A stretch of 64,000 nt of DNA from Orenia metallireducens (GTDB lineage Bacteria > Bacillota > Halanaerobiia > Halobacteroidales > Halobacteroidaceae): positions 1 to 64,000 of the forward strand of contig NZ_LWDV01000007.1 in assembly GCF_001693735.1 (NCBI RefSeq). The letters are read 5' to 3'. The notes beneath the pieces were generated by a model that made no database searches, was not told the DNA's origin, and was given only the letters and a program-made list of their open reading frames with translations. Shown here in pieces: positions 1 to 64,000 of this stretch (positions within the stretch are counted from its first letter, which is position 1; every line of letters starts with the position of its first letter). Position numbers and translations under genes: made by a program.

Positions 1-31
1 TTTTTCTTTTTTCTCTCAATCAACTTTTACT

Positions 32-60
32 ATATTAACATCTAATTTACAACTTGTCAA
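32..60 (-). promoter_or_regulatory. sigma-A-type promoter firing out of the window
   Basis: On the minus strand TTGACA (55-60) is followed after exactly 17 bases by TAATAT (32-37). It lies downstream of the pheT stop and points toward the left edge, so it should serve a gene outside the window. Confidence 0.6.
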
Positions 61-99
61 GAAAATTAATAGAAGGGTACCACATATATTATGGTACCC
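61..99 (-). terminator. possible terminator after pheT
   Basis: A 9-bp inverted repeat (GGGTACCAT / GTGGTACCC, one G-T pair) occupies 75-99 just after the pheT stop. On the minus strand it is followed by a moderately T-rich run. The U-tract is weak, so this is a tentative call. Confidence 0.45.
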
Positions 100-113
100 A
101 AGAATCATCATAT

Positions 114-2516
114 CTATTCTCTAATCTTTGCTCCTAGTTTATTATATAACTCTTCCTCTATTTTAGCTTGAACTTCATTCACTTCTTTATCAGTTAATGT
201 TCTATCTGCCCTTCTATAAATTAATGAATAAGCTAAACTCTTATACCCTTCTGGAACCTGTTCACCTTGATATAAGTCAAATAACTCAACCGATTCTAAA
301 ATATCCTTACCTAATTTTATTATAATATCTTTAATATCTTTACTATTTAACTTTTCTTCTACTAATAATGCAATATCTCTAGTTGAAGCAGGATACTTAG
401 GTAATGATACATACTCTCTATCAAAAGTAGCATTATCTATAATCGAAGAGAATTCTAGCTCAAAGATTGTAACTCTCTCTTCCAACTTGTAATTCTCTTG
501 GACATCAGGGTGTAATTCCCCTAAGTATCCAACTACTTCGCCCTTTATCTTAACTTGAGCTGTTCTTCCTGGATGGAGTGTTGGATGCTCTCCAGTGATA
601 AATTCTACATTATTTACTCCTAAAACATCAAAGTACTCTTCTAATATCCCTTTCAAATAGAAGAAACCTGGTGCATTTAAATTCCAAGGGTCTCTTAAAT
701 ATTTATTCATAGCAGCCCCTGTTAATTGTATCTTCTCTAGAGGCAACTCTTTATTATCTACAGGAATAAATACTTTCCCCAATTCAAATAAAGCTACATT
801 CTCAGCATTACGATTAATATTGAAAGAGACATTCTCTAAAATTCCTGGTAGTAATGATGTTCTCATCACACTATATTCATAACCGATAGGATTACTCAAT
901 TGAACTGTTTTTCTTAAAGAAGAATCTTCAGGTAAGTTAATTTTATTGAAGAAATCAGGATTTATAAAAGAGTAATTATGTACTTCTAATAACCCTAAAC
1001 TAGCTAATAGCTCTCTAGTCTTATCCTCAACTTTCTGCTTCCAAGTCTTCTTACCTTGAGTGATATCCCCACTTGGTTGTGTAGCTTCTATCTTATCATA
1101 TCCATATAATCTAGCTATCTCTTCAACCAAGTCAATCTCTTGCTCTACATCTACACGAAAAGCTGGAACTTTAACTGCTAATACATCTCCCATATCCTCA
1201 ACTTCAAAGTGTAGCTTCTCTAATAAGGTCTTGATTCTAACCTTAGCAAACTCTGCACCTAATAGCTTACTTACCCTTCTTGGTCTAACCTTGATAACTC
1301 TTTCCTCAAAAGGTACAGGATAGATGTCTTGCTTACCTTTAATTACTTGACCACCACTTAGCTCTGCAATCAATTGAGCAGCTCTATCTAAAGCCAGTTC
1401 TACTATATTAATATCAACACCTCTTTCAAATCGGTGAGATGCATCACTATGTATACCTAATTTCTTTGATGTTTTTCGGACAGATACTGGATTGAAGTTA
1501 GCACTCTCTAAAAAGATTGTAGTAGTCTCATCTGTTACTTCACTATTAGCTCCACCCATTACTCCTGCTATACAGACTGCCTTTTTAGCATCTGCAATCA
1601 CTAGCATATCCTCAGTTAGATTTCTCTCTTCATCATCTAGAGTAATCAGTTTCTCTCCAGCTTTAGCAGTTCTAACTACAACCTTATTTCCTTCTAATTT
1701 AGAGTAATCAAAGGCATGTAATGGCTGACCTAGCTCCATTAAAATAAAGTTAGTTACATCAACGATATTATTGATAGGTCTAACTCCTGCAGCTTCCAAT
1801 CTCTTCTTTAACCATAACGGTGAATCTTTTACCTCTACACCGGTAATTACTCTACCTGCATAACGAGGACAGAGCTCATTATCTTCAACCTCTATCTTAA
1901 CCCAATCATTAATCTCCTCTTCTATCTCTGTAACTTCTGCTGTAGGTAACTTTAATTCATTACCTGTTATTGCCGAAACCTCCCTTGCCACTCCAATCAT
2001 ACTTAAAGAGTGGGCAAAGTTAGGTGTTAAATCTAATTCAATAACTATATCATCAATACCAAGCTCATCAACCAACTTATTACCTACATTAACTTTCTCC
2101 GGTAAAATAAATAGACCATCTACTCCATCATCAGGAAGCTCCAACTCATTAGTAGAGCACATCATTCCAAAGGATGTTACACCTCTTAGCTTAGCCTTCT
2201 TGATTTTCATACCATTTGGCATAGTTGTTCCAACCAATGCTACAGGAACCTTATCACCAACATCCATATTCTTAGCACCACAGACTATCTGCAACTCTTC
2301 ATCTTGACCTACATCGACCTTACAGACCGATAATTTATCAGCATTCTCATGAGAAACCTTCTCCTTTATCTGCCCTACTACTATATCCTGAATCTCTCTT
2401 CCTTTATATTCAATACCATCAACCTCTAATCCAGCTAAAGTCAACTTTTCAGCCAACTCTTCTGGTGTATAATCAAAATCTACATATTCCTTCAACCATT
2501 TATATGAAACCTTCAT
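114..2516 (-). CDS. pheT: phenylalanyl-tRNA synthetase beta subunit
   Basis: Beta subunit of the cytosolic alpha2-beta2 enzyme that charges tRNA-Phe. The 800-residue length is normal for bacterial PheT. Domains follow the usual order: an EMAP/tRNA-binding OB fold (about 40-150), the B3/B4 editing region (about 210-370), a B5 domain (about 400-475, ending near GYDKIEATQP), the inactive class II-like core, and a C-terminal FDX-ACB anticodon-binding domain (about 705-798). The ATG has a GGGGGAT Shine-Dalgarno. It lies 78 bases downstream of pheS and should be cotranscribed with it under the T-box further upstream. Confidence 0.97.
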   Translation of the reverse strand: MKVSYKWLKEYVDFDYTPEELAEKLTLAGLEVDGIEYKGREIQDIVVGQIKEKVSHENADKLSVCKVDVGQDEELQIVCGAKNMDVGDKVPVALVGTTMPNGMKIKKAKLRGVTSFGMMCSTNELELPDDGVDGLFILPEKVNVGNKLVDELGIDDIVIELDLTPNFAHSLSMIGVAREVSAITGNELKLPTAEVTEIEEEINDWVKIEVEDNELCPRYAGRVITGVEVKDSPLWLKKRLEAAGVRPINNIVDVTNFILMELGQPLHAFDYSKLEGNKVVVRTAKAGEKLITLDDEERNLTEDMLVIADAKKAVCIAGVMGGANSEVTDETTTIFLESANFNPVSVRKTSKKLGIHSDASHRFERGVDINIVELALDRAAQLIAELSGGQVIKGKQDIYPVPFEERVIKVRPRRVSKLLGAEFAKVRIKTLLEKLHFEVEDMGDVLAVKVPAFRVDVEQEIDLVEEIARLYGYDKIEATQPSGDITQGKKTWKQKVEDKTRELLASLGLLEVHNYSFINPDFFNKINLPEDSSLRKTVQLSNPIGYEYSVMRTSLLPGILENVSFNINRNAENVALFELGKVFIPVDNKELPLEKIQLTGAAMNKYLRDPWNLNAPGFFYLKGILEEYFDVLGVNNVEFITGEHPTLHPGRTAQVKIKGEVVGYLGELHPDVQENYKLEERVTIFELEFSSIIDNATFDREYVSLPKYPASTRDIALLVEEKLNSKDIKDIIIKLGKDILESVELFDLYQGEQVPEGYKSLAYSLIYRRADRTLTDKEVNEVQAKIEEELYNKLGAKIRE

Positions 2517-2594
2517 CCTTATCCCCCTTCGTATTAGTTACTAATAATTAACTAAAATACTTCACACTACTTACTTTTCACTTCTTACTGCTTG

Positions 2595-3614
2595 TTAAAA
2601 CTGCTCTAAAAATCTAATATCATTCTCATATAATAATCTCATATCATCAATTCCATACTTCAACATAGCAATTCGCTCTACCCCAATACCAAAAGCAAAT
2701 CCACTATACTCTTCTGAGTCTATTCCTGACATCTCCAATACATTGGGATGAACCATCCCCGAACCTAAAATCTCTAACCAACCTGTACCAGAGCAAATTC
2801 TACATCCTTCTCCACCACAACTAGCACAAGACACATCAACCTCAGCACTTGGCTCAGTAAATGGGAAGTAACTTGGTCTAAATCTAACCTCTCTCTCTTC
2901 ACCAAATAGCTCATGTACAACCTTAATTAATATCGCCTTTAAATTAGCAAAGGATATATCCTTATCTATCATTAAACCTTCAACTTGATGGAATACTGGG
3001 CTATGAGTAGCATCTACCTCATCTGAACGATAAACTCTACCTGGTGCAATTACTCTAATTGGTGGTTCAGTCTTTTCCATAGTTCTAACCTGTACACCAG
3101 AGGTATGAGTTCTTAATAATATATCTCCACCCACATAAAAAGTATCTTGCATATCCCTTGCTGGATGATTTGCAGGAAAGTTTAAAGCCTCAAAGTTATA
3201 ATAATCCTTCTCTACTTCAGGTCCTTCAGCAATTTCAAAGCCTAAACCTAAGAACAATTCTTTAATCTCATTAAAAGCTAAAGTTAACGGATGTTGCTTT
3301 CCTAGCTTTCTTCTTTGACCTGGTAATGTAACATCGATACCTTCCGATTTCAAACGTTCCTGTTTAGCAAGTTCTTTTAAAGTAGTTTCTTTTTCACTAA
3401 GGAGCTTATTTAACTCACCTTTAACTACATTAACTAGCTTACCAACTACTGGTCTCTCTTCTGCAGACAAACTACCCATTCCTCTTAGGATCTGGGTCAA
3501 CTCTCCCTTTTTACCTAAGTACTTAATTCTTAATTCTTCTAAACTTTCTAGGTTATCAACAGCTTTAATTGCATCAATCGCTTCTTGTTGCAAACCTCTT
3601 ATCTTCTCTTCCAT
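2595..3614 (-). CDS. pheS: phenylalanyl-tRNA synthetase alpha subunit
   Basis: Catalytic alpha subunit of PheRS, 339 residues, the usual length. An N-terminal coiled-coil domain (about 1-90) precedes the class II catalytic core. Motif 2 is visible around [18 protein letters not shown], and motif 3 in [14 protein letters not shown] near the C-terminus. A Cys-rich stretch ([16 protein letters not shown]) lies in the core insertion, as in many Firmicute PheS proteins. The ATG is preceded by AAGGGGGAT. Order methyltransferase-pheS-pheT matches Bacillus ysgA-pheS-pheT. Expression is probably controlled by the T-box leader at 3685-3990. Confidence 0.97.
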
Positions 3615-3684
3615 CTCTAAATCCCCCTTATAAGTTATTTAAAACTTTTCTTAACCTTGCTCTAAGTCAAAATTATAAAAACAA

Positions 3685-3990
3685 AAACTCTTTCATCCTT
3701 AATTAAGGACGAAAGAGTTTATCTTCCGCGGTACCACCTTGCTTAATCTATTAAATACTTAATAGCCATTATTTTTCAGTTTATAACTAAAATAGATTCT
3801 CTTAATTTCTGATAACGGCAGAAGACCGACATAGCCTATTTTATAGTAAATCAATAACTATAGTTCAACTAGTAACTCCAGAGTGAACTTCACTTAGTCT
3901 GATTTTAAGGATACTCTCAGTCTATGATATCCTCTCCCTGATAAAATAAGTTCTAAGCTACTCTCTCCTTCACAGTCTTTAATCATATTA
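3685..3990 (-). ncRNA. T-box leader of pheST (tRNA-Phe sensing)
   Basis: The minus strand carries the T-box core AAGGTGGTACCGCGG (3726-3740), which pairs with the uncharged tRNA acceptor end. It is followed by an intrinsic terminator hairpin (about 3685-3720, AAACTCTTTCGTCC paired with its complement) ending in T-rich DNA. In the upstream stem I region the sequence GAAG-TTC-ACTCTGGAG puts a TTC (Phe) codon at 3885-3887 in the place expected for the specifier. T-box RNAs read through when tRNA is uncharged, so low tRNA-Phe charging should raise pheST expression. Confidence 0.92.
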
Positions 3991-3993
3991 AAT

Positions 3994-4022
3994 TTATTAT
4001 GTAACTTTAAAGATATTGTCAA
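3994..4022 (-). promoter_or_regulatory. promoter of the pheST T-box transcript
   Basis: TTGACA (4017-4022) and TAATAA (3994-3999) are separated by exactly 17 bases on the minus strand, placing the transcription start just upstream of the T-box stem I. Confidence 0.7.
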
Positions 4023-4097
4023 TTTAATTTGTTTAAAATTATATCATAGCTTTCTAATAATCACAAGTTTAAAATAATGGTGATTAGTAATTCGTTA

Positions 4098-4904
4098 CTA
4101 GTTATTAGTAACTATTCTCTGCCTAACAGCCTCATAGACCATTATCCCTGCAGCCATAGCTACATTCAAGGATTCAGCATCACCAACTAAAGGTATTTTA
4201 ATTAGCTGGTCAGCAAATTCTATCAGTTCATCCCTTGGACCAGTTCCTTCGTTTCCTACAACAATCGCTGTAGAAGATGAGCAATCAACCTCAAAGTGAT
4301 ACTTATCACCATTGATATCACCAACAACGACCTTAACACCACTATCATCTAAGATGTTCTTTAATTCCTTTAGGTCACTTGCCCAATAAACAGGCATTCT
4401 AAATAAAGAACCCATTGTAGCCCGAATAGTCTTCTGATTATAAAGGCTTACGGTTCCTTTAGTAGTAATCACACCATCTACCCCTGCTGCATCAGCAGTT
4501 CTAATGATTGTCCCCAAATTACCTGGGTCTTGCACTTGATCAACTATCAATATTAGCTTATTATCTCCTGTTAATATATCAGTTAGATTATAGTCAACTT
4601 GTTCTACAATAGCCAATATACCTTGAGGACTTTCTGTATCAGCAACCTTTTGAATAATCTCATCATCAACTTCTAATATCTCTGCGCCAGTCTCTCTTAA
4701 ATCAGCTAATAATTCTTCTCCACGCTGATTTCTCATTAGATACTCTGAATAAAAAACCTGCTCTATATTTACATCTTCCTTAATTGCTTCTTCGACAATT
4801 CTAACACCTTCTAAAACAAATTTGCTCTCTTGTCTAATATACTTAGTACGATATAAAGAACGTAAATATTTAATTCTATCATTTGTAAAACTAGATATTC
4901 TCAT
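4098..4904 (-). CDS. TrmH/SpoU-family RNA 2'-O-methyltransferase (YsgA-type)
   Basis: SPOUT-class RNA methyltransferase that transfers a methyl group from SAM to a ribose 2'-OH, probably in 23S rRNA. An N-terminal substrate-binding domain (about 1-95) precedes the knotted catalytic domain. All three SpoU motifs are visible: DPGNLGTIIRTADA with the conserved Asn and Arg, VVGNEGTG, and the C-terminal IPL...ESLNVAMAAGI. The frame opens at a GTG (4934) without a Shine-Dalgarno; the ATG at 4904 has AAGGGAG upstream, giving 268 residues. Position next to pheST matches Bacillus ysgA. The exact target nucleotide cannot be read from sequence. Confidence 0.9.
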   Translation of the reverse strand: MRISSFTNDRIKYLRSLYRTKYIRQESKFVLEGVRIVEEAIKEDVNIEQVFYSEYLMRNQRGEELLADLRETGAEILEVDDEIIQKVADTESPQGILAIVEQVDYNLTDILTGDNKLILIVDQVQDPGNLGTIIRTADAAGVDGVITTKGTVSLYNQKTIRATMGSLFRMPVYWASDLKELKNILDDSGVKVVVGDINGDKYHFEVDCSSSTAIVVGNEGTGPRDELIEFADQLIKIPLVGDAESLNVAMAAGIMVYEAVRQRIVTNN

Positions 4905-4976
4905 TCTATAATAACTCCCTTCTGATAATAACACGAGTTATTATATCATAATTTCTTATATTAATACAAATAGTGA

Positions 4977-5921
4977 TTAGCACTCTAATAATTCTAATTT
5001 ATCAATCTTTATTTCATCTAAATATTGATTTACTTCTTCTAATGTCCCCATCTCCGCTCCTGGTCGCAAGATAGTTGCTATACTCATAGCTATTGCAAAT
5101 CTAAACATATCCTTTATCTTATAGTCATTGAGATAAGCTACTGCCATAGCAGCTACTACACTATCACCTGCTCCTACTGTACTGACCACATCTACCTCTG
5201 GAGGAGTGGCTTTAAGTGTACCTTCTTTAGTTGTCAAAACCGCTCCTTCCGCTCCCAAAGAGACTAGCACCATCTCAATTCCATCTTCGACTAAATTTTT
5301 ACTGATTTCAACAGCTTCCTCTACTGATAATTCTTTTCCATAGACTTCCCCCAACTCTCTAAGATTTGGTTTAACTAAGTTAGGTTTAGCTTCTAAAGCC
5401 AATTTCAAAGGTGCTTGAGAGGTATCTAAAAAGACTTTGATATTATTATTCTCTTCTTTAATCTTATTAATTAATTTTTGATAAAAATCCTCGGAGCAAC
5501 CTGATGGCAAACTTCCTGCCAATACAATAAATTCACTCTCATCTATAGTAGATATAACCTTCTCTTCTATAACCTCTAGCACTTCTTTAGGTATCTTAGG
5601 TCCTAATTGATTAATTTTGGTCTCATGACCTAAATCATCAATCACTTTTATGTTAATTCTAGTATCATCCTGTATCCAAGTAAAATCAGTGGTTATTCCT
5701 AGTTCTTTTAAACTGCCACCTATAAATTGCCCACTCTCTCCACCTATACAGCCTAAAGCCTTAGTCTCTTCTCCTAAGTTTTTTACTCCTTTAGAGACAT
5801 TAATCCCTTTACCTGCCGCAGCTTTACTCACAAATTCTACTCTATTAACCTTGCCTATTTTCAATTCTGGTGCTTTTACAGTATAATCAACAGCAGGATT
5901 AATGGTTAGAGTTGTAATCAA
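4977..5921 (-). CDS. 1-phosphofructokinase-family hexose kinase (PfkB/FruK/LacC)
   Basis: Ribokinase/PfkB-superfamily sugar-phosphate kinase, 314 residues. The N-terminus ITTLTINPAVDYTV and the AAGKGINVSKGVKNLGEET segment are typical of the 1-phosphofructokinase/tagatose-6-phosphate kinase branch. The C-terminal PfkB signature GAGDSVVA contains the catalytic Asp. It probably phosphorylates fructose-1-phosphate or a related sugar phosphate to a bisphosphate. Start is TTG with GGGAGGG upstream. It begins 16 bases after ktrA1, so it is likely in the ktrB1-ktrA1 transcript. No PTS gene is adjacent, so the physiological substrate is uncertain. Confidence 0.85.
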   Translation of the reverse strand: MITTLTINPAVDYTVKAPELKIGKVNRVEFVSKAAAGKGINVSKGVKNLGEETKALGCIGGESGQFIGGSLKELGITTDFTWIQDDTRINIKVIDDLGHETKINQLGPKIPKEVLEVIEEKVISTIDESEFIVLAGSLPSGCSEDFYQKLINKIKEENNNIKVFLDTSQAPLKLALEAKPNLVKPNLRELGEVYGKELSVEEAVEISKNLVEDGIEMVLVSLGAEGAVLTTKEGTLKATPPEVDVVSTVGAGDSVVAAMAVAYLNDYKIKDMFRFAIAMSIATILRPGAEMGTLEEVNQYLDEIKIDKLELLEC

Positions 5922-5937
5922 AATAATCCCTCCCTTT

Positions 5938-6585
5938 CTACATCTTCCTTAATTCATCAAGGCTATCATTATCACCCATCACTATTAAAGTATCACCAGC
6001 TTTAATTTCAGTTTCAGCTCGTGGTGAGATATTTATACCATCTCTACTCCTAATTGCCATAACATTAACTCCAAAGCGGCTCCTTAACTGTAAATCCAAT
6101 AGATTCTTATTATACATATTATCATCAGCTGCAATCTCCACAACACTATAGTTAGGAGCCAATTCTATATACTCTAAAACATTAGAAGAAATTAAATTAT
6201 TTGCTATCCTCATTCCCATATCCCTCTCTGGATAGACAATTCTGTCTGCTCCAACCTTACTTAATACCTTCCCATGTAGCTGATCTTTAGCTTTAACAAC
6301 AACACTCTTTACACCTAACTCCTTTAAAATCAAGGTAGCTAAGATATTTGCATGGATATTCTCACCGATACTAACTACTGCTACATCAAAATTGCTAACC
6401 CCTAAAGTCTTTAGAGCATCTTCATCAGTAGCATCTGCTTGGACAGCATGAGTTACTATATTACTTATCTCTTGCACCTTCTCTTCATCAGTATCAATCG
6501 CTAAAACATCATAATGCTTATTAGCTAAAGTTTTGGCAACACTATATCCAAATCTCCCTAAACCAACAACTATAAACTGCCTCAA
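5938..6585 (-). CDS. ktrA: KtrA-type RCK gating subunit of a K+ uptake system (copy 1)
   Basis: Cytosolic regulator of KtrB. The N-terminal RCK_N Rossmann domain has GLGRFG at residues 8-13 and an acidic residue after beta-2 for nucleotide binding. The C-terminal RCK_C domain (about 135-215) is, in KtrA relatives, the c-di-AMP-binding module that closes the channel. Length is 215, as for Bacillus KtrA. Start is TTG with AGGAGGG upstream. It begins 15 bases after ktrB1. It is a close paralogue of the copy at 8348-8995; the RCK_C halves differ most. Confidence 0.92.
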   Translation of the reverse strand: MRQFIVVGLGRFGYSVAKTLANKHYDVLAIDTDEEKVQEISNIVTHAVQADATDEDALKTLGVSNFDVAVVSIGENIHANILATLILKELGVKSVVVKAKDQLHGKVLSKVGADRIVYPERDMGMRIANNLISSNVLEYIELAPNYSVVEIAADDNMYNKNLLDLQLRSRFGVNVMAIRSRDGINISPRAETEIKAGDTLIVMGDNDSLDELRKM

Positions 6586-6600
6586 GATTTACCCTCCTAA

Positions 6601-7929
6601 CTATCCAATTAATATCTTCTCCTCTGGATATCTAATCTTATTGTTCTTCTCTCTCTCTCCAAGTGCCATAGCCAAAGTCAATGGTCCTACTCGTCCAGTA
6701 AACATTATAATAGTAATTAAAATCCTCCCAATAGTACTTAAATCCCCAGTTATCCCTGTAGATAGACCAACTGTAGCATAAGCAGATACCGTTTCAAAAA
6801 ATACATGGAGAAAATCAAATTGCTCAGTAATTGATAAGATTAAAGTTGCCATGATAATTACCAATAAAGAGACTATCGTTACTGCTAGAGCCTTATAAAC
6901 TGTAATCTGAGATAACCTCCTCTTAAATAACTCTACATCTTGCTTACCTATTATTAGTGAATATGTAGTAACTATTAATACCCCAATTGTAGTCGTCTTT
7001 AATCCTCCTCCTGTTGAACCAGGTGAGGCTCCAATAAACATTAATATAATAATTAAGAATAAACTCCCTTGGGTTAGCTTACCTATTGGAATTGTATTAA
7101 AACCTGCTGTTCTAGGAGTAACCCCTTGAAAATATGCAGAGATTAGTTCATCTTTTAAAGTTAACTGTCCAAAGGTATCAGGATTAGGTAGCTCTAATAG
7201 AAAGATACCTACAGTACCAATTAAAATCAAAAATAGAGTAGTTACTAATACTAGCTTACTATTTAATGATAAAGATTTAAATTTTCTCTTTTGATACAAA
7301 TCAGCAATAACAGCAAAGCCAAGTCCACCTAAGATAAATAAGATAGTTATCACAAAATTGATATAGTAATTTCTAGTGAAATTCTCTAAACTATTACTAA
7401 ATAGTGCAAATCCTGCATTACAGAAGGCAGAAATAGCATGAAAGATAGAGAAGAAAATCGCCTGAGAAACCGGTAATGAATTTTTAAAGTTAAAAAAGAG
7501 TAATAGTGCACCACTTAACTCAATGGCTAGAGTCAATACAATCACATAACGAACCAACTTAATAACTCCTGATAAGCTAAAATGGTTCAACTCCTCTCTA
7601 ATAATTATTCTCTCTCTAAAAGTAATCTTTCTCCCTAATAATAATGCAAATAACGTAGATGTAGTCATAAAACCAAAACCACCAATCTGAATCAGCACCA
7701 ATACCACAGTCTGTCCAAAACGAGTCAGATAAGTAGCAGTATCAACTACTATTAACCCAGTTACAGCTGTAGCCGAAGTAGCTGTAAATAATGCATCAAC
7801 TAAATTCAAACCCTGTCCATTTACTGTAGCCATTGGCAATGATAATAAAAAAGCCCCTATACTGATGACTATCAGATAACCCATAGTCAAAAAACGAGCT
7901 GGAGTTAGCCACTTTGTCTTTGCAAGAAT
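6601..7929 (-). CDS. ktrB: KtrB-type K+ translocating subunit (copy 1), possible ATT start
   Basis: Membrane subunit of a Na+-coupled Ktr potassium importer, with four M1-P-M2 repeats. Selectivity-filter glycines are visible in SATAVTGLIV, AFCNAGFA, TPRTAGFNT and YATVGLSTG. The GASPGSTGGGLKTTT gating loop is present. The frame can open at GTG 7938, but that GTG is inside the Shine-Dalgarno GGAGGTGAT itself. The correctly spaced codon is ATT at 7929-7927, giving 442 residues. No riboswitch precedes this copy, unlike copy 2; a MITE-like repeat (8068-8278) lies upstream instead. Gene identity is certain; the start is not. Confidence 0.9.
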   Translation of the reverse strand: MLAKTKWLTPARFLTMGYLIVISIGAFLLSLPMATVNGQGLNLVDALFTATSATAVTGLIVVDTATYLTRFGQTVVLVLIQIGGFGFMTTSTLFALLLGRKITFRERIIIREELNHFSLSGVIKLVRYVIVLTLAIELSGALLLFFNFKNSLPVSQAIFFSIFHAISAFCNAGFALFSNSLENFTRNYYINFVITILFILGGLGFAVIADLYQKRKFKSLSLNSKLVLVTTLFLILIGTVGIFLLELPNPDTFGQLTLKDELISAYFQGVTPRTAGFNTIPIGKLTQGSLFLIIILMFIGASPGSTGGGLKTTTIGVLIVTTYSLIIGKQDVELFKRRLSQITVYKALAVTIVSLLVIIMATLILSITEQFDFLHVFFETVSAYATVGLSTGITGDLSTIGRILITIIMFTGRVGPLTLAMALGEREKNNKIRYPEEKILIG

Positions 7930-8067
7930 TAATATCACCTCCTGTTAAATACTCTTTCCTTAATATTACCTAAATCAAGTAAGATTATAACTTTACTATA
8001 AATTTATTTTACTAATTTAGTGGGTTATCATAGTTTAATCTTTGTATAGGAAGTGTCCTTAAGATAG

Positions 8068-8278
8068 ATATTGCGACACTTTTATAGTTAAAAATTAAGT
8101 TCAAAACCTCACACCTCACCCCTTAATCCCCCTACGAGTAATACAGTTCAATTACTCTTCGTACACAACCAGTCTCTCCTTAACTAATGAGAGAGGAAGC
8201 TCTTTCTCTTTTACTTTTCTCCCTTCTCCTAAGAGTAGGAGAAGGGTTGAAGATGAGGTGTGAAAAGTGTCGCAATAT
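8068..8278. repeat. MITE-like element, short type (copy A)
   Basis: A 211-bp non-coding unit begins with ATATTGCGACACTTTT and ends with its near-perfect inverted complement AAAAGTGTCGCAATAT. Inside it are internal hairpins and the phrase GATGAGGTGTGA, shared with copies B (32495-32587) and C (39521-39672). It fills most of the gap between ktrA2 and ktrB1. The flanks TAGATAT on the left and ATATACCCAT on the right match the two end types seen in the other copies, in the opposite orientation to B and C. Confidence 0.75.
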
Positions 8279-8312
8279 ACCCATATAACCCCTTTTCAAC
8301 TAATAGAAGCAT

Positions 8313-8344
8313 AAAAAAATGACCAACAAATGTTGGTCATTTTT
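8313..8344 (-). terminator. terminator of the ktrB2-ktrA2 operon
   Basis: On the minus strand AAAATGACCAACA and its complement form a 12-13 bp hairpin followed by seven Ts, immediately after the ktrA2 stop. It is a strong intrinsic terminator separating the two Ktr operons. Confidence 0.88.
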
Positions 8345-8347
8345 CCT

Positions 8348-8995
8348 CTAATATTCTTTTAAAAGCCTCAAGCCATCTTCATGCCCCATTACTACCAAGA
8401 TATCACCTGACTCAATTACATCAGTTGCTTCTGGTGAGACATTAACCTTATGCTCATTCTTAATAGCTATAACATTTACTCCAAATTTCCCTCTAATATC
8501 TGTTTCAGCCAAAGTCTTTCCTGATAACTTCTCAGAAGCCACTACTTCTGCAATACTATAACCTGGAGCCAGCTCAATATAATCCAATACATTAGCAGAA
8601 ATTAAATTATTAGCTACTCTCACTCCCATATCACGCTCTGGATAGACTATCTTATCGGCACCTACTTTAGTCAGTAACTTACCATGTAGACTATCTTGAG
8701 CCTTTACAACAACATACTTAACACCTTGCTCCTTTAATATAAGTGTAGCCAAGATATTAGCATGAATATTTGTTCCAATACTAACTATAGCAATATCAAA
8801 GTTATTCACCCCTAAAGTCTTAAGGGCATCCTCATCAGTAGCATCTGCCTGTACTGCATGGGTTACCAAGCCACTAATCTCTTGAATCTTATCGGCATCT
8901 GAGTCAACAACCAAGACATCATAACCTTTACTAGCCAATGTAGTTGCTACACTTGAGCCAAATCTACCTAAACCTACAACCATAAATTGCTTCAT
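8348..8995 (-). CDS. ktrA: KtrA-type RCK gating subunit (copy 2, riboswitch operon)
   Basis: Second KtrA paralogue, 215 residues. RCK_N carries GLGRFG (residues 8-13), and RCK_C spans about 135-215. It should form the cytosolic octameric ring that gates KtrB2 in response to ATP/ADP, and c-di-AMP is known to bind RCK_C in this family. It begins 15 bases after ktrB2 with a GGGAGG Shine-Dalgarno and ATG. Transcription should therefore be controlled by the c-di-AMP riboswitch at 10447-10656, so c-di-AMP could act on both synthesis and activity. Confidence 0.93.
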   Translation of the reverse strand: MKQFMVVGLGRFGSSVATTLASKGYDVLVVDSDADKIQEISGLVTHAVQADATDEDALKTLGVNNFDIAIVSIGTNIHANILATLILKEQGVKYVVVKAQDSLHGKLLTKVGADKIVYPERDMGVRVANNLISANVLDYIELAPGYSIAEVVASEKLSGKTLAETDIRGKFGVNVIAIKNEHKVNVSPEATDVIESGDILVVMGHEDGLRLLKEY

Positions 8996-9010
8996 TAATC
9001 TAGACCTCCC

Positions 9011-10345
9011 TTAGCCAACTAAAATCTTCTCTTTTGGATATCTAATATTAACTTTATCCTTTCTTTCACCAACAGCCAAAGCAATCGTCAATGGACCAAC
9101 TCTACCTGCAAACATAGTCAAAATTATTACAATCCTACCTATAATTGATAGGCTACCAGTTAACCCAGTAGATAATCCAACAGTACCAAAGGCTGAGACT
9201 GCTTCAAAGAATAAGTCTAAAAACTCTCCATCTTCAGTTATGGTTAAGACCATAGTCACTGTTACTACCAATAATAAGGCAATCAATACAATAGACAAGG
9301 CATTGTAAATAGTCTCTTTTCCTAGCCTTCTCTTAAAGATTTCAATATCATCTCTACCAGTTGCTCTAGAGTATAATACAGCAACTAAAGCTCCAAAGGT
9401 GGTGGTCTTAACTCCACCACCAGTTGACCCTGGACTAGCACCAATAAACATCAAAATAATCGTAAAGAATATTGTAGAACCTCTTAGAGCACCTGTTGGA
9501 ACGGTATTAAATCCAGCCGTTCTTGGAGTAACTGCTAAGAAGTAAGAAGCTATAATCTTATCTCCTAAAGGCAGATTTCCTATAGTTGCTGGATTAGAAT
9601 ACTCTAAAACAAAAGAGACAATAGTTCCTACAACAAGTAAAATCGCTGTTACACTCAATACCAGTTTGGTCTGCAATGAAAAATTTTTAAACTTTTTACC
9701 TGAATAGACCTCTGCAATCACAGCAAATCCAATTCCACCTAAAATAATTAAAGATGTAATTACCAAGTTAACAACAATATCACCTGTGAAGTTCTCCAAA
9801 CTATTACCAAAGATATCAAATCCAGCATTATTAAAAGCAGAAATTGAATGGAAGATACCAAAATACAAAGCCTTTCCTGCTGGCATATCAAATAAGAATC
9901 TAATAAATAAGATAAATGCACCTATACCTTCAATAATAAAGGTTACACCAATTACATACTTTACTATCCTAATAATCCCTGATAGTTCAAACTGATCTAA
10001 GTCCTGTTGAATGATTAATCTCTCTCTTAAAGTAATCTTCTTCCCTAATAAAAGAGCAAATAAAGTAGACATAGACATAATTCCCAATCCACCAATCTGA
10101 ATCAAACATAAAATTACTATCTGCCCAAACATAGTAAAGAAGGTACTTGTATTCTCAACAATCAATCCTGTTACAGCTGTAGCAGAAGTAGCTGTAAAGA
10201 CTGAATCTAAGAAGTTCATGCCCTCACCATTTGTTGTTGCTATAGGTAAAGTTAGTAGTATAGCACCTAACAGTATTACAACCAAATAACCCAAGGATAG
10301 TACCTGAGCTGGAGTTAGATTATGGATACTCAACCTTCTCTTCAT
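9011..10345 (-). CDS. ktrB: KtrB-type K+ translocating subunit (copy 2, riboswitch operon)
   Basis: Membrane pore of a Ktr potassium uptake system, 444 residues from the chosen ATG. Filter motifs SATAVTGLIV, AFNNAGFD, TPRTAGFNT and FGTVGLSTG are present, as is the GASPGSTGGGVKTTT gate loop. The frame extends upstream to 10420, but that segment overlaps the leader terminator. The ATG at 10345 has AGAGAGG seven bases upstream and aligns with KtrB proteins. It is the first gene after the c-di-AMP riboswitch, as for ktrAB in Bacillus. High c-di-AMP is expected to cause premature termination. Confidence 0.94.
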   Translation of the reverse strand: MKRRLSIHNLTPAQVLSLGYLVVILLGAILLTLPIATTNGEGMNFLDSVFTATSATAVTGLIVENTSTFFTMFGQIVILCLIQIGGLGIMSMSTLFALLLGKKITLRERLIIQQDLDQFELSGIIRIVKYVIGVTFIIEGIGAFILFIRFLFDMPAGKALYFGIFHSISAFNNAGFDIFGNSLENFTGDIVVNLVITSLIILGGIGFAVIAEVYSGKKFKNFSLQTKLVLSVTAILLVVGTIVSFVLEYSNPATIGNLPLGDKIIASYFLAVTPRTAGFNTVPTGALRGSTIFFTIILMFIGASPGSTGGGVKTTTFGALVAVLYSRATGRDDIEIFKRRLGKETIYNALSIVLIALLLVVTVTMVLTITEDGEFLDLFFEAVSAFGTVGLSTGLTGSLSIIGRIVIILTMFAGRVGPLTIALAVGERKDKVNIRYPKEKILVG

Positions 10346-10404
10346 ATTCAAACCTCTCTTTCTGTTAACAGTCACCACTATTTCAAATGTAAAAATTAGC
10401 CATA

Positions 10405-10434
10405 AAATAAAAAAAGACATAGGACACCCTATGC
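10405..10434 (-). terminator. riboswitch expression-platform terminator before ktrB2
   Basis: CATAGG-GTGT-CCTATG (10418-10433) followed by TCTTTTTTT on the minus strand forms an intrinsic terminator between the riboswitch aptamer and the ktrB2 Shine-Dalgarno. It is the likely output of the riboswitch. Confidence 0.88.
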
Positions 10435-10446
10435 ATATACTTAACT

Positions 10447-10656
10447 GGTCTCCCTTTCACGCTGACGAGGTTAGCTGTCGGATTCGGACTAAAAGGATAG
10501 CCCTACTAATAATCAAGACTAAGTTTAAGATTAAGTATAAGTAAATTGTGAACTACTCATTATTTTACTTGAACTCAGCTCTAGACTTAAACTTACTATT
10601 AGATTCACCCCAAAAAGTGGTTCCCCCGCTCCTATTAGGATTAAGCGTTTGCTATT
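10447..10656 (-). ncRNA. c-di-AMP riboswitch (ydaO/yuaA class) upstream of ktrB2
   Basis: The minus strand carries the conserved ydaO-class blocks in order. First comes GCTTAATCCTAATAGGAGCG, then GGGGGAACCACTTTTTGGGG leading into TGAATC. After a variable arm comes CCGAATCCGACAGCTAACCT, then CGTCAGCG and a run of purines. This class binds c-di-AMP as an OFF switch and commonly precedes potassium transporters. A terminator follows at 10405-10434. The variable arm between the core blocks is long here (about 100 nt, from 10490 to 10590). Confidence 0.95.
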
Positions 10657-10670
10657 TAATTATTTTGTTC

Positions 10671-10699
10671 ATTATACTACAATTTAAAATTGTTGTAAA
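10671..10699 (-). promoter_or_regulatory. promoter of the ktrB2-ktrA2 riboswitch transcript
   Basis: TTTACA (10694-10699) and TATAAT (10671-10676) are separated by 17 bases on the minus strand, just ahead of the riboswitch and just after the pssA stop. Confidence 0.75.
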
Positions 10700-10733
10700 G
10701 AAGAGTAGTTTGACAATTAAATTTTTATTATAA

Positions 10734-11447
10734 TTAACTCACTTCTTCTTTTGAAGTAAACCTCTTCTCTTTTATAAAGTTAAAGCTATTAACCAAGAAG
10801 TAGGATAATCCAAAAGGAAATAGTAGATATTTTGCAAATACAGCAACAAGTATCAATAAAGCCAGTAGCCCTTTAGAATCTAGTACTTTAAAGGTTTTAG
10901 AGATACTTTTAAAGGTTATCGCGCTGACCATAAGTATAGAAACAAAGAATGCCAAAATCAAAAATAGATTTATTTGAACTAATTCACCCCAAACTGCATT
11001 AGAAAAGATATTATAAGAAGCAAGTAAGCCTGCTGCAGTAGGAATAGGCATCCCTATAAAATCAGCTTTATCCTTTGATGCCTCTGTTATAATATTGAAT
11101 TTGACTAACCTTAATACCCCACAGAGAAGATATAAAAAAGAAAGAGGTATAATTAGCTCTTTTAATGCCACCTGCTCCATTAATATAGAGTATATCAAAA
11201 TTCCAGGTGCCATACCAAAAGAGACAGCATCACAAAAAGAATCAAATTCCTTACCAAATTCACTAAAACCATCTAAGGCTCTTGCCGTCTTACCATCTAA
11301 TCCATCTGCCACCATAGCCATAACTATCAACCAAGATGCCTTTAACAAATCACCTTGAAAGGACATGATTATACTCAAAAACCCAAGCAACATATTTGCC
11401 CCAGTTATAATATTAGGAATAACAAATCTCTTCTCTATCCTATTCAT
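10734..11447 (-). CDS. pssA: CDP-diacylglycerol--serine O-phosphatidyltransferase
   Basis: Integral membrane enzyme that makes phosphatidylserine from CDP-diacylglycerol and serine, the first step to phosphatidylethanolamine. The CDP-alcohol phosphatidyltransferase signature is complete: DG-x2-AR-x8-G-x3-D-x3-D, seen as DGKTARALDGFSEFGKEFD followed by SFCD, near residues 50-75. Several hydrophobic helices follow. ATG 11447 (AGGTGA upstream, 237 residues) is preferred to the GTG at 11456. The gene overlaps the end of psd by a few bases, which supports translational coupling. Confidence 0.93.
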   Translation of the reverse strand: MNRIEKRFVIPNIITGANMLLGFLSIIMSFQGDLLKASWLIVMAMVADGLDGKTARALDGFSEFGKEFDSFCDAVSFGMAPGILIYSILMEQVALKELIIPLSFLYLLCGVLRLVKFNIITEASKDKADFIGMPIPTAAGLLASYNIFSNAVWGELVQINLFLILAFFVSILMVSAITFKSISKTFKVLDSKGLLALLILVAVFAKYLLFPFGLSYFLVNSFNFIKEKRFTSKEEVS

Positions 11448-12099
11448 AGAAATCACCTATTATTGTTTCGCCACCTTTTACTTTGTCACCTATATTAACT
11501 TTGATATTGATATCCTCTTCAATTAAAATATCAGTTCTAGAGCCAAATTTAATCATACCATAAATCTGACCTTGCTTAACCTCATCGCCCAATCCTTTAA
11601 CAGCTATAATTCTTCTAGCAATAAGTCCTGCTATCTGTTTAACTAATATATTTCCATGCTTTGTTTTTATCCCTATCATATTCTGTTCATTATCTAAGGA
11701 TGCTTTTTCACTAAAAGCATTTATAAATTTACCATGATTATAATTTTCATAAACTATCTCTCCATCAATTGGAATTCGATTAATGTGTACGTTAAAGACA
11801 TTTAGAAAAATACTAATACGTGTTACTTCTCTACCTTCAAAAAAGAAATTATCCTTCTCCTTCTTTATCGCTACTATCTTTCCATCTGCAGGAGATATTA
11901 GAGAATTAGGAAGGTCTGGTACATTCCTCTTAGGGTTTCTAAAGAACCAGATAGAGAAGCAAGCAAATAAAATTCCCAAAATTGCTAAAGTTAATAATAG
12001 CTTACTCTCCAATTTAATAAATCCAAACCATAATAATAAATCGATTATCAATGTAGGTACTAATTGTTTCATTAAATTACTAATCCAAAATTTTTTCAT
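11440..12099 (-). CDS. psd: phosphatidylserine decarboxylase (short proenzyme type)
   Basis: Pyruvoyl-dependent decarboxylase converting phosphatidylserine to phosphatidylethanolamine. At 219 residues it belongs to the short, archaetidylserine decarboxylase-like type. An N-terminal hydrophobic segment (about 12-50) should anchor it. The self-cleavage site is the GS in MIKFGSRTDILI near the C-terminus, whose Ser becomes the pyruvoyl group; SPADGKIV and the NVHINRIP segment are also typical. Shine-Dalgarno GGGGGAG precedes the ATG. The gene is coupled to pssA and probably shares a transcript with the LysE-family gene upstream. Confidence 0.93.
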   Translation of the reverse strand: MKKFWISNLMKQLVPTLIIDLLLWFGFIKLESKLLLTLAILGILFACFSIWFFRNPKRNVPDLPNSLISPADGKIVAIKKEKDNFFFEGREVTRISIFLNVFNVHINRIPIDGEIVYENYNHGKFINAFSEKASLDNEQNMIGIKTKHGNILVKQIAGLIARRIIAVKGLGDEVKQGQIYGMIKFGSRTDILIEEDINIKVNIGDKVKGGETIIGDFYE

Positions 12100-12116
12100 G
12101 ACTCCCCCTTAAATAA

Positions 12117-12740
12117 TTAAAATTTAAATATTACTTTTAGCAAACTAAACAACCCAAACAGAGTAATCATTATCCCAATTATCTTTTCAAAAAAGATAAG
12201 CTTATCCATCTCATAATCCTTCTTAGATATCTTTAGCCAATTAGTAGTGAAGAACCAGAAGATAGTAGAACCCATAAAGATAGAAATAATAAAGACTATA
12301 CTTTCTATTAAATTTTCAGACTCTACATCTATACCCATTTTAGCAAATATGGCCAAAAAGATAAGAAAGGTCATTGGATTGGATAACCCCATCAAAAATG
12401 TCGATAAAGCTGGATGAATTACTTCTTTCTCCTCTTCTAGCTCTTTATCTCCTATAGCTTTGATAATAATATTGATTCCAACAATTAAAAACAGAACACC
12501 TGTTACACCATTAAAAAAATATCTATTCTTTTCTAAAAAATCGTCAATAAGTCCCATACCCAAAATAGCTAGTGATGAATAGCATAAATCTGATAATGCC
12601 CCACCAAGACCAGATAGAAAACCAGCTCTCCAGCCTTTATTTAAAGTTCTTTGTATCGATATAAGACCAAGAGGACCAATTGGTAACGATACTATCATAC
12701 CTATAAGCAAACCTTTTAATATAATTAAAAGCTCAATCAT
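12117..12740 (-). CDS. LysE-family amino-acid exporter
   Basis: Membrane protein of 207 residues with about six hydrophobic helices. The LysE/RhtB family N-terminus is clear: GMIVSLPIGPLGLISIQRTL with the conserved PxGP, then GFLSGLGGALSD. A second family motif is LMGLSNPMTFLIF. Family members export amino acids or related metabolites; the substrate cannot be predicted. It lies 17 bases before psd and 61 bases after mgtE, consistent with one transcript. Confidence 0.85.
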   Translation of the reverse strand: MIELLIILKGLLIGMIVSLPIGPLGLISIQRTLNKGWRAGFLSGLGGALSDLCYSSLAILGMGLIDDFLEKNRYFFNGVTGVLFLIVGINIIIKAIGDKELEEEKEVIHPALSTFLMGLSNPMTFLIFLAIFAKMGIDVESENLIESIVFIISIFMGSTIFWFFTTNWLKISKKDYEMDKLIFFEKIIGIMITLFGLFSLLKVIFKF

Positions 12741-12801
12741 ATTACTCCTATCCCCTCATAATTATATGAATATAGTCTTATTCTGAAATTAATCAAAAAT
12801 A

Positions 12802-14145
12802 TCAAACAATTAAAAAATTAAGAAATACTTTAGCCAAGCCCAAGAAGATAAAGAAACCAAAGACATCAGTGGCAGTAGTCAAAATAATTGCAGAAGCTAA
12901 GGCTGGGTCTATCCCGACTATCTTTAAACCAAGGGGAATCAAAAAGCCACTCAATCCTGCTATTATTAAATTACAAATCATTGCCAATAAGATTATCAAT
13001 CCCAAATATGGGTTACCATAGACAAAATAAAGAATAACTCCTGTTACAACACCTGTTGCTGCACCATGAATCAATCCCAGCAATATCTCTTTAAAGACTA
13101 TCTTCCAGCTCTCCTTTAGTTCCAATTCACCTAATGCTATACTTCTAATTGTAATCGATAAAGTCTGAGTACCAGCATTGCCACCCATACCTGCTACAAT
13201 CGGCATCGCTGCTGCCAATGCAACCACTTGGGCAATCACATCCTCAAATAAGCCTACAGTATATGCAGCCAAAAAAGCTGTTACTAAATTTATTAATAAC
13301 CAAGGCAATCTTCTACGAATAGAGATCATTAGAGAGCTATCTATCCTCTCTTCTTCACTCACACCACCTAATTTAAGGATATCCTCAGTATTCTCTTCTT
13401 CGATAACGTCAATAATATCATCAACGGTAATAATTCCTAGCATAATCCCTTTACGGCTGATTACTGGAATAGCAGTTAAATCATATTTGGCTACTAATAA
13501 AGCAACCTCCTCTTGATCTATATCAGGTGTAACAGAAATTACGTTAGTATTTGCTATATCCCTTAATAGAGTTTCCTCTTTAGCTACTAAGATATCTCTT
13601 AAATCAGCAACTCCTACTAACTTTTTAGAATCATCTAAAACAAAAATAGAACGAATAACTTCTGTTGTAGGGCTTATCCTCTTAATCTTTGTCAGTGCTT
13701 CGATAGTGGTCAGACTCTCCTTAAGAGCAATAAATTCTGTGGTCATCAATCCTCCAGCTGACTCTTCATCATATCCTAATAGCTTGCGAATGGCTCCAGA
13801 ATCTTCTTCCTTCATCATATTCAATATCTTCTTGCTTTCAGCAAAGGTTAAGTTTCCTATTATATCTGTTATATCATCAGTAGCCATATAATTGAAGATA
13901 CTAATGATATCTTTTATATCAAGTAACCTTAAAAACCTAGCTTGAAAATCATCTTCAGCCTGTTCCAAAACTTCTGCCATTAATTCAGTATCAACTCTTT
14001 TATAAAATTGGAGAAGCTCATCATCATTTAAATCAGTTATAGTTTCTGCTAAATCTATAGGATGAATCGTCTCCAACCAACTATGTAATCCTTTATTATC
14101 TTTTTTCAGCTCTCCAATTAACTCATTGCATAATTTATCAGAAAT
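12802..14145 (-). CDS. mgtE: MgtE-family magnesium transporter, possible ATT start
   Basis: Mg2+ channel/transporter. Order of domains: an MgtE_N superhelix (about 15-120), paired CBS domains (about 125-255), a plug helix, and five membrane helices (about 275-447). GGNAGTQTL and the pore Asp in TTATDVFGFF are present. The frame opens at TTG 14160, but this overlaps the only Shine-Dalgarno, GGGGGTGAT. The next codon at proper distance is ATT 14145-14143, giving 447 residues. No M-box riboswitch is seen in the 120 bases before it. The trk operon terminator at 14183-14210 separates it from trkH. Confidence 0.93.
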   Translation of the reverse strand: MSDKLCNELIGELKKDNKGLHSWLETIHPIDLAETITDLNDDELLQFYKRVDTELMAEVLEQAEDDFQARFLRLLDIKDIISIFNYMATDDITDIIGNLTFAESKKILNMMKEEDSGAIRKLLGYDEESAGGLMTTEFIALKESLTTIEALTKIKRISPTTEVIRSIFVLDDSKKLVGVADLRDILVAKEETLLRDIANTNVISVTPDIDQEEVALLVAKYDLTAIPVISRKGIMLGIITVDDIIDVIEEENTEDILKLGGVSEEERIDSSLMISIRRRLPWLLINLVTAFLAAYTVGLFEDVIAQVVALAAAMPIVAGMGGNAGTQTLSITIRSIALGELELKESWKIVFKEILLGLIHGAATGVVTGVILYFVYGNPYLGLIILLAMICNLIIAGLSGFLIPLGLKIVGIDPALASAIILTTATDVFGFFIFLGLAKVFLNFLIV

Positions 14146-14182
14146 CTTAATCACCCCCAATTAAAGTTGTTCAACAATAAAA

Positions 14183-14215
14183 ACAAAAGATTAGTTAACT
14201 AATCTTTTGTTTTTT
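14183..14215 (-). terminator. terminator of the trk/two-component operon
   Basis: ACAAAAGATTAGTT and its perfect complement AACTAATCTTTTGT form a 14-bp hairpin (14183-14210) flanked by A- and T-runs, between the trkH stop and mgtE. The symmetrical A/T flanks would let it act in either direction. Confidence 0.85.
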
Positions 14216-14280
14216 ATCATTACCTTCTTCTATTTTAACATTTTATATACCAGAAATTCAATCTAATCTTTTATCATCCT

Positions 14281-15756
14281 CTATTCTGTAGCTAAATACT
14301 TAGCATCCTTAACTATCTTGGCAACAGCAAAGAAGATTACTAAAAACTCCAGTCTTCCTAAGAACATTCCCACTGTTTGAGTCCATAAAATCCCTGCTGG
14401 AGCATCAGGGCTGGTAATCCCAATTGATAGTCCAACAGTACCTAAAGAAGAAGCAAATTCAAACATCGATTCTGCCAAACCATATCCATAAGCTAAGTAA
14501 ATTAAAACTCCAATAAAGTATGTAACCATATAAAGATAAATATAATTTGCAGTTTCACGAATATATTCTGCTTTAATGTATAACTTTTGTTCTCCTCTCC
14601 AGATATAATTCTCTACTACAGAATTTGGAGGTAAGAAATATCCCTTTAACTCCCACCAGACCGACTTAATCATTAGATAAATCCTATATAGCTTAATACC
14701 ACCTGCTGTAGAACCAGTTCCACCACCAATCCACATCAATAAAACCATCGCTAAAACACCAAATTGATTCCAATTACTGAAAGTATCTAAAGAGAATCCT
14801 GTAGTTGAAATAGCAGATACTACTTCAAAAAATCCCCGTCTGACTGTAGCAGGCAAACTTGTATATAAGCCATTTAAGGAAAAATAACTGACAATTGGAG
14901 TAAAGATAGCGATGATGAATAATAATAATCTAATCTCACCATTTTTGAAAAAAACCTTAAACTTCCCCTTTAATAAGGCAAAGTGGGTAGCAAAATTAAT
15001 CGTTCCTAAGATCATCAATAACCAAGTTACCATCTCTATCGGAAGACTATTCCAATGACCTATACTGTCAACCTTAGTTGAGAACCCACCTGTCGATAAT
15101 GCAGGAATAGCATGATTGATCGCATCAAAGACTCCCATTCCAGCTATCACATATAAAATAGTCCCTCCAATAATATATCCAAGGTAGATATACATAATAG
15201 CCTTAGTTGACTTCTTAACATGGGGTAATAATTGGTCACTTCTACCCTCTGCATTATATAATCCAAAGCCATAAGGATGCAAAACAGAAGATAACATTAC
15301 TACTATTAATCCTACCCCTCCAAAGAACTGCATAATACTTCTCCACATCAAAAAGACATGAGAAGCCTTAGTCACATCAACTACCGATAATCCTGTCGTT
15401 GTCCAACCACTAGTAGCCTCAAAGACGGCTTGGGTAAAGTTCAACTCCCCTGTTATCATAAAAGGCATAGCGGAAGCTATAATAGCTATAATCCAAGAGA
15501 TTAAAACTATAATCCCACCTTCCTTTAAGGAAAGGGTGACTTCATCTTTGACAGGTGTTAATTTCCACAGTAAAAGTCCAACCCCAAAAAAGATAGCAGC
15601 TGGAATTAAAAATGCCTTTATATAAACTATTTCTTTGGGGTAAAAAGGTAAAACCAACAGTGGTAGTAATAAAAATCCACCAATTGCCATCGTTAGGATT
15701 CCAATATATTTTGTTATTAACTTATACCTTTCTCTGATAATACTTGCATATCTCAT
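14281..15756 (-). CDS. trkH: TrkH-family K+ uptake membrane subunit
   Basis: Potassium-translocating subunit of a Trk system, 491 residues, with four M1-P-M2 repeats plus two extra N-terminal helices. Filter loops read SGWTTTGLSVV, ALSTGGFSTK, AISTTGFSL and LGTVGLSIG. The GTGSTAGGIKLYR gate loop is conserved. The ATG has GGAGG upstream and the gene follows trkA2 by 17 bases. It is the last gene of the operon that starts with the histidine kinase and lies under the c-di-AMP riboswitch. It pairs with two RCK proteins encoded just upstream. Confidence 0.94.
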   Translation of the reverse strand: MRYASIIRERYKLITKYIGILTMAIGGFLLLPLLVLPFYPKEIVYIKAFLIPAAIFFGVGLLLWKLTPVKDEVTLSLKEGGIIVLISWIIAIIASAMPFMITGELNFTQAVFEATSGWTTTGLSVVDVTKASHVFLMWRSIMQFFGGVGLIVVMLSSVLHPYGFGLYNAEGRSDQLLPHVKKSTKAIMYIYLGYIIGGTILYVIAGMGVFDAINHAIPALSTGGFSTKVDSIGHWNSLPIEMVTWLLMILGTINFATHFALLKGKFKVFFKNGEIRLLLFIIAIFTPIVSYFSLNGLYTSLPATVRRGFFEVVSAISTTGFSLDTFSNWNQFGVLAMVLLMWIGGGTGSTAGGIKLYRIYLMIKSVWWELKGYFLPPNSVVENYIWRGEQKLYIKAEYIRETANYIYLYMVTYFIGVLIYLAYGYGLAESMFEFASSLGTVGLSIGITSPDAPAGILWTQTVGMFLGRLEFLVIFFAVAKIVKDAKYLATE

Positions 15757-15773
15757 TTCTATTCCTCCGCTTC

Positions 15774-16433
15774 TTACTCACCAGATAATACAGCAAAAGC
15801 CTCTCCTTGATTCTCTGGTAGAGTAATAATTAATACCTTATCTCCCTCTAATAGCTGAGTATCACCTTTAGGAATAACGACCTCTTCCCCTCTAATAATA
15901 CAACCAAAAACTATATCCCGAGGAAGATTAATCTCCTTTAAAGTCTTGCCTAAAACCGGCGAACTCTTTTGTAAAATAACTTGGGAGATATTAATTCTCC
16001 CCTCTTCAATCGACAATAAATTATTGACATCAGCCACTTCTACTCTCTGCTCAATCAATAAAGAAATTAGCTTTGTTGTATTAAAGATAGTCTCTACCCC
16101 TAATTCTTTAAATATCTTCTCATTATCTGGATTATTGACCACAGAGAAGGTCTTAGGTACACCAAATTCTCTTTGAGCTAATTGGCAAATGAATAAATTA
16201 TCTGGATCATTTCCCGTCAAGGATAAGATAGCATCTGCCTTGCCAGCTTCTGCTTCCCTTAAAGCATCAGGTTTAGAACCATCACCATTAATCACCAAAC
16301 AATTAAGCTCCCGAGCTAAAAGCTGACAATACTCTTCATCTTTATTCACTATAGAGACCTGATATCCCTTAGCCAAGAAATTCTTAGCTAAGTAATAAAT
16401 TACCTTTCCTCCACCAACCATTATAATTCTCAT
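15774..16433 (-). CDS. trkA: TrkA-family RCK protein (two-domain)
   Basis: Cytosolic TrkA-type regulator, 219 residues. The N-terminal RCK_N domain begins RIIMVGGGKVIYYLAKNF and has DGSKPDALREA. A C-terminal RCK_C domain follows (about 135-219). The nucleotide-binding glycine motif is GGGKVI rather than the canonical GxGxxG, so dinucleotide binding may be altered. It probably forms the gating ring of TrkH, perhaps as a hetero-assembly with the single-domain RCK protein upstream. The start is ATG with GGGAGAG. Confidence 0.9.
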   Translation of the reverse strand: MRIIMVGGGKVIYYLAKNFLAKGYQVSIVNKDEEYCQLLARELNCLVINGDGSKPDALREAEAGKADAILSLTGNDPDNLFICQLAQREFGVPKTFSVVNNPDNEKIFKELGVETIFNTTKLISLLIEQRVEVADVNNLLSIEEGRINISQVILQKSSPVLGKTLKEINLPRDIVFGCIIRGEEVVIPKGDTQLLEGDKVLIITLPENQGEAFAVLSGE

Positions 16434-16448
16434 ACTAATCTCTCCCTA

Positions 16449-16847
16449 TTATCCAATAATCTCTCTTGTAAATTTATCTACCAATAAATTGGTAGGACTC
16501 ATTGTAATCACATCTAAATTGCGATAAATAACTTCCTTCTCTGGATCTAAGAGTCTAACCATCACCTTTGGTATTTGATATAATTCACTGGCTATTTGAG
16601 CAATCATGGCATTAACATTGTCATTGTCAGTAGTGATTACCACTACATCGGCTTTGTCAAATTTGGCCGACTTCAATGTCTCTATTTCAGTAGCATCTCC
16701 ATTGATTGTAAAGCCTGTAAATTCTGCTGATAATCTATCAAAAGATCCAAACTTCTTATCTATCACCACCACATCTTCTCCTGCTTTAGATAGTTGATTG
16801 GCTAGATAAGAGCCACTCCTACCACAACCTATAACTACAATATACAT
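16449..16847 (-). CDS. single-domain RCK_N (TrkA-N) protein
   Basis: Only 132 residues: one RCK_N Rossmann domain with a canonical GCGRSG motif at residues 8-13, VVVIDKK after beta-2 and GDATEIETLK. No RCK_C domain follows; the next gene begins 16 bases later and is the two-domain RCK. It may supply the active dinucleotide-binding site to a mixed RCK ring, since its partner's glycine loop is degenerate. That is inference. The ATG has AAGGTGA upstream. Confidence 0.88.
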   Translation of the reverse strand: MYIVVIGCGRSGSYLANQLSKAGEDVVVIDKKFGSFDRLSAEFTGFTINGDATEIETLKSAKFDKADVVVITTDNDNVNAMIAQIASELYQIPKVMVRLLDPEKEVIYRNLDVITMSPTNLLVDKFTREIIG

Positions 16848-16849
16848 AA

Positions 16850-17545
16850 TTACTCACCTTCCTTATCAATTTCCTCACCTAGATTAATACCTTCCTTCTG
16901 ATAATCAAATTGAGTACTTCGCTCTAAATTCTCTTGAGCTGGACGATAAGCTGGGTCTAGAGACAAAGCAGCTCTATAGTTCTTTTGAGCCTCTGACAGA
17001 TTATCCTGCAACTCCATAATTACCCCCATCAAATTAAAGGCTTCTGGTTTAGTAGCATCTAAGCCAACTGCGTTCTGCAAGTAATTATAGCCTTTAGTAA
17101 AATCACGCTTGCTAATAGCAGATTTAGCATAACTTAGATAATCTTCATAGCTATTCAACTCCTCATCAGATACTGCTAAGCTCTGCCTATCTAGCACTTC
17201 TTTAACTATCTCTCGAATCTCATTAGGAGCAAAAGGCTTTCTTAAATAATCTACTGCCCCCATCTTCATGGTCTCTACTGCTGTCTCTATCGTTCCAAAA
17301 CCTGTAATCATAACAATATTAACATTATTATCTAACTCTTTGAGTTTCTTTAGAACTTCAATTCCATCAATTCCTGGTAGCTTCATATCAAGTAATACAA
17401 GGTCAAAATTATCATCTTTGAACTTTTCTAATCCATCTTCACCGTTGACACCTGTAACCACTTCATAATCTTGATTCAAGCATTGCTTTAAGGTAATTCT
17501 AATATTCTTCTCATCATCAATAATCAAAATCTTCTTTTTATCCAT
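16850..17545 (-). CDS. response regulator with C-terminal TPR domain
   Basis: 231 residues. The receiver domain (about 1-125) has the acidic pair DDE near residue 10, the phospho-acceptor Asp53 in LVLLDMKLPGIDG, and the conserved Lys in RKPFAP. The C-terminal half is not DNA-binding: it has TPR-like helices (about 130-215), for example FTKGYNYLQNAVGLDATKPEAF split as two helices, and a repeat around NYRAALSLDPAYRPAQENL. It probably acts by protein-protein contacts. It lies 20 bases after the lone receiver gene and two bases before the RCK gene. Confidence 0.9.
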   Translation of the reverse strand: MDKKKILIIDDEKNIRITLKQCLNQDYEVVTGVNGEDGLEKFKDDNFDLVLLDMKLPGIDGIEVLKKLKELDNNVNIVMITGFGTIETAVETMKMGAVDYLRKPFAPNEIREIVKEVLDRQSLAVSDEELNSYEDYLSYAKSAISKRDFTKGYNYLQNAVGLDATKPEAFNLMGVIMELQDNLSEAQKNYRAALSLDPAYRPAQENLERSTQFDYQKEGINLGEEIDKEGE

Positions 17546-17565
17546 TATAAATCTCCCCTTTTTAT

Positions 17566-17925
17566 TTATAGATAGGATGCAATCTTCTCTAATAACTTAT
17601 TAGGCTCAACTGGCTTGATAATATAATCATCAGCCCCCAAATCATAAGCCTTCTTAATATCCTCTTCCTCTGCTTTAGCACTCATCATTAGTATAGGTAT
17701 CTGAGTTGTCGCCTCATCCTTCTTCAAGGTCTCACAGACCAAAAAACCATTCATCTTAGGAATCTTAATATCCAATAAGATTAAGTCTGGTTCCCATTCA
17801 AAGGCTGTATCTACAGCATCTACCCCATCAGATACAACCTTGACCTCATATCCAGCATTGCTTAAACAGATCTTTAATACAGTTACAATATTCTTACTAT
17901 CTTCAACAACTAATATTTTATTCAA
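17566..17925 (-). CDS. single-domain response regulator (CheY-like)
   Basis: Stand-alone receiver domain of about 119 residues. Features are VVEDSKN with the acidic pocket, the phospho-acceptor Asp in LILLDIKIPKMNGF (Asp52 from the TTG), MMSAKAEEED, and the conserved Lys in IIKPVEP. There is no output domain. The frame can open at GTG 17934, directly abutting the kinase stop, but TTG 17925 has AGGTGG at usable distance. It is probably a phospho-acceptor or shuttle for the kinase encoded immediately upstream. Confidence 0.9.
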   Translation of the reverse strand: MNKILVVEDSKNIVTVLKICLSNAGYEVKVVSDGVDAVDTAFEWEPDLILLDIKIPKMNGFLVCETLKKDEATTQIPILMMSAKAEEEDIKKAYDLGADDYIIKPVEPNKLLEKIASYL

Positions 17926-17934
17926 TCTGACCAC

Positions 17935-19779
17935 CTACTTTGGTAATTTAAGAGTAAAGGTAAATCTAGTACCCTCTCCAACTTCACTTTCAACCCAAAT
18001 CCTACCACCATGGGCTTCAATCATCTCTTTAGAGATAGCTAAACCTAAGCCAGAACCAGTATCCTTATCCTTATCTCCTCCTACCCTCATAAATTTATCA
18101 AAGATTTTATGCTGATACTCTTTAGGGATCCCCTCTCCTGTATCGGTAACAGAGATATGAACTTTATGACCTTTCTTCTCAGCTGACAGCTTGATTTGAT
18201 CACCTGACTGGGTATAACGGAGGGCATTGCCTATCAGGTTAGTAATAACCCAAGTAATTTTATTTAAATCAGCATGCACCGCTAAATCATCTACATCATC
18301 TGCTACCAACTCTACCCCTTTATTCTTAGCTTGATCAACAAAAGGTTTGATTGATGCCTTAAATATCTTCTCTACTTGTATATTATCAAATTCTAAGTTT
18401 ATCTCTCCTGACTCTATCTTTGATAAGTCTAATAAATCATCTACTAAATTATTTAAACGCTCACAATCTTCCTTAGCTACTTCTAATAACTCCTGCTGAT
18501 TATCGTTAACCTCACCAATATTGCCTTCTAAGAGCATGCTGATACCCATATTCATAGAGGTTAATGGTGTTCTAAACTCATGGGAAACCATAGAAACAAA
18601 TTCCGACTTCATCTCATCCACCTCTTTAAGGTGAGTAATATCATCAAGTAAGGTTACTACTAGCTTAGTATCTCCACTTTTATCCTTTACTGGGGTTGTG
18701 CTAACTCTAAAATAAAGCTCTTTATTCTTTTGTTCAAACTTAATCACCCTACTATCTTTACCAGATTGCTCTGAGCCTGAATTTAAGGTCTCAGCAATTA
18801 AATTAAAGATTCTCTCCTCTTTAATCGTCTCTAAAAAGTGATTACCTAATACATTCTCTTCCTCTAGCTTAAATAACTTTTCAGCTCTGGGATTAATCAA
18901 TAGTATCTTATTCTCATCATCAGTCACCAATAAAGGACTGGATATGCTCTTAACTATACCTTCTGATTTGTTCTTCTCAGCAATTAATTTAGATACATTC
19001 ATCTCTTCATACTCTCTTAATCTTTGGGTCATACTATTAAACTCTGCTGCTAACTCTCCAATTTCATCTTTAGTATCAACTTCAATTAACTGTTCTAAAT
19101 CTCCATCAGCTACCTCTTTGACTATTTCTGTCAATCTTTTAGTCGGTCTAATAATCAGATTAGAGATATAAATTCCAAGTACAATAGCTAAAATTACTGC
19201 AAGTACAGAAAATACTATTGTAGAATAAATTGCTTGGCTAGCATTATTATTAGCCTTCTGTTGTGACTCTTTCATATGTTCTTGATTAACCATTAGCAAT
19301 TTTCTAGTTTCATTCTTTACCTTCTCAAATTGAGGCATAGATTCCTCAAGATAATAATCCTGAACCTTCTGAATTTCATTCTGATTAGCCAATTGGCGTA
19401 AATTCCAAAACTTATCTAGATAAGCTTGATAACCCTCGTTAATATTGTTGATAATCTTCTCTTCTTCAGGAATCGTAATATTATCCTCAGCCCTTGACAG
19501 ATACTTCATAAACTGCATTTGGTTCTCTTGGAAGATATTTAAGGCTTTATCTTTTTGCCCAAAGCTAAAGATTAACTCTGCACTATCTTGCCGTTCTAAA
19601 GACTCTACCATCTTCTCAGCAGCAATAACACTTCGATAATTTTCCACCATAATATCATGTATCGCTTCATTTAAGGTCATAAAATTACTGATAGACCAGA
19701 GAGCAACACCGATTGTAATCAAGATAATAACTATGTATCCTAATAAGATTTTTATCTTTAAGCTTAAATTCTTAATCAT
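17935..19779 (-). CDS. membrane sensor histidine kinase (HAMP-PAS-HisKA-HATPase)
   Basis: 614 residues. TM1 is at about 9-30, and a largely helical extracytoplasmic sensor of the four-helix-bundle type at 31-180. TM2 is at about 185-208, HAMP at 205-258, PAS at about 270-385. The HisKA phospho-acceptor is His400 in SMVSHEFRTPLTS. HATPase_c spans about 500-612, with N box NLIGNALRYT and G boxes DTGEGIP and GSGLGLAI. It is the first gene after the c-di-AMP riboswitch and heads the operon with two receivers and Trk genes, so it may sense osmotic or ionic state. The stimulus is not evident from sequence. Confidence 0.93.
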   Translation of the reverse strand: MIKNLSLKIKILLGYIVIILITIGVALWSISNFMTLNEAIHDIMVENYRSVIAAEKMVESLERQDSAELIFSFGQKDKALNIFQENQMQFMKYLSRAEDNITIPEEEKIINNINEGYQAYLDKFWNLRQLANQNEIQKVQDYYLEESMPQFEKVKNETRKLLMVNQEHMKESQQKANNNASQAIYSTIVFSVLAVILAIVLGIYISNLIIRPTKRLTEIVKEVADGDLEQLIEVDTKDEIGELAAEFNSMTQRLREYEEMNVSKLIAEKNKSEGIVKSISSPLLVTDDENKILLINPRAEKLFKLEEENVLGNHFLETIKEERIFNLIAETLNSGSEQSGKDSRVIKFEQKNKELYFRVSTTPVKDKSGDTKLVVTLLDDITHLKEVDEMKSEFVSMVSHEFRTPLTSMNMGISMLLEGNIGEVNDNQQELLEVAKEDCERLNNLVDDLLDLSKIESGEINLEFDNIQVEKIFKASIKPFVDQAKNKGVELVADDVDDLAVHADLNKITWVITNLIGNALRYTQSGDQIKLSAEKKGHKVHISVTDTGEGIPKEYQHKIFDKFMRVGGDKDKDTGSGLGLAISKEMIEAHGGRIWVESEVGEGTRFTFTLKLPK

Positions 19780-19832
19780 TACATCACCTCACAAGGCTAT
19801 TATTGACTAAATCAAATTAATTTATTTTATAA

Positions 19833-19867
19833 TTAAAAAAGGCTATAGCAGGTAGCTATAGCCTTTT
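19833..19867 (-). terminator. riboswitch terminator before the histidine kinase
   Basis: AAAAGGCTATAGC and its complement flank a short loop (19837-19867) and end in six Ts on the minus strand. It lies between the aptamer and the kinase start, so it is the likely expression platform of the riboswitch. Confidence 0.88.
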
Positions 19868-19967
19868 AACGTCTATAATATATATCTGATAATGATAATA
19901 TAAATAAATTATGCCATTTACATCAAAATAAAGCACAAAATATAATATTTCATTTTCAGATATACTA

Positions 19968-20124
19968 CGCCCTACCCCTTTTCAACGCTTACGAGGTTAG
20001 CTGTCGGACTCAGGTTAAAGGTAACCTTAGAAAATATAGCAGTACTATGTTTTCACTCGCCCCAAAAAAGTGGGTCCCCCGCTTCTATCTTAATATAGAA
20101 CTCAGCGATTAAAGTAGCTATTCA
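19968..20124 (-). ncRNA. c-di-AMP riboswitch (ydaO/yuaA class) upstream of the kinase-trk operon
   Basis: Minus-strand conserved blocks appear in ydaO order: AATCGCTGAG, AGAAGCGGGGGACCCACTTT followed by TTTGGGGCGAGTGA, then CTGAGTCCGACAGCTAACCT and CGTAAGCGTTGAAAAGG. The aptamer is compact compared with the ktrB2 copy. A terminator follows at 19833-19867. It should switch off the whole kinase-receiver-trkA-trkA-trkH operon when c-di-AMP is high. Confidence 0.94.
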
Positions 20125-20138
20125 ATTTTGTTAGTGTT

Positions 20139-20168
20139 ATTATAACCATTAATATGGCTAAATGTCAA
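20139..20168 (-). promoter_or_regulatory. promoter of the riboswitch/kinase/trk transcript
   Basis: TTGACA (20163-20168) and TATAAT (20139-20144) are separated by 18 bases on the minus strand, directly ahead of the riboswitch. Confidence 0.75.
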
Positions 20169-20224
20169 GATAAATATATCAAGATTATATCTTCTGCTAA
20201 CAGAAAAAACTAGACAGCAGAATG

Positions 20225-20562
20225 ATATTGCGATACTTTTGAATTTGCAATTAAAAGTTTTTTAACCCGAAGAAAATTAATGTTTAAACGAAGCAAGCAT
20301 TTTAAAAAATAATATACTTAATATAAGCTTTGAATTAGAACTCTTAAATTTCTTAATCTCAATGGATATTAATTGCGTAGTGAGTAGGCTCTGCCACGAA
20401 GAGTTTTGGTTCTGGGCTGCCCTTGCCACAAAGGGGTTGCTTTATAACCCCAAAGGTAAAACTCGTAGGTTTGGTTTCTTTTGGGGCAATGCCAAAAGAA
20501 ACTCGCTCTTAGGCAAAACCTAAGATGGGCTTACTTCTCCAAAAGTAAGAGTATAGCAATAT
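20225..20562. repeat. MITE-like element, long type (copy E)
   Basis: A 338-bp non-coding unit bounded by ATATTGCGATACTTTT on the left and the degenerate complement AAGAGTATAGCAATAT on the right. Its interior (GAAGAAAATTAATGTTTAAA near 20270, then GCGTAGTGAGTAGGCTCTGC near 20375) is shared with copy D (52106-52535). It lies between the rplT terminator and the kinase operon promoter. Confidence 0.75.
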
Positions 20563-20627
20563 ATCAATAAAAAGAAACTAACCATATCAAAAACAACTAT
20601 TATATCTAACAAATATCAAAGATATAA

Positions 20628-20664
20628 TAAAAATCCCTAGAACAATAAGCCCTAGGGATTTTTA
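20628..20664 (-). terminator. terminator of the infC-rpmI-rplT operon
   Basis: AAAAATCCCTAG and CTAGGGATTTTT form a 12-bp hairpin immediately after the rplT stop, with a T-run on the minus strand. Confidence 0.9.
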
Positions 20665-20667
20665 TAA

Positions 20668-21021
20668 CTATATATTTTCTTTAGCTAAGTTAACTAATTC
20701 TACGAAGGAATCATTATCATGGATAGCTAATTCAGATAACATCTTTCTGTTGATATCAACATTAGCTTGTTTTAAACCATAGATAAATTTGCTGTAAGAA
20801 AGTCCATGTGGTCTTACCCCAGCATTGATTCTTGTAATCCATAGTCTTCTGAAGTTTCTTTTCTTTTGCTTTCTATCTCTATAAGCATAATTTAAAGATT
20901 TTAATACCTGCTCAGTAGCTGGTCTATATAATTTACTCTTAGAACCAAAGTAACCTTTAGCTAACTTTAATATCTTCTTTCTTCTTTTTCTTCTTCTATT
21001 ACCTCGTGTAACTCGTGGCAT
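20668..21021 (-). CDS. rplT: 50S ribosomal protein L20
   Basis: 117 residues, the standard length. The basic N-terminus [18 protein letters not shown] and the core [20 protein letters not shown] identify L20, which binds 23S rRNA early in 50S assembly. In Firmicutes L20 also represses its own operon by binding the infC leader. The ATG has AAGGAGG upstream. It is the last gene of infC-rpmI-rplT. Confidence 0.98.
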
Positions 21022-21046
21022 TATATTTCCTCCTTAATCTTTCTCT

Positions 21047-21244
21047 CTATTCGTATGGTAATGCTCTTGCAATTCTCTTTTCATCTGCTTTAGCTGCTAC
21101 TTCACCTTTTCTGTAGTTTCTCTTTCTCTTACTACTCTTTTTAGCTAGTAAGTGGTTAGCAAAAGCTTTGTTCTTTTTGAATTTACCTGTTCCAGTCTTC
21201 TTAAATCTCTTCTTTACTGCTTTTCTTGTCTTCATTTTACCCAT
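21047..21244 (-). CDS. rpmI: 50S ribosomal protein L35
   Basis: 65 residues from ATG 21244. The protein begins [20 protein letters not shown] and continues with the basic, Lys/Arg-rich L35 pattern. The frame could extend upstream to 21301, but that would overlap infC; the Shine-Dalgarno GAGGAGG precedes 21244. Between infC and rplT, as in almost all Firmicutes. Confidence 0.97.
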
Positions 21245-21290
21245 ATCTATTATTTCCTCCTCTCGGTTATTTGCAACAATTGCTACGAGA

Positions 21291-21806
21291 TTACTTATCA
21301 CTTATTGGAGTAATAAACATTAACATATGTCTACCTTCCATACTTGGCTTACTAGATATTTGACCCAAATCTTTAACCTCTTCTGCAAACCTGTTCATTA
21401 AATCATAAGCAATATCTTTATGTGCAATTTCTCTTCCTCGGAAGCGAATTCTAACCTTAACTTTATCTTTATTTTCTAAGAATCTTTTTGCCATATTGAC
21501 TTTAACATTGAAGTCATGATCTTCAATCTTAACACTCATTTGGACTTCTTTAACTTTCATAATGTTCTGATTCTTTTTAGCTTCTTTAGCTTTTTTAGCT
21601 TGCTCATATTTATACTTACCATAATCCATTATCTTACAAACTGGTGGTTTAGCTTGAGGAGCTACCTCTACTAAATCTAAAGCCTTCTCTTCAGCAATAC
21701 TTAAAGCCTGTTTTAAAGGCATAATTCCTATCTGTCCACCATCATTACCAACAACTCTAATTTCACGAGCACGAATTCGCTCATTAGTTCTTAAATCCGT
21801 ACTAAT
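21291..21806 (-). CDS. infC: translation initiation factor IF-3 with an ATT start codon
   Basis: IF-3 binds 30S and checks the start codon-initiator tRNA pairing. The full protein is 171 residues: an N-domain ([20 protein letters not shown] followed by [11 protein letters not shown]), a Lys-rich linker, and a C-domain with [17 protein letters not shown]. The first in-frame ATG (21722) is internal and would delete the conserved N-domain. The only plausible upstream start is ATT at 21806-21804, ten bases after AGGAGG. AUU start codons are the known autoregulatory feature of infC in other bacteria. An L20-type leader and terminator lie upstream. Confidence 0.95.
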
Positions 21807-21832
21807 TTTATATGCACCTCCTAAGATTTAAA

Positions 21833-21992
21833 AAGAAAAAAGATGACCCTATATGGTCATCCCGCTTACAGATTTAAACATGAAAATACTTTAATATCAT
21901 AAATTAAAGCACTAATATGTCTAACTCTATTAACCCAAAGACTCTATTCTCTAGGTGAGAAGCGGATGACTTCTGCTTTGTTTTCCTCTAAC
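21833..21992 (-). ncRNA. L20-type ribosomal leader of infC-rpmI-rplT
   Basis: The minus strand between the promoter and infC contains AAGTCATCCGCTTCTCACC and later GTAAGCGGGATGACC, which can pair with each other over GTCATCC/GGATGAC. A terminator hairpin GATGACC-ATATA-GGGTCATC followed by six Ts lies at 21833-21863. This matches the Firmicute L20 leader, in which L20 binding promotes termination ahead of infC. Confidence 0.82.
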
Positions 21993-22021
21993 AGTATACT
22001 ACATATTAAAAATTGTGTCAA
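21993..22021 (-). promoter_or_regulatory. promoter of the infC operon
   Basis: TTGACA (22016-22021) and TATACT (21993-21998) with a 17-base spacer on the minus strand, immediately upstream of the L20 leader. Confidence 0.8.
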
Positions 22022-22078
22022 GGAAAATTTATTAAGTTTAATCCTTATCACTAATATATAATTTACCTTATCAATATA

Positions 22079-22112
22079 TGAATCAGAGAACAAAAATGTT
22101 CTCTGATTCTAA
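22079..22112 (-). terminator. hairpin after thrS
   Basis: GAATCAGAGAACA and TGTTCTCTGATTC form a perfect 13-bp stem about 40 bases past the thrS stop. It lacks a clear T-run on the minus strand, so it may be a terminator or an RNA-stabilising hairpin. Confidence 0.6.
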
Positions 22113-22152
22113 AATCATTCTATTAAATTTATTCTTAAACTTAATCTTAGGC

Positions 22153-24066
22153 TTATTCTTTATTCTTAATCTCTTCTAAAATATCTTCCTTAAATTTAGC
22201 AACTTTCACAGCACCTATATCACCTTCACGACGATGTCTAACAGATACTGTCTCTTCCTCAACTTCATTGTCACCAACAATTAGCATATATGGAACCTGT
22301 TGAACCTGTGCCTCTCTAATCTTATATCCAACCTTCTCTTGACGGTTATCAACTTCAACTCTAACTCCAATATTTGATAGCTCTTCTCTTACTTGATATG
22401 CATAATCTAAGTGATTATCTGTAATAGGAATAATTTGAACCTGTACTGGTGCTAACCAAGTTGGAAATGCTCCAGCATAATGCTCAATTAAGATTCCCAT
22501 AAATCGCTCTAAACTTCCAAGAATAGCACGGTGAATCATAACTGGTCTATGGTCTTCACCATCACTACCAACATAAATTAAATCAAATCGTTCTGGCATT
22601 TGAAAATCCAGCTGAATAGTTCCACATTGCCAAGTCCGTCCTAAACAATCTTCTAAATGAAAATCAATCTTTGGACCATAAAATGCTCCATCTCCTGAAT
22701 TTAATTTATAATCTAAATCATTATCCTTAATTACTTCTTCTAGAGCTGATTCCGCCCTTTCCCATAATTCATCAGAACCCATTGCCTTTTCTGGTTTAGT
22801 ACTTAACTCTACTTTATATTTGAAACCAAAAGTACTATAGATTTTATCAACTAACTTAATAACTCCTGTTAATTCATCTTTGATCTGATCAGGTAAGCAG
22901 AAGATATGGGCATCATCTTGAGTAAAGTTTCTAACTCTCATCAATCCATGTAGAGCTCCTGATAACTCATGACGGTGAACTAATCCTAGCTCTGCCATTC
23001 TAATTGGCAACTCTCGATAACTATGCTTTTTGTGCTTATAAACCAAAATTCCACCAGGGCAGTTCATTGGTTTAACAGCATAATCTCCATCATCAATCTT
23101 AGTAAAGTACATATCATCTCGATAATGATCCCAGTGTCCAGATTGTTGCCATAAACTTTGATTTAAGATAATTGGAGTTTTAATCTCTGCATATCCAGCC
23201 TTACGATGCTCTTCTTTCCAAAAGTTAACTAGTTCATTTCTTAAAATCATACCTTTTGGATGGAAGAATGGAAATCCTGGACCTTCTTCTTGGATACTAA
23301 ATAAATCCAATTCTTTTCCTAACTTTCTATGGTCACGCTTTTTAGCCTCTTCTAATCTTTCTAAGTACTGCTCTAAATCATCCTTTTTATAAAAAGCAGT
23401 CGCATAAACTCTCTGTAGCATCTTATTATTCTCATTACCACGCCAATATGCTCCTGCTACATTTAATAATTTAAAAGCATTATTCTTTAACTTACCTGTT
23501 GATGGTAAATGGGGTCCACGGCATAAGTCTGTAAATTCACCTTGAGTATATAAAGTTACAGTCTTATCCTCTAGCTCTTCGATCAATTCTACCTTATAAT
23601 CCTCACCTAACTCTTTCATCACTTTGATTGCTTCTTCTTTAGAGACAACTTTTCTCTCAATTTCATTCTTTTCATTGATAATCTTCTTCATCTCAGCTTC
23701 TATCTTATCAAAATCATCTTCAGATAATCTATGTGCCATATCAAAGTCATAATAGAAACCATCGTCAATTGTAGGTCCTATCGCCAATTTCACATCTTTG
23801 TATAATCTTTTAACTGCTTGAGCTAAAACATGAGCAGCAGTATGACGATAAACATCTAAGCCTTCATCAGAACCAAGAGTAATCAGCTCTAAATCAACAT
23901 CTTCTTCTATCTTATAAGAGACATCAACAGTCTCTCCATTAACCTTTCCTGCTATCGAAGCCCTTCCTAGTCGAGAACCAATATCAAAAGCAACATCTTT
24001 AACTGTAGTTCCTTGTTCATACCCCCGATTTGAACCATCTGGTAAAGTAACTTTTACTTGACTCAT
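22153..24066 (-). CDS. thrS: threonyl-tRNA synthetase
   Basis: Class II synthetase charging tRNA-Thr, 637 residues, the standard length. Domain order: TGS (1-62), the N2 editing domain with HTAAHVLAQAV and DLCRGPHLPSTG (about 65-235), the class II core (about 245-535), and the anticodon-binding domain (about 540-637). Zinc-binding residues are visible in the motif 2 region (MNCPGG) and RHELSG. Shine-Dalgarno AAGGGGG precedes the ATG. A T-box leader is present, but 360 bases containing a repeat element lie between it and the gene. Confidence 0.98.
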   Translation of the reverse strand: MSQVKVTLPDGSNRGYEQGTTVKDVAFDIGSRLGRASIAGKVNGETVDVSYKIEEDVDLELITLGSDEGLDVYRHTAAHVLAQAVKRLYKDVKLAIGPTIDDGFYYDFDMAHRLSEDDFDKIEAEMKKIINEKNEIERKVVSKEEAIKVMKELGEDYKVELIEELEDKTVTLYTQGEFTDLCRGPHLPSTGKLKNNAFKLLNVAGAYWRGNENNKMLQRVYATAFYKKDDLEQYLERLEEAKKRDHRKLGKELDLFSIQEEGPGFPFFHPKGMILRNELVNFWKEEHRKAGYAEIKTPIILNQSLWQQSGHWDHYRDDMYFTKIDDGDYAVKPMNCPGGILVYKHKKHSYRELPIRMAELGLVHRHELSGALHGLMRVRNFTQDDAHIFCLPDQIKDELTGVIKLVDKIYSTFGFKYKVELSTKPEKAMGSDELWERAESALEEVIKDNDLDYKLNSGDGAFYGPKIDFHLEDCLGRTWQCGTIQLDFQMPERFDLIYVGSDGEDHRPVMIHRAILGSLERFMGILIEHYAGAFPTWLAPVQVQIIPITDNHLDYAYQVREELSNIGVRVEVDNRQEKVGYKIREAQVQQVPYMLIVGDNEVEEETVSVRHRREGDIGAVKVAKFKEDILEEIKNKE

Positions 24067-24114
24067 TTTTATTCCCCCTTTTTTGTAATTAAAAATTTAA
24101 AATTGATAATTAAA

Positions 24115-24400
24115 AGAACTTAAACCGAAGAAAATTAATGTTTGAACGAAGCAAACATTCTCAAAAGATAACAATTCTACTCCAAACTTTGAATTAGAAG
24201 TACTATATTTCTAATTCTCAATAGCTATGATTGCTGAGAGAGTTTAATTTTCTTCTAGACCTTTTGGTTACTTTTAGGGCAATGCTAAAAGTAACACGGG
24301 AAAAAGCTGATAAGCTTTCTCGTAATTATTTTAATAAATAAAGATTTATTCACTTTGTAAAGTAAAAACGTTATATCTAATTAAAAAACAAATATATTTG
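24115..24400. repeat. MITE-like element, long type (copy F) inside the thrS leader
   Basis: The core shares GAAGAAAATTAATGTTTGAA (about 24127) and a segment containing AAAAGTAACACGG and GATAAGCTTTC with copy D at 52106-52535, and the first of these with copy E. Outer ends are eroded and the boundaries are approximate. It separates the T-box terminator (24430-24475) from the thrS Shine-Dalgarno, so it must be transcribed as part of the thrS mRNA. Confidence 0.65.
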
Positions 24401-24429
24401 TTTTTTACCATAAATAAACAACTACAAAA

Positions 24430-24720
24430 AACAAAAAATCCCCATCTCTAAATTTAGAGACGTAGGATTCGTGGTTCCACTCTAATTAAATTTATATCAT
24501 CCCATGACAAAGTAGAGATAAGATAAATTTCACTCATTTCAAGATAACGGATTTTACCGGAGCACCCTAATACTTATTGTAAGGTTCAGGTGTCAACTCA
24601 GAGGTGGTTTTCGGCTAAATATTCTTAGGAGACTTCCAGCTGATAATCTCCATTCTCTGTTAAGAAAGTCTTTAGCTTACTCGTCCTCTTCATAGTCTTT
24701 ATAATTATTATCTTAATAAA
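24430..24720 (-). ncRNA. T-box leader of thrS (tRNA-Thr sensing)
   Basis: The T-box core AGAGTGGAACCACGA is at about 24470-24484 on the minus strand. A terminator follows (AATCC...GTCTCTAAA paired with TTTAGAGA...GGATT, then six Ts, 24432-24470). In the upstream stem I, AAA-ACC-ACCTCTGAG aligns with the pheS leader's specifier region and puts a Thr codon (ACC) at 24606-24608. Uncharged tRNA-Thr should allow read-through into thrS. Confidence 0.9.
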
Positions 24721-24749
24721 ATTATAAGTATAATTAAATTAGCTGTCAA
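24721..24749 (-). promoter_or_regulatory. consensus promoter of the thrS T-box transcript
   Basis: A perfect TTGACA (24744-24749), 17-base spacer and perfect TATAAT (24721-24726) on the minus strand, just after the DUF445 gene. Confidence 0.85.
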
Positions 24750-24756
24750 GTTAAAT

Positions 24757-25356
24757 TTAGAAATTAGCTAAAATTAATGCTTGTCCAATTCCAACTATAA
24801 AACCTAAAATCGCTCCTAAAACCTCGATATGCTTTAATTCTTTGCTAGCAACTTCTAGTGCCAATCCCTCTAACTCTTTCATTTCAAAATTACCAATTTC
24901 CGTTTCTACCAATTTAGCTATATCAATCTCATTTAAGACCTTGTCTTTAAAATTATCCATAAGTTGATCAAGGTATGGGTCTAAATCCCTATTGACCATC
25001 TCTTTTAAGAAGTTTATAATCATCACTTTAAAGTTATCAGGAATAAAAGGTGGTATCTTCTCTTCAGCCTTTTCATCAATGACTCGCACAATAGCTTCTT
25101 TAATATCATCTTTTACTTCTAAACCTGCTAACTCTCTCTCTAGCTCCTCTTTAGGGAGTAAATCTTGCTCTACAATCTCTCCAACCTTTTTGGCTAACTC
25201 TTTACGCCTCTTTGGTAGTATTCCCTGTAATTCAAAATTTAATAAAGGTATTTTAACAGGTTTATATGGTTTAAAGAGTAGCTTAATAGCTAAATAATTG
25301 GTAATCCAACCGATTAAAGCTCCAATAATCGGTAAAAACGCAAGTTTCCAAGCCAT
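24757..25356 (-). CDS. DUF445-family membrane protein
   Basis: 199 residues with hydrophobic helices at both ends (about 5-20 and 180-198) around a long charged helical middle. The N-terminus PIIGALIGWITNYLAIKLLF with KPYKP is the DUF445/YheB hallmark. The function of the family is unknown. The protein is shorter than Bacillus YheB (about 375 residues), as one half-size version. It lies 68 bases after ytxC and ends just before the thrS promoter. Confidence 0.85.
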   Translation of the reverse strand: MAWKLAFLPIIGALIGWITNYLAIKLLFKPYKPVKIPLLNFELQGILPKRRKELAKKVGEIVEQDLLPKEELERELAGLEVKDDIKEAIVRVIDEKAEEKIPPFIPDNFKVMIINFLKEMVNRDLDPYLDQLMDNFKDKVLNEIDIAKLVETEIGNFEMKELEGLALEVASKELKHIEVLGAILGFIVGIGQALILANF

Positions 25357-25424
25357 ATATATCCCTCGCCTTCTTATAAAATCAATTATAATTATACAAT
25401 TTGATCTTTAATTTGACAAGGTCT

Positions 25425-26318
25425 TTATTCAGATTCATTAAAGCTACCTCTTTTACAGTGCTTACAGCCCAAACAGATAGATATCTTATCAGTAAATACA
25501 TTCTGTAAGGTCTTTAGCAAAGAGATTGGTTCTTTAAAGTGAAGAATAATCTCTTCAGGAGCAGCTGTAATTAAAGCACTAATCAATAAATCCTCATAAT
25601 CCAACTCACAATCAACCATATTCAAGATATGTTCATCCAAATATGTATTCTCAACAACCTTTTCATTTTGGTCTAAGAGCTTAAAGTGACCATTATTGAT
25701 TTTTACTACATGAATTAATCTATTTTTTGCTTCTTGATTATCTATAAAGTATTTTAATAAATTTATAAACTCTTCATATTCCTTCTCTACCACAAAATCT
25801 TCTACCGCTCTATCAATCGCTACTTCTAGCTCTGTTAAATAATCTTTTAATCTAAATCGAATAAATCCTTCTAAAGTAATCTCATTTGTCTCTTCTAAAT
25901 AATTTAAAATCTCTAATAAGATACGATTTTTACGTTGGATTTTAGAAATTATATCATTTTCCTCTTTAGATATCAAAAAGTTCAATCTATCCATTGCTAT
26001 CTCTAAAATCTCTTCTCGTTGCTGATCAGAAAAATCTCTATAATTGCTCTTTAATATCTTCATTAACAGCTCTTCTTCTAGATCATTAATTATTACATCT
26101 GATAAAGCATTTGCAATATACTCTTTAAATATAGTAGTGAGATTATCTAGTTCACCATTAGTAAAAGAACATCTACATGTAAATATGCAAAGCTCTCCAT
26201 TACCAAATTCATCTATCTCAATTATAATACCATCCTCTTTTAAAAATTCCAGTTCAAAAGCCAATCTCTCCCTTAGACAATCTGCATAACGACTAGTACC
26301 TATTTCAGTTATAGGCAT
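25425..26318 (-). CDS. ytxC: YtxC-like sporulation protein
   Basis: 297 residues, mostly charged and helical, without a signal peptide. The pattern LEEFIRFRLKDY-like segment (EGFIRFRLKDYLTELEVAID), DRAVEDFV near the middle and EEFINLLKYFID resemble YtxC. The C-terminus has a small Cys motif, CLGCKHCKRG. In Bacillus subtilis ytxC lies just upstream of thrS, as here (with a DUF445 gene between), which strongly supports the call. Its role in sporulation is poorly defined. The ATG has AAGGGAG upstream. Confidence 0.83.
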   Translation of the reverse strand: MPITEIGTSRYADCLRERLAFELEFLKEDGIIIEIDEFGNGELCIFTCRCSFTNGELDNLTTIFKEYIANALSDVIINDLEEELLMKILKSNYRDFSDQQREEILEIAMDRLNFLISKEENDIISKIQRKNRILLEILNYLEETNEITLEGFIRFRLKDYLTELEVAIDRAVEDFVVEKEYEEFINLLKYFIDNQEAKNRLIHVVKINNGHFKLLDQNEKVVENTYLDEHILNMVDCELDYEDLLISALITAAPEEIILHFKEPISLLKTLQNVFTDKISICLGCKHCKRGSFNESE

Positions 26319-26486
26319 TATACCACTCCCTTAAAAAATCAAATCTATAATATTATATGTTATTTTTAATACTTATATACTGCTAAAGGAAGTGGGATAA
26401 AAATTATAAAACTTTTGTTATCTTAATTTTTAGATTTTACTAATTATTAGTTACCAGTCTCTAATAACCAATCCTTTCTATCATGC

Positions 26487-27122
26487 TTATCTAATAAAAT
26501 TCATAAACTCTTTAGCTTCTCTTTCTGGTGCTTGAACCTTACCTTTTCCACTTTCAACCAACTTCATTAACCAAGCCATATTCTTTCCAAGTATCCTCAT
26601 AATCTGTACACCTTCTTCATCCTCTAGAGCTTCCCCAGGTCTTGTACCATGAATAACATTCCAATAATTTGAAGTTGGCATAACCATTTCTGAATAATTG
26701 ATGTAATTATTTAGTTGATTAAAGGTTGGTAACCCACCTGAACGTCTAACAGCCACAACAGGTGCTCCTACTTTATGCCTTAACATCATACCATTAAAAC
26801 TTGTTACATAAAAAGCTCTGTCTAAGAAACTCTTCATAGTGCCTGCAATTGCTGAATAATGAACTGGGGAACCTAAAATAATACCATCTGCTTCCTTCAT
26901 CTTCTGAATCCACTCATTAACAGGATCATTAGCAATTGCACACTTCTCATCTTGATTCTTAACACATTGATTACAAGCAATACAACCTCTAATTACCTTA
27001 TTACCTACTTGAATAATCTCTGTTTCTATCTCTGCTTTATTAAGCTCATCAGCAACTATTTTTAGTGCATGATAAGTATTTCCTTCTTGATTAGGACTTC
27101 CATTAAAAGCTACTACCTTCAT
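26487..27122 (-). CDS. NADPH-dependent FMN reductase / iron-sulfur flavoprotein family
   Basis: 211 residues, flavodoxin-like fold. The N-terminal FMN phosphate loop is FNGSPNQEGNTYHAL. A Cys cluster CIACNQCVKNQDEKC (C-x2-C-x2-C-x7-C, about 47-61) could bind an Fe-S centre as in archaeal-type iron-sulfur flavoproteins, and GSPVHYSAIAGTMKSFLDR contacts the flavin. It probably transfers electrons in redox or oxygen defence. The ATG has TGGAGG upstream. It is a separate unit from the nitroreductase 153 bases upstream, though both are flavoenzymes. Confidence 0.88.
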   Translation of the reverse strand: MKVVAFNGSPNQEGNTYHALKIVADELNKAEIETEIIQVGNKVIRGCIACNQCVKNQDEKCAIANDPVNEWIQKMKEADGIILGSPVHYSAIAGTMKSFLDRAFYVTSFNGMMLRHKVGAPVVAVRRSGGLPTFNQLNNYINYSEMVMPTSNYWNVIHGTRPGEALEDEEGVQIMRILGKNMAWLMKLVESGKGKVQAPEREAKEFMNFIR

Positions 27123-27275
27123 AAGTTATACCTCCATTTATATAGTTTTTTATTTATAACTTAATTAAGCCATAATTATAACCAAACAGATCAATATATT
27201 AATCTATATTAAAAAATCTGAATATACCGTGCTATATTTTATCTTAAATCATTGAATTTATCATATTAAAAAAAT

Positions 27276-27794
27276 TTAAAAGGTTTCATAATAGACTGTC
27301 TCTTCTAAAGGCTTTCTAGTTTGGTTGTGTCTATCAGGTGACACCTCTTCTCCCTCTGCATACCCTATAACCAAAATATTAATAGGCTCAATATTCTCTG
27401 GTATATTAAACTCTTTTCTTATAACTTCTGGATCAAAATAACAGACCCAGACTGTTCCAAGTCCAAGCTCAGTAGCCTGAAGCATCATATGGTCAGTAAC
27501 TATACTAGCATCAATATCTGCTGTATCCATATTATCAAAGGGTCTTTTCCAGGTCTTATCATGGTCTGCACATACTATAATAGCTAAGGGAGCACCAAAT
27601 ATTTTTGCTCCTTTACTAAGTTTAGCTAAGCCTTCTTCTGTTTGTACTACAACAAGACGTTGAGGCTGACCATTTGTAGCTGTAGGAGCCACTCTACCTG
27701 CTTCCAATATTTTAAGCAATTTCTCTTCTTCAACCTTCTTTGAGCTATATTTTCTTGCAGAATATCTCTTTTTAGCCAATTTTAAAAATTCCAT
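27276..27794 (-). CDS. nitroreductase-family FMN oxidoreductase
   Basis: 172 residues. The N-terminal RYSARKYSSKKVEEEKL and APTATNGQPQRLVVV segments are the FMN-binding signature of the nitroreductase superfamily, and the C-terminal half has GLGTVWVCYFDPEVIRKEF. Family members reduce nitro compounds, quinones or flavins with NAD(P)H; the substrate is unknown. The ATG has AAGGGGG. A consensus promoter lies about 250 bases upstream at 28051-28079. Confidence 0.9.
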   Translation of the reverse strand: MEFLKLAKKRYSARKYSSKKVEEEKLLKILEAGRVAPTATNGQPQRLVVVQTEEGLAKLSKGAKIFGAPLAIIVCADHDKTWKRPFDNMDTADIDASIVTDHMMLQATELGLGTVWVCYFDPEVIRKEFNIPENIEPINILVIGYAEGEEVSPDRHNQTRKPLEETVYYETF

Positions 27795-28050
27795 AATTTT
27801 ATCCCCCTTATATTATCTTTTTCTATATATAACTTTGTAATAAGCTAATTACAATCATTATGTAAAACTAATATACCATATTACTATCCTAACAAAATTT
27901 CTTGAATCCTATTCTATTTAACTCAGTTTAATTAAATTAGTTTAACTGTAATTTTTCTTATTACAATTAAATCAAAAAAATTAATTTAATCATAATCATT
28001 AATTTTAATTAAATAAATTAATGAAAATTTCACTCTATTAATACGATATA

Positions 28051-28079
28051 ATTATACAGATTATATTTCTTCTTGTCAA
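28051..28079 (-). promoter_or_regulatory. consensus promoter upstream of the nitroreductase gene
   Basis: TTGACA (28074-28079), 17 bases, TATAAT (28051-28056) on the minus strand. The implied 5' leader of about 250 bases (27795-28045) is very AT-rich; I see no known riboswitch, terminator or reading frame in it. Confidence 0.8.
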
Positions 28080-28170
28080 TATACTTAAAAATAAATATAG
28101 AAAATTGATTTAAAAGGTAGAAAACATACTCTGTTGCTAGAGCATACTCTCCCCTTTTATCTGTTAAGAC

Positions 28171-28755
28171 TTAGGCATTTACCTCTTTGTGAGCAAAGAG
28201 GTATTTAACCGCTAGCTTAAACTGCTCATACATCTTAACACCTTCAAGTTGATTCAAACTATCAACTAAGCTCTCATAATACCATTTCTGCTTCTTATAC
28301 CCTCTATTAAAGATAGTCCAAAGCTCATCTCCAATCTCATCATAATCTCTAATCATACTTCTAATATTGGCTAATTTATCAGCACAAGCAATATATTTTA
28401 TGTCAATATCATTAATAGTTTTTAAATAGTTGATTGTATGTTCTTTTCTTTCTTCCCAAGGAGTACTCTCCCTATCTTCTAACTCCTCTGAGGCACCTAT
28501 AACCATTTCAGTTATTCTACTATTGAAGATACCTTTTAATTCTTCTTCAGTTAGATCTGTATCCTCAAGGGTATCATGTAATAAAGCAGCGGCTATTACC
28601 TCTTCTTTAGTACCATTTTCTTGAAGAATCATAGCTACTTCCACAGGATGTATAATATAAGGAGTATCTTCTTTACCTTTTCTCATATCTCCATAATGGG
28701 CTTTGGCAGCTACTTCTAAAGCCTTAGCTATTAATTTGTTTTTGTTTAATTGCAT
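28171..28755 (-). CDS. HD-domain phosphohydrolase (SpoT/MESH1-like)
   Basis: About 194 residues, a single HD domain. Metal-binding residues are visible as H in AAKAHYGDMRKG, IIHPVEVA, and the HD pair in AALLHDTLEDTDLTEEEL; a later Asp lies in CADKLANI. This is the RelA/SpoT-type HD fold, but there is no synthetase domain, so it may be a small (p)ppGpp hydrolase or act on another nucleotide. The frame opens at TTG 28767 directly on the Shine-Dalgarno; ATG 28755 is better. It ends before a T-rich region. Confidence 0.85.
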   Translation of the reverse strand: MQLNKNKLIAKALEVAAKAHYGDMRKGKEDTPYIIHPVEVAMILQENGTKEEVIAAALLHDTLEDTDLTEEELKGIFNSRITEMVIGASEELEDRESTPWEERKEHTINYLKTINDIDIKYIACADKLANIRSMIRDYDEIGDELWTIFNRGYKKQKWYYESLVDSLNQLEGVKMYEQFKLAVKYLFAHKEVNA

Positions 28756-28931
28756 AACATCAACCAACCTCCTTGTTATAAAATTAGATTATATTAATAG
28801 TATTAAGCCTTATCTAACTTATTTCACTAAAATAATTAATTTTCCTTTTATTTCACTTTTACTTTCTTACATCTTACTATTTATATTTCCACAAAAAATA
28901 AAAAAACACTCTTCTTTTTGAGTGTTATAAA

Positions 28932-29007
28932 TGGTGGGGATAAGCGGTCTCGAACCACTGACCTCTACGATGTCAACGTAACGCTCTCCCAACTGAGCTA
29001 TATCCCC
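28932..29007 (-). tRNA. tRNA-Val (GAC)
   Basis: Full cloverleaf with encoded CCA: acceptor GGGGATA/TATCCCC, anticodon loop TTGACAT giving anticodon GAC, T-loop TTCGAGA. Last gene of the seven-tRNA cluster. Confidence 0.95.
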
Positions 29008-29118
29008 ACAATATTAAATTAAAAAATTGATAATGTACAATTATATATTAAAAAACAATTAAAAGTATTTAAAGACCTTTAATTGTGAATTATTAACTGT
29101 TCATTGTCAATTAAATAA

Positions 29119-29207
29119 TGGTACCGAGGGTCGGACTCGAACCGACACGGGAGTTAAATCCCACCGGATTTTAAGTCCGGTGCGTCTGCCTATTCCGCCA
29201 CCTCGGC
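29119..29207 (-). tRNA. tRNA-Leu (TAA)
   Basis: Class II tRNA with a long variable arm, encoded CCA, acceptor GCCGAGG/CCTCGGT, anticodon stem CCGGA/TCCGG and loop CTTAAAA (anticodon TAA). Confidence 0.95.
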
Positions 29208-29315
29208 AAACTGCTAATTTACAATTAGCAATGTACAATCTACAATTAAATTCAATTTTTTAAGCTCTTGACTATTAATTGTTCATTGTCAACTGTACAT
29301 TGACAATTGTTTTTA

Positions 29316-29390
29316 TGGAGGCGGCACCCAGATTTGAACTGGGGAATAAAGGATTTGCAGTCCTCTGCCTTACCACTTGGCTATGCCGCC
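29316..29390 (-). tRNA. tRNA-Cys (GCA)
   Basis: Cloverleaf with encoded CCA: acceptor GGCGGCA/TGCCGCC, anticodon loop CTGCAAA (anticodon GCA), T-arm CCCAG-TTCAAAT-CTGGG. Confidence 0.95.
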
Positions 29391-29477
29391 CTACTTTTTT
29401 GAAAAAAAATTAAAGATGCGACGTTTCGATGACTTAGCATCGAAGGCTACCTTTCGTATTTAAATCAAGGTTTTCGA

Positions 29478-29553
29478 TGGAGCGAAAGACGAGACTCGAA
29501 CTCGCGACCTTCTCGTTGGCAACGAGATGCTCTACCAACTGAGCTACTTTCGC
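29478..29553 (-). tRNA. tRNA-Gly (GCC)
   Basis: Cloverleaf with encoded CCA: acceptor GCGAAAG/CTTTCGC, anticodon stem CTCGT/ACGAG, loop TGCCA within TTGCCAA (anticodon GCC). A separate hairpin-forming stretch lies just downstream at about 29425-29450. Confidence 0.95.
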
Positions 29554-29568
29554 ATGTTTTAAAATAGA

Positions 29569-29644
29569 TGGTGGCAAAACCCGGACTTGAACCGGGGACA
29601 CGAGGATTTTCAATCCTCTGCTCTACCAACTGAGCTATTTCGCC
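29569..29644 (-). tRNA. tRNA-Phe (GAA)
   Basis: Cloverleaf with encoded CCA: acceptor GGCGAAA/TTTTGCC (one G-T), anticodon loop TTGAAAA (anticodon GAA). Its product is the ligand expected for the pheST T-box in the same window. Confidence 0.95.
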
Positions 29645-29659
29645 AAAATCAAATTTAAA

Positions 29660-29736
29660 TGGCGAGGATGACGAGACTCGAACTCGCGACCTCCGGCGTG
29701 ACAGGCCGGCGTGGTAACCAACTCCACCACATCCCC
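29660..29736 (-). tRNA. tRNA-Asp (GTC)
   Basis: Cloverleaf with encoded CCA: acceptor GGGGATG/CATCCTC, anticodon stem CCGGC/GCCGG, loop CTGTCAC (anticodon GTC). Confidence 0.95.
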
Positions 29737-29824
29737 AAATTATTAGTTAAGAGTGAAGAGTTAATAGTTTTAAAAGAAAATTTATAACTATTAATTTTTA
29801 ACTTTTAATTCTTAACTGAATAAT

Positions 29825-29900
29825 TGGTGGGCGAAACAGGACTTGAACCTGTGACCCCCTGCTTGTAAGGCAGGTGCTCTCCCAACTGAGCTATTCGCCC
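29825..29900 (-). tRNA. tRNA-Val (TAC)
   Basis: Cloverleaf with encoded CCA: acceptor GGGCGAA/TTCGCCC, anticodon stem CCTGC/GCAGG, loop CTTACAA (anticodon TAC). First gene of the cluster, right after the promoter at 29915-29943. Confidence 0.95.
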
Positions 29901-29914
29901 TTAACACAAATATT

Positions 29915-29943
29915 ATTATATACAATCTTATTAGATACGTCAA
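29915..29943 (-). promoter_or_regulatory. promoter of the tRNA cluster
   Basis: TTGACG (29938-29943), 17 bases, TATAAT (29915-29920) on the minus strand, 14 bases upstream of tRNA-Val. It can drive all seven tRNA genes down to 28932; no terminator-like hairpin was seen between them. Confidence 0.8.
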
Positions 29944-29970
29944 GATTTTTTTATAAAAAAGAAATGGAAA

Positions 29971-30020
29971 TTTAAACCTAAGATTAGCTGATATTTATCA
30001 ATCCTAATCTTAGGTTTAAA
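29971..30020 (-). terminator. terminator of sleB-ypeB
   Basis: TTTAAACCTAAGATTAG and its complement form a 17-bp stem after the ypeB stop, followed by T-rich DNA on the minus strand. Confidence 0.8.
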
Positions 30021-30032
30021 TTAAATTTTAAT

Positions 30033-31469
30033 CTACTTTACATTTTTATAGAAATCATCATCAACACCATGTACTACTTCTTCTTTTCCTGTAATTGCAT
30101 TGATATGAACTCTATAATTTGCATCCCCTTGTCCATCTCCTATTTCACCAATGAACTCATAGCATAATACTTCTTTTCCACCATGGGTATCTACAACCAA
30201 TCTTTCATGGGTTATATTTAAGTTAGAACTTATCTTCTTTTTAGCTTCTTCCATACTGAGTTTAGGTATTAGCATACTCTCTGGCCTATTTTTATGATGT
30301 AATAGGTACTCTATACCGTTAAAACCTATCACTTCACCATTATCCATTGCTACCTCTGTACTTACTGAGTCTGGACTGATGATTACATCATACTGTCCAA
30401 CCTTCTGTACAGGAGCAAGTACAACCATAGCAATATCATTGAAAGGCTTACTTGATACAACCTCCATATGCTCATATCCATTATTCTTCAAAAACTCTTT
30501 AGCTTTGGCTTCAGCTTGCTCTTCAGTTATCTTTTTATCTTTAGTTGCACGACGATTTAATAAAGAGATGACTTGTCCACCCTTCTTACTGACATCGATA
30601 TAAACTATCTCATTCTCATTATTCTTATTTATTGCTTGAATTGAATGAGCAGGTAAATGAGTTTCAATAGTTCTACCATTAACTTTAAGCTGCTCTTTGT
30701 TTATAATATTATATCTATACTGTTCAGGGTTATTAATAAATCTTTTGGCTGTTTGAATTGCTTGTTTTTGATTTACATTTTTACCTTGAATCTCTGTTAG
30801 AGCTAAGGTTACATCTCTGTCCTTTAATTCTATACCCCCATCAGGAAATATCGCTTCTAATTCTTTTTGAATATCATCTAGCTTCAAACTCTTATCAAGC
30901 TCTACTAAACCAGCCAAGGGACTGGCAGAGTATTCTTGATCAGCATCTGAGTCCATCTTTACTCTTTTCTTATCATACCATTTAAAGTTCTTCTGCATCA
31001 TCTTATCATGAATACCCTCTAAATTCTTATTTGCTACCATAACATTTTTATAAAAAGACTCTAACATCTTCTTATCTTTATCACTTAATCCACCATTGAC
31101 AACCTTCTTATCCAAGTGATTTGTATATTGTAATATCCTATGTAGCATGGATTTAGTATTATCTAATGATTGATCACTAAGAGGAAGTTGTCCAATATCT
31201 TCTTGGGCGGAATAAGCTGAACGCCAAATGTTAGATAAATTTACAGACAAGTTATCAGCAGCTTGTGCTACCATGACTGTTCCTAACTCCGATTCTAAAG
31301 CATCTATATGATGATTTAGACCTTGAAAAGCATTCTCATATCTATTATTTAATTCACTCTCTAAATCCTTTTGAACATCTTGCATTGCATTATATTGATT
31401 ATATCCCCAATATCCTACTGCCGCTAAAGCAAACACCAACATAATTATACCTATTGTTCTAAAATCCAA
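30033..31469 (-). CDS. ypeB: spore germination protein YpeB
   Basis: Partner of SleB needed for stability and localisation of the cortex-lytic enzyme in the spore. About 478 residues: an N-terminal membrane helix (about 5-22), a long helical region with SDQSLDNTKSMLHRILQYTN, then PepSY-like repeats in the C-terminal half (for example TKDKKITEEQAEAKAKEFL and the end HINAITGKEEVVHGVD). The frame can open at GTG 31478, but the TTG at 31469 is correctly spaced after AGGAGTGAT. It follows sleB by 11 bases. Confidence 0.94.
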   Translation of the reverse strand: MDFRTIGIIMLVFALAAVGYWGYNQYNAMQDVQKDLESELNNRYENAFQGLNHHIDALESELGTVMVAQAADNLSVNLSNIWRSAYSAQEDIGQLPLSDQSLDNTKSMLHRILQYTNHLDKKVVNGGLSDKDKKMLESFYKNVMVANKNLEGIHDKMMQKNFKWYDKKRVKMDSDADQEYSASPLAGLVELDKSLKLDDIQKELEAIFPDGGIELKDRDVTLALTEIQGKNVNQKQAIQTAKRFINNPEQYRYNIINKEQLKVNGRTIETHLPAHSIQAINKNNENEIVYIDVSKKGGQVISLLNRRATKDKKITEEQAEAKAKEFLKNNGYEHMEVVSSKPFNDIAMVVLAPVQKVGQYDVIISPDSVSTEVAMDNGEVIGFNGIEYLLHHKNRPESMLIPKLSMEEAKKKISSNLNITHERLVVDTHGGKEVLCYEFIGEIGDGQGDANYRVHINAITGKEEVVHGVDDDFYKNVK

Positions 31470-31480
31470 GTTTATCACTC

Positions 31481-31960
31481 CTATTTAGCAAAGATATGCT
31501 TACCTATTCTTCTGACAATCTTACGAGAAAAAATCCAATTAGTTTCTACTTTTGCTGCATTATAATAATAAACAGAACCATAAGTTGGATCCCAACCACG
31601 ATAAGCTGCTAAAGTAGCTTTTACAATCTGGTCACTTGGAGTTTGTTCCCAGATATGACCTCTAGCTACTGCTGTAAATGCCCACGGTTGATAAATTACT
31701 CCTGATATAGTATTAGGGAATCTAGAATCACGAACACGATTCATAATAACCGCTCCTACTGCAACTTGACCAACATACGGTTCACCTCGGGCTTCTGCAT
31801 CAAGAGTTCTGGCAAATAATTGCATCGTAGGTGAGAGACTATTAAAACTGGCAGTACCGGCTTCACTCTCCTCAATATCTACTTTAGGTTGTGCATAATA
31901 AAGAAAGAAACCTGCACCAATTAATACCATAACGATTAAAAACACTGCTAATTTCTTCAT
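31481..31960 (-). CDS. sleB: spore cortex-lytic enzyme SleB, short form without a PG-binding domain
   Basis: Lytic transglycosylase that degrades muramic-lactam cortex peptidoglycan during germination. 159 residues: an N-terminal membrane segment or signal (about 4-22), then the SleB/hydrolase_2 catalytic domain with the catalytic Glu56 in ARTLDAEARGEP, VGAVIMNRVRDSRFPNTI, and YYYNAAKVETNWIFSRK. Bacillus SleB is about 300 residues with an N-terminal peptidoglycan-binding domain, which is absent here. The ATG has AAAGGAGG upstream. It forms an operon with ypeB. Confidence 0.92.
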   Translation of the reverse strand: MKKLAVFLIVMVLIGAGFFLYYAQPKVDIEESEAGTASFNSLSPTMQLFARTLDAEARGEPYVGQVAVGAVIMNRVRDSRFPNTISGVIYQPWAFTAVARGHIWEQTPSDQIVKATLAAYRGWDPTYGSVYYYNAAKVETNWIFSRKIVRRIGKHIFAK

Positions 31961-32029
31961 TTTTACCTCCTTTATTACTTTATTTTCTCTATTATATTTT
32001 GCTTTTAGTCTATCAAATATTCAAAAAAG

Positions 32030-32382
32030 TTATTCATTTGAACCAATACTTCTTTGTAGAATTTCAGGAGTTTCTGCTAATTCACTTTTATCACCTTCTC
32101 CCTCATGAGAAGGTCTTTGTGGAGAAGAGACAACTGTAATACTGTTAAGTAGTATCTCAATTTCTTCCATATTTTCACCTTTTTTATCTTCTTTCTCAGC
32201 TCAGCCCTTGGTACAACAATTGTCACTTCATTAGGTTTATCGTAAGCAAAGCATCTTTCTAGGAATATCTCTAGACCATCTAAGTTTAGGTGTATTACAT
32301 CTTTGTTTCTACAATGACACTCCCTTTTAAATAAATTTAACATCTTTCTTTTTATCTTTTTAACTAAAGAAAAAACTCCCAT
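32030..32382 (-). CDS. uncharacterised small protein with a possible -1 frameshift
   Basis: An unrecognised basic reading frame opens at ATG 32382 behind AAAGGAGGT, beginning MGVFSLVKKIKRKMLNLFKR with a CHCRNKD motif. In its own frame it runs to 32077 (101 residues), but the last 35 or so residues look unnatural. At PRAELRKKIKK the mRNA reads A-AAA-AAG, a dnaX-type slippery heptamer. A -1 shift there continues as KKGENMEEIEILLNSITVVS to a stop at 32030. Alternatively ATG 32170, which has its own AAGGTGA, starts a separate 46-residue gene. No family was recognised. Confidence 0.5.
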
Positions 32383-32494
32383 AACCTACCTCCTTTAAAT
32401 AGTCTATTAAGATAAAGATTTAGTGGTGAATTATGGAAATTAAATTTCGCTTATTTATATGAATTTTTTATGTAGAAAATGAGACTTAATGGGT

Positions 32495-32587
32495 ATATTG
32501 CGACACTTTGACTTCAGTACATATAGGAGAGACCGGTTTTGTATGAAGGGTTAGGGTGAGGTGTGAATTCAAAAAGTGTCGCAATAT
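32495..32587. repeat. MITE-like element, short type (copy B)
   Basis: A 93-bp unit with termini ATATTGCGACACTTT and AAAGTGTCGCAATAT, 15-bp perfect inverted repeats. The interior holds GAAGGGTTAGGGTGAGGTGT, shared in part with copies A and C. Left flank GGGT and right flank CTCTCTATTGTATCA match copy C, showing a conserved orientation. It is too short to encode anything. With the rest of 32383-32678 no gene is seen. Confidence 0.78.
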
Positions 32588-32643
32588 CTCTCTATTGTAT
32601 CACTTTCCTTATTAATATAAGATACTTACTATCTTGCATATAA

Positions 32644-32672
32644 AAAAGAACAGGACCAGCCTGCTCTCTTTA
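32644..32672 (-). terminator. terminator of the beta-barrel gene
   Basis: AGAGCAGG-CTGGT-CCTGTTCT with TTTTTT following on the minus strand, seven bases past the stop codon. Confidence 0.88.
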
Positions 32673-32678
32673 AAACTA

Positions 32679-33356
32679 TTAAAATTTAAGTGCTAAATTA
32701 ATTCCTGCTCGTAAACCATTTACTCCAATTGCATTATCTTCTTGACTATCAACCAACTTATTTTCATTCCAATTATATACTTCCTTTACATCAATATCTG
32801 CTCTTCTATAACCAACACTTCCCATTAGAGCAATATGGTCATTAACTGGATAATCAACTTGAGCTTCTAATAAATAGCCCAATCCATCTCCAGCTACAAC
32901 AGCTTCATTAAAAGCTCCATCTTCCCAAGAATTATCTTGCATATAGTTCTCTGCAAAGTTATGATTGCTAATACCAACACTTAATCTAATCTCATCACTT
33001 AATTTATAAGATAATTTGCCATAATACCCATCTAGATAATATTCAGATAGATAATCTGTTCTACTACTATCAGCGTAGGTTTCAAAAGAAGACCAAGAAG
33101 AGCTTGCTCTATCTATTCCTCCTCCTATTCCCCACTTACTACCTAACCAAAAGAGTCCTTCTAAATAAAATCCAGTACCACTATTTAAAGACTCTCTTAC
33201 CCAATAATCATCATTTAAATTCCCATTATCAATTTCAGAGTAAACAAAGTTATTATATGTAACTCCTCCATTGAACTCTACCCTTTCTCCAGCCATTACT
33301 ACAGAATTTGAAAAGAAGATTAATCCCATAATCAGTAATAATATCTCTTTTTTCAT
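32679..33356 (-). CDS. secreted outer-membrane beta-barrel-like protein
   Basis: 225 residues. An N-terminal signal peptide (about 1-23, hydrophobic core LLLIMGLIFFSNSVV then AGERVEF) is followed by alternating hydrophobic/polar strands rich in Tyr, Trp and Gly. The chain ends in GINLALKF; a C-terminal Phe after an amphipathic strand is the hallmark of outer-membrane beta-barrels recognised by BamA. Eight or so strands could be drawn. It suggests a diderm host. The ATG 33356 has AAGGA upstream, and a strong terminator follows. No specific family or substrate was recognised; it could be a porin-like or OmpW/OmpX-like small barrel. Confidence 0.72.
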   Translation of the reverse strand: MKKEILLLIMGLIFFSNSVVMAGERVEFNGGVTYNNFVYSEIDNGNLNDDYWVRESLNSGTGFYLEGLFWLGSKWGIGGGIDRASSSWSSFETYADSSRTDYLSEYYLDGYYGKLSYKLSDEIRLSVGISNHNFAENYMQDNSWEDGAFNEAVVAGDGLGYLLEAQVDYPVNDHIALMGSVGYRRADIDVKEVYNWNENKLVDSQEDNAIGVNGLRAGINLALKF

Positions 33357-33573
33357 CAAATCATCCTTCCACCTCTAAAATTTTTACTATATATTGGTAT
33401 AAATAATTTACTAAAGACTATATCAATTATTTTATATAGTTGGCTTGATAAGAAAGGATACTATAATTATATCAATTATATTTGTGGAATTAAATAGAAC
33501 TTAATGGAATTTAGATATAATTTATAACAACTATATACAAGTATTTTATTCTGGCTAAAGTATATATCTATCC

Positions 33574-35061
33574 TTATTCCCACCAGTTGCGATTATCCTT
33601 CTCCAGAAGTTCCTCAGCTTCTGTAGGTCCATTACTTCCAGCAGAATAAATTGGTATTTCAGCTTTATTTTCAGCCCACGCCTGAGCTATCTGGTCAACA
33701 AATCTCCAAGAATATTCTACTTCATCCCAATGAGTAAAGAGAGTCTGATCCCCGATTATTACACTATGCATTAATCTTTCATAGGCTTCAGGAGAATTAA
33801 AACCAACTTGACAGTTTTGGCAGAAGTCCATCTTAACTGGAACAATCTTTGCTTTACTACCAGGTTCTTTAGCATTAAATTCAAAATTAATCCCTTCTTC
33901 AGGTTGAATCTTAATTACTAAAAGATTAGGACTTAAATCATTAAATTCTTTCTGATAAGAAGGGTGAAAAGAGGATTTAAACTCTATAATTACCTTTGTT
34001 ACTTTATTAGGTAACCTCTTCCCAGTTTTGATATAAAAGGGAACTCCGGACCAGCGTAGATTATTTACAAATAGCTTTAAAGCTACAAAGGTCTCTGTAC
34101 TAGAATCATTAACAACATTCTTCTCATTTCGATAAGCAGTAACCTCTTCTCCATCTATTTTACCTATACCATACTGACCTCTTATCACATAATCATCAAC
34201 TTGCTCTAACTCCAAATTAGCCAATGTCTTTAAAACCTTTATCTTTTCAGTCCTAATCGACTCTGTACTCATATCTGCTGGAGGCTCCATAGCCGTTAAT
34301 GCCAAAATCTGTAGCATATGATTCTGAACCATATCTCGCAAGGCTCCAGATTTCTCATAGTATCCACCTCGATCTCCTACTCCAACCTTCTCATTAGAGA
34401 TAATCTGTATATTATCTATATACTTATTATCCCATATAGCTTCAAAAACTAGATTAGCAAAGCGAATCATCATCATACTCTGTAACATCTCTTTACCTAA
34501 ATAATGATCAATCCGGTATATATTCTCTTCTGGAAATACCTCAGTTATCTGATTATTCAACTCAGTTGCTGATTCCAAATCATAACCAAAAGGTTTTTCA
34601 ATAACTACCTTAGGCCAAGATGGATTAGAGAAATCGAGTAAATTATACTTCTCTAAAGACTCTACAATAGTTCCAAAAAATCGTGGAGGCATTGCTAGAT
34701 AAAATATCCTTCTACTTTTACTTTGATATTTATTGTCTAAATTCTCTAAGGTTTCCTTTAAATCTTGATATCCATCCTTATTTGAGATATCAAAAGACTT
34801 ATAATAAATCCTTTCCCTCAAGCTACTCCATACCTCTTCTTTTATCTCTCTTTTGACAAATTTCTGTAATGACTTATATATACTTGCTACGTATGCTTCT
34901 TGATTATCAACTGACCTCCCAGTAGCAATTATAGAGAATTCTTCAGGTAATAATCCTTGATCTAGCAAATTATAAAAAGCTGGAATTAACTTACGGTGAG
35001 TTAAATCTCCTGTACCTCCAAAGATTATAATCTGACAAGACTCCAATTTATCTCTTTTCAA
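33574..35061 (-). CDS. zwf: glucose-6-phosphate 1-dehydrogenase
   Basis: NADP-dependent first enzyme of the oxidative pentose phosphate pathway, about 495 residues. The N-terminal Rossmann motif is IIIFGGTGDLTHRKLIPAFY. The active-site motif RIDHYLGKE is present, and the C-terminal domain carries WSGVPFYIKTGKRLP. The frame opens at ATG 35082, which has no Shine-Dalgarno; TTG 35061 has GGAGG eight bases upstream and is preferred. The start overlaps the 3' end of gnd by 14 bases, so the two are coupled. Confidence 0.96.
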   Translation of the reverse strand: MKRDKLESCQIIIFGGTGDLTHRKLIPAFYNLLDQGLLPEEFSIIATGRSVDNQEAYVASIYKSLQKFVKREIKEEVWSSLRERIYYKSFDISNKDGYQDLKETLENLDNKYQSKSRRIFYLAMPPRFFGTIVESLEKYNLLDFSNPSWPKVVIEKPFGYDLESATELNNQITEVFPEENIYRIDHYLGKEMLQSMMMIRFANLVFEAIWDNKYIDNIQIISNEKVGVGDRGGYYEKSGALRDMVQNHMLQILALTAMEPPADMSTESIRTEKIKVLKTLANLELEQVDDYVIRGQYGIGKIDGEEVTAYRNEKNVVNDSSTETFVALKLFVNNLRWSGVPFYIKTGKRLPNKVTKVIIEFKSSFHPSYQKEFNDLSPNLLVIKIQPEEGINFEFNAKEPGSKAKIVPVKMDFCQNCQVGFNSPEAYERLMHSVIIGDQTLFTHWDEVEYSWRFVDQIAQAWAENKAEIPIYSAGSNGPTEAEELLEKDNRNWWE

Positions 35062-35944
35062 CCTTATGACCTCCAAACTCATTTCTTAATGCTGCTATTA
35101 CCTTACCTGAGAAGGTATCCTCTTGTTGAGAGCGATATCTAACAAAAAGAGAATTTGCAATCACAGGAACTGGCACCTTAAGTTTAAGGGCTTCTTCTAC
35201 TGTCCATAGCCCTTCACCTGAAGAGTTGATAACCCCTTTTATACCTTCTAACTTTGGATCTTTACTAAAAGCATTTTCAGTTAATTCCATCAACCAACTT
35301 CTAATTACAGATCCATGGTTCCAAACTCTTGCAATCTCTTTGTAATCCAAGTCAAAATCACTTGCCTCAAGAATCTCAAATCCTTCTCCAATAGCCTGTA
35401 AGATACCATACTCAATACCATTATGCACCATCTTAGTAAAGTGTCCACTCCCCGTTGGACCTGTATGTAAGTACCCTTTTTCTACATTTACATCTTTAAA
35501 GACTCCTTCTAGATAAGCAAAGACACTATCGTCGGCACCAATCATCATACAAGCACCATTTCTTGCGCCTTCAACACCCCCACTGGTTCCAGCATCAACC
35601 AAATGGATTCCCTTTTGATTTAGGTACTCATTTCTTCTTAAGGTATTATTAAAATTGGAATTACCACCATCTATAATGATATCATCTTCATCTAAAAGTG
35701 GTATTAACTTCTTAATTGTATTATCTACTGGATCACCAGCAGGTATCATCATCCAGATAACTCTTCTTTTTGAAAGACTGTCTACTAATTCCCCTATGCT
35801 ATCAGAAACTTCAATTCCTTCTTTCTGAGCTACTTCTAAACCTTCAGAACTCATATCATACCCTATTATCTGATGCCCGTGATCTAATAAGTTTAATGCC
35901 AAATTCTTACCCATTTTTCCTAATCCAATAATCCCAATCTCCAT
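35048..35944 (-). CDS. gnd: 6-phosphogluconate dehydrogenase, short decarboxylating type
   Basis: Converts 6-phosphogluconate to ribulose-5-phosphate. 298 residues, the short (YqeC-like, often NAD-preferring) form rather than the 470-residue enzyme. GIIGLGKMGKNLALNLLDHG binds the dinucleotide, DAGTSGGVEGARNGACMM is the substrate signature, and HNGIEYGILQAIGEGFEIL carries the catalytic region. The ATG is preceded by AGGGGGAT. It is cotranscribed with zwf; a 6-phosphogluconolactonase gene is not in the window. Confidence 0.95.
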   Translation of the reverse strand: MEIGIIGLGKMGKNLALNLLDHGHQIIGYDMSSEGLEVAQKEGIEVSDSIGELVDSLSKRRVIWMMIPAGDPVDNTIKKLIPLLDEDDIIIDGGNSNFNNTLRRNEYLNQKGIHLVDAGTSGGVEGARNGACMMIGADDSVFAYLEGVFKDVNVEKGYLHTGPTGSGHFTKMVHNGIEYGILQAIGEGFEILEASDFDLDYKEIARVWNHGSVIRSWLMELTENAFSKDPKLEGIKGVINSSGEGLWTVEEALKLKVPVPVIANSLFVRYRSQQEDTFSGKVIAALRNEFGGHKVEKR

Positions 35945-36127
35945 ATCATCATCCCCCTATAAACTATTATTGACTCTAATAATCTTCTTATATATATTTT
36001 AATATATCTTTATTATTTATACCTTTAAACTATTAAAGATTAAATTAAATATAACATCAAATTAACTATACTGATTCTTATTATCACTATTACGATAAAA
36101 GAGAAAATTTTCCTTCATGAATTCAAA

Positions 36128-36165
36128 ATAAGAAGCCCTTGGGATAACCCCAAGAGCTAAAAATT
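36128..36165 (-). terminator. terminator of the amylase gene
   Basis: AGCTCTTGGGG-TTAT-CCCAAGGGCT forms a hairpin a few bases after the stop, followed by TCTTATTTT on the minus strand. Confidence 0.8.
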
Positions 36166-36172
36166 CAGATAT

Positions 36173-39070
36173 TTATTCTACTGTAATAATATTGACCCCA
36201 TCAATTTCTTCTGCATTGGGGTCAATTTCAGTCTTTAATTCAATAAACTGATACTGATATTGACCTGGTTTTAACCAGAGGCTAATTTCATATGCCCCAG
36301 TCTTAGTATTCTCTCTTAAGATAGTATTAAAAGGTTCCCAATCATTCATATCCCCTATTAGCATGATACCATTAATATTCTTATCAGGATTATAACTAAA
36401 GATATGTCCTCCAACTGTAACGATACTATTTCGATTACCATCATTACTATATTTAGTAGCTTTAGGATCAGAAATCCAACGCTCTCCACCATTGATGACA
36501 AATTTATATTGATATTCACCAGGTGATAAACTTAGAGTTGCTTCATAAACTCCATCACCATCTCTATCAGTCATATCAGTGGCTTGTGGATTCCAGCCAT
36601 TAAACTCTCCAGCCACTGTCACTCTATCACCTTCATTAACATTCTCTGGTAAATCAAAACTAAAGGTATAATCCATAGTCTCTTTACTATCGCTCTTGGT
36701 GATTTGAATTTGATTCTTCTTACCATCAGAACTGAGTGGAGCATCAGGATCTAAAGTATGAGTTTCTGTGACAAATTGATATTTATATTGACCTGGAGTC
36801 AACTTCAGCTCAACCTCATAAATCCCATCATTATCTCTATCTTTCATCTCAAGTCCGTCTGCACTATTCCAGCTAGTCATATCCCCTAATAGCAATACTT
36901 TGTCTACACTAGGGTCTACTTTATAACTAAATACTACTTTTCTAACATTAAATAACTCTCTTTCTGTAGCTGTACTCTTTAAAATCATTGTTCCATAAGC
37001 AGGTATCTTTAAGATATCTGAAGCATTATAATTAGTAGCTGTCAACATTTCATAAGCATCAGCATTTATTGCAATCTCTTGTAATGAATTACTTAAATTA
37101 TGAATAACAAAGAAATCATAAACATGTTGAGGTGACTCTACTTTATAAATATAATTTGGACCACTGATATCTAGCTTAGTATAGTTTGTACTAGAGAAGA
37201 AAGCAGGATTAGATTTTCTAACTCTAATTAACCTCTTATAATGTTCGAAGATACTTTCTTCTATTCCTTGTTGCTCTTCTAAAGAAATTCCATCATCAGC
37301 TTTAGTATAAGCCATTGGGTGATAGAATCCACCTTTATCCATTGTGGTCATACCATTACCTGCTGCATCACTATACCAATCAAAAGGCTCTCTAATATTA
37401 TCATCAGGTTTGGTGCCTATTTGACCAATCTCTTCCCCATAATAGATAAATGGTGTACCTGGTAAGGTCAATAATAATGAAGCTGCCAATTTCATCTTCT
37501 CTTTATCAGAACCTAGCTCTGACGCTACTCTGTTCTGGTCATGATTTCTTAAGAAGGTAGCATCAATAAAGTTATCAGAATAACTACTATATTTTGCATG
37601 AATCTCTTTTAACTCTTTGATAATATCAATATTTTCTCCATTTGTAACCTCTATCATCCTATCTGCTAAGCTAAAGTTAAAAGAAGCGTCTAAATCTTCA
37701 AAGAAGCGTGCCATCTTATCGGTTTCAGCCCAGTTCTCTCCTACTAAGAAAGCATTAGGATTGACCTCTTTTACAGCTGTATTGAATTCCTGCCACCAAT
37801 TATGGGTTACATCACCATCTTTATCATCGATATGCTTAGCTGCATCCAATCTAAATCCATCTACCCCATCAGAGAAATCTCCATCATTATCTGGATCTAG
37901 CCAGAATCTAGCTACCTTTTTCATCTCTGCTCTTACCTCTGGATTCGAGAAGTTTAAATCAGGCATTTCACTCCAAAAAACAGCATGATAATATTCTTTA
38001 TTAAACCTTTGATACCAAACTCTTTGCCCCCAAGGACCTGCTTCATTTATATCATCAAACTCATCTTGCCAGACATAATAATCTCTATACTGACTTCCTT
38101 CTTCATAGGCTGAGCTTTCAAACCATGGGTTTCTACTAGAGGTATGATTTACCACTAAGTCCATAATTACCTTGATACCATTATCATGGGCAGCCTGCAA
38201 AAACTCTTGGAATTCTTCTAAAGTTCCATAATCAGGATTGGTGTTATAGTAGTCAACTACATCATAGCCATGATAACTTGGGCTATCATTGATTGGCATC
38301 AACCATAATGCATCTACACCTAACTCTTTAAGGTAAGGTATCTTTTCCTTTAACCCTACAAAATCTCCAATCTGATCTCCATTGCCATCATAGAAACTTC
38401 TGACAAAAACCTCATAGAAGATAGACTCTCTAGCCCACTTAGCAGGAGCCCAGTTATTGGTATTACCCATCTTCTTAAAGGATAAAACTTTAGTTGAAAT
38501 AGTATTCTCCCCATTTATAGCCTCTATCTTGTAATAATAAGTCTTATTAGGTGTAAGCCCTTCCATTTTAATACCTTGATTATTATAATTTACATTACTC
38601 TTAACCTTCTCTAATTTATCACTACTCTCTCCTAGATAAAGATTAATTCTATTGGCTGGATTGGTCTTAAATAAGAATTTTAGCATATTATCATCGATAT
38701 CAATATACTGATTGGCATCAACTATAACCATATCCTCTTTATCTAATTTTGTTCGAATTAACTCAACAGTTAATTTTGTGCTTAGGCTCGTTAGGTTTAA
38801 CTTCTTCTCCTTACTATCATATCCTGATTTGGATATTATAGCTTTTAGCTTTGCCTGCCTAATATCATCAAAAGCTACTAGACCTTGTGAATCAGTCTTA
38901 GCAGTTGCCACTCCTTCTAGGTTAACATCAGCATTAGCTACTACCTCTCCAGCTTCATCAACTACTTTGATTACTATTTCAGCTGGATTTTGGAGTAATT
39001 CCTCTTCATTACATGCTGAAAAAAGCAGAGTAATCCCTAATAATAAACAGATTAAGATCCTTTTCTTCAT
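36173..39070 (-). CDS. multidomain GH13 alpha-amylase/pullulanase-type lipoprotein
   Basis: 965 residues, an exported alpha-glucan hydrolase. The lipobox LLFSAC puts the lipid-modified Cys at 20. Then come a carboxypeptidase-regulatory-like fold (about 30-110), an FN3-like domain (about 115-200), and the GH13 barrel (about 210-620). Predicted catalytic residues are Asp409 (GFRLDAAKH), Glu445 (LVGENWAE) and Asp511 (LRNHDQNR). Three glycogen-binding E-set modules follow (about 705-790, 795-880, 885-960), each with a GxYxYxF-type strand (GQYKYQF, GEYQYKF, GQYQYQF). A possible cre site lies 220 bases upstream. Confidence 0.93.
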   Translation of the reverse strand: MKKRILICLLLGITLLFSACNEEELLQNPAEIVIKVVDEAGEVVANADVNLEGVATAKTDSQGLVAFDDIRQAKLKAIISKSGYDSKEKKLNLTSLSTKLTVELIRTKLDKEDMVIVDANQYIDIDDNMLKFLFKTNPANRINLYLGESSDKLEKVKSNVNYNNQGIKMEGLTPNKTYYYKIEAINGENTISTKVLSFKKMGNTNNWAPAKWARESIFYEVFVRSFYDGNGDQIGDFVGLKEKIPYLKELGVDALWLMPINDSPSYHGYDVVDYYNTNPDYGTLEEFQEFLQAAHDNGIKVIMDLVVNHTSSRNPWFESSAYEEGSQYRDYYVWQDEFDDINEAGPWGQRVWYQRFNKEYYHAVFWSEMPDLNFSNPEVRAEMKKVARFWLDPDNDGDFSDGVDGFRLDAAKHIDDKDGDVTHNWWQEFNTAVKEVNPNAFLVGENWAETDKMARFFEDLDASFNFSLADRMIEVTNGENIDIIKELKEIHAKYSSYSDNFIDATFLRNHDQNRVASELGSDKEKMKLAASLLLTLPGTPFIYYGEEIGQIGTKPDDNIREPFDWYSDAAGNGMTTMDKGGFYHPMAYTKADDGISLEEQQGIEESIFEHYKRLIRVRKSNPAFFSSTNYTKLDISGPNYIYKVESPQHVYDFFVIHNLSNSLQEIAINADAYEMLTATNYNASDILKIPAYGTMILKSTATERELFNVRKVVFSYKVDPSVDKVLLLGDMTSWNSADGLEMKDRDNDGIYEVELKLTPGQYKYQFVTETHTLDPDAPLSSDGKKNQIQITKSDSKETMDYTFSFDLPENVNEGDRVTVAGEFNGWNPQATDMTDRDGDGVYEATLSLSPGEYQYKFVINGGERWISDPKATKYSNDGNRNSIVTVGGHIFSYNPDKNINGIMLIGDMNDWEPFNTILRENTKTGAYEISLWLKPGQYQYQFIELKTEIDPNAEEIDGVNIITVE

Positions 39071-39289
39071 TAATATAACCTCCTTGAGCTATTTTAAGTA
39101 AATTTCATAATAAATAGCCTTATAGGTTCTTATATAGATTAGTCTATTTTAATAGCTTATAAAACTTACTCATTAATATATATAATTTAACAAAAGTAAT
39201 TATTATTTTACTCTTATTAAATCTATATCAAATTTTATACAATCTTTCTTTTAAAGTAATTAACTTAATTTCTTCTGAAAAAATCTTTG

Positions 39290-39303
39290 TGGAAACGTTT
39301 TCT
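39290..39303. promoter_or_regulatory. possible catabolite-responsive element (cre) for the amylase
   Basis: On the minus strand AGAAAACGTTTCCA matches the CcpA consensus TGNAANCGNNNNCA at every fixed position except the first. It lies about 220 bases upstream of the amylase start, in a region where carbon control would be expected. Confidence 0.45.
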
Positions 39304-39520
39304 AAAGTTGCATAAATCGACTCCCTATTTAGTCTTAATATTCTATCTATGATTTAATTATCCTTTCTTTTTTCTATGAAAAGTTTTTTATTGACTAAAA
39401 TTATAAAAAATATTTTCAACTTGATATCTTCTTAATAGAGAAAAATATCTACTCATTAGAAAACTAAAATAGCATGTTGCGCTACTTAAGTTTGTAAGTT
39501 AGATAGTGACGGTTATGGGG

Positions 39521-39672
39521 ATATTGGGACACTTTTATACCTCATGAATAAAATCTTTTTGTTCCCTCTCTTAAGGTAGGAGAGGGCTAGGATGAGGTCT
39601 GAGGTTTTAAATTTATTTCTTAATTCTCAATTTTACATTCTCAATTATCAATTCGAAAAAATGTCGCAATAT
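39521..39672. repeat. MITE-like element, short type (copy C)
   Basis: A 152-bp unit beginning ATATTGGGACACTTTT and ending AAAATGTCGCAATAT, with the shared interior GAGAGGGCTAGGATGAGGTC. Right flank CTATATATTGTATCA parallels copy B. A partial echo of the end (TTGCGCTACTT) lies just outside at 39477. It occupies part of the 735-base gap between the amylase and NADH oxidase genes. Confidence 0.72.
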
Positions 39673-39723
39673 CTATATATTGTATCAATTTTAATAGTAT
39701 AAATGGTTAAAAAAAAGATATAA

Positions 39724-39752
39724 AAAGAGCATCCCTTTAAAGGATGCCCAAA
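39724..39752 (-). terminator. terminator of the NADH oxidase gene
   Basis: GGGCATCC-TTTAAA-GGATGC(TC) hairpin followed by TTTTTAT on the minus strand. Confidence 0.85.
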
Positions 39753-39806
39753 GTTTAATTATTGATGTTATTAAAAAAGCTAGAAGTTTATCTCTACACT
39801 AGTATA

Positions 39807-41135
39807 TTACTTAGCATTTAGTCCTGCTAAATTAAGTAGATTCCAGGGTTTATTAAAGTGTGGTTGGAAGAAGAAATCGATAAAAGCTAACTCATCTACT
39901 GTCATCTTATTTTGAATTACAACTGACATAGTATTGATAGATTGAGTTAAATCTGTCTCTGACATCAACTGAGCTCCTACAATTCTTTTAGAGCCTTTTT
40001 CATAAACTACCTTCAATATGGCCTCATCATATGTAGGCATAAATTCAGGACGATAATTGTCTGTTACCGTTACTGTCTCCACTTCAAGACCAGCTTCCTT
40101 AGCTGATAGCTCTGTTAACCCAGTGGCAGCAATATTGTGTTCATATATTTTAATACCTGAAGTACCTTGAGTTCCCATATACTTTGTATTCTCTTCTAGT
40201 AAGTTTCTAGCAACCAATGTTCCCATACGGACTGCATTTGTCGCTAATGGGATATATCGATACTCTTCTGTAGGATTATATCTAACTGCACAACAGTCTC
40301 CTGCTGCAAATACATCCTTTTTACTAGTACGCATATAGTTATCAACTATAATTGCACCATCATCTAACATATCAACCTGACCTTTAACTAACTCTGTATT
40401 TGGCTTAAAGCCAATACACATAATTACTAAATCAGCTTCATATTCACCTTTATCTGTAATTACCTTTGAAACCTTACCTTCACTGCCTTCAAATTTATTG
40501 ACAGTCTCACCCAATGCCAGAGTTACCCCATGCTCTTTAAAGGATTTTTCAGCAACATCGGTAAACTCTGCATCTAGATATTTGCTCAAAATTCTATCTT
40601 CCATATCTATTAGTGTTACATTCTTATTATTTCTTTCAAAGGATTCTGCAAGTTCAACACCTATATATCCAGCTCCTACTACTACTATATTCTTAGCATT
40701 TTGAGCTTTCTCAATAATATCATTTGCATGATAGAAATTTTTAGATAAGACTATATTATCTAAATCTATTCCAGCTAAGTTAGGAATAATTGGCCAAGAA
40801 CCTGTTGTAATAATTAACTTATCAAAATCATCTTCAAAATCTTCTCCACTATCTAAATCTCTAATTTTTAATTTTTTATTATCTATATCTACATTTAATA
40901 CATCATGACCCATCTTTGTTCTAACTCCTAAATCAGCTAACTCCTCTGGAGAAGAATAGAATAGACCTTTTACATCCTTTACTATACCACCAACATATAA
41001 TGCGATACCGCAGGATAGAAATGAAATATTATCATTTCTCTCATAGACGGTTATCTCTGCCTGTGGATACAATTTAGCTGCATTAACTATCACAGCAGTA
41101 CCCGCATGTGTACATCCTATAACTGCTATTTTCAC
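39807..41135 (-). CDS. nox: NADH oxidase / CoA-disulfide reductase family flavoprotein
   Basis: FAD-dependent oxidoreductase of 442 residues that probably reduces O2 to water or a disulfide/persulfide with NADH. The FAD motif is VIGCTHAGTA, the single redox Cys42 lies in SFLSCGIALYVGG, the NADH motif is VVGAGYIGVELAESF, and the second FAD motif is VFAAGDCCAV. Cys42 is the sulfenate position of Nox/Npx enzymes. The frame runs up to an ATG at 41210, but the promoter lies there; GTG 41135 has AAAGGAGGG seven bases upstream. It is monocistronic, likely for oxygen detoxification in an anaerobe. Confidence 0.92.
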   Translation of the reverse strand: MKIAVIGCTHAGTAVIVNAAKLYPQAEITVYERNDNISFLSCGIALYVGGIVKDVKGLFYSSPEELADLGVRTKMGHDVLNVDIDNKKLKIRDLDSGEDFEDDFDKLIITTGSWPIIPNLAGIDLDNIVLSKNFYHANDIIEKAQNAKNIVVVGAGYIGVELAESFERNNKNVTLIDMEDRILSKYLDAEFTDVAEKSFKEHGVTLALGETVNKFEGSEGKVSKVITDKGEYEADLVIMCIGFKPNTELVKGQVDMLDDGAIIVDNYMRTSKKDVFAAGDCCAVRYNPTEEYRYIPLATNAVRMGTLVARNLLEENTKYMGTQGTSGIKIYEHNIAATGLTELSAKEAGLEVETVTVTDNYRPEFMPTYDEAILKVVYEKGSKRIVGAQLMSETDLTQSINTMSVVIQNKMTVDELAFIDFFFQPHFNKPWNLLNLAGLNAK

Positions 41136-41181
41136 TAATAGCCCTCCTTTTTTAATAATAATGATTGCTGCTATCAATATC

Positions 41182-41210
41182 ATTATACAATATATGGTTT
41201 GTCTTTGCAA
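41182..41210 (-). promoter_or_regulatory. promoter of the NADH oxidase gene
   Basis: TTGCAA (41205-41210), 17 bases, TATAAT (41182-41187) on the minus strand. It supports the GTG start at 41135, since the upstream ATG would be before the transcription start. Confidence 0.65.
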
Positions 41211-41313
41211 TTGAAATCATTTTAGAGACCGAAAATTGTTATCCGACAACCTACTTATAAATAAAAAATATGCCTTATCTTTTAAAATTATACTTCTAAT
41301 CAACTTAAAGTTA

Positions 41314-42276
41314 TTAAGCTAAATTACTGATGTATCTGATAATCCGCATAGCAGAACTAGTAATACTTCTTTCATAATAATCATTGGGACTATTTAAAAA
41401 GATAGTAAAAGTTACAGGTGCAATTAGCACAAAAGGAATACCGTCTACAATAATAGTAATCCTTCCTTCTAATATACTACAAACAGTCTTATCAACTCTT
41501 TCTGTAGCTAAAATCTGAGGAAATATACTCCATTTATGATTCTCTATTAATTGTTCTATTTGAGCACTACCCACTATTCCATCGGTATCAATACTTTTAA
41601 TTCTAGCTTTAACTTCATCAACTAGTTCTTGATTAATCACCCCTTTAAGATAGACAAGGGCTATATTAGTTCTTGTTTTACGACTTACTTCTAGCAATTC
41701 TACTGCCAATTTAGAGGTTTTTGCCCTCTTTCTAATCAAAGATATATTAGTTTTGATCGATTCCACAAAACCTTCACAAAACCCACCAATAGTCTCCTCG
41801 GAAGCAGGAGATTCTATATTTCTTGTCTCCCATCCTGTTGTGCCAATCATAAGAGCTTGCTTATATCCTTCAATAAATAATAATGTATTTCCTGATAACA
41901 ACGAACGTTCTAATTGATTAAAATTACCACTTATTTTCACTTCTAGAGTAGTTACTAGCTTCTCCTTAATCTTCTTTAAATCAATTCTATTATTCTCCTT
42001 ATTATCTTCCACTTGTAAAGGGCTTAATATATGTTCACCGATTAAATCTCTTTCTGCCATTCCATCAATACATACTAATAATGAGGATGTATTGCTGTTT
42101 TCTAAGTAGATATCTCTATATATAAAATCATCACTATTTAAAAATATCTGCTCTAGCACCCTCTTATTTTTATGTAAAGACTTTAAGACTGGAATTACTT
42201 AAGGGGAATTTGTATATTCTATATTCTGCTTTATACTCTTAATCCCGGATATTTTTTTGAATTTATCTAATATCAT
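41314..42276 (-). pseudogene. gerA-type spore germinant receptor subunit, decayed
   Basis: The open part (42159-41314, GTG start, 281 residues) matches the N-terminal soluble domain of GerA-family A subunits: LLVCIDGMAERDLIGEHIL, LLSGNTLLFIEGY, NIALVYLKGVINQELVDEV, and the run into the first membrane region (IPFVLIAPVTFTIFLNSPND). It then stops after RIIRYISNLA, where intact proteins continue with about 200 residues of membrane helices. Upstream in the same frame lies a normal-looking start (ATG 42276 behind TGGAGG, MILDKFKKISG), interrupted by TAA at 42199-42201. Thus one nonsense codon and a missing C-terminal half. Confidence 0.85.
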
Positions 42277-42521
42277 TATTAAGAGATCCTCCATTTAAGA
42301 TATTAATTAATATTTCTTTTGAGAAGTTACTACTATTTTAACTTCTACCATTATTATCTACATATATAAGATAAATATTATCTATAAAAAGGTATAGCCA
42401 AAAATAAACAATTATTAGAAGCACCTCTGATTTATAGTAAATTCTATTATCATCACTTATATTTCCACTAATTTAGTAGTATATAAAATTGATTTCAATG
42501 TAAATATTGGATTAATTGTTA

Positions 42522-42551
42522 ACATTTCTAGGGAAGTTTCCATATTATAAT
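42522..42551 (+). promoter_or_regulatory. possible sigma-K-type promoter for the WDRDRD gene
   Basis: CATATTATA (42541-42549) matches the sigma-K -10 pattern CATANNNTA, with AC (42522-42523) 17 bases upstream as in the sigma-K -35. No sigma-A -35 lies at the right distance from the overlapping TATAAT. The signal is short, so this is suggestive only. Confidence 0.4.
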
Positions 42552-42580
42552 AACAAAACCGATGAAAGGAGGAAAAGTTC

Positions 42581-42811
42581 ATGGGAAGATATCGTAGAGA
42601 CTGGGATCGAGATAGAGATAGGTGGGATCGTGACAGAGACTGGGATCGTGACAGAGACTGGGATCGTGACAGAGACTGGGATCGTGACAGAGACTGGGAT
42701 CGTGATAGAGACTGGGATCGTGATAGAGACTGGGATCGTGACAGAGACTGGGATCGTGATAGAGACTGGGATCGTGATAGAGACTGGGATCGTGATAGAA
42801 GAAGACGATAA
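42581..42811 (+). CDS. WDRDRD-repeat polyampholyte protein, candidate spore-coat component
   Basis: 76 residues built from only six amino acids: 33 Asp, 29 Arg, 11 Trp, plus Met, Gly, Tyr. After [14 protein letters not shown] come nine WDRDRD units and a final WDRDRRRR. The DNA is an 18-bp tandem repeat varying mainly at one silent GAC/GAT position. The frame is chosen because AAAGGAGG precedes ATG by eight bases; other frames lack a usable start signal. It is the only plus-strand gene in the window, with its own terminator and a possible sigma-K promoter, next to a gerA remnant. No known family is recognised; coat or condensate-forming roles are inference. Confidence 0.75.
42628..42795 (+). 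repeat. 18-bp tandem repeat array inside the WDRDRD gene
   Basis: Roughly nine to ten head-to-tail copies of TGGGATCGTGAYAGAGAC. Units are identical except for C/T at one third-codon position. This conservation implies recent expansion or ongoing slippage. Confidence 0.95.
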
Positions 42812-42852
42812 CTGTGTAAAAAGTAAAGTTATTATCCTTATAATTTAAAATT

Positions 42853-42893
42853 ATAGACAAAAAGCACGTTCTAAAAAATGTGCTTTTGTCTAT
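42853..42893 (+). terminator. terminator of the WDRDRD gene
   Basis: AGACAAAAAGCAC and GTGCTTTTGTCT form a long hairpin with a T-rich continuation on the plus strand about 45 bases after the stop. Its A-rich start could let it work in the reverse direction as well. Confidence 0.75.
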
Positions 42894-42993
42894 TTGTTAT
42901 TTATATTGGTCCTTTATCTTTACTAATTAGCTTAAAATGATGTGAATGAAAGCTATTATACTTTATATTTAATTTCTAACCCTTTTCATGATA

Positions 42994-43482
42994 TCATTCT
43001 TCATGGTCATTTCTTACTTGACTATGAAAAATATCCTCATCTATTTCATCATCTACTTTAATCTCATTGATCACTTCAGTTACACCCCGAGCTTTAGCAG
43101 CAACTTTAGCTGCTTTCTGTTTTAGCTCTTCATTTTCTACATTTCCTAGTAGGTGCACTACTCCCTTTGTGCTTTTAACTCCAACCTTTCCTTTTAATTT
43201 AGGCTCTAATTGAATCTCTTCAGCTACCTCCATATTGACATCTTTATCATTAATCTCTCCATCTGTACTAATACTTATAGCCATATCAACTTCCTTATTA
43301 CCTACTGCATCCTTTATAATTCTTTCAGCATGTTCTTTTTCACTTAAACTATCGACTATACCAGTTACTGTTACATGATCACCAGCAACATCTACCTTTA
43401 AAGCATAAGGCCTTAAATTTATATCTCCATCAATTATTTCTTGTAAATTATTATCTTCAACCACTGAGTTATCATCTTTCAT
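42994..43482 (-). CDS. BON-domain protein (two BON domains)
   Basis: 162 residues, cytosolic or surface-associated, very acidic at both ends. Two BON-type modules are visible: residues about 12-75 (LRPYALKVDVAGDHVTVTG with IVDSLSEKEHAERIIKDAV) and about 85-145 (LKGKVGVKSTKGVVHLLGNV with ENEELKQKAAKVAAKARGV). BON domains bind phospholipid or polymer surfaces and occur in osmotic-shock proteins such as OsmY. The longest frame opens at 43503, but ATG 43482 sits behind AAAAGGAGG. It is a convergent neighbour of the WDRDRD gene. Confidence 0.85.
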   Translation of the reverse strand: MKDDNSVVEDNNLQEIIDGDINLRPYALKVDVAGDHVTVTGIVDSLSEKEHAERIIKDAVGNKEVDMAISISTDGEINDKDVNMEVAEEIQLEPKLKGKVGVKSTKGVVHLLGNVENEELKQKAAKVAAKARGVTEVINEIKVDDEIDEDIFHSQVRNDHEE

Positions 43483-43503
43483 GAACTTCCTCCTTTTAAG
43501 CAT

Positions 43504-43853
43504 TATATAGTTTACTAATAGTATTAGAAGGTTTATATATAATTATACTTTCAAGTAATCTTTACCGATTTCTGTTCATTCTAATTAAGGTGAGCTTGGC
43601 AATACTGGGTTAAGAATAGCAGGACTACTAGGAACAATCACTATAGGAATAACCTTTAACTATTAAATAATTCTACGTCAAATTTGTATATCTAAAAAAA
43701 GCATACTCCATCATCTGGAGTATGCTTCTAAATTTCGCTATTGAGTTATGTTAATATATTTGCCCACATATAACTTAACTATCACTCTAAGCAAATTGCG
43801 CTAATATCAAAACCTTGCATTAATTAAAAACAAGGGATTTTTGACTAAAATAT
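43504..43853. other. gap with possible gene remnant and a terminator
   Basis: On the plus strand at about 43588-43665 a frame reads ELGNTGLRIAGLLGTITIGI then TFNY and a stop, with no start codon or Shine-Dalgarno. It looks like the hydrophobic tail of a lost gene, but I cannot assign it. A terminator follows at 43694-43731. Nothing else is evident. Confidence 0.3.
43694..43731 (-). terminator. terminator after tRNA-Leu (GAG)
   Basis: AGCATACTCCA and TGGAGTATGCT flank a five-base loop, followed by TTTTTTT on the minus strand. Confidence 0.9.
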
Positions 43854-43940
43854 TGGTGCCGAGAGTGGGACTTGAACCCACACGGTCAATTGACCATAGC
43901 GCCCTCAACACTACGCGTCTGCCAGTTCCGCCATCTCGGC
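43854..43940 (-). tRNA. tRNA-Leu (GAG)
   Basis: Class II tRNA with a long variable arm and encoded CCA: acceptor GCCGAGA/TCTCGGC, anticodon stem TAGTG/CGCTA, loop TTGAGGG (anticodon GAG). It starts 42 bases after the regulator gene stop and has its own terminator at 43694-43731, so it may be cotranscribed with the regulator. Confidence 0.94.
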
Positions 43941-43982
43941 AATTCTTTTATAATTATAACATATTCGATTTAAAAGTCAATA

Positions 43983-44663
43983 CTAAACTACCAATTCTCC
44001 TGGGAAAACAAGTTGAATACTATTGGCATCAAAGTAAAAATTCTCTATGCCAATTGGCATCTTATCAATTAAAATTATACGTTGACTTTTAATAATTGGA
44101 TCATCCTCTTTAAGACCTAACCTAGTTGCCATCAAGGGATTATAACGCTCTAGTTGTACAACATTGCTTCTAAATTTAAAACCTTCAACGCCCTTATTAC
44201 CAAATAACTCATACAAGGAATCCAAGTTAGAGATCCTTTCTTGGTTGATATCAGGACTTAAGTAAGTGATAACTTCTTGTAAACTATAGGGTCTACCATC
44301 TATTAACTTCTTCTGGGTTATCTTAAATAACTCTTCTCCAGGATGGGTCTTAATTAACTCTTGGGATTCAAACCCTGAAATTTTCTGTAGAGTAATTTCA
44401 CTAGCTTGAACCTCTCCATCCTCTTTTAACAAACGTACTGTTGCCTTTTGTAAGTTACTCTCCTTTCCTGCCAAACGCTGTTCCATGTTACGAGCATACT
44501 TCTCTCTTAACTCCATCAAGGATATATTTGCCTCTGATAAAATTGTTCTAACATACCTTGGTGTAGTCTCAACATTCTCAGCTATATCACTAATCTTTAG
44601 AAAAGGATCATGACGAGCAAAATTGATAATCTGTTCCTTTTTAGTTAACTCTTCTATTTTCAT
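43983..44663 (-). CDS. UTRA-type transcriptional regulator (paralogue 1)
   Basis: 226 residues. The N-terminal 60 residues form a helix-turn-helix-like region (LTKKEQIINFARHDPFLKIS then DIAENVETTPRYVRTILSEA). The C-terminal half (about 85-226) resembles the UTRA/chorismate-lyase ligand-binding fold of GntR/HutC regulators: GRPYSLQEVITYLSPDI, PIIKSQRIILIDKMPIGIEN and FYFDANSIQLVF. The HTH is not the classical GntR winged helix. A paralogue lies at 47044-47721 and shares the HDPFLK...TTP-YVRT-LSEAN block. Both flank an oligopeptide-binding protein gene, so they probably regulate it. ATG 44663 has AAAGGAG. Confidence 0.75.
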   Translation of the reverse strand: MKIEELTKKEQIINFARHDPFLKISDIAENVETTPRYVRTILSEANISLMELREKYARNMEQRLAGKESNLQKATVRLLKEDGEVQASEITLQKISGFESQELIKTHPGEELFKITQKKLIDGRPYSLQEVITYLSPDINQERISNLDSLYELFGNKGVEGFKFRSNVVQLERYNPLMATRLGLKEDDPIIKSQRIILIDKMPIGIENFYFDANSIQLVFPGELVV

Positions 44664-44770
44664 AGTTCCCACTCCTTTTATATCTTTCATCTTAAGGAGT
44701 AGTATACCTAACTTATGCTATTTTATACGTCAAAATTTAAGATTTAATTTAAGAATAAGTCTCAAACTAG

Positions 44771-44805
44771 AAAAAGTAGCCGGCTTAAGCCGACTACTTT
44801 TGAGT
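44771..44805 (-). terminator. terminator of binding-protein gene 1
   Basis: AAAAGTAGTCGGC-TTAA-GCCGGCTACTTTTT hairpin a few bases after the stop on the minus strand. Confidence 0.88.
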
Positions 44806-44810
44806 AATTA

Positions 44811-46469
44811 TTATCTATGCTCTGGATTTAACCAGACATTTGTTAATGGTAATGGATTTTGACCTGTAAGGTGATAATTATTTACAAAAGGTTTGACTAA
44901 AGCAATGGTAGTATAATAATAAATTGGAATCCACGGTGCATCCTCTACAATCTGTTTCTCAATTTTTTGATACAAAGCAATTCTATCTTTACCTGATTCC
45001 ATACTACGAGCTTTATCTAACATCCTATCAACTTCTGGATTCTTATAAAATGCACCATTTCCACCTGGTCCAGCATTTTTAGAATGGAATAATACATACA
45101 AGAAGTTATCTGGGTCTGGATAATCTGCTCCCCAAGACAATCTAAAAATCTCAGTTCCTCCATTATCTACCTTATCAATATAAGTACCCCAGTCCATATT
45201 GATTAACTCTACATTAACACCAATCTGTTTTAAATTAGCCTGTACCGCTTCAGCAACATTCTGATGAGCCTTACTTGTATTATAAGCTAACTCATAAGTT
45301 CCAGGTAATCCATCTGGATATCCTGCCTCTGCTAATAATTCTTTAGCTTTTTCTATATTATATGGATAACCTTCTAAGTTTGGATTATAACCTGGCATTC
45401 CTGGGGGTAAGATACCATGAGCAGCCTTAACAGTTCCATTTTTGACTACTTCAGCAATAATATTTTTATTAACTGCATAGTTAAGTGCCTGTCTTACCTT
45501 CTTATTATTAAAAGGAGCCTTTTGAGTATTAAAACCAAAGTAATAAGTAACCAATCTAGGTATCTTAATTAAATCATTATTAAATTCTCCATTAGGATTA
45601 AGTACCCTTTTAATTTGTCCAGATGGTATATCATCATCAACCATATGATAGATATTACCTTGTTCGTATTCAGCTAAAGCTGACTGTCCTTCAAGAATTA
45701 CTCTATAAACAGCTTTATCTAAATAAGGACGACCCTCTACATAATACTCTTCATTCTTCTCTAATACTACCTTATTATCATGTTGCCATTCAACAAATTT
45801 AAATGGTCCTGCACCTACTGGATGTTGAGCAAAATTTTCTCCATACTTTTCAACAGCTTCTTTAGGCACAATTGCTGCACTATCCATTGCTAATACAGAT
45901 AAAAACGGAGTAAATGATTCAGCCAAAGTAATCTCCACAGTATACTCATCAATAGCTTTTAAACCTTCAACATTAGATGCTTTTCCTTCTTGAAAATCTT
46001 TAGCTCCTTTAATACTATCAAATAACCAAGTTCTTTCAGATTTAGTCTTAGGATCTAAAATCCTTGTAAAAGAATATACAACATCAGAAGCCTTTACTTC
46101 TCTTCCGTTATGGAACTTAACACCTTCTTTTAGATGAAAAGTCCATTTCAATCCATCTTCACTAACCTTCCAATCTTTAGCAATTGCAGGTACAACTTCT
46201 AGATCTTTATTAAACTGAACTAAACCATCAAAGATATTATAAATAATTCTAGAAGATTGATTATCAGTTGAGTGTGCTGGATCTAGTGTTGCTGGATCAG
46301 ATGATAAACGCCCTTGGAAAGTACCACCATACTTATCCTGTTCACTAATATTTTCTGCTATTGCTTGCTTATCATTTTTTACTTTTCCTTCTTGATTCCC
46401 TCCACAACCAACAATAATAAATGCCATTAAAGCTAATACTAACAATATACTTAATCGCTTTTTCACCAT
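44811..46469 (-). CDS. oligopeptide ABC transporter substrate-binding lipoprotein (copy 1)
   Basis: 552 residues, SBP_bac_5 family. The lipobox IIVGCGG puts the lipidated Cys at 22. The family signature appears as VWKVSEDGLKWTFHLKEGVK-type sequence (DWKVSEDGLKWTFHLKEGVK) and DVVYSFTRILDP, and the C-terminal segment DAPWIPIYYYTT is typical. It captures peptides outside the membrane for the DppBCDF-type permeases. Start ATG has AAGGAGG. A leader of about 480 bases with a terminator-like hairpin precedes it. Copy 2 at 52655-54295 is homologous but well diverged. Confidence 0.93.
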   Translation of the reverse strand: MVKKRLSILLVLALMAFIIVGCGGNQEGKVKNDKQAIAENISEQDKYGGTFQGRLSSDPATLDPAHSTDNQSSRIIYNIFDGLVQFNKDLEVVPAIAKDWKVSEDGLKWTFHLKEGVKFHNGREVKASDVVYSFTRILDPKTKSERTWLFDSIKGAKDFQEGKASNVEGLKAIDEYTVEITLAESFTPFLSVLAMDSAAIVPKEAVEKYGENFAQHPVGAGPFKFVEWQHDNKVVLEKNEEYYVEGRPYLDKAVYRVILEGQSALAEYEQGNIYHMVDDDIPSGQIKRVLNPNGEFNNDLIKIPRLVTYYFGFNTQKAPFNNKKVRQALNYAVNKNIIAEVVKNGTVKAAHGILPPGMPGYNPNLEGYPYNIEKAKELLAEAGYPDGLPGTYELAYNTSKAHQNVAEAVQANLKQIGVNVELINMDWGTYIDKVDNGGTEIFRLSWGADYPDPDNFLYVLFHSKNAGPGGNGAFYKNPEVDRMLDKARSMESGKDRIALYQKIEKQIVEDAPWIPIYYYTTIALVKPFVNNYHLTGQNPLPLTNVWLNPEHR

Positions 46470-46762
46470 CTCTAATTATTTCCTCCTTGATAATTTTATT
46501 TATCATTAAAGCGATTGACTAACTTAATCACTTCAATCACTTTCTTACTAAATATTCCATTTTAAAGTAAACCTCTATGAATATTTTATTAATTACTATG
46601 CACCAATTGCTTGTTATCTTCTGAATTTACTCAATTAATTAGCTATAATAATTTAAACCTACTATAGATAATATTAGAATTATAAGTGTATTATGATATT
46701 TTAGTAATAAGTAATAAATAAAATTTTCTATTGATATAATTAATTTTAAAGAACTATATATT

Positions 46763-46774
46763 ACTTATATAAGT
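46763..46774. promoter_or_regulatory. ACTTATATAAGT palindrome in the binding-protein 1 leader
   Basis: A perfect 12-bp palindrome, also found exactly at 57884-57895 between dppB2 and dppC2; inverted ACTTAT/ATAAGT half-sites lie in the binding-protein 2 leader (54556-54576). It is a candidate operator for the UTRA-type regulators. Confidence 0.4.
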
Positions 46775-46800
46775 CACTAAAAACTTTAAAAAAATACATA

Positions 46801-46840
46801 TCAAAAAACAAAGTAATCTAAACTAGGTTAGTTTAGATTA
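46801..46840 (-). terminator. attenuator-like hairpin in the binding-protein 1 leader
   Basis: TAATCTAAAC and GTTTAGATTA (46814-46840) form a perfect 10-bp stem with a seven-base loop, followed on the minus strand by CTTTGTTTTTTG. It lies about 110 bases after the promoter at 46956-46984 and more than 330 bases before the gene, so it should interrupt the transcript unless regulated. Confidence 0.6.
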
Positions 46841-46955
46841 AGATAAAAGAACAAATTCAAATAATTACAAATTGGAAATTGATTAAATATATTTACCCAT
46901 TCTTCTAAACTTCCCATTTACGCTAATTGCTTAAATTACTCTTCGTCTATTTATG

Positions 46956-46984
46956 ATTATAATAAAATTAACATAGCTTGTCAA
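46956..46984 (-). promoter_or_regulatory. consensus promoter for binding-protein gene 1
   Basis: TTGACA (46979-46984), 17 bases, TATAAT (46956-46961) on the minus strand. The next gene start is at 46469, so the leader is about 480 bases long. The 46470-46955 stretch is AT-rich and holds the hairpin at 46801-46840 and a palindrome at 46763-46774. Confidence 0.8.
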
Positions 46985-47003
46985 TAATTTATTAGGTGAA
47001 ATA

Positions 47004-47038
47004 AAAACAGCTAACCAACTATATAGGCTAACTGCTAT
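47004..47038 (-). terminator. terminator of regulator gene 2
   Basis: AGCAGTTAGCC and GGTTAGCTGTT pair across a short loop, followed by TTTTATTT on the minus strand. Confidence 0.75.
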
Positions 47039-47043
47039 AATCA

Positions 47044-47721
47044 CTAATGCTTATTACATTTGACTACCGAGATTTGATGATTATTCTCTTTTAATAGTAA
47101 CTCTACTCTCTCTGGAATTAGATAAAGTAAATCAACACCTTTTAATTTTTGGGAGATATAAATTTCCTTCTCTAAAATTAAGACAGGGACCCCAGTATTG
47201 ATTTCTAATAACCTAGCTACAATATCATTACTCATCTCTACCCTGACCTTATTCTCTGAAATAAAAAGGTCTTTCCTATCATTTAATTCATCAAATTTCT
47301 GTAGCCCATCAGAAATGAAGGTGGTATTTACCATTATTGGAAATCCTCCTTCTTTAAATAGTACCGTTCTTTCTAAAAAATTATTTCCCTCTTTGATCAA
47401 ATCAGAATAGTATTCAGCTTTATTTAAGACTACTCCTTCTTTTTTAGTCAAATCTAATTTATCAAACTTATCAGTAGACAAAATATCTAATAAAAATTTA
47501 TTTGCTCTTCTTTTATCTTTTAATTTTTGAGCATACTGTTTTCTTAATTTTGTTAATGATAAATTAGCTTCTGATAAAACTGTTCTGACATAATGGGGGG
47601 TTGTTTCAGCCAACTGTGAAATCCGTTCTACTTTTAAAAAAGGATCCTTTTGGGCTAAATAAATTACCTTCTCCTTTTTGGTCAAGTCATACAAAACACG
47701 CTCTTCTACTACACTACTCAT
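47044..47721 (-). CDS. UTRA-type transcriptional regulator (paralogue 2)
   Basis: 225 residues, paralogue of the gene at 43983-44663. The N-terminal HTH-like block LTKKEKVIYLAQKDPFLKVE then RISQLAETTPHYVRTVLSEA aligns closely with paralogue 1; the C-terminal half is more diverged, with LEINTGVPVLILEKEIYI resembling a UTRA core. A different ligand is therefore likely. It sits between dppF1 and the binding-protein 1 gene, both read in the same direction. The upstream region has two ACTTAT direct repeats (47769-47774 and 47785-47790). Ligand unknown; peptides are a guess from context. Confidence 0.72.
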   Translation of the reverse strand: MSSVVEERVLYDLTKKEKVIYLAQKDPFLKVERISQLAETTPHYVRTVLSEANLSLTKLRKQYAQKLKDKRRANKFLLDILSTDKFDKLDLTKKEGVVLNKAEYYSDLIKEGNNFLERTVLFKEGGFPIMVNTTFISDGLQKFDELNDRKDLFISENKVRVEMSNDIVARLLEINTGVPVLILEKEIYISQKLKGVDLLYLIPERVELLLKENNHQISVVKCNKH

Positions 47722-47944
47722 GTGATTGACCTCCTCATAATCTCAACTCTACTATTTAGTCTGAACTAACTTATAAAACCATTTACTTATACCAGCTTAG
47801 AAACTAAACTCCAACTCAACTACTCTACTCCACCCAATTTGCCCAACTTCAAATTTTGTTAATATTTATGCATTGTTTTTTATAATTATAATATTATTAA
47901 TATACTTTGTCAACAGTTTATATAAGAGCTATAATTTTACAATA

Positions 47945-48913
47945 TCAGTTAGACAAATGGCAAGCAGTAAAGTGTCCATCAACTTTTTCTTCAAACTTTG
48001 GTACCTCTGTCTTACATCTATCCTTAGCAAAAGGACACCTTGTATGGAAAGAGCATCCACTTGGTGGATTGATTGGACTTGGCACATCTCCCTCTAAGAT
48101 TATCTTCTCTCTTGTCTTCTCTGGATCTGGAATTGGTATTGCTGATAATAGTGCTTTTGTATACGGGTGTTTTGGATTATTATACAATTCATCCTTATCT
48201 GCTAGCTCTACCATTCTACCTAGATACATTACCGCCACTCTATCACTAATATGGCGGACAACACTTAAATCATGGGCGATAAAGATATAGGTTAATCCTA
48301 ATTCTTCTTGTAAGTCTTGCATCAAGTTTACTACCTGTGCTTGTACCGATACATCAAGGGCTGATACTGGTTCATCACAGACGATTATCTTTGGGTCTAC
48401 TGCCAAGGCTCTAGCAATTCCTACCCTCTGGCGTTGCCCTCCACTGAATTCATGAGGGTATCTCTTGGCATAGTTTGGCTGTAATCCTACCCTATCTAAT
48501 AAATCTTTTACCTTCTTTTCTCTATCTTTAGGTGTGCCAATCCCATGAATCTTCATGGGTTCTGCAATGATCTCACCTACTGTCATCCTTGGATTCAAAG
48601 AGGCATATGGGTCTTGGAAGATCATCTGCATCTCTCTTCTTAAATCTCTCATCTCTTTTTTATCTAAGTCTAAGATATTCTGCCCTTCAAAGATTACTTC
48701 ACCTTCTGTTGCTTCTAATAGTCTTAATAATAGCCGTCCTGTTGTTGATTTACCACAACCTGACTCACCTACTAGTCCTAGAGTCTCTCCACGTTTTACT
48801 TCAAAGTTAAGCCCATCTACTGCCTTTACTGAGTTTACTACCTTTCCAAAGATTCCACCTTTGATTGGAAAGTGCTTCTTTAAGTTCTTTACTTCTAAGA
48901 TTGTATCTGACAT
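47945..48913 (-). CDS. oligopeptide ABC transporter ATPase, DppF/OppF type (copy 1)
   Basis: 322 residues. Walker [11 protein letters not shown]-loop [14 protein letters not shown], signature [12 protein letters not shown], Walker [13 protein letters not shown], and the C-terminal oligo_HPY region with [14 protein letters not shown]. It powers peptide import with DppD. ATG 48913 behind GGAGGTGA is preferred to GTG 48922. All but the last few codons lie in the 2-kb direct repeat, so the protein equals copy 2 (54905-55879) until the last residues (CHLSN against CHYSDEI). Confidence 0.95.
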
Positions 48914-49971
48914 AAAGTTCACCTCCTACTTACTTTCTGCTTTTAAGTCTAACTCTTCCCATCTATGGCATCTGACTAAATGTCCATCTTTTATCTCTTC
49001 TAATTGTGGCTCTTCTGACCAGCATTTCTCTGTTACAAAAGGGCATCTATTAGCAAATTTACAGCCTTGAGGAAAGTTAAAGGGATCTGGTACATTCCCT
49101 TCAATCGGTGTCAATCTAGTTGATCCTCCATCTACTCTAGGAATTGATTTGATTAGCCCTGCTGTATATGGATGCTCTGGATCTTTAAACAATCTCTTAA
49201 CATCTGTATATTCTACTACCCTTCCTCCATACATTACTGCTACTTTATCGGCTACCTCTGCTATTACCCCTAAGTCATGGGTAATCAACATAATAGCTGT
49301 ATTAAATTCATCTCTTAACTCTTTCATCAACTCTAAGATTTGTGCCTGAATCGTTACATCTAGTGCTGTCGTTGGTTCATCAGCAATTAGTAAATCTGGA
49401 TTACAGGCTAAAGCCATAGCAATCATTACACGTTGCCTCATACCTCCACTCATCTGATGAGGATGATCATAAACTCTCTTCTCTGGAGAAGGAATTCCTA
49501 CCTTCTCTAGCATCTCTACTGCCTTTGCTAGAGCTTCTTTCTTATCTAATCCTTGGTGTAATTGGATTGCCTCTGCAATCTGATCACCAACGGTATATAC
49601 TGGATTTAAAGAGGTCATCGGTTCTTGAAAGATCATTGAGATCTCATTTCCCCGAATCTTTCTAATCTCTTTCATCGGTTTCTTTAATAAATCCTCCCCT
49701 TTGAAGATGATCTCTCCACCTACAATCTTACCTGGAGGATTTGGAATAAGTTGCATAATTGAGGCTGAGGTAACACTCTTACCTGAGCCAGATTCTCCAA
49801 CTATTCCTAAGGTCTCTCCTTTATTAATACTAAAGCTTACTCCATCTACAGCCTTAACTACCCCTTTATCTAAAAAGAAATGGGTCTGTAAATTATTTAC
49901 CTCTAGAATCTTTTCATTCATCTTCTCACCTCCGTAATTCCCTTTTACTTATCCTTCATCTTAGGATCTAA
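47956..49971. repeat. 2,016-bp direct repeat, copy 1 (dppD-dppF)
   Basis: Near-identical to 54922-56937, displaced by 6,966 bases. I found only two differences by eye (near 48083 and 48089), both apparently silent. It covers dppD, nearly all of dppF, the intergenic spaces and the last codons of dppC. No transposase or terminal repeats bound it. Confidence 0.95.
48926..49921 (-). CDS. oligopeptide ABC transporter ATPase, DppD/OppD type (copy 1)
   Basis: 331 residues. Walker [11 protein letters not shown]-loop [14 protein letters not shown], signature [12 protein letters not shown], Walker [13 protein letters not shown], and the C-terminal [14 protein letters not shown] motif. It forms the ATPase dimer with DppF. 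The ATG follows GGAGGTGAGAAG and the gene is 23 bases after dppC1 and 12 bases before dppF1. Its protein is identical to copy 2 at 55892-56887. Confidence 0.95.
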
Positions 49972-50847
49972 TGCATCACGTAGTCCATCACCAAATAAGT
50001 TAAATCCTAATACTGTAATAGCAATTGCTACCCCTGGAAAAGCAACTACCCATGGTGCTATCTGCAAAGATGCTCTACCAGCACTTAACATAGCTCCCCA
50101 CTCTGGTGTTGGTGGTTGAGCTCCCAATCCTAAGAAGCTTAAGCTTGCTGCTTCTAAGATAGCTCCTGCTATACTTAATGTAGATTGAACGATTAATGGA
50201 GCTAAACAGTTAGGTAATAGATGACCAAGCATAATTCTTAAATCACTTGCACCTAAAGATTTAGCTGCTTCAATATACTCTTCCTCCTTGACTGTTAACA
50301 CAGAAGATCTAACAATTCTAGCAAAACGAGGAAGATTTACAATTCCAATAGCCAACATAGCATTACTTAGCTGTGGTCCCAAGATTGCCATAATAGCAAT
50401 CGCTAGTAATATACTAGGAAAGGCAAGCATAATATCCATAAACCTCATAATCAACATATCGATCTTGCCACCATAATATCCTGCTACAACCCCAGCAGCA
50501 ACTCCAAATACTAAAGCTATCCCTACTGAAATCAGACCTACCTGTAATGAAATTCTAGAACCATAAATAATCCGACTCAATATATCTCTACCTAAATCAT
50601 CAGTCCCCAATAAATGTTGGACAGATGGTGCCTTTAACCTATATAAAATCTTTGTCTCTAAAGGATCATAAGGAGCTAATAAAGGAGCAAAAACTGCAGT
50701 TAATATTAACAAACCTATAATTCCTAACCCAATCATAGCAGCCTTATTTTTAAGCAACTGTTTCCATGCCTCAAACCATAATCCCTTACTCTTACTTTTA
50801 TCAGTTTGAGGCATTTGATTCTCTATTTGAACTTCTAGATTCTCCAT
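49945..50847 (-). CDS. oligopeptide ABC transporter permease, DppC type (copy 1)
   Basis: 300 residues, about six membrane helices, with an N-terminal OppC_N helix (about 30-60). The EAA loop that contacts the ATPase is [20 protein letters not shown], followed by [12 protein letters not shown]. The frame opens at TTG 50862 but ATG 50847 follows GAGGAGG. Copy 2 (56911-57828) is clearly diverged except for the last residues ([15 protein letters not shown]), which fall at the edge of the 2-kb repeat. Confidence 0.94.
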
Positions 50848-50934
50848 TTTAAACCTCCTCAAATTAAGTTTAAGCTTAAGCGTAAGATTAAGTAGACCTC
50901 AATTTATTACTTAAACTTAATCTAAAACTCAGAA

Positions 50935-51939
50935 TTAATTATAATGTATCTTAGGATCAATAACCCCATATAATAAATCAACCAGTAGATTTACAAAAAC
51001 AAAAGTAGTCGATAAAACTAATACAGAACCCTGCACTGCTGGGAAATCACGAGATAAGATAGCTGTTACAGAGTATTTACCTACACCTGGCCATGAGAAG
51101 ATAGTCTCTGTTAAAACTGCTCCCCCTAATAAGAGTCCAAATTGCAGTCCAATAACTGTTACAATTGGAATCAATGCATTTCTTAGAGCATGCTTATAGA
51201 CAACAACTTTATTACTTAGACCTTTAGCATGAGCAGTCTTAATATAATCTTTACTCAATACTTCTAACATACTAGAGCGGGTCATTCTTGCAATAATAGC
51301 CATTGGAATAGTTGCTAAAGAAAAGCTAGGTAAGACCAAGTGGTATAAAGAGTCCTTTAAAGCAACCCAATTCCCTGTTAAGATACTATCTAATACATAA
51401 AAGTTAGTTATATTATTTAACTCTACCCCTACACTCAAGCGTGCTGAAGGAGGAAACCATCCTAATTTAAAAGAGAATAACCAGATTACCATCAATCCAA
51501 GCCAGAAGATAGGCATAGAGACTCCAGCCAAAGCTCCAGTCATTGTTAGATAATCGATAATAGAATATTTTTTAGTAGCAGAGATAATTCCTACTGGAAC
51601 TCCAACTAAAACAGCCACTAGCATACTGGCTATAGTCAATTCAATCGTTGCTGGGTAACGTTCAAATAATTCAGTAGTAATCTTTTCATTACTGAAGATA
51701 GAACGACCTAAATCACCCTTTAATAAGTTCTTCATAAATCCTAAATACTGTTGGTATAATGGGTCATTTAACCCCATCTGTTCTCTTAATCTTGCCACAT
51801 CCTCTGGAGTTGCTCTCTCTCCTAACATAATCTTAGCAGGATCTCCAGGAATTAAATGAATCATCAAAAAGACCGCTATCGATACTCCAATCAGAATTGG
51901 AATCAATAATAACAATCTACGAATTATATAAGTAAGCAT
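50935..51939 (-). CDS. oligopeptide ABC transporter permease, DppB type (copy 1)
   Basis: 334 residues with an N-terminal helix (MLTYIIRRLLLLIPILIGVS) and five further membrane helices. HLIPGDPAKIMLG is the family periplasmic motif and the EAA loop reads DYIKTAHAKGLSNKVVVYKH. First gene of unit 1 (B-C-D-F). Between it and the upstream binding-protein 2 gene is a 715-base gap holding repeat D. Copy 2 is at 57956-58879. Confidence 0.94.
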   Translation of the reverse strand: MLTYIIRRLLLLIPILIGVSIAVFLMIHLIPGDPAKIMLGERATPEDVARLREQMGLNDPLYQQYLGFMKNLLKGDLGRSIFSNEKITTELFERYPATIELTIASMLVAVLVGVPVGIISATKKYSIIDYLTMTGALAGVSMPIFWLGLMVIWLFSFKLGWFPPSARLSVGVELNNITNFYVLDSILTGNWVALKDSLYHLVLPSFSLATIPMAIIARMTRSSMLEVLSKDYIKTAHAKGLSNKVVVYKHALRNALIPIVTVIGLQFGLLLGGAVLTETIFSWPGVGKYSVTAILSRDFPAVQGSVLVLSTTFVFVNLLVDLLYGVIDPKIHYN

Positions 51940-52105
51940 TTTTTGTATTGCACTCCCTTCCTTGTAAAGCGGTTATAGGTTATGAGTGACGAGTCAACAG
52001 TAATTACAAAATTTATACACTCACTCGTTACTCAATACTGATAGTTTTAAATTTAAAGATATATAACACTTGTACTTTTATAAAGATTGATATAATAAAG
52101 AAAAA

Positions 52106-52535
52106 ATATTACAACATCTTTTTAGAACTGATAATTAAGGCTTTAAATTGAAGAAAATTAATGTTTGAATGTAGCAGGTATTCTAAAGAAATAATAGATT
52201 TAAGATAATCTTTGAATTAGGAATCTTAAATTTCTTAATCTCAATAGATGTTGATTGCGTAGTGAGTGGGCTCTGCCACGAAGAGTCTTGCTCTAGGTTT
52301 ACCACGAAGGGTTTGGTTTTTAAACCCATAGGTAGACTCGTAGGTTAATTCTTTTCTAGACCTTTTAGTTACTTTTATGGCGCCCTGAAGGAAGTGTTCT
52401 TTCTTCCTGAGGAAGTACTCTTGGGGTGCAATGATAAAAGTAACACGGAAAAAAGCCGATAAGCTTTCCCATAACATTTTTTAATTAAATTAGTGAAACA
52501 TTTCTTTACTTTCCAAATTAAAAGTATCACAATAT
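52106..52535. repeat. MITE-like element, long type (copy D)
   Basis: About 430 bp, from degenerate ATATTACAACATCTTTT to AAAAGTATCACAATAT. The interior shares GAAGAAAATTAATGTTTGAA with copy F, GCGTAGTGAGTGGGCTCTGC with copy E, and AAAAGTAACACGG...GATAAGCTTTC with copy F. A 35-bp inner inverted repeat (CCCTGAAGGAAGTG...) distinguishes it. A 78-codon open frame in it (52241-52477) is not credible as a gene. Confidence 0.72.
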
Positions 52536-52607
52536 ACCCATTACTTGATATTATAATACAATTTCATTAATAAAAAATTTATATAGATAAACAATCTTAT
52601 TGAGTAT

Positions 52608-52650
52608 TAAATATAGGGATTTGAATATTCAAATCCCTATATTATAAAAT
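52608..52650 (-). terminator. terminator of binding-protein gene 2
   Basis: AATATAGGGATTTGAA and its complement form a 16-bp perfect stem right after the stop codon, with T-rich DNA on the minus strand. Confidence 0.85.
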
Positions 52651-52654
52651 CTAT

Positions 52655-54295
52655 TTATTTCTTCAACCAAACCTTATTTAAATGTTCAATTCCTAAAGGA
52701 CTTGGAATATAGTTCATTACCTTATTTTCAAGAGAAATTGCTGGTGTAGAGTGTACCATTGGAACCCAAGGAGCATCTTTGTGGATAACTACTTGAGCTT
52801 CTTCATAAAGCTTAGTTCTTTCATCTTGACTAGTAGATGTTTGAGCTTTGATTAATAAATCATGTAGTTCATCACTCTTATAGAAAGAGTAATTTCCTGA
52901 ACTTCCTTTGATAGCATTATCTTTATCTAATAATACATATAAGAAGTTATCTGGGTCACCATTATCTCCAGTCCATCCCATTAGAGCCATATCATGCTCT
53001 CCATTCTCTAACTTCTCTAAATAAGTTCCCCACTCATAAGATTTAATCTCAGCTTCAACACCAATCTTCTTCAAATCAGCTTGGATAGCTTGAGCAATTA
53101 ATTGTGGTTGAGGCATATATGGTCTTGGAACTGGCATTGCCCATAAAGTAGTCTTAAATCCATTTGGATATCCAGCTTCAGCTAATAACTCTTTTGCTTT
53201 TTCTACATTATATTCATAAGCTTCAATCTCATCATTATATCCCCATAATGATGGTGGTAATGGATTCTTAGCAGGCTCTGCTAATCCAGCATATAGAGCT
53301 TTAATAATCTCTTCTTTATTAATTGCATGATTGATAGCTTTTCTTACTAAGTTATTGTCAAAAGGTTCTTTATCAAAGTTCATTGCTAAGTAACCAACAT
53401 TCATACTAGGTCTTAAAGATAGTTTTAATTTATCGTTACTCTTAACCTGTGGTACACTATTTGGATTAGTTCCATCCATCATATGAATTGAGCCAGATTG
53501 TAATTCGATAAATCTTGCAGTATTTTCAGGAATGCTTCTAAATACTATACCTTCAAGATAAGGCTTACCTTGCCAGTAATCTTCATTTCTTTTTAATACA
53601 ACTCTATCTCCACGTCTCCATTCTTCTAACTTAAATGCTCCTGTTCCAACAGGATTTTTGAAGTAATCTTCTCCATATTTCTTAATTGCTGTTGGACTAG
53701 AGATAGCAAATGGTGCCATTGCTAAGTTTGAAATAAAAGGTGCAGATGGAGTATTTAAAGTAAATTTAACTGTATATTCATCAACTGCTTCTACCTTATC
53801 AACGATACCAGGGAATCCACCAAACATATATCCCCAATAAGCAAACTTACCATGATGATATGGATGATCTTCCTTCATCCATCTTTCAACATTAAATACA
53901 ACTGCATCAGCATTAAAGTTAGTTCCATCATGGAACCTAACCCCTTCTTCTAATTTAAAAGTCCATACTAACCCATCCTCAGACGTCTCCCAACTTTTTG
54001 CCAAAGATGGAATTACTTTAGTATTTCCTGCTTCATAGTCGACTAAAGTGTCAAAAATTTGCATTGTTACCTTCATTGACTCACCATCAGTTACATCAGC
54101 AGGGTCTAATTTTACTGAATCCCCACCACGACCATAAATCAATGTTCCACCAAACTTATCCTCTTCTGAAACTTGTTGATTTGCTTCCTTCTCAACTTCT
54201 GGATTAGCAGGCTTGGCACTTTCATTACTACATCCTAATACTAAAACTGCTAATAAACTGATTACTAAAAATAGCATCAAACTCTTTCTTCTCAC
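52655..54295 (-). CDS. oligopeptide ABC transporter substrate-binding lipoprotein (copy 2)
   Basis: 546 residues, SBP_bac_5 family. The lipobox LVLGCSN lipidates Cys22. Family motifs include SWETSEDGLVWTFKLEEGVR, FHDGTNFNADAVVFNVERWM and the C-terminal KDAPWVPMVHST. The start is GTG behind GAGGAGG. It follows unit 2 permease/ATPase genes (dppB2-C2-D2-F2) after a strong terminator and its own promoter, so it can be expressed alone at a high level, as binding proteins usually are. It is homologous to copy 1 but clearly diverged, suggesting different peptide preference. Confidence 0.93.
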   Translation of the reverse strand: MRRKSLMLFLVISLLAVLVLGCSNESAKPANPEVEKEANQQVSEEDKFGGTLIYGRGGDSVKLDPADVTDGESMKVTMQIFDTLVDYEAGNTKVIPSLAKSWETSEDGLVWTFKLEEGVRFHDGTNFNADAVVFNVERWMKEDHPYHHGKFAYWGYMFGGFPGIVDKVEAVDEYTVKFTLNTPSAPFISNLAMAPFAISSPTAIKKYGEDYFKNPVGTGAFKLEEWRRGDRVVLKRNEDYWQGKPYLEGIVFRSIPENTARFIELQSGSIHMMDGTNPNSVPQVKSNDKLKLSLRPSMNVGYLAMNFDKEPFDNNLVRKAINHAINKEEIIKALYAGLAEPAKNPLPPSLWGYNDEIEAYEYNVEKAKELLAEAGYPNGFKTTLWAMPVPRPYMPQPQLIAQAIQADLKKIGVEAEIKSYEWGTYLEKLENGEHDMALMGWTGDNGDPDNFLYVLLDKDNAIKGSSGNYSFYKSDELHDLLIKAQTSTSQDERTKLYEEAQVVIHKDAPWVPMVHSTPAISLENKVMNYIPSPLGIEHLNKVWLKK

Positions 54296-54494
54296 GACTT
54301 CTTCCTCCTCATAAATTTCTTTTTTATATAAGTTAAAACTAGACCTAATAATTGAAATTATAAGACTAGTTAAACTCGTTTAAAAGCAATTAATCATCAT
54401 ATTTATTTCCATTAATCCCCAGCTATCAATAAATATTACATAAAATTTAATCCTGCCAAACCAAAATATAACTTACACACATAAGTCATCTAGA

Positions 54495-54536
54495 TCAAAA
54501 AATAAAAAATTCTAAACCAATTTGAGTCAGTTTAGA
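54495..54536 (-). terminator. attenuator-like hairpin in the binding-protein 2 leader
   Basis: TCTAAAC and GTTTAGA (54511-54517 and 54530-54536) form a stem with a 12-base loop, followed on the minus strand by ATTTTTTATTTTTTG. It is about 220 bases after the promoter at 54766-54794 and about 200 bases before the gene. The stem sequence CTAAAC/GTTTAG is the same as in the binding-protein 1 leader. Confidence 0.6.
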
Positions 54537-54555
54537 GTTGAATTACTGCAAAATT

Positions 54556-54576
54556 ACTTATATAACAAACATAAGT
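54556..54576. promoter_or_regulatory. ACTTAT-N9-ATAAGT inverted repeat in the binding-protein 2 leader
   Basis: Half-sites match the palindrome ACTTATATAAGT found at 46763 and 57884. Extending outward it reads ATTACTTAT and ATAAGTAAT. A weaker ACTTAC-N4-ATAAGT pair lies at 54471-54486. Confidence 0.35.
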
Positions 54577-54765
54577 AATACAAATATGTAATAAAAAATA
54601 GATAGACTACCAGTATATTTAAAATTAACATATACTTTGCTATCATTCTTATTAATCAATTACTATTATACTCAACTTCTAAGCTACTCATATTTTCAAA
54701 TTCTAATCAAACATATCTACTCTACTAATTACTTATCTACTAATAATTATTCCTTCTTGTTGATA

Positions 54766-54794
54766 ATTATACTTAAAATCTTTCTTTTTGTCAA
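54766..54794 (-). promoter_or_regulatory. consensus promoter for binding-protein gene 2
   Basis: TTGACA (54789-54794), 17 bases, TATAAT (54766-54771) on the minus strand. The leader to 54295 is about 460 bases. Confidence 0.8.
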
Positions 54795-54853
54795 ATTTTT
54801 TTAGATAATTGTAAATTATAAAGAATTTTGATAAGAAAGTATTGATTAGTTAA

Positions 54854-54893
54854 TAAAAACAAAGAGCAGTTAAAAAACTGCTCTTTGTTTTTA
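54854..54893 (-). terminator. terminator of the dppB2-C2-D2-F2 operon
   Basis: AAAAACAAAGAGCAGTT and AACTGCTCTTTGTTTTT form a 17-bp perfect stem just after the dppF2 stop. Confidence 0.92.
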
Positions 54894-54904
54894 AATCTAT
54901 TAAA

Positions 54905-55879
54905 TTATATTTCATCTGAATAATGGCAAGCAGTAAAGTGTCCATCAACTTTTTCTTCAAACTTTGGTACCTCTGTCTTACATCTATCCTTAGCAAAAGG
55001 ACACCTTGTATGGAAAGAGCATCCACTTGGTGGATTGATTGGACTTGGTACATCCCCCTCTAAGATTATCTTCTCTCTTGTCTTCTCTGGATCTGGAATT
55101 GGTATTGCTGATAATAGTGCTTTTGTATACGGGTGTTTTGGATTATTATACAATTCATCCTTATCTGCTAGCTCTACCATTCTACCTAGATACATTACCG
55201 CCACTCTATCACTAATATGGCGGACAACACTTAAATCATGGGCGATAAAGATATAGGTTAATCCTAATTCTTCTTGTAAGTCTTGCATCAAGTTTACTAC
55301 CTGTGCTTGTACCGATACATCAAGGGCTGATACTGGTTCATCACAGACGATTATCTTTGGGTCTACTGCCAAGGCTCTAGCAATTCCTACCCTCTGGCGT
55401 TGCCCTCCACTGAATTCATGAGGGTATCTCTTGGCATAGTTTGGCTGTAATCCTACCCTATCTAATAAATCTTTTACCTTCTTTTCTCTATCTTTAGGTG
55501 TGCCAATCCCATGAATCTTCATGGGTTCTGCAATGATCTCACCTACTGTCATCCTTGGATTCAAAGAGGCATATGGGTCTTGGAAGATCATCTGCATCTC
55601 TCTTCTTAAATCTCTCATCTCTTTTTTATCTAAGTCTAAGATATTCTGCCCTTCAAAGATTACTTCACCTTCTGTTGCTTCTAATAGTCTTAATAATAGC
55701 CGTCCTGTTGTTGATTTACCACAACCTGACTCACCTACTAGTCCTAGAGTCTCTCCACGTTTTACTTCAAAGTTAAGCCCATCTACTGCCTTTACTGAGT
55801 TTACTACCTTTCCAAAGATTCCACCTTTGATTGGAAAGTGCTTCTTTAAGTTCTTTACTTCTAAGATTGTATCTGACAT
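54905..55879 (-). CDS. oligopeptide ABC transporter ATPase, DppF/OppF type (copy 2)
   Basis: 324 residues, same motifs as copy 1: Walker [10 protein letters not shown], signature FSGGQRQR, Walker [13 protein letters not shown], Cys-rich C-terminus. ATG 55879 follows GGAGGTGA. Only the last six or so residues (CHYSDEI) differ from copy 1, because the 2-kb repeat ends at 54922 within the final codons. Last gene of unit 2, followed by a strong terminator. Confidence 0.95.
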
Positions 55880-56937
55880 AAAGTTCACCTCCTACTTACT
55901 TTCTGCTTTTAAGTCTAACTCTTCCCATCTATGGCATCTGACTAAATGTCCATCTTTTATCTCTTCTAATTGTGGCTCTTCTGACCAGCATTTCTCTGTT
56001 ACAAAAGGGCATCTATTAGCAAATTTACAGCCTTGAGGAAAGTTAAAGGGATCTGGTACATTCCCTTCAATCGGTGTCAATCTAGTTGATCCTCCATCTA
56101 CTCTAGGAATTGATTTGATTAGCCCTGCTGTATATGGATGCTCTGGATCTTTAAACAATCTCTTAACATCTGTATATTCTACTACCCTTCCTCCATACAT
56201 TACTGCTACTTTATCGGCTACCTCTGCTATTACCCCTAAGTCATGGGTAATCAACATAATAGCTGTATTAAATTCATCTCTTAACTCTTTCATCAACTCT
56301 AAGATTTGTGCCTGAATCGTTACATCTAGTGCTGTCGTTGGTTCATCAGCAATTAGTAAATCTGGATTACAGGCTAAAGCCATAGCAATCATTACACGTT
56401 GCCTCATACCTCCACTCATCTGATGAGGATGATCATAAACTCTCTTCTCTGGAGAAGGAATTCCTACCTTCTCTAGCATCTCTACTGCCTTTGCTAGAGC
56501 TTCTTTCTTATCTAATCCTTGGTGTAATTGGATTGCCTCTGCAATCTGATCACCAACGGTATATACTGGATTTAAAGAGGTCATCGGTTCTTGAAAGATC
56601 ATTGAGATCTCATTTCCCCGAATCTTTCTAATCTCTTTCATCGGTTTCTTTAATAAATCCTCCCCTTTGAAGATGATCTCTCCACCTACAATCTTACCTG
56701 GAGGATTTGGAATAAGTTGCATAATTGAGGCTGAGGTAACACTCTTACCTGAGCCAGATTCTCCAACTATTCCTAAGGTCTCTCCTTTATTAATACTAAA
56801 GCTTACTCCATCTACAGCCTTAACTACCCCTTTATCTAAAAAGAAATGGGTCTGTAAATTATTTACCTCTAGAATCTTTTCATTCATCTTCTCACCTCCG
56901 TAATTCCCTTTTACTTATCCTTCATCTTAGGATCTAA
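54922..56937. repeat. 2,016-bp direct repeat, copy 2 (dppD-dppF)
   Basis: Partner of 47956-49971. The edges fall inside the last codons of dppF2 and of dppC2, exactly where the flanking genes begin to diverge. This placement fits gene conversion or a recent recombination-driven replacement better than a simple whole-operon duplication. Confidence 0.95.
55892..56887 (-). CDS. oligopeptide ABC transporter ATPase, DppD/OppD type (copy 2)
   Basis: 331 residues, protein identical to copy 1. Walker [10 protein letters not shown], signature MSGGMRQR, Walker [13 protein letters not shown] and the C-terminal CKFANRCPF motif. It begins 23 bases after dppC2 and ends 12 bases before dppF2, with the same Shine-Dalgarno as copy 1. 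Because it must pair with a permease (dppC2/dppB2) that differs from unit 1, the conserved EAA loops should fit the same ATPase surface. Confidence 0.95.
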
Positions 56938-57828
56938 AGCATCTCGTAATCCATCACCAAATATATTAAATGCCAATACAGTAATCATAATTGCTGCTCC
57001 TGGAAACATCATCATCCTTGGATGGCTTCTTAGATACTCCTTACCAGTACTTAGCATCAATCCCCAACTTGGAGTTGGTGGTTGAGCACCCAAACCTAAG
57101 AAACTCAATCCCGCTTCAGCTAAAATGGCACTAGCCACACCCAAAGTTACTGTAACAATAATAGGTGCTAAAGTATTTGGAATAACATGCTTAAAGATAA
57201 TTCTAACATCATTAGCACCTAAAGATTTAGCTGCTTCAACATATTCTTCTTCCTTTAAAGCCATGACTTGTCCTCTAACGATACGAGCAAGACCTGGCCA
57301 ACTAATCAGACCTAAAGCCACAAAGATTTTCTCAATACCTGGATCTTGAAAGACTGCCATAATTGCAATAGCAAATAACATAAATGGGAAAGCCAAGAAA
57401 ACATTAATTAAATAAGAGATAATATCATCGACCAGCCCACCATAATATCCAGCTAATGCCCCTAAGATAATTCCAATTACTATAGCAATTGCCTGAGTAA
57501 TAAAGCCAACGGTCAAGGAAATCTGTGCACCATAAATAATTCTACTAAAAACATCACGACCTAATTTATCTGTACCAAAGGGATGCTCTAAACTTGGACT
57601 TTGCATAGATAACTCTATCTTCCCTTCCTCCATTACTGGAGAGAAGTATGGGTCATATGGAGCAATCCAACGAGCAAATACCGCTACTAATACCAAGGCT
57701 ATCGTAACATATAATCCAACCATAGCCATTCTATTCTTTTTTAATCTTTTCCATGCATCACGCCATGGACTATGAACTTCTTCGTTAGAAGCTTCTATAT
57801 TCTGCTTAACCTCTACTTGCGTTTCCAT
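56911..57828 (-). CDS. oligopeptide ABC transporter permease, DppC type (copy 2)
   Basis: 305 residues with about six membrane helices. The EAA loop [20 protein letters not shown] then [13 protein letters not shown] resembles that of copy 1, while the periplasmic segments differ strongly (for example [20 protein letters not shown] here). Start ATG follows AAAGGAGG. Ends with [15 protein letters not shown], as copy 1. Confidence 0.94.
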
Positions 57829-57883
57829 GAGTTTAACCTCCTTTTTCTACTTCACATTACCCAATCTCTTTTGAATTAAGTAT

Positions 57884-57895
57884 ACTTATATAAGT
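57884..57895. promoter_or_regulatory. ACTTATATAAGT palindrome between dppB2 and dppC2
   Basis: Exact copy of the 46763 palindrome, in a similar context: preceded on the minus strand by TTTTTTAAGTTTTCAATA here and TTTTTTTAAAGTTTTTAGTG there. The wider similarity suggests a common functional element rather than chance. Confidence 0.4.
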
Positions 57896-57955
57896 TATTG
57901 AAAACTTAAAAAATTATATATCTACATAATTATGCATCTTAAAATCTGCAATATA

Positions 57956-58879
57956 TTAGTCAAATCTAATTCTAGGATCTAATACACCATAACTTAAGTC
58001 AACCAATAAGTTAACTACTATAAAGATAGCCGCTAAGAACAATACTGTACCTTGAATAAGTGGGAAATCCCTCTTCATAACAGCATCTACAGCCATTCTA
58101 CCAACACCTGGCCATGAAAACACCCTCTCTGTAATAACAGTACCACCTAATAAATATCCTAATTGGGTCCCAATAACAGTAATAACAGGAATCAATGCAT
58201 TTCTTAATCCATGCTTAATAACTACTACCTTTTCACTTAAACCTTTTGCTCTAGCAGTCTTGATATAGTCCTTACCGATAACCTCTAACATACTAGAACG
58301 AGTCATCCTAGCAATACGAGCAGCCTGTCTACTTCCTAATGCAATGGCTGGTAAGATTAAATGTTGCCAACTTCCATATCCTCCTACTGGTAGCAAATCC
58401 ATATTTAATGCTACTACCCAAATTAAAATCAGCCCTAACCAATAAACTGGCATTGAAACTCCAATCATAGCCAAAGTCATAAATAAGTAGTCCCAAATAG
58501 AATAGGGTTTAACAGCCGAGATAATTCCTGCACTTACCCCTAAGATAATTGAAACAACCATGGCTCCTAATGCTAATTGAGCTGTAGCTGGAAAACGCTC
58601 TGCTATCATCTCTGTTACTGGTCTTTTAGCTGTAAATGATTTACCTAAATCCCCTTTGAAAAGCCTTCCAATAAATCTAACATACTGCATATACAAGGGA
58701 TCATTTAACCCCATCTCTTCTCTAATCATTTCAATAGTATCTGGATCAGCATGCTGTCCCATAGCAATTCTCACAGGATCTCCTGGAACAAAAACAAAGT
58801 TAAGTAAAAAAACTATTGTAGCAAGTCCAATTAAGATCGGAATAGACATTAAGCTCTTACGTAAAATATAAGTTATCAC
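57956..58879 (-). CDS. oligopeptide ABC transporter permease, DppB type (copy 2)
   Basis: 307 residues, six membrane helices. N-terminus MITYILRKSLMSIPILIGLA, the FVPGDPVRIAMGQHADPDTI segment and the EAA loop DYIKTARAKGLSEKVVVIKH. Start GTG follows AAAGGTGG. First gene of unit 2; a consensus promoter lies about 420 bases upstream (59304-59332). A gap of 127 bases with the ACTTATATAAGT palindrome separates it from dppC2. Confidence 0.94.
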   Translation of the reverse strand: MITYILRKSLMSIPILIGLATIVFLLNFVFVPGDPVRIAMGQHADPDTIEMIREEMGLNDPLYMQYVRFIGRLFKGDLGKSFTAKRPVTEMIAERFPATAQLALGAMVVSIILGVSAGIISAVKPYSIWDYLFMTLAMIGVSMPVYWLGLILIWVVALNMDLLPVGGYGSWQHLILPAIALGSRQAARIARMTRSSMLEVIGKDYIKTARAKGLSEKVVVIKHGLRNALIPVITVIGTQLGYLLGGTVITERVFSWPGVGRMAVDAVMKRDFPLIQGTVLFLAAIFIVVNLLVDLSYGVLDPRIRFD

Positions 58880-59303
58880 TTCTCTACCACCTTTCTACTA
58901 ATTCATTAATGAATTAATTATAATATAGAATAAAATAACATAAACTCAATGTACCTTAAAGCTCTTATACCATAAAAACACTAAAAATAAAATCATTCCC
59001 TTACAATAAAAAAAATGTAATATTGGAGTTTTAAAAATATCCCCCTAACTCCACCTACATTTTATTAATTAATGGTAATTTTATTTAAATTTTTGCTTTA
59101 AATACAATTAAATATGAAATTGTAAACAGAATTACTGAAGTAAAAGATTAATTACCGTATATTTTTTAATTATTGTAACAGTTATCTTAATTAGGTATAT
59201 ACTCGAGTCATTACATACTTAATTAAGTAATCCCATAAAATAAAAAAACCTTCACCCCCTTAAAATGAGGATAAATGTATCATTATACAACTATAACAAT
59301 ACA

Positions 59304-59332
59304 ATTATATATTTTTTTTAATTCTCTGTCAA
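59304..59332 (-). promoter_or_regulatory. consensus promoter of peptide-transport unit 2
   Basis: TTGACA (59327-59332), 17 bases, TATAAT (59304-59309) on the minus strand. The 58880-59541 gap holds this promoter, a weak hairpin with a T-run at about 59246-59275, and otherwise AT-rich DNA in which I see no gene or known riboswitch. Confidence 0.8.
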
Positions 59333-59541
59333 ATTATCAAATTTGACATAAAAAGACTAAAGACATTAAATTACTTATATCTTTATAAAAGCTACAAATA
59401 TCCTTGCATCTAATTTATATATTATTGCTAAAAAATAACATTATATTATGTAAACAATACTAAATTTTTTAATTAGCTAGTAACAATTATAATGCTAACT
59501 TTATTTACACTATAAATGTAAAGCCCATTCTTTTATATACT

Positions 59542-60096
59542 CTAATAAAGATACTTATATCTAGAATAAGTTTTAGTAACTTTAGTTATATAATTTCTTG
59601 TCTCCGAAAAGGGTATCTTATCACTATCCTTCCAGCTACCATCCCATCTATTCTCCTTTAACCACTTATCTACATTTCCTTCTCCTCCATTATAGGCAGC
59701 TAACACAACCAACATATTATCATCAAACTTCTTCTTTAATTGTGCCAAATACCAAGCTCCATACTTAATATTTATTTCAGGATTATATAAGTCATCTTCA
59801 GAAAAACTACTATCATTTATCATAGTAGCAATCCAGCTACCTGTAGCAGGCATAATCTGCATCAACCCTCTAGCTCCTTTATTAGAGGTAGCTTCTGGTC
59901 TAAATTTACTCTCTACATAGATAATAGCCATTATAATATATGGGTCTAAATAATATTTATTAGCTTCATTTAAAATTAACTCTTCATGTTTAAGAGGATA
60001 CACAATCTTTAAAATAGATTTATGGTTTATAAAGAATAAACTCATAATACATATAATTAAAAGAAATAAAAAGACTCTCTTTAAACTGATTATCAA
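59542..60096 (-). CDS. lytic murein transglycosylase (SLT domain)
   Basis: About 184 residues. An N-terminal membrane helix or uncleaved signal (about 5-24) precedes a Slt70-like domain. The catalytic Glu is in MAIIYVESKFRPEA (Glu62 from this start), followed by SNKGARGLMQIMPATGSW and LAAYNGGEGNVDKWL. It cleaves peptidoglycan between MurNAc and GlcNAc. The frame opens at GTG 60105, but TTG 60096 is better spaced after AGGAG. It lies 51 bases after coaE, a common pairing in clostridia-like genomes. Confidence 0.92.
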   Translation of the reverse strand: MIISLKRVFLFLLIICIMSLFFINHKSILKIVYPLKHEELILNEANKYYLDPYIIMAIIYVESKFRPEATSNKGARGLMQIMPATGSWIATMINDSSFSEDDLYNPEINIKYGAWYLAQLKKKFDDNMLVVLAAYNGGEGNVDKWLKENRWDGSWKDSDKIPFSETRNYITKVTKTYSRYKYLY

Positions 60097-60147
60097 AATT
60101 AACACTCCTAAAAATTAAATATTAGTTTGAGCTTAAAATCAATCTTC

Positions 60148-60753
60148 TTACTTAAATTCAGACTCAATATCACTTATTTTTTGCCATACTCTAATTACTT
60201 CAAATTTTAATTCTTCTTCTGTACCATTATTATTGATAATCCTATCAGCATACTCTTTCTTTTTAATCAAAGGCATTTGAGAGTTAATTTTAGCAATTGC
60301 TTTCTGATAATCTATCTGATCTCTAGTCATTAACCTCTTAATCTGTACATCTTTATCTACATAGACTAACCAAACTTCATCAAAAAAATCTATCATATCT
60401 ATTTCAATCAATAGTGGTACATCTACTATTAGTATATCATTCTCTTTACTAAGTCGCTCCATCTCTTCTTCTATCTTAGCAATAATAATAGGGTGAGTAG
60501 TCTTATCCAACCTCTTTTTGGCCTTAGAGTCATTAAAGATAATCCCTCCTAATTTCTTTCTATCTATAGTTCCATTACTAAGGAGTATTTCCTTACCAAA
60601 CTCTTTAACTACTCTCTTCCATAGTATCTTCTTAGGTTCCATTAAAGAATGGGCAATCTTATCAGCATCTATTATCACAGCACCTAACTCTTTTAAATAC
60701 TTAGAGACAGTGCTTTTACCACTAGCTATCCCTCCAGTTAAACCTACCTTCAA
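60148..60753 (-). CDS. coaE: dephospho-CoA kinase
   Basis: Last step of CoA synthesis: ATP-dependent phosphorylation of the 3'-OH of dephospho-CoA. 201 residues, usual length. The P-loop is GLTGGIASGKST at residues 4-15; VIDADKIAHSLM and DVPLLIEIDM are further CoaE motifs, and RLMTRD lies in the lid. Start is TTG behind AAGGAG. Confidence 0.96.
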   Translation of the reverse strand: MKVGLTGGIASGKSTVSKYLKELGAVIIDADKIAHSLMEPKKILWKRVVKEFGKEILLSNGTIDRKKLGGIIFNDSKAKKRLDKTTHPIIIAKIEEEMERLSKENDILIVDVPLLIEIDMIDFFDEVWLVYVDKDVQIKRLMTRDQIDYQKAIAKINSQMPLIKKKEYADRIINNNGTEEELKFEVIRVWQKISDIESEFK

Positions 60754-60839
60754 CTTTATCGCTCCTTTTTAATTAAAAGTACCAGTAATCAGTATTATTT
60801 TTGATTGATACTGATTACTGATAATGATACTAATAATTA

Positions 60840-61490
60840 TTAAAATAATTTAGATAATCCTAATAAGATCAAAATAATCCCTGGTAAAAGCCTTATTTTA
60901 TCACTAAATACTAAGGATTCAATCTGTTTACCTAGGTAAATTCCACCAGTTAACAGAATAAATTTAAAGCCACTAACAGAAACTGCTGTTAATAATGAAT
61001 CATATCCTGTCATTGCTGCTGCAATTCCAGCACCAAAAGCATCTAAAGCTAAAGCTACCCCCAAAAATAAGGCTTCTTTATTACTGATAACCCCAGAATA
61101 ATCGAAGTCAGCCTTAACTGGCTCTTTTAAAATATTAATAATTAAACCAAGAGACTCAATCTTAAAGGTAAATATCTCTTTTGGATTATCTTCTTGATTA
61201 TCCTCATCATTATTTGTATGTAAAAGTTCTCTAATTGATTGGTATAATAACCAAATTCCAATAAAGATTAGTAAAATCCCGCCTATCTTTTCAGCACCAC
61301 TTGGGGAAAGGAAACTGGCTAATAACCTTCCCAAAGTCATAGATGCTAAAATTGTCATTCCTGAAGATAGACTGATAATAAGTATCGGTAAAAGACCAAT
61401 CTTTATCTTCTTCAAACCATAGGTAATCCCTACTATAAATCCATCAAGACTAACTGCAAAAGCTAAAATAAATATGGCAAGCAAATCCAT
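60840..61490 (-). CDS. ytaF: sporulation membrane protein YtaF (MntP-like)
   Basis: 216 residues with about six membrane helices in two homologous halves. Each half carries a family Asp motif: AVSLDGFIVGITYGLK near the start and ALALDAFGAGIAAAMT near residue 140. The fold is that of MntP manganese exporters, and the YtaF branch is tied to sporulation. In Bacillus ytaF lies beside mutM and coaE (mutM-ytaF-coaE), the same order as here with an ABC-F gene inserted. The ATG 61490 behind AAGGAGGG is preferred to the frame's first codon at 61529. Confidence 0.93.
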   Translation of the reverse strand: MDLLAIFILAFAVSLDGFIVGITYGLKKIKIGLLPILIISLSSGMTILASMTLGRLLASFLSPSGAEKIGGILLIFIGIWLLYQSIRELLHTNNDEDNQEDNPKEIFTFKIESLGLIINILKEPVKADFDYSGVISNKEALFLGVALALDAFGAGIAAAMTGYDSLLTAVSVSGFKFILLTGGIYLGKQIESLVFSDKIRLLPGIILILLGLSKLF

Positions 61491-61556
61491 AAAATCCCTC
61501 CTTCCATCATATTTAATACCTATAACCAAAATATGATGGAAGGAGCATTACTGTGA

Positions 61557-63416
61557 TTAAATTGCTTCTTCCCAAAGTAGATAGTGTTCTTCCAATTGAG
61601 TTTTGATAGACTCATACTCCTGATGCAATTTTGTTAACTTTTCAGTATCTGTGCAGACCTCTTCTAAATTAAATTGCTCTTCTAGTTCTTCTAATCTATT
61701 CTCAAGCTCCATAATCTCCTCTTCTAGCTTATCTAAATCAATGGACTTTTTTTGCTTCTTCTCATTATTTTGTCTCTTTCTCTCTTGAATTATTTTCTTC
61801 TGGGCTTCTTTTTCTTCTAGATACTTTAAATATTCTCTTCGGTAATGGGAATAATTACCTAAGTACTCTATTAAGGTCTTATCTTGTAGGGCGAAAATTT
61901 TATCAACTAACTTATCTAAGAAGTATCTATCATGGGAGATAAGAAGGATTGTAGCAGGATAATCCTTTAAGGCATCCTCTAATATCTCCTTAGATTCTAT
62001 ATCAAGGTGGTTGGTAGGCTCATCTAATAATAATAGATTAAAATCTTGAACTGATAGTTTGGCTAAAGCCAATCTTCCCTTCTCTCCACCACTTAAAGTA
62101 CCTACCTTCTTAAAGACATCATCACCTTTAAATAAGAACCTTGCTAGAACATCTCGAGCTTGACTTGTAGTCATACCTTTAACCTTCATCATCTCTTCAA
62201 GCAGGTTATATTCATGACTAAGCTCTTCATGCTCTTGGGAGAAATAGCCTACTTTAACCTTAGTTCCAAATTTAATCTGACCTGAGTCTTTATCTATCTT
62301 ATTTAAGAGGATTTTAAATAATGTCGATTTTCCACTACCATTAGCTCCCACCAATGCTATCTTTTCACCACGATAGATTTTAAAATTAACATCTTTAAAT
62401 ATCAATGTATCTTCATAAAACTTACTTAAATCTTCCCCTGCTAACACCTCTTGTCCACTTACAGTCTCGGATTTAAATTCAATTTTGGCTCTATCCAGAG
62501 TTGGAGGTTTAGGAATTATCTCTAGCCTATCGAGCTGTTTCTGCCTTCCTCTAGCCTGTTTAGACTTAACCCCAGCTTTATACTTTCTGATAAAGGCTTC
62601 AGTCTTCTCTATCTTCTCCTGCTGTTTTTCATATTCTCTTTGCCAGGTTAATAGACGTTGTGGCTTCTCTTTCTGATAGAAAGAGTAATTGCCTTTATAC
62701 TTCTCTAACCGCCCCTTCTCCAGCTCCCAAATCCGATTGACTACCTTATCTAAGAAATAGCGGTCATGGGAGATAATCACTATAGCCCCAGAATAACTAT
62801 TAAGATAATCCTCTAACCACTCCTTAGATTCCAAATCTAAATGGTTAGTAGGCTCATCTAATAACAGTAACTCTGGTTCTTGTAATAATAGCTTAGCCAA
62901 AGCTGCCCTAGTCTTCTGTCCACCACTAAAATCACTCATATTATTATCAAACTGATCATCTCTAAAGCCTAACCCCTTTAATACACCTTTAATCCGACTC
63001 TCAATCTGATAGCCTCCACTCTGCTCATACTCTTCACGAAGATGGCTATAACGATTCATTATCTTCTCTAAATCATCACCATTACACTGGCTCATCTCCA
63101 CTTCTAAAGCCCGTAATCTATCTTCTAAAGCAAAGATATCCTCAAAGACTGTTAACATTTCTGAATAGAGCTCCTTAGATAAATTTAATCCAAAGCTTTG
63201 AGCCAAATAGCCAATCTCTAAATCATTGCTAGTTAGGATTTGCCCTTCATCTAGATGCTCTAAACCTGCCAAAATCTTAATTAAAGTCGATTTTCCAGTA
63301 CCGTTGACTCCAATTAGACCAATTCTATCATTCTTTTCAATCTGTAATGATATATCCTCAAAGATAACCTTTTCAGGATAATACTTACTTCCTTCTTTTA
63401 ATTGTAATAAACCCAT
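61557..63416 (-). CDS. ABC-F family ATPase (Uup/YdiF-type)
   Basis: 619 residues, soluble, two ABC domains without membrane helices. Domain 1 has Walker A GVNGTGKST and signature FSGGQKTRAALA; domain 2 has GANGSGKST and LSGGEKGRLALA; both have LLLDEPTNHLD. The linker (about 235-315) is charged and Lys-rich (the P-site interaction motif region), and the C-terminus (about 520-619) is a coiled coil, typical of Uup/YdiF. ABC-F proteins act on ribosomes, in stalling relief or antibiotic protection. ATG 63416 lies six bases after the mutM stop. Confidence 0.93.
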   Translation of the reverse strand: MGLLQLKEGSKYYPEKVIFEDISLQIEKNDRIGLIGVNGTGKSTLIKILAGLEHLDEGQILTSNDLEIGYLAQSFGLNLSKELYSEMLTVFEDIFALEDRLRALEVEMSQCNGDDLEKIMNRYSHLREEYEQSGGYQIESRIKGVLKGLGFRDDQFDNNMSDFSGGQKTRAALAKLLLQEPELLLLDEPTNHLDLESKEWLEDYLNSYSGAIVIISHDRYFLDKVVNRIWELEKGRLEKYKGNYSFYQKEKPQRLLTWQREYEKQQEKIEKTEAFIRKYKAGVKSKQARGRQKQLDRLEIIPKPPTLDRAKIEFKSETVSGQEVLAGEDLSKFYEDTLIFKDVNFKIYRGEKIALVGANGSGKSTLFKILLNKIDKDSGQIKFGTKVKVGYFSQEHEELSHEYNLLEEMMKVKGMTTSQARDVLARFLFKGDDVFKKVGTLSGGEKGRLALAKLSVQDFNLLLLDEPTNHLDIESKEILEDALKDYPATILLISHDRYFLDKLVDKIFALQDKTLIEYLGNYSHYRREYLKYLEEKEAQKKIIQERKRQNNEKKQKKSIDLDKLEEEIMELENRLEELEEQFNLEEVCTDTEKLTKLHQEYESIKTQLEEHYLLWEEAI

Positions 63417-63422
63417 CTTAAA

Positions 63423-64000
63423 TTATTCCCCCTGCTTCTGACAATCGGGACAGAAATATGTTCCCCGTCCTCCTACTCTTATTTTTTCTATCTTGGTTCC
63501 ACATTCACTACATTCTTTCCCTTCTTTATCATAAATCATCAGATAATTCTGATGGCTACCTGACTCTCCACTAGCATCTACATAATCCCACTTGGTAGTC
63601 CCTCGATGTTCCACTCCATCACTCAATACTTTAACAATAGCATAATAGAGTCTTTTAATCTCATCATCCTTTAAGGTATCAGCACTGCGCAAGGGATGTA
63701 TCTTAGAGAGGAATAAAGCCTCATCTACATAGATATTGCCAAGACCTGCTAAGAATCTCTGATTTAGAAGTAAAGGTTTCATCTTACCCTTACGCTTATC
63801 TATCATTTCTTTAAATCTATCTAGGGTAAATTCATCACTTAAAGGCTCAGGTCCTAACTTGGTTAAGCTTCCTGCATCCTTTAAATCATCAACTAAATAG
63901 ATACGAGTAAACTTCCGCTTACTACCTAATCTTAACTCATCCTCCCCCTTGAATTTAAAGAAGATACAATCATATTTACTTACTTTACTCTCCTTTTGAG
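63423..64000 (-). CDS. mutM: formamidopyrimidine-DNA glycosylase, 5' end outside the window
   Basis: Bifunctional glycosylase/AP lyase for oxidised purines. The open frame runs without a stop to the window edge, so the N-terminal catalytic Pro is not visible. Seen are SKYDCIFFKFKGEDELRLGS with KRKFTRIYL, then LGPEPLSDEFT, the H2TH region MKPLLLNQRFLAGLGNIYVD with EALF, and a C-terminal zinc finger with Cys pairs CSECG and CPDCQ. The ATG at 63806 is internal and not the true start. It begins the mutM-ABC-F-ytaF-coaE order. Confidence 0.95.
   Translation of the reverse strand, partial: QKESKVSKYDCIFFKFKGEDELRLGSKRKFTRIYLVDDLKDAGSLTKLGPEPLSDEFTLDRFKEMIDKRKGKMKPLLLNQRFLAGLGNIYVDEALFLSKIHPLRSADTLKDDEIKRLYYAIVKVLSDGVEHRGTTKWDYVDASGESGSHQNYLMIYDKEGKECSECGTKIEKIRVGGRGTYFCPDCQKQGE

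Follow-up and report, generated by a model that had tools for sequence, protein, structure and literature searches.

Nucleotides and c-di-AMP are regarded as the main means of control for Trk, Ktr and Kup, and two-component control of K+ uptake is, to our knowledge, largely that of KdpDE acting on kdp. Among the closest described systems are the K+-uptake operons headed by a ydaO riboswitch, i.e. kdpFABC of B. thuringiensis (PMC6488665) and ktrAB and kimA of B. subtilis, with which the operon analysed here shares the aptamer family, a terminator as expression platform and a K+ importer as target; unlike these, the unit in Orenia metallireducens also contains a complete kinase and two receivers. 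In kdp operons, the riboswitch and an intact KdpDE are mutually exclusive (PMC6488665). A first-pass annotation had regarded riboswitch control of a kinase, two receivers and Trk together as new, and we likewise found no description of such a unit in the open literature; the gene lists of the ydaO surveys (Block 2010, Nelson 2013) might contain the kinase.

The window, i.e. the 64,000 nucleotides at positions 1 to 64,000 of contig NZ_LWDV01000007.1, carries the unit on its minus strand from 20168 to 14183, in the following order:

20139..20168 (-): sigma-A promoter, TTGACA-18 nt-TATAAT, 12/12 consensus matches
19971..20117 (-): ydaO/c-di-AMP aptamer, RF00379, scoring 92.6 bits where the gathering cut-off is 38
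19837..19867 (-): riboswitch intrinsic terminator, a 13-pair hairpin with a T run after it
17935..19779 (-): membrane histidine kinase, 614 aa (Pfam)
17566..17934 (-): lone receiver (CheY-like), 122 aa, PF00072 only
16850..17545 (-): receiver-TPR protein, 231 aa, PF00072 and a weak TPR match, no DNA-binding domain
16449..16847 (-): TrkA1, RCK_N only, TM1088A-like (PF02254; top PDB match 3l4b chain A)
15774..16433 (-): TrkA2, RCK_N plus RCK_C, TM1088B-like (PF02254, PF02080)
14281..15756 (-): TrkH, K+ channel/transporter subunit, 491 aa (PF02386)
about 14209-14180 (-): A/T-rich 11-bp inverted repeat followed by a T run, read by eye in the sequence

The promoter is the top site of the region, with the runner-up on the minus strand matching at 9/12 positions. 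The six genes are separated by gaps of only 0-20 nt, which leave no room for promoters between them, and the promoter scan of the region revealed weak sites but no strong minus-strand promoter within the genes, so that separate promoters for trkA or trkH, which would make the kinase independent of Trk, were rejected. Overall, the scan counted 35 promoter-like sites in the region against 25.9 +/- 4.7 expected by chance. The A/T-rich repeat, whose G+C content is too low for it to be scored by a G+C-based terminator scanner, is the probable end of the operon; mgtE comes directly after it.

The same six genes occur in identical order in 31 Halanaerobiia genomes, and since this order is kept while the flanking genes vary, the operon is not a chance arrangement. 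In the class, 30 of the 32 family members have a K+ importer (TrkH/KtrB, Kdp or Kup) no more than 5 kb away; the flags for kinase adjacency are zero here merely because the lone receiver intervenes and the flag required a distance below 300 nt. The weak promoter-like sites within the genes might be taken to favour a mere neighbourhood of independently transcribed genes, with no functional link between kinase and Trk. Such a neighbourhood is, however, extremely improbable and already refuted by conservation, as the arrangement is conserved across phyla, the genes overlap or nearly touch in many relatives, and the components are present or absent jointly. The single riboswitch-headed unit of kinase, output-less receivers and Trk proposed in the first-pass annotation is supported, its order recurring across Halanaerobiia.

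At the head of this unit, the aptamer (20117-19971 on the minus strand) matches the full RF00379 model (1-134; E 1.8e-20), and the terminator at 19867-19837 sits between it and the kinase gene. Most relatives likewise have a hairpin and T run downstream of the aptamer, and two diadenylate cyclase (DAC) domains encoded in the genome indicate, at the level of gene content, that c-di-AMP can be made. Binding of c-di-AMP and switching of transcription are expected by analogy with the riboswitch family: at high c-di-AMP, i.e. in a K+-replete cell, the transcript would end before the kinase gene, which would turn off importer and regulator together. As for the switching element itself, a candidate antiterminator pairing GGTAG of the aptamer tail with CTACC of the terminator loop was rejected (p over 0.1 against shuffles in 18 of 24 leaders); this complementarity, present in several families, is suggestive to the eye, and we make no claim about it. 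Within the class, the aptamer was found at the operon head in all 28 genomes in which upstream DNA was present. It also heads three Clostridia/Tissierellia loci; outside Halanaerobiia, the RF00379 scan took in only eleven of the loci.

The kinase has a 4HB_MCP-HAMP-PAS-HisKA-HATPase_c architecture (Pfam). Its phospho-acceptor H400 is invariant in 40 kinases, and among these diverse relatives the extracytoplasmic four-helix sensor is conserved almost as well as the kinase core, with the motif ENYRSI-AA--M---ERQDSA-L ... RA-DNIT--GE. The predicted structure (pLDDT 81, pTM 0.39) shows long helices in the sensor, fitting a four-helix bundle. One copy of this sensor per genome is found in 30 of 59 genomes, always at the Trk operon. 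An assignment of the pair as KdpDE was rejected, because the Pfam search of the window proteins revealed neither the N-terminal domain of KdpD (PF02702) nor a DNA-binding response regulator. In the receiver-TPR protein (predicted structure pLDDT 91.6), D10, D11, D53, T81 and K103 do not vary among the 33 closest sequences, and all except T81 are also invariant in 54 diverse members of the family, in which the TPR tail is conserved as well. The catalytic residues of the lone receiver are conserved in 31 sequences. The acceptor histidine and the receiver Asp, Thr/Ser and Lys residues are thus in place, and the kinase may pass phosphate to the receivers. The lone receiver is missing in most relatives outside Bacillota and was therefore rejected as a core component; in the Bacillota versions, it would probably serve as a second phosphate acceptor, i.e. 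as a sink or relay.

With separate RCK_N and RCK_N-RCK_C genes beside trkH, the operon has the gene set of a two-subunit TrkA ring. The top PDB match of TrkA2 is 3l4b chain C (1.5e-52); its similarity to the RCK_C domain of CpaA (5f29), one of the c-di-AMP-binding RCK_C proteins along with KtrA, is weak (E 3.7e-4) and uninformative on c-di-AMP binding by TrkA2, and TrkH scores slightly below the cut-off of TIGR00933. The operon would combine such a TrkA/TrkH importer with a signalling pair of its own.

This pair has a distribution far broader than the riboswitch. It is found in Desulfobacterota, Planctomycetota, Cyanobacteria, Chloroflexota, Acidobacteriota, Spirochaetota and others, with positive genomes numbering at least 10 of 297 sampled in Desulfobacterota, at least 2 of 292 in Cyanobacteria and at least 1 of 251 in Chloroflexota, lower bounds since about ten candidates were scored per genome. 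Outside the class, a K+ importer lies within 5 kb of 47 of 61 family members but only 2 of 29 control loci with other receivers, counts that are not independent owing to shared ancestry. In most cases the pair adjoins TrkH and a two-subunit TrkA ring of the same kind, and the set of kinase, receiver-TPR, RCK_N, RCK_N/C and TrkH genes recurs in many other phyla; elsewhere, its partner is Kdp, Kup or Ktr, as detected by Pfam and tblastn. Family members with no importer nearby include L163, where a KtrA gene lies at a distance of 4 kb, the divergent L197 and L202, and L241.

Because the kinase/receiver-TPR/Trk operon exists in many non-Bacillota phyla behind other regulators, the riboswitch appears to be a Bacillota add-on rather than an integral part of the circuit. 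Transcription seems to be served by differing parts in each lineage, i.e. by the riboswitch, by a sigma-54 receiver encoded with a second kinase immediately upstream in Desulfobacterota, or, at locus L200, by a co-occurring KdpD that adjoins a second receiver.

What, then, does the pair act on? The first-pass annotation had envisaged a nested osmotic circuit in which the sensor modulates K+ uptake through contact with RCK proteins, and specific binding of the receiver-TPR protein to the two-subunit TrkA ring, probably to TrkA1, could gate TrkH. Consistent with this, the Trk partner almost always consists of RCK_N plus RCK_N/C, as at 42 loci outside the class, and at L076 a receiver-TPR gene without a kinase follows that for KtrA. 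Yet the same pair also adjoins Kdp and Kup, importers without RCK subunits, so that RCK contact is not the sole or general mechanism, and two-subunit rings such as TM1088 are known without such a kinase being described; we regard ring-specific binding as unlikely. Of the nested circuit, the part that finds indirect support is that the pair works with K+ uptake, since it keeps beside K+ importers across phyla; an integral riboswitch is not supported.

Somewhat less doubtful, though still improbable, is a K+ or osmotic sensor whose output lies elsewhere, e.g. with osmolyte genes, a proteolysis adaptor or, by cross-talk, a DNA-binding regulator, and which is co-located with importers through shared conditions of need. 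Pfam assigns no output domain of known target to either receiver, the partner importers come from unrelated families, and the second kinase and sigma-54 receiver of Desulfobacterota would fit such an arrangement. However, the pair not only keeps to K+ importers across many phyla but has been re-linked to Kdp several times (four separate changes are needed on the protein tree), no other constant partner was seen near it, and those genomes of the class that have no pair also have no intact close TrkH.

We therefore slightly favour a K+ or osmotic sensor kinase and receiver-TPR protein that control K+ importers post-translationally, with the riboswitch placed in front in Bacillota. The membrane kinase would read an extracytoplasmic K+ or osmotic signal, and the phosphorylated receiver-TPR protein would alter importer activity rather than transcription; the signal, the direction of its effect, the post-translational step and a protein contact are inferred. 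As the importer partners have unrelated folds, it is difficult to envisage one site for direct binding, and the target may be something shared; co-location could also mean co-expression only. That this is an undescribed, widespread two-component system, modular over Trk, Ktr, Kdp and Kup and subordinate to c-di-AMP in Bacillota, has in our estimate an even chance. If true, a pair that accompanies all these importers and has no transcriptional output would supply a general layer so far missing from K+ control, which the riboswitch version couples to c-di-AMP, and the conserved sensor motif makes the stimulus of the kinase testable.

In a KdpD-type system, too, the genes of a sensor kinase and a K+ importer lie together, and both activity and synthesis of the transporter are controlled, whereas the Orenia pair has no KdpD domain, Usp domain or DNA-binding receiver and its relatives accompany several importer families. 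Receivers without DNA-binding output are represented by CheY, Spo0F, RssB and PorX; the REC half of the receiver-TPR protein is ordinary and closest to the NtrC1/Spo0F type, but has a short TPR tail, itself conserved, joined to it, and a PDB fold search, in which the top matches cover the REC half only, found no solved protein of this combined architecture. Finally, the closest solved relatives of TrkA1 and TrkA2 form the TM1088A/B ring, which is also encoded beside TrkH; the published description of that locus includes no kinase or receiver (PMC4380455), whereas the Orenia locus has both.

The operon under study runs on the minus strand from its promoter at 20168 through a closing hairpin at 14183, and all the parts that the first-pass annotation had described there—promoter, ydaO-class c-di-AMP aptamer, terminator and six genes for a two-component system and a Trk K+ importer—were found, with intergenic gaps of 0-20 nt between the six genes.

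Features of the operon in order of transcription
starts 20168, minus strand: sigma-A promoter, perfect match
20117-19971, minus strand: ydaO aptamer, 92.6 bits
19867-19837, minus strand: terminator hairpin after the aptamer
1st gene, minus strand: kinase with 4HB_MCP, HAMP, PAS, HisKA and HATPase_c domains
2nd gene, minus strand: lone receiver
3rd gene, minus strand: receiver domain with a short TPR tail (receiver-TPR)
4th gene, minus strand: RCK_N-only protein (TrkA1)
5th gene, minus strand: RCK_N-RCK_C protein (TrkA2)
6th gene, minus strand: TrkH
end of operon, ahead of mgtE, minus strand: A/T-rich hairpin and T run, read in the sequence

The receiver-TPR is 96% identical to its closest named match, from Orenia metallireducens, and the genome (3.47 Mb, 12 contigs) encodes two diadenylate cyclase domains, so that c-di-AMP should be made in this host. 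Between rplT and the promoter of the operon, a repeat-like stretch richer in G+C (20390-20580) is matched in an O. metallireducens-like locus (L046).

The genome carries further leaders of this kind. A second ydaO aptamer in the window (10445-10657, minus strand; 100.5 bits, carrying an insert of some 85 nt) leads into KtrB-KtrA-KtrB-KtrA (10420-5938), and a third (C10:661945-662137; L078 4884-7137) lies ahead of an F-type ATP synthase operon, in which an AtpI-like protein and subunits a and c were confirmed by Pfam. Similar ATP synthase genes follow an aptamer in L132, L134, L136, L139, L143 and L144, and the placement of c-di-AMP riboswitches before ATP synthase genes of halophilic anaerobes may merit separate attention. 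Ordinary T-box leaders precede thrS and pheST (24453-24702 and 3702-3982, minus strand).

The association of riboswitch, kinase and Trk is real, conserved and larger than first noted. Within Halanaerobiia, the receiver-TPR query matched at full length in about 30 genomes, and the TrkA1 query matched 12 of the 13 genomes of the order. According to an oriented gene table, the six-gene order recurs at 30 further loci, counting a few that are cut by contig ends; the 30 represent six families and differ in their flanking genes. In nearly all loci of the class, neighbouring operon genes overlap or have small gaps between them, evidence in favour of a single transcript and of translational coupling. 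The aptamer stands immediately ahead of the kinase in 16 loci of the class and precedes a KtrB-KtrA pair leading into the kinase in 12 (with 2.4 kb between KtrA and kinase in one of these, L060), the remaining three having lost their upstream DNA to a contig end. Among the genomes of the class, 30 have a single copy of the kinase sensor domain (residues 1-190), and only at this operon; in a relative from the same family, G007, neither the kinase sensor nor a close TrkH was found. G011, one of the 16 cases with the aptamer immediately before the kinase, has the two on separate contigs, and the alignment puts a group II intron right after the riboswitch terminator. This intron of a same-genus genome (L047 9362-10365 and L138 1-572) includes a reverse transcriptase and precedes the kinase, the contigs breaking within it.

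Reduced versions also occur. At two independent loci (L137 8148-10401 and L146 8735-9879) the riboswitch is retained with a truncated TrkA2 and a frameshifted trkH, or with half of trkH: in genome G052 riboswitch and terminator lead straight into TrkA2 without its first part, trkH being frameshifted, and in genome G025 the riboswitch is followed solely by the second half of trkH. Both look like remnants from which the signalling genes have been deleted. In family f8, two genomes keep the receiver-TPR under the riboswitch without the kinase, downstream of a KtrA gene in one and upstream of an amino-acid-permease/Usp protein in both. The first gene of such kinase-less operons (L076 5935-6270, L077 6727-7047) encodes a small protein of 106-111 aa with one likely membrane segment and a coiled coil, which has no match in Pfam.

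Beyond the class, named genomes were scanned with a receiver-TPR alignment and the gene tables of the matches inspected. The order kinase, receiver-TPR, TrkA1, TrkA2, TrkH appears in Desulfobacterota, Planctomycetota, Chloroflexota, Cyanobacteria, Acidobacteriota/Aminicenantes, Spirochaetota, Omnitrophota and Hydrogenedentota, a phylum count that is approximate because some loci are metagenome bins with possibly wrong names; several Bacillota have the same order plus a lone receiver. Each of 20 genomes checked holds one true receiver-TPR (at least 273 bits, versus at most 169 for other receivers). Outside the class, Maledivibacter, Sporosalibacterium and a Clostridiales bin have the aptamer too. 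The kinase linked to a riboswitch is one regional version of a module shared across phyla.

The kinase and receiver-TPR pair also stands beside genes for other K+ importers.

Importer and KdpD genes beside the pair
L160: KdpB-KdpC
L193: KdpB-KdpC and a KtrB gene
L200: KdpB-KdpC-KdpD and a receiver gene
L170: KdpD N-terminal protein
L195, L248, L247: Kup
L245: KtrB-KtrA

Of the 32 family loci in the class, 30 have an importer within 5 kb, as do 47 of the 61 outside it (several of the 14 misses being contig ends or having KdpD adjoining), compared with 2 of 29 control loci with unrelated receivers from the same scan; since the loci share ancestry, no p-value is attached. Kdp linkage needs four separate changes on the protein tree and is thus an independent repetition of the association.

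Across loci, the K+ importer stays together with two signalling proteins, the conserved sensor kinase and the output-poor receiver-TPR. Among 40 kinases from all groups, the extracytoplasmic sensor is conserved almost as strictly as the catalytic core, with N47, Y48, S50, A53, M57, E62, R63, Q64, D65, S66, F83, F90, A97, N100, T102 and E106 near-invariant. Acceptor site and TPR tail of the receiver-TPR are both conserved; in its structural model (pLDDT 91.6, pTM 0.60) each domain is confident and their relative placement uncertain. No NCBIfam model above its cut-off names the kinase, the receivers or the TrkA subunits. Pfam revealed no DNA-binding domain in the lone receiver or the receiver-TPR. 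Transcription of pair-bearing operons seems to be served by differing devices in each lineage: Bacillota have the c-di-AMP riboswitch, Desulfobacterota a kinase and sigma-54 receiver encoded directly upstream (L175; receiver in L244), and one Clostridium bin KdpD with a receiver next to it. Such diversity makes a second transcriptional role for the pair less likely and post-translational control of K+ importers by it more likely. The kinase may sense external K+ or osmolarity, with phosphorylation altering importer activity via the importer itself or a factor common to importers; high c-di-AMP would shut off importer and regulator alike. The sensor of the upstream sigma-54-type kinase of Desulfobacterota (L175 2124-3647; KNYKSIRAA ... 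RENITEPGE) resembles the family sensor, as if a single stimulus fed two outputs.

In searches of open-access papers covering Trk, Kup, Kdp, receivers and TPR, we found no description of the pair. That ydaO switches are turned off by c-di-AMP is established (e.g. PMC6488665), and the riboswitch here is an ordinary member by each feature testable. TrkA1 and TrkA2 correspond to the TM1088A/TM1088B type of two-subunit gating ring. The closest functional parallel to the kinase is KdpD, which governs KdpFABC through transcription and KdpB phosphorylation (PMC11018627); the present kinase, however, lacks the KdpD domain. Whereas riboswitch and intact KdpDE are reported to exclude each other at kdp (PMC6488665), the riboswitch here covers a full kinase together with two receivers.
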